Source: a virus. From it: a stretch of DNA of 22,233 nucleotides. Under the pieces are notes generated by a model. That model saw only the letters and a program-made list of their open reading frames with translations, was not told the origin of the DNA and ran no database searches. The stretch is taken from positions 1-22,233 of IMG/VR virus record IMGVR_UViG_3300021371_000110. The stretch is one strand, 5' to 3'. The position numbers and the translations under genes are program-made. This document shows positions 1-22,233 of this stretch, piece by piece (positions within the stretch are counted from its first letter, which is position 1; each line of letters starts with the position of its first letter).

Positions 1-1638
1 AGAAGACACACCAACAGCTGTTCCATCCGTTGCTGCTGTAACTAATGATGATTTTCCAAGGGCCAAACCATATTGGCTATATACCTGTGCCGACTTGCCT
101 ATAGCATAGCCACCAATGGCAGACTGAACGATACCGCCGACAGCAAAACTATCTTGGCTATCTGCCGTACCATCGACCATCGCAATGGCTTCAGTTCCCG
201 CAGCTGAACTGCCTTTTCCAATCGCAACGGCATTCGTTCCTGTCGTAGCTGGCTTAGTACCGCTAGTATAATTCTCAGAAAAAAGGTCTGGCGATCCACC
301 ACCACCTGCGTCCGCAAACGTGACTGCTCCTGATCCGTCAGTAGTTAATACCTGTCCGTTTGTACCGTCTGCGGTGGGCAGAGTGTAAGCAGAAGATATG
401 CGTACACTATCAGATGAGCTTCCTAGTGTAATTTGGTTAGCTGCCGATGAAGCTGCGTTTCGGCCCAGAGCTACACTATCATCATGTGTCACAGTGGCGC
501 TTCGACCGATTGCAATGGAGTTGGCGTTATGGGCTTTTGCAACGAACCCCAAAGCCAAGGCGTATGCTTGTCCTGCGCCATAAGTTGTAGTGTTATTACC
601 AATAGCTGATGCGAATGCGTGAGCGCCCCCAAATGCTCTGGAATTGCCTAGGGCTATTGTGTCCTGTTCCGCACTGTATGCATTGACCCCAAAGGCGTTT
701 GACCCCGTTGAGGTGGCGTAGACATTACGCCCTACGGCTATGCCTCTAAAGCCTGTCGCATTAGCATAAGCGCCAAGAGCCAAGCTATCTGTTCCAGAGG
801 CTACACTATTATTTCCGACAGCCACCGCATTGGAACCAGTCGCCGAGGGTGTTGTAGCACTTGAAGCATTGTCACGATAGAGGTCTGGGTCTCCACCACC
901 AGCATCTGCAAATGTAACAGCACCTGAGCCATCCGTAGTAAGTACCTGATTGGCACTTCCGTCGGACGAAGGGAGGGTATAGGCACCTGATATTCTTACA
1001 GTGTACCCAGAGCCGCCTAAAGCAACCTGACTATTTGCTGTCGTAGTAGCCGAAGTTCCAAAAGCACTCGACGCTGTATGGGTGGAATTGGCTCCATAGC
1101 CAACAGCCGTACCCGCAAGGGTTGTAGCCTTTGACAGAGCGCCAATCGAAATTGAATTAGAGCCGTGAGCGCCATAAGAACTTGTCGTGTTACCTATGGC
1201 CGCAGCTATACTATCAAGGCCAGAGCTATTAGCTCGCTGCAACGAAATGGAATTTGTACCAGAGGCCACTGCCTGACCACCAATCGCAATACTGACATTG
1301 TCATTGGGTGCAGTCGCTGTACCAGTGCTAGCTACGAAGTTTTGTATATCCTCAGCCGTAGCCCCGATAAACACGGTGGCTGAACCACTAAGATTAATAG
1401 CTGCGTCTGAGTTGCTGCTTTCGCTTACAGTTCGTGTAAGGGTAGTGCCAGAGCTTGTATAGGTGCCTGTGCCTATCTCAAAGTTATTACCATCCTCAAT
1501 GACATAACGAACTACATCTGCGTTTGCTACACCAGCATCGGCAAAACTCTGATAACCATCCTCAGCACTGCCAAGCGTAATTGTTCCAGTACCCGTTGTA
1601 CTGGTGGACATCTTTGCCCGATTTTTAAGAACGGCCAT
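1..1638 (-). CDS. Tail fibre with YadA-like head repeats (partial, runs off left edge)
   Basis: An open frame of 546 codons starts at ATG 1638 behind AAGGAG with seven bases spacing and reaches base 1 without a stop, so the C-terminus is missing. Residues 1-100 form an N-terminal domain (motifs VRYVIEDG and INLSGSATVFIGA) that I recognise from memory in marine phage fibres; it probably attaches the fibre to the tail. From about 105 onward the protein is made of degenerate 14-16 residue repeats with cores such as SIAIG, AVAVG, SLALG and AFASAIG, like the left-handed beta-roll of YadA/Hep_Hag adhesin heads, which are trimeric. Two linkers (about 217-250 and 416-450) share LPxxDG and QVLTTDGSGAVTFADAGGG and divide the repeats into modules. 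The role as host-binding fibre is inferred from repeat type and from its place at the end of the tail module. Base composition is richer in G+C than in the internal virion genes upstream. Confidence 0.85.
   Translation of the reverse strand, partial: MAVLKNRAKMSTSTTGTGTITLGSAEDGYQSFADAGVANADVVRYVIEDGNNFEIGTGTYTSSGTTLTRTVSESSNSDAAINLSGSATVFIGATAEDIQNFVASTGTATAPNDNVSIAIGGQAVASGTNSISLQRANSSGLDSIAAAIGNTTSSYGAHGSNSISIGALSKATTLAGTAVGYGANSTHTASSAFGTSATTTANSQVALGGSGYTVRISGAYTLPSSDGSANQVLTTDGSGAVTFADAGGGDPDLYRDNASSATTPSATGSNAVAVGNNSVASGTDSLALGAYANATGFRGIAVGRNVYATSTGSNAFGVNAYSAEQDTIALGNSRAFGGAHAFASAIGNNTTTYGAGQAYALALGFVAKAHNANSIAIGRSATVTHDDSVALGRNAASSAANQITLGSSSDSVRISSAYTLPTADGTNGQVLTTDGSGAVTFADAGGGGSPDLFSENYTSGTKPATTGTNAVAIGKGSSAAGTEAIAMVDGTADSQDSFAVGGIVQSAIGGYAIGKSAQVYSQYGLALGKSSLVTAATDGTAVGVSS
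289..990 (-). repeat. Internal module duplication in the fibre gene
   Basis: The linker encoded at 889-990 and the one at 289-393 both read A-Y-T-L-P..DG....QVLTTDGSGAVTFADAGGG followed by PDL[YF]. They are about 198 codons apart. After each linker comes a matching stretch (T.SNAVAVG.NSVASGT and T.TNAVAIG.GSSAAGT). The fibre shaft therefore appears to have grown by duplication of a module of roughly 200 residues. The two DNA copies differ at many third positions, so the duplication is not recent. Confidence 0.8.
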
Positions 1639-1651
1639 AAACTACTCCTTA

Positions 1652-2098
1652 CTAAGTAAGCTGAATAACACCGTTTGATGGGCTAAAGTCGATGGTAAAT
1701 GTATCGCCATCATTTAGCGTTAAACTTGAACCATAGTCATAGTAACCAATCAACGGATCTGCTGGCGATGTTACAGTGTCATTATAAATGTAGACATAAC
1801 GAAACGCCGCAACACTACCGCCTGATGCAGTAAGCGTAAGATCAGCAAGAACAAGTTTGTAAACACCACCTGTTTGTCCAGATGAAGTTCTTGTTAAATT
1901 TCTAGGATTAGATCCTGAAATATTGCTATAGCTTATTTGAGTTACATTGCCAAGAATGCCATTGCCATCAGCAGTTGGATTAGAACTTTCTGATGATGGT
2001 GCTGTATTAGACAAAGCAATTACAAGTTGATCACTTTCTAAGTCCATATTCTCAACGGCGTTTGCAACGAAGTCGTTTATTTTAACAAAGGACGCCAT
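1652..2098 (-). CDS. Conserved hypothetical virion-associated protein, 148 aa
   Basis: The ATG at 2098 follows AGGAG with seven bases spacing. The 148-residue product begins MASFVKINDFVANAVENMDL and carries TASGGSVAAFRYVYIYNDT and GYYDYGSSLTLNDGDTFTIDF. From memory, proteins with this pattern (FVxNxxxNMDL, the TASGG.FRYV.iYNDT core and the YDYGSS box) are common in marine phage tail modules, but I know of no assigned function. It is rich in Ser, Thr, Gly and beta-formers, with no signal peptide or membrane segment, which suggests a small beta-structured virion part. It sits 13 bases before the fibre start and 57 bases after the large internal virion gene, so it may be a fibre adaptor or decoration protein. 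That role is inferred from position only. Confidence 0.75.
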   Translation of the reverse strand: MASFVKINDFVANAVENMDLESDQLVIALSNTAPSSESSNPTADGNGILGNVTQISYSNISGSNPRNLTRTSSGQTGGVYKLVLADLTLTASGGSVAAFRYVYIYNDTVTSPADPLIGYYDYGSSLTLNDGDTFTIDFSPSNGVIQLT

Positions 2099-2155
2099 AT
2101 CTATCTCCTATCTGGCTTAGCTTTCGTTACCATAGTTACTAATTAATTTCAAACC

Positions 2156-5100
2156 TTACTGTCTGTTGGGTAAATACCCAGTCAGATCTTTGGCTGTATC
2201 TTTAATTACATCACCAGTAGCCATAGTTTCTATAAGAGGCGTCATGCGAATAAGACCTTTAGCTCCGTCTTGCACATCACCAGAAAGCATCTGCCCTATA
2301 GAGCTTAATACTTCATAACTCCAATCAGCAGGAGCACCACCTAAAGAAACTAATGCACCAATCTTATCTGGTGGAGCTTGAAACTTTGGTTGGATGGGAA
2401 AGTTGTTTTCAAATCCCATTTCACTAGCCATTGCTATACCCCGATAAACCGCATCACTATAAATTGCAGCAAGACCTGAGAAGTCAAAAGATCTCATAAT
2501 CTTATCCTCTAAATCCATATCCTTCCAAGCCCAGTTTGGGGTGCGTGTGTTTACAATCATATAGCCAAGACCCATAGCAACAGCTATATGAGACAACCGA
2601 TTGCGAACTGCACCAGAAGCATGGTTAGCAGTAATTTTGCTTAAAGCGCCCATTGTATAGCTGTAAAAAGTAAACGGTAAAGCAAGCAATCCACTTTCTA
2701 CTCTGCGATATCCTTTAACTCTTGGATCAACAGATGTTTCAAAAGGTAACATTCTAGCTAAATGCTCTGGAATATAGGCAACACCGCTCATTACAATTGG
2801 TTTATCTGCTGGCGTACCCATAATAACTCTATTCATAACACCAGATGACAACGCATTTCTAAATGCTTTAACAGCGGCTTCATCAGTCCAAGCCTCTGTA
2901 TTGGGTAAAAACAAACCACCCTGACTTTTTTCATAAGGTGAGTCAGCTATTTGCTTAGCAAGTTTAGGAGTAATATTATACCTAGCTAAAAACTCTTGTT
3001 CAAACTTACTAGCCTTGCCAGCACCCAACTTAATCGCTGAGTCAATAATAGTATGGCCTCGAACTAAACCATCAAAAGTTTTAATAGCTACAGTTATAGG
3101 CGCTAAACCATTCATAATATAAAAAGCATTGTTTAACTTATCGGGAATAGTTTTACTAAACACATCGTTGGTTAGACTTTCCATATACTTTAAATGCGTT
3201 ATACCACGCGTAATTTCTAAACCTTCGCCAGCAAGATTAAGTTCTCTTTTAGAAAGTTTTAAAGATATATCATCCATTGAGCCAAGCACTGACATACCAA
3301 TAGATTTAAGCTCATGATCCATAAAAATAGAAGCAGTATCACCAATAGCTGCTAATCCAGAGCCACCAAGAAATGTCCAACTTGTTGCTGTTCTAAGAAA
3401 GTCAGCTATCTTTGTATCTATAGCATCAGGACGTTTAAGAGTTGTGCCAACAACCTGATCATAAATAGCAACAAAGTTTTTAATAAACTTATTTATTGTC
3501 TGCTCATTAACGCCATCTTTAATTAACCTAGATCTGTAATAATCTATTCGCGCTTCTAGTGGCATTAGCTTGCCAGTTTCTGGATCACGAAAGCGTTTAT
3601 GATATTCCAGTCGGGGGCCAACACGATTGGTGTAAGCAATCATAACTTCCTTAATGTCAGTCACAATGTAGTCTTTAATTAAGTGATTGGGAATATTAAG
3701 GCGACGAGATACAAGTGGGCCGCTGCGACCAAACCCAGTAAAGATTGCATCAACAGCATCCTCGTCTGTTTCTCCAAGAATGTTGTCTATAGTTTCGTTG
3801 GCTCTACGCTCAACAGAAACAGGATCAGTTGCTAGCTCTTGCCTTTTAAATAGATTGTCATCGCCCTTAACAATAATCTGAGGATTCTCACGATACCAAT
3901 TCATTAAGATATTCTTTAAACCTTCTCGGTCTGATTCAATCTTGCGGCGATTAAAAATACGCATAAGATAATTGCTAGGTGATTTAACCGATGGCATTTC
4001 ATCGATCATATCCATAGCATTATTAATTCTAGCTCTTGTATCATCCATAGCCTTTGCTAAGTCTTGCAATGCATTACGCATATCTGCTGTAAGATCTAAT
4101 TCTTTATAAAGCAAAGCTAACTCATCAATTGATTTTGCGTTTTGTATTTTATCAAATGCATCATCAAACTGAGCTATTAAGTTTTGTTTTCCTACAAGAT
4201 CTTTTTCTAACTCAGCCTTAAATTTAACCTGTTTATTAGTTAAGCCTCTAGTTGTAGCAGTTTTCTGTAAGCTTTTTAACTTATTAGTTATTTTTTCTAT
4301 ATCTGTTGAAAGTCTATCTTGCTGTGGACGCATCCAACGTTTGTTTTGCTCAATAATACTTCTAGTAACGCTTTGAAGTTCCATTTGCCGACCAACATTT
4401 TTTAAATAGTTGTCTTCAAAAAGATCTTTTGGATTAATAAGTCCAACTTCTTCTAACTCTTTTCCATATTGCTCAAAGAATCCACGCGCGGCTTGAACAG
4501 ACGCAGCCTCTTGTGGTGTCATTTTATCATATGGCACTTCATCAACCATTAAACGACCAATGTGATTGTACCACTCATCAGGTGCAAAGCTATCCTTGCC
4601 TAGCTTGCGACGAATACGCTCATAATATTCTCCAACAGGAACATTAAAGAACTCAGCAGTAGGATTACGCGAGCTTACTTCACGATAGCTTTGATTAATA
4701 ACATCAAGCGCTTTAAACCAATCACCTTGACGTCTTGCAGATTCAGTAAACGCAGAACTGCCTACACTTTTGCCAAGTTGATTCATAGCAAAGGGCATTC
4801 CATTATCGCCACCAAGCTGAAGCATATCCATCTTAGCCCAGTCTGGTAATAACTTATCTTGTATTGTTACACGAAGAGGCGTTGGTATTGCTTTCATAAA
4901 CCAAGAATTAGTAAACCACTCACCAGTAAAAGATAAATCTTCGCCTCTTTTTGCTGGCTCGTCAGATACACTATTAAGATATTCTTTGTATCTACGGCCA
5001 AAGGTTGCTTGCCTAGCTTGCGCAGAAATAGGTCTATTAAGCGCTGCGCCTATACCATATCCGAGTAAACCGCCAACAGCCGTTGTGCCCATTGTATAAA

Positions 5101-5728
5101 GCGCTGCGTCTCCTATTTCAGTTATTGGATCTTTACCCTCGTTAATCTCAGTAAGCGCCTCAGTAAGCGTAATGCTGCCATCTACAACTGCTGCATCTAG
5201 AGCGCCTATTTTGGCAAGGTTTTGAGCAGTAAGATTTTTACCTTGCATTAATTGTTTTGCGCGCGCAATTTGTCTAACGCTGCCTTGAAAGCCTAAAGCG
5301 TTAAGCCCTTTGCCAAGATGCAAAGAAGCAGCAACACCGCCGTAAGGAATAGCAATAGATGCATGAAGGCTAGGATCGGTAAGAAATAAATTAAGACCAG
5401 TAGAGCGATTTAATACGCTATAATTATCTCTACGCTTTTGTATAAACTCTAGCGCAGAAATAAAGTTATCTTGAGAACCAATTCCAAACAAACGAAGATA
5501 ACGGGCATCTTCTTCATTAAACCCTTGTTTTTCTATTACTGTTTCAACACGATCAATTGACTCTGGATCGTAAGTAGAAATCCTAGAATAGAAATTTAAT
5601 TGATTTTTTATTGGATTAAATATTCTTCCATACTGAGCATTACCTGTTTGCCCTATTGTTGGCACTGTAGACTGCATTGGCTGTCTGCCAATATTAAAAG
5701 GTCTTGCCTCTGGAACAGTTATCTTCAT
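2156..5728 (-). CDS. Large internal virion (ejection) protein, T7 gp16-like position
   Basis: A 1190-residue protein, close in size to the T7 gp16 class, follows the gp14-like and gp15-like genes, as gp16 does in T7. Its ATG overlaps the stop of the upstream gene (ATGA at 5725-5728). Residues about 207-230 are hydrophobic and glycine-rich, a possible membrane-active segment. Residues about 465-580 are charged and heptad-like, probably coiled coil. The C-terminal 200 residues contain a helical, aromatic stretch (LPFTFYSYTMGALSKITANH) that resembles the C-terminus of podovirus ejection proteins. I see no clear lytic transglycosylase motif at the N-terminus, where T7 gp16 has one. The likely role is to be stored in the capsid and ejected to help DNA cross the envelope; this rests on size, order and the C-terminal resemblance. 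The gene is more AT-rich than terL or the fibre. Confidence 0.75.
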   Translation of the reverse strand: MKITVPEARPFNIGRQPMQSTVPTIGQTGNAQYGRIFNPIKNQLNFYSRISTYDPESIDRVETVIEKQGFNEEDARYLRLFGIGSQDNFISALEFIQKRRDNYSVLNRSTGLNLFLTDPSLHASIAIPYGGVAASLHLGKGLNALGFQGSVRQIARAKQLMQGKNLTAQNLAKIGALDAAVVDGSITLTEALTEINEGKDPITEIGDAALYTMGTTAVGGLLGYGIGAALNRPISAQARQATFGRRYKEYLNSVSDEPAKRGEDLSFTGEWFTNSWFMKAIPTPLRVTIQDKLLPDWAKMDMLQLGGDNGMPFAMNQLGKSVGSSAFTESARRQGDWFKALDVINQSYREVSSRNPTAEFFNVPVGEYYERIRRKLGKDSFAPDEWYNHIGRLMVDEVPYDKMTPQEAASVQAARGFFEQYGKELEEVGLINPKDLFEDNYLKNVGRQMELQSVTRSIIEQNKRWMRPQQDRLSTDIEKITNKLKSLQKTATTRGLTNKQVKFKAELEKDLVGKQNLIAQFDDAFDKIQNAKSIDELALLYKELDLTADMRNALQDLAKAMDDTRARINNAMDMIDEMPSVKSPSNYLMRIFNRRKIESDREGLKNILMNWYRENPQIIVKGDDNLFKRQELATDPVSVERRANETIDNILGETDEDAVDAIFTGFGRSGPLVSRRLNIPNHLIKDYIVTDIKEVMIAYTNRVGPRLEYHKRFRDPETGKLMPLEARIDYYRSRLIKDGVNEQTINKFIKNFVAIYDQVVGTTLKRPDAIDTKIADFLRTATSWTFLGGSGLAAIGDTASIFMDHELKSIGMSVLGSMDDISLKLSKRELNLAGEGLEITRGITHLKYMESLTNDVFSKTIPDKLNNAFYIMNGLAPITVAIKTFDGLVRGHTIIDSAIKLGAGKASKFEQEFLARYNITPKLAKQIADSPYEKSQGGLFLPNTEAWTDEAAVKAFRNALSSGVMNRVIMGTPADKPIVMSGVAYIPEHLARMLPFETSVDPRVKGYRRVESGLLALPFTFYSYTMGALSKITANHASGAVRNRLSHIAVAMGLGYMIVNTRTPNWAWKDMDLEDKIMRSFDFSGLAAIYSDAVYRGIAMASEMGFENNFPIQPKFQAPPDKIGALVSLGGAPADWSYEVLSSIGQMLSGDVQDGAKGLIRMTPLIETMATGDVIKDTAKDLTGYLPNRQ

Positions 5729-8700
5729 TTATTTAAACCAGTTATTATTGGCTGCTTTCTCAGGCTTCCATCATTATTGTGTGTGTTTGTATAAAGCTTG
5801 TCCCATGCATATAGCTCTGGAAATGCAGAAAGCTGTTGTTGTACGGTCATGGTCATTATTTCAGTATCAGTGTACTGTGGATAAAGCTCAGTGCGTAATG
5901 GACGCGGTGGAACAGCATGAGCAGCTGCATATTGTTCTTTTAAAGAACCATCAAGATTATAGTAATTTCCATATCTAGAATCCCATGCTTCTATATTAGA
6001 AAATGCAGACGCTAACTGACTTCTATTCATTGTCATAATTTCTGTATCAGTATATTTAGGATCTCGATTTGGCCTTGGTGGTACATTAGTAGGCAAGTTT
6101 TGTATTTCTTCTATTTCCTGCAAAGACAAATTTAAATCTTTAGCATTCTTAGATCCTGTATAAACTTCGCGCCGACTTCTAAAAATATTTAATGCTGTTG
6201 TATTATCACCAAAAATTTCTTTGTACGTTGCCATGTTAGAAGGATTATTAATAAATGTTTCTTCATCCATGTGAGGAAGGCTTGCTAAGTAATTTATTTC
6301 TGCAATAGCCCTTTCAGCTTTTGGAGCGTCTGCATTGTTAGCTACAGTTAAATTATTAAAAGACTGAAGAGTTAGATCTTGTTTTCTTGTTGATTCAGTT
6401 TTTTCTAAAGTCCAAGTTTGGTCATTAATCATAATAGGTTGGAAGCTATCAAACTGATCTAGATATCCAACTTCATACATAGGAACACCTGACTCAATAG
6501 ACGAAACAACAGGATTGTATTTTAAATCTATATTTAAAGCAGCTAAACCTTGTCTTATTCTATTTCTATCAGACAGCTCTTCATTAGCACCTACTCCAGT
6601 AGTAAACATTTCAACAATAGCTCTTGACGTAAGCATTACATCCCCACCAAGAATACCACCTAAAGTAAAAGCCATTGTATCAAGTGCATTATCTCCTTTT
6701 AAAAGATCATTAAACTGACCTGAATCAGCAAGAAGATTTGTTAGCTGGTTTCTGTTTGCTATAATTTCATCATTTGAAAAATAATTATTCCTAGGGAATG
6801 CAGTGCTATCACCAATATAAGGCCCAACAACACTAGGATCTTTTTTCATCTTTGAAGTGTAGGTATTTATTACAGAAGATATTAAATCCTCAGTAATTAC
6901 ATTACCCCTTACTTTTTGCATCCGAAGAGTTGCTAATATTTCTTTTTTATAATTACTACTCATTGGGTAAGTGTCTAATGCTCTGTTGATATTTCCATTT
7001 TTTGGCAAATCAAGATCTGCCTTAATATCATTATCAACATTTCCATCGTAGTTTCTAAACTCAAGAGCAATAGACAATGGCTCTACGCCTTGTTCGCGAG
7101 CAACAAAGTTCATTGCAGAATATAATGCGTATGTTTCTGGGCTAAGATTTTTACGCATTATATCTAAATCAGTGCGTCGACCATCTTCAGTAGTAGCTTC
7201 AAGATTAGAAAATTTATCAAACACTTGGATTGCATTATTTAAAACATCTTCACTATTTGAAGTAAGAGCAGATTCCATAGCTACTTTAGCAGATGGAAGT
7301 AAAACGCCTTGATTTAAAGCTTCTACGATTTGAGGAAACTCAAGCATATTACCAGCATTTATAAACTCATTTTTAAATAAATAAGAATCATACTCTGCTA
7401 AATCATTAGGGCTAGCAGTAGAAAGATTGCTTTGAATAGCATCTATCTTCATGCCAATAATATATCTATTGTTTTGCTCTGTAATTGCTTTTAGTTTTCT
7501 ATCTAAATAAGCAGAGGTGCTTGAAGCATCAAACTTATAAGCTTCTCTAAGCAAATCGTAAGCTTCTTTAGCATTGCCTTTTAAATCTGTTTTTTCTTGA
7601 GTTACAGCATTATGTAAATTTTGAATATCTACCTTGCTTAACTTTATTCTGTCTACTCTTATTCTAGATTGTTCAGCAAAGTTTTGCCTAGCAAGTCCTA
7701 TTAAAGTTTGCTGCTTTACTTCATCTAAAGTAGAACTCTCTATGTTTGATAAAGCAGACTGAAAGCTTGCATTCAAATCAGTAGCGTTTTGAAAATCAAT
7801 TAGACTTTGACGCAATCTGTTTTCTTCTTCTAAGTCAGCTTTACTTTCCATCCGATCTAAAGCCGCTCGTCTTTCGCTAATCTCAGTTGCAAGATTAGAT
7901 CTCTGCTCTTGAGTCATTCCTTGTATTTGTCTTGCTACAGACTCACCTTGATCACCACCAATTAAATCAGCTATTGCTTGATAATCTGGTGAGGATTCAT
8001 CTAAAAGAGCTTCAGAAATAATGTCTATATCAGATGCTTTTTTGCCAGCCGCGTCTAGGTTTTTTTCCACCCATTTTGCTAGCAACTCTGACATTACTTC
8101 ATTTTTAACAGACTTGTCTTCAATTTTTGCTCCCATAGCTTCTATATCTGCTACCAATGTCGAAGCGCTTATAGTTGAACCTACTTCAGATAGAATGCTA
8201 TTAGTCTGGTTCTCTACATATTCATCAGCAATAGAGGCAAAAGAATCTAAACCAGCAAGCAAAGTAGGTATGCTTGTTGTTGTCTTGGCTTCTAAAGCTA
8301 AAGTTTCTAAGTTATTACTGCCTATTTTATCAGCCAAGCTACTCATAATATTTGGCTTAGTAAGGCCAAGCTTAAATAAAGATTGATCTGAAGGCGACAG
8401 CGTAGAGTATATATCTATAAGATTATTGTTAGCATATAACCCTTCAAGCCCATCAATGCGATCATTGGCTGATCTCCATTGTTTAAATGTCATGCTGTCT
8501 GTGTCTTTTAAATCTAAATACCTAGCGCGAAGAGAGTTTGCTAAACTTGTTATGTCTTCATTAGATGCACCAGCCCCAATAAGATTAACCAGCTTTTTTT
8601 CATCAAGATAACCAGACATTAACTGCTGATTTATTAATGCTTTCTTTGCCGCTTCAGCCTGTTTTTTTGCTAAAGATGCATATGTGCTAGCTACATATTC

Positions 8701-9168
8701 TTTTCCAGCTTCTTCAATGTATCTACTATAAGGAGTTGCTTCACCTTCTGAGTTGTACATTTCCTGTATGTAATTACTTATACGAGATTTATATTGATCT
8801 GCACTTGAAGAGCTAGACGCAAACTCTGAACCTTTAGCCGCAAACTCACTAAGAATAGATTCTTCAAATCTACGATCAATCATGTTTTGATATGATCTAG
8901 CAGCAATAGTTCCAAATGAAGCAGGCGGCGTGTAAGCCACAGGCATATTAGTAGTAGGATCAATAGCAATTATTTTATCAGATGGTTGAGATTGAGCAGC
9001 TTTTTTACCAGCAGCTTCTGCATTTTGAGCAGCTTCTCTATATGCAAGTTGAGAAATCCTTGAGGCTGCGTTGCTAATAGCTTCACCTACTTGCGCGCCG
9101 CCAGCATCTGCGCGAACAACTCCAACAGGCTGATTAAATATTTGTGTTTTTTGTCTAATAACAGCCAT
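5725..9168 (-). CDS. Large internal virion protein, T7 gp15-like position
   Basis: The 1147-residue product starts at ATG 9168, which overlaps the stop of the gp14-like gene (TAATG). It is mostly helical by composition, with long Ala, Glu, Lys and Gln rich stretches (for example residues 45-75 and 165-180) and no signal peptide. The N-terminal pattern QxFNQPVGVVRADAGGAQVGEAI is of a kind I associate with internal core proteins of marine podoviruses. The C-terminus ends in two copies of a 50-55 residue unit. By gene order (between gp14-like and gp16-like) and size it is the counterpart of T7 gp15, a component of the inner core that is ejected with the DNA. T7 gp15 is clearly smaller (about 750 residues), so some of its length is unexplained. 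The sequence is markedly AT-rich. Confidence 0.7.
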   Translation of the reverse strand: MAVIRQKTQIFNQPVGVVRADAGGAQVGEAISNAASRISQLAYREAAQNAEAAGKKAAQSQPSDKIIAIDPTTNMPVAYTPPASFGTIAARSYQNMIDRRFEESILSEFAAKGSEFASSSSSADQYKSRISNYIQEMYNSEGEATPYSRYIEEAGKEYVASTYASLAKKQAEAAKKALINQQLMSGYLDEKKLVNLIGAGASNEDITSLANSLRARYLDLKDTDSMTFKQWRSANDRIDGLEGLYANNNLIDIYSTLSPSDQSLFKLGLTKPNIMSSLADKIGSNNLETLALEAKTTTSIPTLLAGLDSFASIADEYVENQTNSILSEVGSTISASTLVADIEAMGAKIEDKSVKNEVMSELLAKWVEKNLDAAGKKASDIDIISEALLDESSPDYQAIADLIGGDQGESVARQIQGMTQEQRSNLATEISERRAALDRMESKADLEEENRLRQSLIDFQNATDLNASFQSALSNIESSTLDEVKQQTLIGLARQNFAEQSRIRVDRIKLSKVDIQNLHNAVTQEKTDLKGNAKEAYDLLREAYKFDASSTSAYLDRKLKAITEQNNRYIIGMKIDAIQSNLSTASPNDLAEYDSYLFKNEFINAGNMLEFPQIVEALNQGVLLPSAKVAMESALTSNSEDVLNNAIQVFDKFSNLEATTEDGRRTDLDIMRKNLSPETYALYSAMNFVAREQGVEPLSIALEFRNYDGNVDNDIKADLDLPKNGNINRALDTYPMSSNYKKEILATLRMQKVRGNVITEDLISSVINTYTSKMKKDPSVVGPYIGDSTAFPRNNYFSNDEIIANRNQLTNLLADSGQFNDLLKGDNALDTMAFTLGGILGGDVMLTSRAIVEMFTTGVGANEELSDRNRIRQGLAALNIDLKYNPVVSSIESGVPMYEVGYLDQFDSFQPIMINDQTWTLEKTESTRKQDLTLQSFNNLTVANNADAPKAERAIAEINYLASLPHMDEETFINNPSNMATYKEIFGDNTTALNIFRSRREVYTGSKNAKDLNLSLQEIEEIQNLPTNVPPRPNRDPKYTDTEIMTMNRSQLASAFSNIEAWDSRYGNYYNLDGSLKEQYAAAHAVPPRPLRTELYPQYTDTEIMTMTVQQQLSAFPELYAWDKLYTNTHNNDGSLRKQPIITGLNK
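5752..6084 (-). repeat. Tandem C-terminal repeat in the gp15-like protein
   Basis: Copy 1 (residues 1029-1079, 5932-6084) and copy 2 (residues 1086-1139, 5752-5913) both run VPPRP, then YTDTEIMTM, then a spacer with AW[DS]..Y, then N.DGSL[KR][EK]Q. They are separated by six residues (YAAAHA). Similarity is also visible in the DNA, for example gtcat.atttc.gtatcagt in both copies. Confidence 0.9.
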
Positions 9169-9611
9169 TATTTCACCGTTTCATATTGATAAATACCCTG
9201 AGAAGCAGTGCCAACAGCACTAAATAAAGACGCAGTTAAAGCATTGTCTCCACGCCTTCTTTCAGCCATAGCTGCTGATTTAGATTTCATATTTTGAAAC
9301 TGAATTTGTTGATCTATGCGACCAGTGTCTTGAGCAATAATTTCTTTTTGCCTATCTAAGAATGCCTGAACGCTTCTATCAGATCCAACATCACGACCAG
9401 CAGCAGCAAATGCAGCTATATTAGCTGACGTTGCTAAGTCATACTCTTCCTTTCTTGCCCTAGACATTTGCATAGCTTGCGTTTTATTTAAGGCTTGATC
9501 TGTTTTGATCTGAAAGGCATTTAGCTTAGACGCTTCTTGTTGAGCTTTACCAGCAGCAATTTGACCAACTGCACTTAACACAGATGATCCAAGCATAATC
9601 ATTTCTATCAT
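9168..9611 (-). CDS. Internal virion protein, gp14-like
   Basis: A 147-residue, Ala, Gln and Lys rich helical protein whose stop overlaps the next ATG and whose ATG overlaps the previous stop (TAATG at both ends). It opens with a short hydrophobic stretch (IMLGSSVLSAVGQIAAG), followed by an amphipathic helix region with AFQIKTDQALNKTQ, AAFAAAGRD and QIQFQNMKSKSAAMAERR. This pattern (a hydrophobic N-terminus, then a motif near AAxGRDVGSDRS) matches the small internal virion protein B family of T7-like phages as I know it. T7 gp14 is of similar size and is thought to form the outer-membrane part of the ejection conduit. Family membership is inferred from pattern and gene order together. Confidence 0.75.
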   Translation of the reverse strand: MIEMIMLGSSVLSAVGQIAAGKAQQEASKLNAFQIKTDQALNKTQAMQMSRARKEEYDLATSANIAAFAAAGRDVGSDRSVQAFLDRQKEIIAQDTGRIDQQIQFQNMKSKSAAMAERRRGDNALTASLFSAVGTASQGIYQYETVK

Positions 9612-11821
9612 TAGACTATTAACTCCGCTACTATTCCATTAATCTGTAAGCCTAGTGGCTTGTCTTGCTCAATGGTTACTTGTGGATTCCTATTGTACCC
9701 CAAAGTCTTTACTTCTTTTTTACCAGTAAAGCTTGAAGAAATAACATCGTTTGAGTTTACCTTCATTGAATCTGTAGACTTAACGTCAACAATAATATTG
9801 GTAATACCCCTTGAGGTTCCAGTCGAAGGCCCATTGCCCATGTTTGCATCTATTGGGTTGCTTATTAATTGTGTTGTAAACTTTTTACCTACATGGATAA
9901 TGTTATATCCAGAAGAAGAATATGATGATAAATCAATTCTATTTGCAACTCCGCTAACATCTTGAACAGTAAAATCACCTAAGTTTATAATTTCAAGAGT
10001 GCTGCTAACAACAGCATTAACTGTTACTACATCTCCATTTGTATATAAAGGGCCAACTGTTAATGCAGAAGCAAAAGCATATGCTGTAGCAAAATCTAAA
10101 TTAGGCATAGAAAAATTACAAAGCTGCAACTTGTTTTTAGAATCATAAACATTTGCATAAAGCTGATCACCTATAGCAATGACAGACCCAAACCTTCCAT
10201 CTATAGTTACCCTAGTCCAAGCTGCTTTTTTCTCAGCCCTATTGGACGTAAACAAAGCCAAGTCACCATTGCTTAAAGTAAATGCTGCGTAGGAATCAGG
10301 AAGATTAGAAAAACCATGAGAAACAGTAAGATACTTAGGATTATCTATAAGGTGAGATGCCAATGTAGATATAGTAGAAGCTGTATAAGCATCTTCTGAA
10401 TCTGAATATAAATACTCTCTAACATTTTTTCCGTTTTTTTGAACAAAAACAGTAGCACCATCGATAGAAGCAGGGGTAACAAAACTAGTGCCATATGGTG
10501 TTTGCATTCTTATCTGAGCGTTAGTCGGGGTAATTGCTTGGTTTAAGTAAGTAGGAACATATAGTTCACCAGTAGCAGTAAAGACTTGCAAGTCACGGTT
10601 AGAAATTAAATATCTAATTTCGTGAGAATCACCAGTAGCAGCAACCAAGTTAATTGAATCATCATCAGCGGCTTCACCTACATCGAAGTTAAAAAAGCTA
10701 CCAATCTTACTCATCCATATTGTATCAGGTTCAGATAACGTGCCACCAAAGCACAATCTGTTTTCATGAAAAGCAACAGCAGCTGGGTATCCTCTTACAG
10801 CAGAGAATGATTGCTCATCCCACGTTGTTGTTGGAGCATGGCAAGATATAGATACTTGCCCACCACCATCTTCACTGCTGCTTGCATTACCATCAGCTTG
10901 ATAGGTGTAAGTGTTATCATCTATTATTTCTCTAACCTGATCTGTAATATTTAAATTAGTAGTATTAATGCCACCTGTTGCAGCAGCATTTTGTACTGTA
11001 ATAGCATCACCTACATTAAAACCATGCTCAATCTGGGTAACTTCTACTATATTTGAACCCTCTCTTGTTCTAAGAGGATTTAAAACAGATAAACGAGCAA
11101 CAAGTGTATCAACAACATTGCCAGTTACTTCCGTTGCAGACGTATAACCAGTAATAGTTATTTCTGACTCATGATATCTTACAGTTGTTCCAACATGATC
11201 AGCCACCCAATAATCAGCACTTGTTGTTAAAGTAATACCAGTTCCACTTACAGCAGAAGGATCTAAAGTAACTCCACTAGCATGAAATTTTGAATATGGC
11301 TGATAAGTAACTTTATTATCTGCTCGCGCATCGAATGAATAAGTATCTATTTCAAAAGACGTAAGGCTTGTTCTAGTAAGTAATCTAGGTGCAAACAAAG
11401 GATGCGATATAAACATTACATCGCCATACTGAGCAGCTGTATATTCTTGTAAATAGTCTTCATCAAAAGGAAGTGCTGTTCCATCAACATCCTGAGTTAA
11501 TGTTGAGCGAAGAGTTAAGTTATTATTACTCTTCTGAAAACATCTTACTTTTTGATGCTCAATCGAAATTACATATTCTTCATTTGAATCAAAAACAAAT
11601 TTAAACAAATGTGATTGCTCATGACTAGAATCATAAGTCAAAGAATAAGTATATTGATGTTCTAAGCCGTGACGTTTTATTACAGCGCCCTCAGGTGTAA
11701 CAAGAAGGTTTTCTAATCGTTGAGCAGATTGATTGTAAACAGGTGAATCCGTTCTCATTATTAATGAGTCACTGATTTCTCCATACTGAAAGCTGTTAAT
11801 TGGAACTCTTACTTTCTGCAT
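9611..11821 (-). CDS. Tail tubular protein B (T7 gp12-like)
   Basis: The 736-residue product begins with KVRVPINSFQYGEISDSL and then AQRLENLLVTPEGAVIKRHGLEHQ, the hallmark start of podovirus tail tubular protein B (a segment on tail contact followed by N...ppGGv..RpGt). The body is rich in beta-formers and includes FHENRLCFGGTLSEPDTIWMS, another recurring block of this family. The length is close to T7 gp12 (about 790 residues). It forms the lower part of the short tail tube below tail tubular A. It lies between tail tubular A and the internal virion genes, with TAATG coupling on both sides, so translation of the three genes is probably linked. Confidence 0.92.
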   Translation of the reverse strand: MQKVRVPINSFQYGEISDSLIMRTDSPVYNQSAQRLENLLVTPEGAVIKRHGLEHQYTYSLTYDSSHEQSHLFKFVFDSNEEYVISIEHQKVRCFQKSNNNLTLRSTLTQDVDGTALPFDEDYLQEYTAAQYGDVMFISHPLFAPRLLTRTSLTSFEIDTYSFDARADNKVTYQPYSKFHASGVTLDPSAVSGTGITLTTSADYWVADHVGTTVRYHESEITITGYTSATEVTGNVVDTLVARLSVLNPLRTREGSNIVEVTQIEHGFNVGDAITVQNAAATGGINTTNLNITDQVREIIDDNTYTYQADGNASSSEDGGGQVSISCHAPTTTWDEQSFSAVRGYPAAVAFHENRLCFGGTLSEPDTIWMSKIGSFFNFDVGEAADDDSINLVAATGDSHEIRYLISNRDLQVFTATGELYVPTYLNQAITPTNAQIRMQTPYGTSFVTPASIDGATVFVQKNGKNVREYLYSDSEDAYTASTISTLASHLIDNPKYLTVSHGFSNLPDSYAAFTLSNGDLALFTSNRAEKKAAWTRVTIDGRFGSVIAIGDQLYANVYDSKNKLQLCNFSMPNLDFATAYAFASALTVGPLYTNGDVVTVNAVVSSTLEIINLGDFTVQDVSGVANRIDLSSYSSSGYNIIHVGKKFTTQLISNPIDANMGNGPSTGTSRGITNIIVDVKSTDSMKVNSNDVISSSFTGKKEVKTLGYNRNPQVTIEQDKPLGLQINGIVAELIV

Positions 11822-12405
11822 TAACTGCGCCTTTCAGCAATAAACCTCGATGTTGTTAGCTTGCGCGTTGTTTGCTGCTGAGAATCAATGTTCCTAGCCT
11901 TCATAAACAATGCCGCAGCTTTCTGCTCCATTAACTGGGCAAGCTGTGCATCTCTTGCTAAAGAGATTGCAAAGGAACCAGCAAGAGTAAATTCAATTGC
12001 TGTAGTAAAGTAAGAAGGCCAACTAGACTCAGGCGCTCTCTCAACATAATCTAAGACAACGGTATCGCTTGCATCCGCGTCACAGAATATTTTATTACCA
12101 TAGATATCGTACTTAATTAATGCATCATTAATAGTTACGCCTATTACCGTAACGCAAGATGCTGGAATGTGATAAGACGCTGAGAACCTACCCTTGGGAG
12201 CAGTTGCTAAGCGTGTAAGATTTATCTGAGTTGTAGCAAAACGCCAACGAAAAGAAGCAAATGAAGTCTGTATTATGTCTTCATATAAAGCATTAGCTAC
12301 TTTTGCTTCAGATGTACTAGCTGCAAAGTCGGTAATCCCGTCAGCACCAATAAGATATAATGCGTTGCTTGCAACTTCTAATGATGAATCAGCTACTCTT
12401 GGCAT
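11821..12405 (-). CDS. Tail tubular protein A (T7 gp11-like)
   Basis: The 194-residue product has the typical N-terminus of the gp11 gatekeeper family: SLEVASNALYLIGADGITDF, then an acidic stretch and ANALYEDIIQTSFASFRWRFAT. T7 gp11 is also about 196 residues. It binds under the portal and forms the head-tail interface on which tail tubular B assembles. The ATG at 12405 is supported by this family-typical start. It has no Shine-Dalgarno within normal reach; see the hairpin entry at 12406-12437. Its stop overlaps the ATG of tail tubular B. Confidence 0.92.
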   Translation of the reverse strand: MPRVADSSLEVASNALYLIGADGITDFAASTSEAKVANALYEDIIQTSFASFRWRFATTQINLTRLATAPKGRFSASYHIPASCVTVIGVTINDALIKYDIYGNKIFCDADASDTVVLDYVERAPESSWPSYFTTAIEFTLAGSFAISLARDAQLAQLMEQKAAALFMKARNIDSQQQTTRKLTTSRFIAERRS

Positions 12406-12437
12406 GTTGGTTTGGGGGCCGAAGCCCCCACTCCTTT
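12406..12437 (-). promoter_or_regulatory. Hairpin between Shine-Dalgarno and ATG of tail tubular A
   Basis: On the minus strand the stop codon of the 88-residue gene runs into AAAGGAG (12437-12431). A 7-bp stem TGGGGGC / GCCCCCA capped by TTCG (12430-12413) follows at once, then AACCAAC and the ATG. The linear gap from GGAG to ATG is 25 bases, too long for normal initiation. With the hairpin folded, only seven bases remain. The C(UUCG)G loop is an exceptionally stable tetraloop. No T-run follows, which argues against an intrinsic terminator. T4 genes 25 and 38 are known cases of a hairpin bridging such a gap. Confidence 0.8.
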
Positions 12438-12702
12438 AGGTATCAGTTGCGCTAATTGTATTACCATCAACAACGTCAACCGCAGTGGTTGCAACGCCGT
12501 TAAAGTAAGTCAATGTAGCTACTGGTGTGCCGCCTGATGCAGAAATAACGAAAATAACATCGTTAATATTTAGCATCGGGTGAGCATCTTCAAAGTAATC
12601 TTCTGCACGAACAACAGAAAAAGCATCTGTTGTAGTATAGTGCCACAAAGAAACACCAGAAGCACCACTCAAACGAGTAAGGTTTGCTGAATTATAAGCC
12701 AT
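12436..12702 (-). CDS. Conserved small protein downstream of capsid, 88 aa
   Basis: The ATG at 12702 lies eight bases after AGAGG, 11 bases beyond the capsid stop. The 88-residue product reads MAYNSANLTRLSGASGVSLW and then HYTTTDAFSVVRAEDYFEDA, with MLNINDVIFV in the middle and a beta-rich C-terminus. From memory, small proteins with this MAYNS.NL start and a 'YF.DA..ML...D.I.V' core are frequent directly after the capsid gene or in tail fibres of marine phages. A head decoration or virion-attached role is plausible from position, but no function is established to my knowledge. Its stop codon overlaps the Shine-Dalgarno of tail tubular A. Confidence 0.75.
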   Translation of the reverse strand: MAYNSANLTRLSGASGVSLWHYTTTDAFSVVRAEDYFEDAHPMLNINDVIFVISASGGTPVATLTYFNGVATTAVDVVDGNTISATDT

Positions 12703-12713
12703 GATTAATCCTC

Positions 12714-13523
12714 TTAGTTATTATCAAGGACTTCATAGATACCATCGCTATCAATAACGACAGCACCCATAGACATCATTGATGTGGCAAGGTGTGAGAC
12801 TTTTTCCGCAATATAGTTTACCTCAGTTTGAACATCAGCATTTACGCCAAGCCCTACTGAAGATGTATGGTACGAAAAGTTTTTACCACCAGCTACAGCA
12901 GACGTTGAAAAGATCTTGAATCCCAAGAACTCTTTCATTGTCATACCGCCAGCAAACGGCAAGTTCTGAGGGCCAACGTAATCAGAAGAAGCAAACTCGT
13001 TAATGTTAAACAAGTCAGCAAAACCAGAAGGAGACATGGCTAAGTAGCGTTGTCCGTCTTCTGGAACGTCAGCATTCCCAAGAGTTTCAAACAATGACAA
13101 CAAGTCAGCTTTGCTTACTGCGCTGCCAGTTGCACCAATCTGAGTTGCATTGGCACCAGCATCCATTGCTGTGATTAAGATTTCATCAGTCTTACGACCG
13201 AGTGCAGCAGCAGCAGATTGCGCTACAGCTTGACGCTCGTTAATGTTAATCTTTAAATCATCAAGCTTGTCCATATACTCTGAAGCATAGAAGTCAGCCA
13301 TTGTTACTTCAACATTGGTGTGCGCCAACTCCATTGGAGTTACGTTACCGTTGCGAGATTTAGTAGTTGCAGTGCCTTTTCCGATTACTTGGAAACGAGC
13401 AGTTGAACCTGTGACATTTGTCGTACGCACAGTGTTCCGTAACTTGGAACCCATACGCTGATACGCCATATGTACTTCAGTTTCAAACTGCTTGATAAAA
13501 GCTACGTCTATAGTATTAGCCAT
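12714..13523 (-). CDS. Major capsid protein
   Basis: The 269-residue product matches, by pattern, a capsid family common in marine podoviruses: FIKQFETEVHMAYQRMGSKL, then RFQVIGKGTAT, HTNVEVTMADFYASEYMDKL (about 68-87) and NERQAVAQSAAAALGRKTDE (about 95-114). This resembles the N-terminal half of HK97-fold coat proteins of the Phage_capsid_2 type; the Pfam name is from memory. It sits directly downstream of scaffold and the gp13-like gene and upstream of the tail tubular genes, as expected for T7-like order. At 269 residues it is shorter than T7 gp10A (about 345) but normal for this marine group. The ATG at 13523 follows TAGGA with eight bases spacing. Confidence 0.9.
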   Translation of the reverse strand: MANTIDVAFIKQFETEVHMAYQRMGSKLRNTVRTTNVTGSTARFQVIGKGTATTKSRNGNVTPMELAHTNVEVTMADFYASEYMDKLDDLKININERQAVAQSAAAALGRKTDEILITAMDAGANATQIGATGSAVSKADLLSLFETLGNADVPEDGQRYLAMSPSGFADLFNINEFASSDYVGPQNLPFAGGMTMKEFLGFKIFSTSAVAGGKNFSYHTSSVGLGVNADVQTEVNYIAEKVSHLATSMMSMGAVVIDSDGIYEVLDNN

Positions 13524-13602
13524 TTTTACAGTCCTATTAGAAGTTTCAGTTAATCACAGGTATCCGATTTTCTATCTCAACAAGGGTATCCTTACGGGCC
13601 TT
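13524..13602 (-). promoter_or_regulatory. 79-base leader of the capsid gene
   Basis: This is one of the few gaps in the tightly packed late module. On the minus strand it holds GGATACC twice, 26 bases apart (13591-13585 and 13565-13559). The first copy lies in the small palindrome AAGGATACCCTT. There is also a TTGAGA box without a convincing -10. Capsid genes often have their own promoter or processing site, so a control element is plausible, but I find no recognisable promoter. Confidence 0.3.
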
Positions 13603-14145
13603 TCAATGTATTACGGGCTGTCGTGGTTCATCATAAACACAATTTTGATCTAAATTGCAACGAACAAATTCAACATACTTATTTCCGTTCTGCATAGATA
13701 CACCAACAGGATCAAATCCTAGCCACGTTGCCCAGCTTACCATGCCCTCATAATCAGCAAGAATTGTCATAGACATATGCGATTGGCTTTGATCAAAAAA
13801 CTCTACTAGCATCCTTGATCCACGCGCTAGCATAGTAAAGTTTTCCCTTATTTTATTAGAAAACATTGCAAACATTTGAGGCCAGTCCTGATCTTCACAG
13901 AACCAAAGACCGCCAACAAACAAAAGCTCACCGCCATCTTTACGACAGACGTAAGCCTCAGATGTTTTGCTCATTATTTCTAATGCAGTTCTTACATCGC
14001 AGTAGCCAAGTAATTTTATTTCTCTGCGATTTTCTTTTGAAAGAACCCTTTCAAGCTCATCAATATGAAAAGATTTAAGGGGAGTCAGATAGTAACTCCC
14101 CCTTTTTATAATCTTAACTTCTGTGAAGTCTTTGCCAGCCATCAT
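13603..14145 (-). CDS. T7 gp13-like protein (GNAT-like, DUF2833 type)
   Basis: The 180-residue product has FVGGLWFCEDQDWPQMFAMF (about 76-95), then ARGSRMLVEFFDQS and MVSWATWLGFDPVGVS near the C-terminus. This matches by eye the T7 gp13 / DUF2833 family, whose fold resembles GNAT acyltransferases: a beta-strand core and a final 'a.WL.rLGF.p' block. No acetyl-CoA pyrophosphate loop (Q/RxxGxG/A) is evident, so catalysis is doubtful. T7 gp13 is needed for virion morphogenesis. Here the gene sits between scaffold and capsid rather than in the tail-core block. The start is one of two adjacent ATGs at 14145 and 14142. Both lie inside the end of the scaffold gene, with no strong Shine-Dalgarno, so translation is probably coupled. 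Confidence 0.75.
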   Translation of the reverse strand: MMAGKDFTEVKIIKRGSYYLTPLKSFHIDELERVLSKENRREIKLLGYCDVRTALEIMSKTSEAYVCRKDGGELLFVGGLWFCEDQDWPQMFAMFSNKIRENFTMLARGSRMLVEFFDQSQSHMSMTILADYEGMVSWATWLGFDPVGVSMQNGNKYVEFVRCNLDQNCVYDEPRQPVIH

Positions 14146-14851
14146 CTATCTGCTTTATATAGTTTGGATCTCTACTTTTAGGCTCCCAATATCTTGGGTC
14201 TTTCATCAATTCCTTTAATCCAGTTTCATCAAGAGATGGAGATGGGCTAGTATTGCCAGCAAAATTACCATCCTTCATTTTTTCCATAATGGTTTCTAAG
14301 GCTATAATCCCCTCATGGGATTCACACATACGCTCAATAGCTGGCAGTGCATCTTCTGGAAAAAACTTATTAGCAAACATAGATGCAGCTTCAATTCTTG
14401 TGCTGGCATTATCGCCAAGCTTTGCTGACTCAGCTTCTATATCTGGTTGGCTTCCATTAATTGCCTGAGCATACATTTCTATGCCCTTTTGAAACTCTTC
14501 TTGACCATAACCGTTTTCAAAAGAATGCTCAGACCACCACTGCAAGAGATCATTATCAACAGCAAGATCATCATCAACAATATCTGGAAGCTGATAATCA
14601 CCAGCAGTTTCTGGCCTATCAGCAAAAGCTTCTGTTTTTATTTCTTCAAGCAAGGCTTCTCGTATTTCTTCATCCTTGCCGCCAAGCTTAGATTCAAGTT
14701 CCTTATACGCCTTTGCTAGATCTTCACCTGTTTTATATTTCTCAGGCAACCACTCTGGACGCTCAGGCGCAGCCGCCTGATCTACATCTTCTTGAGTTAC
14801 AAAATCACGGCCATCTGCTTCTGCTGCTTCAATTGCTGCTTCATCATTCAT
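14114..14851 (-). CDS. Capsid scaffolding protein
   Basis: The 245-residue product is strongly acidic and mostly helical. It contains the block RPEWLPEKYKTGEDLAKAYK followed by ELESKLGG at about residues 31-58, a signature of podovirus scaffolding/assembly proteins of the T7 gp9 type. The C-terminus (DPRYWEPKSRDPNYIKQIDD) ends basic, as capsid-binding ends of scaffolds often do. It lies just upstream of the capsid region and downstream of the portal, the usual place. The ATG at 14851 follows AGGAG with nine bases and overlaps the stop of the preceding gene (ATGA). It would direct coat protein into procapsids and then leave. Confidence 0.88.
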   Translation of the reverse strand: MNDEAAIEAAEADGRDFVTQEDVDQAAAPERPEWLPEKYKTGEDLAKAYKELESKLGGKDEEIREALLEEIKTEAFADRPETAGDYQLPDIVDDDLAVDNDLLQWWSEHSFENGYGQEEFQKGIEMYAQAINGSQPDIEAESAKLGDNASTRIEAASMFANKFFPEDALPAIERMCESHEGIIALETIMEKMKDGNFAGNTSPSPSLDETGLKELMKDPRYWEPKSRDPNYIKQIDDGWQRLHRS

Positions 14852-15108
14852 TTGTCTTTACTCCTATGTGCATGTGATATGCGCTGTTCAAGAAGGCCAA
14901 CTATATACCGCTGCCCCTCTATATGTCTTAGCTCTTCTGTAGATACATTAGGCCCATTAACCATCTCAATAGTTACAGACCTGAGATATTGAAGCACAGC
15001 CTTTCCAGTAGGCGTGTTAAATATCTGAGCTATATTCTTGCTTATTTCAACGTCTCTATCTACGTGACGCTGTATTCCGTCTATGCCAATATTAGCCTTC
15101 GTCGCCAA
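14848..15108 (-). CDS. Bbp19-like small phage protein, probable TTG start
   Basis: The 86-residue product contains NIAQIFNTPTGKAVLQYLRS and HIEGQRYIVGLLEQRI, the F.tp.G..vL.yL...EGqR..v..I pattern of the small Bbp19-like proteins that sit next to podovirus portal and scaffold genes. That name is recalled, not searched. There is no ATG at its front. I choose TTG at 15108 because AAGGA stands exactly seven bases upstream (15120-15116). A farther TTG at 15162 lacks a Shine-Dalgarno and would add 18 residues read out of frame through the portal's Gln-rich tail. With the chosen start it overlaps the portal by 17 bases, and its stop overlaps the scaffold ATG. Function unknown; perhaps a head-assembly accessory. 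Confidence 0.7.
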   Translation of the reverse strand: MATKANIGIDGIQRHVDRDVEISKNIAQIFNTPTGKAVLQYLRSVTIEMVNGPNVSTEELRHIEGQRYIVGLLEQRISHAHRSKDK

Positions 15109-16636
15109 CTTGCATTCCTTGTTGCTGTTGAGCCATTTGCTGCTGAGCCATTTGCTGCGCAACCGCAGCTATTTGTCTACGCTGTTCTTCGTCACGAATC
15201 AAGCTCTCTGGTACACCAAACTTTTTAGATAGGAATATAGCAGTCTTTTCTGAGTCAATTAACATTTGCATCATCTCAGGGCCAAAGGCTCCACCAACAA
15301 GCTCTAAGAAACGCGCAACACTTGAGATATCCTCATTTGCTTGTGCTTGAGCAAGTGGAGATACAGATCGCACTTTAACTTCCCTACCATTTACTGTAGG
15401 TACTTCTATGCGGCCCTGCTTCTTTAGGATGTAAATTACACGCTGAAGTACGGGCTGCACGAGTTCAGCTTGCAATCTTCCAAATGAAGAACCCATTCGT
15501 CTGGATAGGTCAGCCATTCTCTCAGCCACCTCAGTTGCAGTCGCAGGGGTTTTGTTAGGATCAGCAAGCATATCCATAAATAAAGCCTTGCGAATATTAA
15601 GGCGCATATCATTAAGAACAAGCTGCGCTACATCAAAACGACCCGCTGCTTGTATAGGTTGTAAGCCAGCAGACCCCATAGCTTTTGGTATAATAGTCCC
15701 TGGGACTAAATTAATTGTATCAACATTAACTACGCCATCATCTTCCATCTGATATATACCAGAGATAGACATCTGAGCATTTTCAAGAATAAGCTCAATA
15801 GTTAAGTTCGTAGTCTTAATAGCAGACAGAGCATTAAGAATAGGCCCACGACCATACACCTCACCAGAACACTTAGACCACCTAAAGCAAATAAAAGGAT
15901 TAGATCCTACGCCCTTCATTTGTTTTTCGTATAGCGTTGTTTTGGTACTCATGCAAAATGCATAGTGATAGTAAGCTTCCTCGTTTCGCTTACTGTAGTC
16001 GCGGCATACAAGCTCAAGAACAGTAGTTTCTCTGTCCTTGCCCATTTGCTGTTCGACCTTTGGATCAAACTGACTATCAGGAAAAAGAATCCTCAGTTCA
16101 TCAAACGGAATCTTCTTACGTTCTCTAAATACATGATCAATCTTATCGTCTGGCCCAGTATCAAGTACGACATGTGGAAGGGGTATTGCGGTAAAGTTTA
16201 CTGGATTAATTGAATCCCCTTCTTCGACGCACAAGACACCAGTACCAACAGCCAAGTCCATAAAGGATTCATGAACCTCTTGGCTGAAATTGGAGTTCTG
16301 CAATACCTCGAATACATATTCAGTAACTTCATCTAGCTCGTTATCGATTGCTTCACGCTGATCCTTTGGCACTTCACTGCCGGACATAAGATCAGCCCAC
16401 CTAGCAAAGTTAGGCACAATGCCAGACTGCAATCTGCTAGCAAACTCTTGAACACCAACTACCGCTGTTTCATCAAAGATCTTTTCATCTCTGCGTTGCC
16501 CAGCTTCTTCATAATAAAACGACTCACGTTGAGGCAGAGCGTATTCATAACACTCCTCAAAGAGAGGAACCCAGTTTTCCCGAAAGGCTTTTGCCTTCTG
16601 GTACTTCTTTAGTTTTTGCTCTGCCAATGTATTCAT
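15092..16636 (-). CDS. Portal protein (head-to-tail connecting protein)
   Basis: The 514-residue product is a podovirus-type portal of the Head-tail_con family. Early blocks include WVPLFEECYEYALPQRESFY (about 22-41), GQRRDEKIFDETAVVGVQEF and ASRLQSGIVPNFARWADLMS (about 66-85), then LAVGTGVLCVEEG. T7 gp8 is similar in size (about 536). Twelve copies would form the ring through which DNA enters and leaves, and it binds TerL and tail tubular A. The last 25 residues are Gln and Met rich (AQQMAQQQMAQQQQ), encoded by short tandem CAGCAAATGGCT-like units, a disordered tail. The ATG at 16636 overlaps the preceding stop (ATGA). The nearest ribosome site is a weak AGGG. Confidence 0.93.
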   Translation of the reverse strand: MNTLAEQKLKKYQKAKAFRENWVPLFEECYEYALPQRESFYYEEAGQRRDEKIFDETAVVGVQEFASRLQSGIVPNFARWADLMSGSEVPKDQREAIDNELDEVTEYVFEVLQNSNFSQEVHESFMDLAVGTGVLCVEEGDSINPVNFTAIPLPHVVLDTGPDDKIDHVFRERKKIPFDELRILFPDSQFDPKVEQQMGKDRETTVLELVCRDYSKRNEEAYYHYAFCMSTKTTLYEKQMKGVGSNPFICFRWSKCSGEVYGRGPILNALSAIKTTNLTIELILENAQMSISGIYQMEDDGVVNVDTINLVPGTIIPKAMGSAGLQPIQAAGRFDVAQLVLNDMRLNIRKALFMDMLADPNKTPATATEVAERMADLSRRMGSSFGRLQAELVQPVLQRVIYILKKQGRIEVPTVNGREVKVRSVSPLAQAQANEDISSVARFLELVGGAFGPEMMQMLIDSEKTAIFLSKKFGVPESLIRDEEQRRQIAAVAQQMAQQQMAQQQQGMQVGDEG

Positions 16637-16866
16637 GAGTTAAACCGCCCTAAGAATCCAGCGCCGCCAGCACGAAACAAAGATCTTCGGCCACGACCGC
16701 CGCGCATACCGCGCTGTTGTGTTCTTGCAGACAAAGCTTCGCTAATATCTTCTCGTTTGCTTTCTGCGCGTTTTTCTACTTCTTCGCGCTTAGCTTGTTC
16801 TGCTGCAACCCTTTGATCTGCTGCTGCTTGTTTCTCTGCGCCAGAGGGGCCACCACCAAAACACAT
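16633..16866 (-). CDS. Small MCFG protein between terL and portal
   Basis: The 77-residue product starts MCFGGGPSGAEKQAAADQRV, continues with a charged Ala, Glu, Lys and Arg helix (about 10-45), and ends with a Gly and Arg rich segment, RGRRSLFRAGGAGFLGRF. Small proteins with an MCFG start, a helix and a terminal GRRSL..G..GF.GRF box are frequent next to the portal of marine podoviruses, from memory, with no assigned function. The ATG follows AGGAG that overlaps the terL stop, and the stop overlaps the portal ATG. A second MCFG protein lies at 19973-20158. The Cys at position 2 is not in a lipobox, since no signal peptide precedes it. Confidence 0.75.
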   Translation of the reverse strand: MCFGGGPSGAEKQAAADQRVAAEQAKREEVEKRAESKREDISEALSARTQQRGMRGGRGRRSLFRAGGAGFLGRFNS

Positions 16867-16875
16867 AGCTATCTC

Positions 16876-18399
16876 CTACATTCTCGACCAAACGCCAGCG
16901 GATCTTCGCATACGTGGGCCTTTGTTAAACACATCAAAGTTTCTTTTAGCTACTACAGGCTTAGACGGTTTCTGATTATTCATCAAGGCTCGTCCTTCGC
17001 CAGCACCTAACAAGAGGTATTGAAGCGCATCATGAATATGCGAATACATGTTTTTATCTGGTTTGTCAGCATATCTTTCACCAGACACTTCCATGCGCTT
17101 ATACTGATAACCACCTTCAAAGCCCTTAATAAGCTGTGGGCAGCGCCTATCAATTAAAAATGCTGGCTTACCTTCGGTCATCTTGTTCAGCTGGGAGGAG
17201 ACTGATTCAAGACGTAGGTCAACAGAGTTGGAGGGCGCTGGAAACGCCTTCAAGCCAGCACCGCGCAGAATATGAAAAGGAGTCGATTCATCAGTCTGCG
17301 CTCTAAAGTCTCCCGCTGGATCGCCGTAAATATATACATCAGAGCATTCTGAAAATCTTGTGGCTATTTCCTGTCGCAATACTTCTGCAAATCTTACAAT
17401 GCCCATATCAAATGCAACGACTTCAGCTTGGATTAGCCATCTTCCCCTTACCTTTTGCCCTAGCACGGCGGCGGGGGTTAGGCCAAAGTCTAAGCCGACA
17501 TAAAGGGGCAACGAAGCGGCAATGGCGATTTCTTCTTTTGCAACATGGGTGTCTGCTGCGAACATTGGGTATATAGGTTTGCCATCTTGAATGGTTCCAA
17601 GCTGGTTCATTACATAAACATCTATCCAACTTTTTGTCTTACCTTGAATTAAATTGGGGTAATAAGACTTCAACATATGCTTTGTGTTCTCAGCCTTAGC
17701 GTTTGGAGTGTAACCCTCTACTTCACCTTCTTCATTCTTCTGCGCCACCATCCCAGAGGGCTGCGTATAGAAAGACCAGTTGTCTGGTTTAACCAGCATC
17801 TTAGCTTGCTCACGCGGAATATGATCTGGGATTGGAACCTCTCCAGCCATAATGGGCCACCAATGATCTTCTTCAGGGGCGTTGGTATCGGCAATAACGC
17901 CAGTCCAACTAGGGCCACCATCACGCATAGAAGGAAACCGCCCAACACGCATCGTACAGGCGTCAATAATACTTTTAGGAATCTCTCGCGCCTCGTTAAT
18001 CCAGATGCCGGTAAGTTCCAAAGATAAGAGTTTCTTAACATCTTCTGGCCTATCAAGTGCAAGGAAAATAACCTCAAGGTCTATGTCTCCCTTTTTAATG
18101 CGGTGAGTGTACGGAACAGACCAAGTGAATCTACCCCAGTCGCTTTCGGGAAACCAATCAAGCCAAGTCTTAATAGTGGTAGTTCTTAGCTGTGGATTGG
18201 TATTACGAATAATAGCCCAGCGGCTTTTGCGTATACCGCCCTCCGATTTCTTTTGAGAAAGTGCGCGGCGAAATACTTCAACACAGCAGCCAACAGATTT
18301 ACCAGAACCAACTGGGCCTCTTATGCCACGAAAGAATGTGTCGTCTTTCATAAAAGCCTTGAGTACGTCACCATCTGGTTTGTACTTGAAGTCAGTCAT
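16876..18399 (-). CDS. terL: Terminase large subunit (packaging ATPase and nuclease)
   Basis: The 507-residue product has all expected motor and nuclease features. Walker A is GPVGSGKS (28-35). The Walker B/catalytic region is GIWINEA with Glu136; Asn135 stands where Asp is usual. A coupling motif DTNAP lies at 171-175. The RNase H-like nuclease acidic residues are Asp304 (VGLDFG), Asp360 (YGDPAG) and Asp457 (HIHDALQY). The protein pumps DNA into the procapsid through the portal and cuts concatemers. The ATG at 18399 overlaps the stop of the upstream small gene (ATGA). Between it and terS lie ten small genes, whereas in many phages the two subunits are adjacent. Confidence 0.97.
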   Translation of the reverse strand: MTDFKYKPDGDVLKAFMKDDTFFRGIRGPVGSGKSVGCCVEVFRRALSQKKSEGGIRKSRWAIIRNTNPQLRTTTIKTWLDWFPESDWGRFTWSVPYTHRIKKGDIDLEVIFLALDRPEDVKKLLSLELTGIWINEAREIPKSIIDACTMRVGRFPSMRDGGPSWTGVIADTNAPEEDHWWPIMAGEVPIPDHIPREQAKMLVKPDNWSFYTQPSGMVAQKNEEGEVEGYTPNAKAENTKHMLKSYYPNLIQGKTKSWIDVYVMNQLGTIQDGKPIYPMFAADTHVAKEEIAIAASLPLYVGLDFGLTPAAVLGQKVRGRWLIQAEVVAFDMGIVRFAEVLRQEIATRFSECSDVYIYGDPAGDFRAQTDESTPFHILRGAGLKAFPAPSNSVDLRLESVSSQLNKMTEGKPAFLIDRRCPQLIKGFEGGYQYKRMEVSGERYADKPDKNMYSHIHDALQYLLLGAGEGRALMNNQKPSKPVVAKRNFDVFNKGPRMRRSAGVWSRM

Positions 18400-18596
18400 C
18401 TAAGCCCCTTGTTGACTCCAAAACGAATCATGTTTTCCACAACCTCAGGCGCAATGCTATCTATAAGCTGATCGCATTTATAATCATCAACAAATGATTC
18501 GCCCAACTTATCAACCACATGAGCAAAGTGAACCTTGCGTACTATCTTACGCAACATACTAATTTCTTCTGGCTTTAGCGTAGAAGTAAAACTCAT
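18396..18596 (-). CDS. Conserved small protein directly before terL, 66 aa
   Basis: The 66-residue product reads LKPEEISMLRKIVRKVHFAH and later QLIDSIAPEVVENMIRFGVN, then KGLR. This is a small helical protein of a kind I recall directly upstream of terL in marine podoviruses (LtpEEi..LR.ivrkvH ... lIdsi.Pe..e.mi...V.kGLR). No function is known to me. Both ends overlap neighbours by ATGA, so its translation is tied to terL. A packaging accessory role is only suggested by position. Confidence 0.75.
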   Translation of the reverse strand: MSFTSTLKPEEISMLRKIVRKVHFAHVVDKLGESFVDDYKCDQLIDSIAPEVVENMIRFGVNKGLR

Positions 18597-18829
18597 GTTC
18601 TATACTTCCTTACTTTGTTGGCAATAGCTTTCGGTTGAGCCACATGCTGCTTACCTGCTGCCTTACCCTTTCGTTTAGCTGCGGTTGTAGCTGCATATTC
18701 AGAATCACTAAGAGCAGCAATAGCCTTACTAGGAAGATAACGCTCACCAGTCTCACTAGACTTCTTGCCAGACTTGGTGCGCCACTTCTGCTTGCCCCAG
18801 CTTAATAATGATTTCTGAGGAGCCTTCAT
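18593..18829 (-). CDS. Small basic protein, DUF5872-like, 78 aa
   Basis: The 78-residue product contains WGKQKWRTKSGKKSSETGER, then YLP and ALSDSEYAATTAAKRKGKAA. This matches a motif I recall as DUF5872 (KWRTKSGk.S..TGERYLP..Ai.aLs..EYAatt.aKR), found in many marine phages and some large eukaryotic viruses. It is rich in Lys and Arg, so nucleic-acid contact is possible, but no function is established. Its ATG overlaps the stop of the 110-residue gene (TAATG), and its stop overlaps the next ATG. Confidence 0.78.
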   Translation of the reverse strand: MKAPQKSLLSWGKQKWRTKSGKKSSETGERYLPSKAIAALSDSEYAATTAAKRKGKAAGKQHVAQPKAIANKVRKYRT

Positions 18830-19161
18830 TAGTTGGTCTTGGGCTTATACAAAGTACGCTTAGAATATTCCTGAGGCATCATCATTCTGCCGCCAGCGCC
18901 GCCACTCTTCGGAGTAATTAAACTTTTACGAGGCTTTGACTGATACTTATCTAAATCATGCTTAGACTCAAAAGTATTTAAATCTTTGGCCGCCTTTTTC
19001 TCTATACGATCATAAAAATCCTTACCGTCACGGACATGCTGACCTGTTTCATTTTTTGTTTTTCTTAAAAAAGCACCAAAGTCACGCTGCACTTGTCTTA
19101 AGTTATCTTTTAAAACTTTGTGCTGCGCTCTTATTTTTGCTAAGTTTTTTGCATCAGCCAT
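18829..19161 (-). CDS. Hypothetical basic protein, 110 aa
   Basis: I do not recognise this 110-residue protein. Residues 1-70 are helical and charged (IRAQHKVLKDNLRQVQRDFG, later KAAKDLNTFESKHDLDKYQ), possibly coiled coil. The C-terminus is Lys, Gly and Met rich (GGAGGRMMMPQEYSKRTLYK). The ATG at 19161 overlaps the preceding stop as TAATG. It lies in the run of small lysine-rich genes between terS and terL. Confidence 0.7.
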   Translation of the reverse strand: MADAKNLAKIRAQHKVLKDNLRQVQRDFGAFLRKTKNETGQHVRDGKDFYDRIEKKAAKDLNTFESKHDLDKYQSKPRKSLITPKSGGAGGRMMMPQEYSKRTLYKPKTN

Positions 19162-19328
19162 TATCTATATCCTCCACCAGCAGCCTTGTACCGCTTTGCT
19201 AAAAGTTGCGCTTTCCTTGCCGACCACTTGCCAGCAGCAGTGCCTTGAACATTCGCAGCCTTTATTCTGTTAAACAAAGACTTTCGCATCTTAGGCTTCG
19301 TATAATTATTAGCAGCATTAACAGCCAT
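19161..19328 (-). CDS. Small conserved protein with WSARKAQLLA motif, 55 aa
   Basis: Translating the minus strand from ATG 19328 gives 55 residues ending in TAA at 19161. The C-terminal half reads GKWSARKAQLLAKRYKAAGG followed by GYR, preceded by KPKMRKSLFNRIKAANVQG. From memory, the block KP.mR..l..rIk......G..GkWSARKAQLLAk.Yk.aGGGY is very widespread in marine phages and also appears in large DNA viruses, with no proven function. It is strongly basic (many Lys and Arg). AAGG lies at the end of the preceding gene, and the stop overlaps the next ATG (TAATG). This clean coupling and the conserved motif show it is a real gene despite its size. Confidence 0.82.
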   Translation of the reverse strand: MAVNAANNYTKPKMRKSLFNRIKAANVQGTAAGKWSARKAQLLAKRYKAAGGGYR

Positions 19329-19330
19329 GT

Positions 19331-19648
19331 TTATTTCCTTAATAAGCTAGCTTTTTTCATAGGTTTCTTTTCCCTTAACTTATCAACAGACTTTAAGGGA
19401 GAGTGCCATTTTTCTATTAAGCTTTGTGCCGCTTGCATTTCTTGCCTTGAGGAATCTTTGCTCAAAGAATCTTTAACAGAGCTAATACGATTAACAGCTC
19501 CCATTGTAGGTTTTAAATTATGCTTGCGAAGAAAAGCAGAATACTGACCCTTCTTATCTGGATCTAGTGAGTAAACTCCGTATCCCTTGCTAAACTGCCG
19601 CTCAACGAGAAGAAGCTTTTTCTTCATTTCAGAAACTGAACTAGCCAT
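19331..19648 (-). CDS. Hypothetical basic protein, 105 aa
   Basis: A 105-residue lysine-rich protein of unknown function, coupled to the gene before it by TAATG at 19648. Segments include MKKKLLLVERQFSKGYGVYS and KGQYSAFLRKHNLKPTMGAV, and a basic tail LREKKPMKKASLLRK. No membrane segment or known motif is visible. The next gene starts two bases after its stop. Confidence 0.68.
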   Translation of the reverse strand: MASSVSEMKKKLLLVERQFSKGYGVYSLDPDKKGQYSAFLRKHNLKPTMGAVNRISSVKDSLSKDSSRQEMQAAQSLIEKWHSPLKSVDKLREKKPMKKASLLRK

Positions 19649-19896
19649 TACATATGCTTCCCTTCTTTATCCCACTTGGCCTCAATAGACTCAAGCTGCT
19701 TTAATAAACTCTTATATCTAGGATGCTTATCCCTAATGTATTTAACTGCATTGCCAGTAACATTAATATATCTACGCTTCATCTTGTCTGACATCGAGGC
19801 ATCAGGTTCGTCACGCTCAACGTCAGGAACCATCTCCTCAAACTTAGCCATCTCCTTAGAAAGCCGGTCATAACGCTGCTCTACAGTTTCAGCCAC
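19648..19896 (-). CDS. Hypothetical charged protein, GTG start, 82 aa
   Basis: The frame opens with GTG at 19896, which shares one base with the TAG stop of the 25-residue gene (TAGTG); no ATG exists near the front. The 82-residue product is highly charged: AETVEQRYDRLSKEMAKFEE, an acidic stretch VPDVERDEPDAS, then a basic helical C-terminus (DKHPRYKSLLKQLESIEAKW). Composition suggests an all-helical protein. No family recognised. The single-base overlap on one side and TAATG on the other support the GTG choice. Confidence 0.68.
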   Translation of the reverse strand: MAETVEQRYDRLSKEMAKFEEMVPDVERDEPDASMSDKMKRRYINVTGNAVKYIRDKHPRYKSLLKQLESIEAKWDKEGKHM

Positions 19897-19973
19897 TATT
19901 TCTTCTTTCCACTTGGCTTCTGCTTGGGAGGACGCCCAACCTTAGATCCATAAGTTCCTTTACCCTTTGGCAT
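19896..19973 (-). CDS. 25-residue MPKGKGTYGSKVGRPP peptide gene
   Basis: From ATG 19973 the minus strand encodes 25 residues, MPKGKGTYGSKVGRPPKQKP followed by SGKKK, and stops at TAG 19896-19898. The ATG overlaps the preceding stop (TAATG) and the TAG overlaps the next GTG, so it fills exactly the space between two genes. Micro-proteins with the motif MPkGkGTYGskvGRPpkk recur, in my memory, in marine phage packaging regions. It is extremely basic, so DNA or RNA binding is plausible; function is unknown. Confidence 0.8.
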   Translation of the reverse strand: MPKGKGTYGSKVGRPPKQKPSGKKK

Positions 19974-20158
19974 TAGTAATCCCCCATGTTAGTGGGCATC
20001 AGCAAAGAACGAGCCTGATAACCCTTTCGCTTTACATCTTCCAACTTAGGCTTATCCCTCTTAACCTTATCCATAGCCAAAGAAGGTAACTCACCAAACT
20101 CAGGCTTCTGAGCCGCATACAGAGCTGAGGCGCTAGGCCCACTATTTCCAAAACACAT
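19973..20158 (-). CDS. Second small MCFG protein, 61 aa
   Basis: The 61-residue product starts MCFGNSGPSASALYAAQKPE and ends RKGYQARSLLMPTNMGDY. The MCFG start and the C-terminal arginine and RSL box recall the protein at 16633-16866, although the middle differs. The ATG at 20158 follows AAAGG with seven bases spacing. The stop overlaps the ATG of the 25-residue gene. Function unknown. Confidence 0.75.
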   Translation of the reverse strand: MCFGNSGPSASALYAAQKPEFGELPSLAMDKVKRDKPKLEDVKRKGYQARSLLMPTNMGDY

Positions 20159-20176
20159 AACTATACCTTTCCCGCA

Positions 20177-20398
20177 TTAACACTTCCACTTTCGTAAAGC
20201 TAAAGCCTTTCTAGTCGGACGGCCCTTCTCATCTTTCATCGGCCCCTTTACACCACTCATTCTAGCGCAGAAAGATTTCTTTCTAGGCCCACCCTTGGGT
20301 TGAGGCGGCTGTAGATTAGAGCCTTGGGTTCGATTAAAATACCTGCGACCAGCAGCGTTTAAACCACCCTCAGGATTCTGATATTTTTTTGCGACCAT
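20177..20398 (-). CDS. Small basic protein, DUF6321-like, 73 aa
   Basis: The 73-residue product has GGLNAAGRRYFNRTQGSNLQ and, at its C-terminus, KKSFCARMSGVKGPMKDEKG then RPTRKALALRKWKC. This is a motif I recall well from marine phages (GGLn..Gr.yfnr.tG.nL..P and rKSFCARM.G.kGPmkd..GrptrKaLaLrkWkC), possibly the DUF6321 family; that number is from memory. The paired Cys residues and high charge hint at a nucleic-acid or metal-binding miniprotein. Its 5' end overlaps the 36-residue gene by 29 bases. Confidence 0.8.
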   Translation of the reverse strand: MVAKKYQNPEGGLNAAGRRYFNRTQGSNLQPPQPKGGPRKKSFCARMSGVKGPMKDEKGRPTRKALALRKWKC

Positions 20399-20480
20399 AA
20401 CCTTTACTCTTCAATAAAAGCTTCGCCTTGGAATTAGACTTCCGAATAGGCATCTTCTCAGGCTTCTTAGAATATCTCAT
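20370..20480 (-). CDS. 36-residue basic peptide gene
   Basis: From ATG 20480, preceded by AAGGGTGAG about two to four bases upstream, the minus strand encodes MRYSKKPEKMPIRKSNSKAK, then LLLKSKGYGRKKISES, ending in TGA at 20370. It overlaps the following gene by 29 bases in another frame. A third of the residues are Lys or Arg. The good ribosome site and its position at the head of the small-gene run favour a real gene, but the overlap and short length leave doubt. Confidence 0.55.
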   Translation of the reverse strand: MRYSKKPEKMPIRKSNSKAKLLLKSKGYGRKKISES

Positions 20481-20585
20481 TTCTCACCCTTAACAGATAA
20501 AATATTTTTTGAGAACCTTTTTTAAGAAAAATGTAAGTAGGGGATCAGTAACATAGCGTGAGCATAGAGTTTTTCCCCCCACCCC
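20481..20585 (-). other. 105-base gap between terS and the small-gene run, G-rich start
   Basis: No gene is seen here. Directly after the terS stop the minus strand has three G-runs (GGG, GGGG, GGGGGG at 20584-20568) followed by AAAAA. The rest is AT-rich with TTTTTCTTAAAAAA near 20510-20525. Possible roles are a packaging site, a weak promoter or an RNA processing site. Nothing in the sequence decides between them. Confidence 0.35.
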
Positions 20586-20960
20586 TTACCCTAGATCAAT
20601 TGAGACTTTAATGTCCCCCGCCACTTGCACCTGAGAGCGATCAATAGGTTTATAGCCAGCACGATCCAGCAAATCCTTACTAGCCTCAAGCTGAACGTAC
20701 TCAGACTTAGCACTCGTAGCTAACCTACGCACTGTACCAACAGCCAGAGTAGCACTCAATCCAAACTCATCATTCATCCGCTGCATCAGGTACTGCTGCA
20801 CATGTGGTAACTTCATTGTCTTGGTTGCAGTCACTCTTCCAGATTCACCCTTAGCATATCCAGCCAACTCTGCTGCTTGTGCTATCGTACAACCTTTTGC
20901 TACAATCGTGTCTACTAACGCCGTCTGTTTATCAGTCAGCTTCTTGTTTGCTGGAACCAT
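20586..20960 (-). CDS. terS: Terminase small subunit
   Basis: The 124-residue product begins LTDKQTALVDTIVAKGCTIA and carries a helix-turn-helix at about 24-37 (TIAQAAELAGY), the DNA-recognition helix typical of small terminases. It is followed by a helical central region (LPHVQQYLMQRMNDEFGL) and a C-terminal segment LLDRAGYKPIDRS, a recurring feature of TerS proteins of this type. The beta-rich tail VQVAGDIKVSIDLG may contact TerL. It is the first gene of the leftward late module; its ATG follows AGGGGTGAC. It would recognise the packaging site and stimulate TerL. The distance from terL (about 2.2 kb, filled with small genes) is unusual. Confidence 0.85.
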   Translation of the reverse strand: MVPANKKLTDKQTALVDTIVAKGCTIAQAAELAGYAKGESGRVTATKTMKLPHVQQYLMQRMNDEFGLSATLAVGTVRRLATSAKSEYVQLEASKDLLDRAGYKPIDRSQVQVAGDIKVSIDLG

Positions 20961-21022
20961 GTCACCCCTGTTTTCTAAGCTCAGTCAATATTAAAACATC
21001 TATCGTATGTCTCATTCGCTAG

Positions 21023-21045
21023 CCCCCCTCTCCCTCTCTCCCCCC
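21023..21045 (-). repeat. 23-base homopurine tract with near mirror symmetry
   Basis: On the minus strand the tract is G6, then AGAGA, G3, AGA, G6. It lies in the expected leader of the terS transcript. Tracts like this can form triplex (H-DNA) or stacked G structures. The start of the gap after terS (20568-20584) is also G-rich on the same strand, so terS is flanked by two G-rich tracts. Confidence 0.6.
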
Positions 21046-21070
21046 ATTACGACACCATTTCCTATACGGC

Positions 21071-21136
21071 TGTCAATAGTGACGTTACGTAACTATACTA
21101 ATTACCCTACGTCACACCTGATTATTACAGTTGACA
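21071..21136. promoter_or_regulatory. Two outward-facing TTGACA boxes around a palindrome
   Basis: TTGACA occurs on the minus strand at 21076-21071 and on the plus strand at 21131-21136, 54 bases apart and pointing away from each other. Between them is the perfect palindrome GTTACGTAAC (21084-21093), and a wider pair GTGACGT (21079-21085) / ACGTCAC (21109-21115). This looks like a regulated divergent promoter pair. However, no good -10 box lies 16-18 bases from either TTGACA, so activity as sigma70 promoters is uncertain. Confidence 0.35.
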
Positions 21137-21233
21137 GGGTGGCAATGACCTTTGCTGCGATACCGTAGAACAGCCACCTTAGTCAGTCTCTCCATGTCTT
21201 TTCTCAGCTCGCGGTAGGGTCATTGCAAGAAGA

Positions 21234-21273
21234 GTTGCATGACACTTATTATCTGTCTGTTGAGTCATGCAAC
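21234..21273. repeat. Perfect inverted repeat GTTGCATGAC / GTCATGCAAC
   Basis: Two 10-base arms (21234-21243 and 21264-21273) flank 20 bases. Two full helical turns would separate the arms, which suits a dimeric protein site. As RNA it would be a 10-bp stem with a 20-base loop. Confidence 0.7.
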
Positions 21274-21325
21274 AATCGCTTCTGCGGCGTCATTGCAGTC
21301 ACAGACCCTGCCTATGATTATCTCA

Positions 21326-21361
21326 CAGCTGCCACTTTGCTTTGGCAAAGCTGGCTTGCTG
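21326..21361. repeat. Imperfect 14-bp dyad overlapping the rightward promoter
   Basis: The arms are CAGC-T-GCCA-CTTTGC and GCAAAG-C-TGGC-TT-GCTG around a TTTG loop, so 14 pairs are interrupted by small bulges. The inner perfect part (21335-21350) covers the -35 box at 21342. It is more likely a repressor or activator site than an RNA hairpin, because it lies upstream of the predicted transcription start. Confidence 0.6.
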
Positions 21362-21369
21362 CTTATAAT
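21342..21369 (+). promoter_or_regulatory. Rightward sigma70-type promoter
   Basis: TTGGCA (21342-21347, five of six to consensus) and a perfect TATAAT (21364-21369) are separated by 16 bases. Transcription would start near 21376 and run through a leader of about 260 bases to the gene at 21639. It is the best host-type promoter in the window. Its -35 lies inside a dyad, so it is probably regulated. Confidence 0.65.
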
Positions 21370-21492
21370 CACAGGAGGCTCTTGTATGTCTGCATGACAC
21401 CTTATCAGCGATGCATCTCTCCCTCACACACAATCTATGAATTATAACTTCCAGTTGGGCCACCGTATTTCATCTGAGTCAATGATGACATG

Positions 21493-21523
21493 GACGCTGC
21501 ATCAGACAAGCTGACGCTGCATC
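21493..21523 (+). repeat. Direct repeat GACGCTGCATC, 20-base period
   Basis: Two perfect 11-base copies at 21493-21503 and 21513-21523 start 20 bases apart, so they face nearly the same side of the helix. A short hairpin CCAGC-AGA-GCTGG (21531-21543) follows. They lie in the leader of the rightward gene. Confidence 0.6.
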
Positions 21524-21638
21524 CATATCACCAGCAGAGCTGGCGCTTACGCGTCTTTGACACAGTTGAAATTCTTATGGCGTCTAATCTGTATACATAG
21601 AAGACTGTGTATGAACGATAGATATAGGAGAATGTAAC

Positions 21639-22166
21639 ATGACTATCGCTACTTTGATTAACGAACTAAGCTTTGAATATGACCGCTTTGACTATGAGAC
21701 AAAGGACTTCTTGCCGCATGATGAGATGAGCTTTGCCCGCAAAGTACTAATGGAGAAGATGCTCGACGGATTATTCTTCTTACGATACGGCGGCAAGAAC
21801 GGCGTTGATTCAGAAGTCAACGCTAACAACAAGAAGAACCGTTACGAGGCTGATCGCAAGTTGTTCGATGGCACTGAGATAAGCACTCAGCGGATACGCG
21901 GATCATTTGGAGCGGCTCAAGCGGCACAATACAAGCACGAACAACTTGACGATATGTACAAGGATATGCAGATGGCATGGTTTGATGCCAATGGCGAATG
22001 GTACACACCATACGGCGCACCTGTTGGATATTCATACGGGTCACAGAACGTAACTCAACAGGAGGTAGACATCCCGCAAGAATTGTTAGACATGGATGCA
22101 ATGATGGGCATCAAGACTGAGGTTGCTAACGACTTAATTGAACCGTCAAAGAAGAAGAAAGCTTAA
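21639..22166 (+). CDS. Hypothetical protein, 175 aa, first gene of the rightward unit
   Basis: The ATG at 21639 follows AGGAG with eight bases spacing. I do not recognise the 175-residue product. It is acidic in its first half (INELSFEYDRFDYETKDFLP), has a central segment KNRYEADRKLFDGTEISTQR and a Tyr and Gly rich stretch (WYTPYGAPVGYSYGSQNVTQ, about 122-141), and ends in EPSKKKKA. There is no membrane segment, signal peptide or clear enzyme motif. It is the only strong gene on the plus strand, runs away from the late module, and ends in its own terminator, so it is probably an early or separately regulated phage protein. Confidence 0.85.
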   Translation: MTIATLINELSFEYDRFDYETKDFLPHDEMSFARKVLMEKMLDGLFFLRYGGKNGVDSEVNANNKKNRYEADRKLFDGTEISTQRIRGSFGAAQAAQYKHEQLDDMYKDMQMAWFDANGEWYTPYGAPVGYSYGSQNVTQQEVDIPQELLDMDAMMGIKTEVANDLIEPSKKKKA

Positions 22167-22169
22167 CAG

Positions 22170-22198
22170 AAGGGGGCATTAGCCCCCTTTTTTATTTT
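22170..22198 (+). terminator. Intrinsic terminator after the 175-residue gene
   Basis: An 8-bp stem AAGGGGGC / GCCCCCTT with loop ATTA is followed by a T-run (TTTTTTATTTT). It begins three bases after the stop codon. The six-pair core GGGGGC/GCCCCC is identical to that of the hairpin at 12413-12430, but here a T-tract is present. Confidence 0.9.
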
Positions 22199-22233
22199 GC
22201 TAAGGTCACTTCTAGGAGGCACGCCAAGAAGGG
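22199..22233 (+). other. Right edge, possible ribosome site
   Basis: TAGGAGG at 22213-22219 could be the ribosome site of a gene whose start lies outside the window, but no ATG follows in the remaining bases. Confidence 0.25.

Follow-up and report, generated by a model that had tools for sequence, protein, structure and literature searches.

The window, that is, the whole stretch of DNA analysed here, is a contig of viral DNA, 22,233 bases long. Among sequenced phages, megablast found nothing close to it at the DNA level, and by portal and capsid protein the nearest isolate is Pelagibacter phage EXVC031P Hodr (63% and 50% identity). In the records of this phage and of Baldr (OQ414635.1/OQ414636.1) the locus tags are apparently swapped, with EXVC032PBaldr tags in the Hodr record and EXVC031PHodr tags in that of Baldr. 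On the minus strand of the window, the major capsid protein gene (12714..13523; PF19821, 7.6e-62; phrog_3437) is followed by an ORF of 88 amino acids (12436..12702; phrog_18004) and by a ttpA-like gene for tail tubular protein A (11821..12405; 194 aa). The product of the latter matches the profiles phrog_394 ('tail protein', 4.4e-36) and phrog_9239 ('tail tubular protein', 2e-6), and a homologue is annotated in Methylophilales phage MEP301.

Read along the minus strand, the junction between the 88-aa ORF and ttpA is ...GATACC-TAAAGGAG-TGGGGGC-TTCG-GCCCCCA-AACCAAC-ATGCCAAGAG.... The Shine-Dalgarno sequence (SD) AAAGGAG (12437-12431) overlaps the stop codon TAA (12438-12436) of the 88-aa ORF and lies 25 nt from the ATG of ttpA (12405-12403). 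Eighteen of these nucleotides form a perfect inverted repeat (12430-12413), with a 5′ arm TGGGGGC (12430-12424), a UUCG tetraloop (12423-12420) and a 3′ arm GCCCCCA (12419-12413), giving a hairpin of 7 bp with a 4-nt loop. The remaining seven, AACCAAC (12412-12406), connect the stem to the start codon. An earlier note on this DNA had described this arrangement, a distant SD and a perfect C(UUCG)G stem-loop filling all but seven of the 25 nt, and each element is found on the minus strand where it had been placed. The note had also taken AAAGGAG for the only ribosome site of the gene; it is the only strong SD, with an anti-SD pairing of -8.2 kcal/mol at the far site and of -1.7 kcal/mol at best within the last 20 nt before the ATG. 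A near SD is present at most other genes of the window. The upstream TAA is in frame with ttpA and separated from its ATG by 30 nt. A start of ttpA further upstream in this frame was considered and rejected, since the codons between TAA and ATG (AGG AGT GGG GGC TTC GGC CCC CAA ACC AAC) include no start codon.

The calculated folding energy of the hairpin is -13.6 kcal/mol at 37 °C and -17.0 kcal/mol at 20 °C, and within its sequence context the stem pairs have a probability of at least 0.97 from 15 to 37 °C. In the window's subclade, ViennaRNA also pairs the GG of the SD with the CC of AACC over a small internal loop, which could weaken initiation there; this CC is missing from most spacers outside the subclade. 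As the earlier note had remarked, no T-run follows the hairpin: its tail, AACCAAC, is free of T, the hairpin does not appear in the terminator-scan listing, and a search of Rfam gave no match above the gathering score. An intrinsic terminator at this place in the window itself was rejected for want of a U-tract. The window's other GGGGGC hairpin, AGAAGGGGGCATTAGCCCCCTTTTTT at 22168-22193 on the plus strand, is terminator-like.

Relatives were collected by protein-based searches in which a hairpin was not required, with the window TtpA, a distant relative, an alignment and a sister protein as queries. The window group and its sister clade together provided 108 distinct junctions; loci L077-L195, selected with a pattern that demanded a hairpin, were excluded from the statistics. 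The SD, the stem and a remainder of 6-8 nt are kept in every relative retrieved with the window TtpA and the distant relative, down to 54% TtpA identity. The hairpin ends 5-9 nt from the ATG in 77 of the 108 junctions, most often at 7 nt (45 junctions), otherwise at 6 (15), 8 (6), 9 (6) or 5 (5), and the remainder stays near 7 nt whether the stem has 7, 8 or 9 bp. All 77 carry an SD immediately 5′ of the stem (mean -6.6 kcal/mol) and none has one 3′ of it. In the window clade the nine nucleotides past the hairpin hold 2.1 T. The upstream stop adjoins the SD in nearly all relatives. As judged from these junctions, the bridged hairpin is present across a large group of marine phages and is kept by evolution. 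In loci L001-L038 the 3′ end of the small upstream gene occurs in several diverged versions next to a constant hairpin, a contrast that may reflect a boundary of recombination at the junction.

The stem was then compared between relatives, with pairs numbered from the loop outward and pairing set against 300 shuffles. Compensatory changes are found at pairs 6, 7 and 8. Pair 6 occurs as G-C and A-T; pair 7 is G-C or T-A in every distinct arm (100% observed against 50% shuffled, with 0/300 shuffles as high); and pair 8 occurs as A-T, T-A, C-G and G-C, again with 0/300 shuffles as high. Because shuffling leaves relatedness in, changes were also counted on the TtpA tree, giving at least 5 at pair 7 and at least 17 for pair 8 in its state. 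In part these changes add or remove an entire pair; whether they do or not, both arms alter together and the remainder stays at about 7 nt. Single loci illustrate further changes: a G-C to A-U change in the middle of the stem (L232) and an altered closing pair (L427, GGGGGGU/ACCCCCC). The loop varies, mostly at 4 nt (UUCG, UUUG, UUAG, UUUA, UUCU, UUUU, GUAA, GUUA, GCAA and GAAA). In L210, a hairpin of wholly different sequence and 9-10 bp still stands between SD and ATG; its TtpA is identical to that of L208, and the two unrelated hairpins both bridge. On these comparisons the stem is kept by compensatory double changes, by swaps between UUCG and GNRA loops and by one wholesale replacement. 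The test that the earlier note had proposed, an alignment of relatives showing the SD, compensatory stem changes and a remainder of 6-8 nt, is thus passed, with a remainder ranging over 5-9 nt around a mode of 7. A sequence-specific protein operator of the MS2 kind was also considered and was rejected in view of the free exchange of UUCG, UUUG and GNRA loops and the replacement of the whole hairpin in L210.

The arrangement is rare elsewhere. With up to 3 mismatches allowed, shuffling the window gives an expectation of 0.01 for GGGGGCTTCGGCCCCC, and an SD, a stem and 4-10 nt precede only 34 of the 64,183 internal ATGs of the loci. Across all loci, the architecture is found in 111 of 4,886 distinct ORF leaders; nearly all of the 111 belong to ttpA, and a part of them stems from the pattern-selected loci. 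A scan of bacterial genomes for SD, hairpin and ATG returned no more than 11 contigs, one of which encodes a phage ttpA. That one (L356, CAKZOI010000097.1) belongs to an Opitutae MAG and carries a ttpA of the window's group with a bridged site; it is likely a phage contig binned into that MAG.

Hairpins of the same type were also seen at other genes. In L077, L103, L109, L117 and others, the GGGGGCTTCGGCCCCC hairpin lies between an ORF of about 120 aa (MANNKPVGVAYSDP...) and one of 60-68 aa (MPIIYLRHP...), 7-9 nt from the ATG. An SD is absent in most of these cases and the spacer is rich in pyrimidines, which points to a second use of the hairpin. In L145 (around 2465-2510) and L166, an SD, a GGGGGCTTCGGCCCCC-type hairpin and 8 nt precede the ATG of unrelated small genes (MPSYTMINIES..., MPYSPQVISAV...). 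In L107 such a hairpin stands directly 3′ of a 314-aa ORF, without an SD.

The 31 junctions of the sister clade are built differently. Their hairpin ends 19-23 nt ahead of the ATG and leads into U-rich sequence (5.6 T in 9), so that a GC hairpin with U-tract, the mark of an intrinsic terminator, is nearly complete, and in all 31 the SD lies downstream of the hairpin. That the SD is back at normal distance when the hairpin leaves the ATG fits the prediction of a bridging function. On the TtpA tree, the switch between a bridged and a downstream SD occurred once within the window group and its sister, or twice when outgroups are included; the anticorrelation of SD and hairpin is therefore a strong contrast resting on few independent events.

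Hairpin-bridged ribosome sites have been described for two genes of phage T4, both named as precedents in the earlier note, and this parallel holds. According to PMC3014915, which cites Nivinskas 1999 and Malys and Nivinskas 2009, a hairpin shortens the distance between SD and AUG from 22 to 5 nt in gene 38 and from 27 to 11 nt in gene 25. As in the ttpA junction, the SD of these late structural or assembly genes is thus 22-27 nt from the AUG and an intervening hairpin reduces this to 5-11 nt; in both cases, too, close relatives retain the arrangement and more distant ones lack it. All the defining features of this kind of site that sequence can address are present at the window junction. Here, however, the phages and the gene are unrelated to T4 and its two genes, the stem is very GC-rich, UUCG and GNRA tetraloops are exchangeable, many divergent lineages share the site, a terminator occupies this junction in distant relatives, and the function is a predicted one.

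We consider it probable that 12437-12406 is a bridged, or accommodated, ribosome-binding site, possibly derived from a post-capsid terminator. The very stable UUCG hairpin would form in the mRNA and stay closed, looping out 18 of the 25 nt and placing the SD effectively 7 nt from the ATG of ttpA, so that the 30S subunit could then bind SD and AUG together. Model values for the window at 25 °C put the unfolding cost at about 3 kcal/mol for the SD, about 6 for the SD and start region with the hairpin kept, and about 23 with the hairpin included. According to these values, opening the hairpin would cost a ribosome about 17 kcal/mol more than bridging it. The architecture, its position, its conservation, the covariation and the switching of SD position with hairpin position suggest that the bridged site is used by ribosomes in vivo. 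The hairpin may also set the level of TtpA, for which the earlier note had proposed a setting relative to capsid.

Other hairpins occupy this junction in more distant phages. A typical intrinsic terminator is found between capsid and ttpA in Vibrio phages D105, CKB-S2 and 1.138, in Pseudomonas phage AF and in the fecal contig L365. In the fecal contig and the three Vibrio phages a normal SD comes after it. In phage T7 the terminator T-phi is located between genes 10 and 11, and we take the terminator of the Vibrio and Pseudomonas relatives to be at the corresponding position. In MEP301 and Hodr, as in the window, a hairpin separates ttpA from the small gene that follows the capsid gene; unlike in the window, it is followed by a normal SD in MEP301 and stands about 19 nt from the ATG without a clear SD in Hodr. 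Hodr-type pelagiphages (L274-L353) as a group have junction hairpins of unrelated sequence about 10-20 nt from the ttpA ATG and no evident SD. One of them, L350, has a GGGGGAG/CTCCCCC stem with a GCAA loop. Since the Hodr-type phages keep a junction hairpin without an evident SD, the hairpin of this junction has some role apart from SD bridging, a point that weighs against the bridged reading.

Such hairpins, with U-tract, with normal SD or with no SD at all, favour an account in which the hairpin is only a 3′-end or attenuation element of the capsid operon mRNA (an exonuclease barrier, a processing end or a weak terminator) and the SD is incidental. LUZ100, like T7, has a strong terminator right behind its major capsid gene (PMC10134795). 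The hairpins of these phages and of the window share the position between capsid genes and ttpA, the GC-rich stem and, in some relatives, the UUCG loop. In the window clade, by contrast, the U-tract is missing, the hairpin abuts both SD and start codon, and no SD lies behind it. An element of the 3′ end predicts neither the low T content, nor the missing second SD, nor a remainder of 5-9 nt across stem lengths, and we regard it as an improbable sole explanation. A second, older role of the hairpin beside bridging is possible.

It is quite unlikely, in our estimation, that the hairpin instead represses ttpA and that its translation requires the ribosome that finishes at the overlapping TAA rather than free initiation over the hairpin, a dependence also raised in the earlier note. 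This coupling would suit the position of the upstream TAA, which ends 29-37 nt from the ATG in 67 of the 69 relatives measured, and the potential of SD bases in some relatives to pair with the stem base or the spacer; translational coupling is also common at short spacings (PMC12548453). However, the stop does not track bridging, since it adjoins the hairpin in the sister clade too despite the normal downstream SD there, and a pure repressor could do without a remainder of fixed length. The two mechanisms, coupling and bridging, are compatible with each other. Finally, a readthrough or ribosome-bypass element fusing the 88-aa protein to TtpA, for which a stable hairpin just 3′ of an in-frame stop might speak, is scarcely credible and was rejected, as the spacing between stop and ATG breaks the reading frame in 19 of 69 relatives, many have tandem TAATAA, the window-group alignment shows no variation at M1-P2 of TtpA, and matching take-off and landing codons are absent.

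Returning to the bridged site, the junction terminators of distant relatives point to its descent from a terminator that lost its U-tract and the SD behind the hairpin. The bridge may have arisen in this way, although the TtpA tree leaves the direction between terminator and bridge in the window group unsettled and an unambiguous intermediate was not seen among the sampled junctions. After loss of the U-tract, any control of tail relative to capsid at this place would act in translation, not in transcription. The full scenario is offered only tentatively: a post-capsid terminator of a podovirus ancestor, at the T-phi position, would have become the split-SD bridge of ttpA. The dosage of capsid and tail proteins, once controlled in transcription, would then be controlled in translation, and the sister clade would later have reverted once.

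The hairpin-bridged ribosome sites found in the literature rest on the two T4 genes, and ttpA adds an unrelated case. Gene finders that demand an SD near the ATG score such starts badly. The natural variants of the ttpA site in stem length, loop and sequence, together with the sister clade and its normal SD, make spacing rules and hairpin tolerance directly testable. They also suggest that terminator hairpins and ribosome-site hairpins may interconvert at the boundary between capsid and tail genes.
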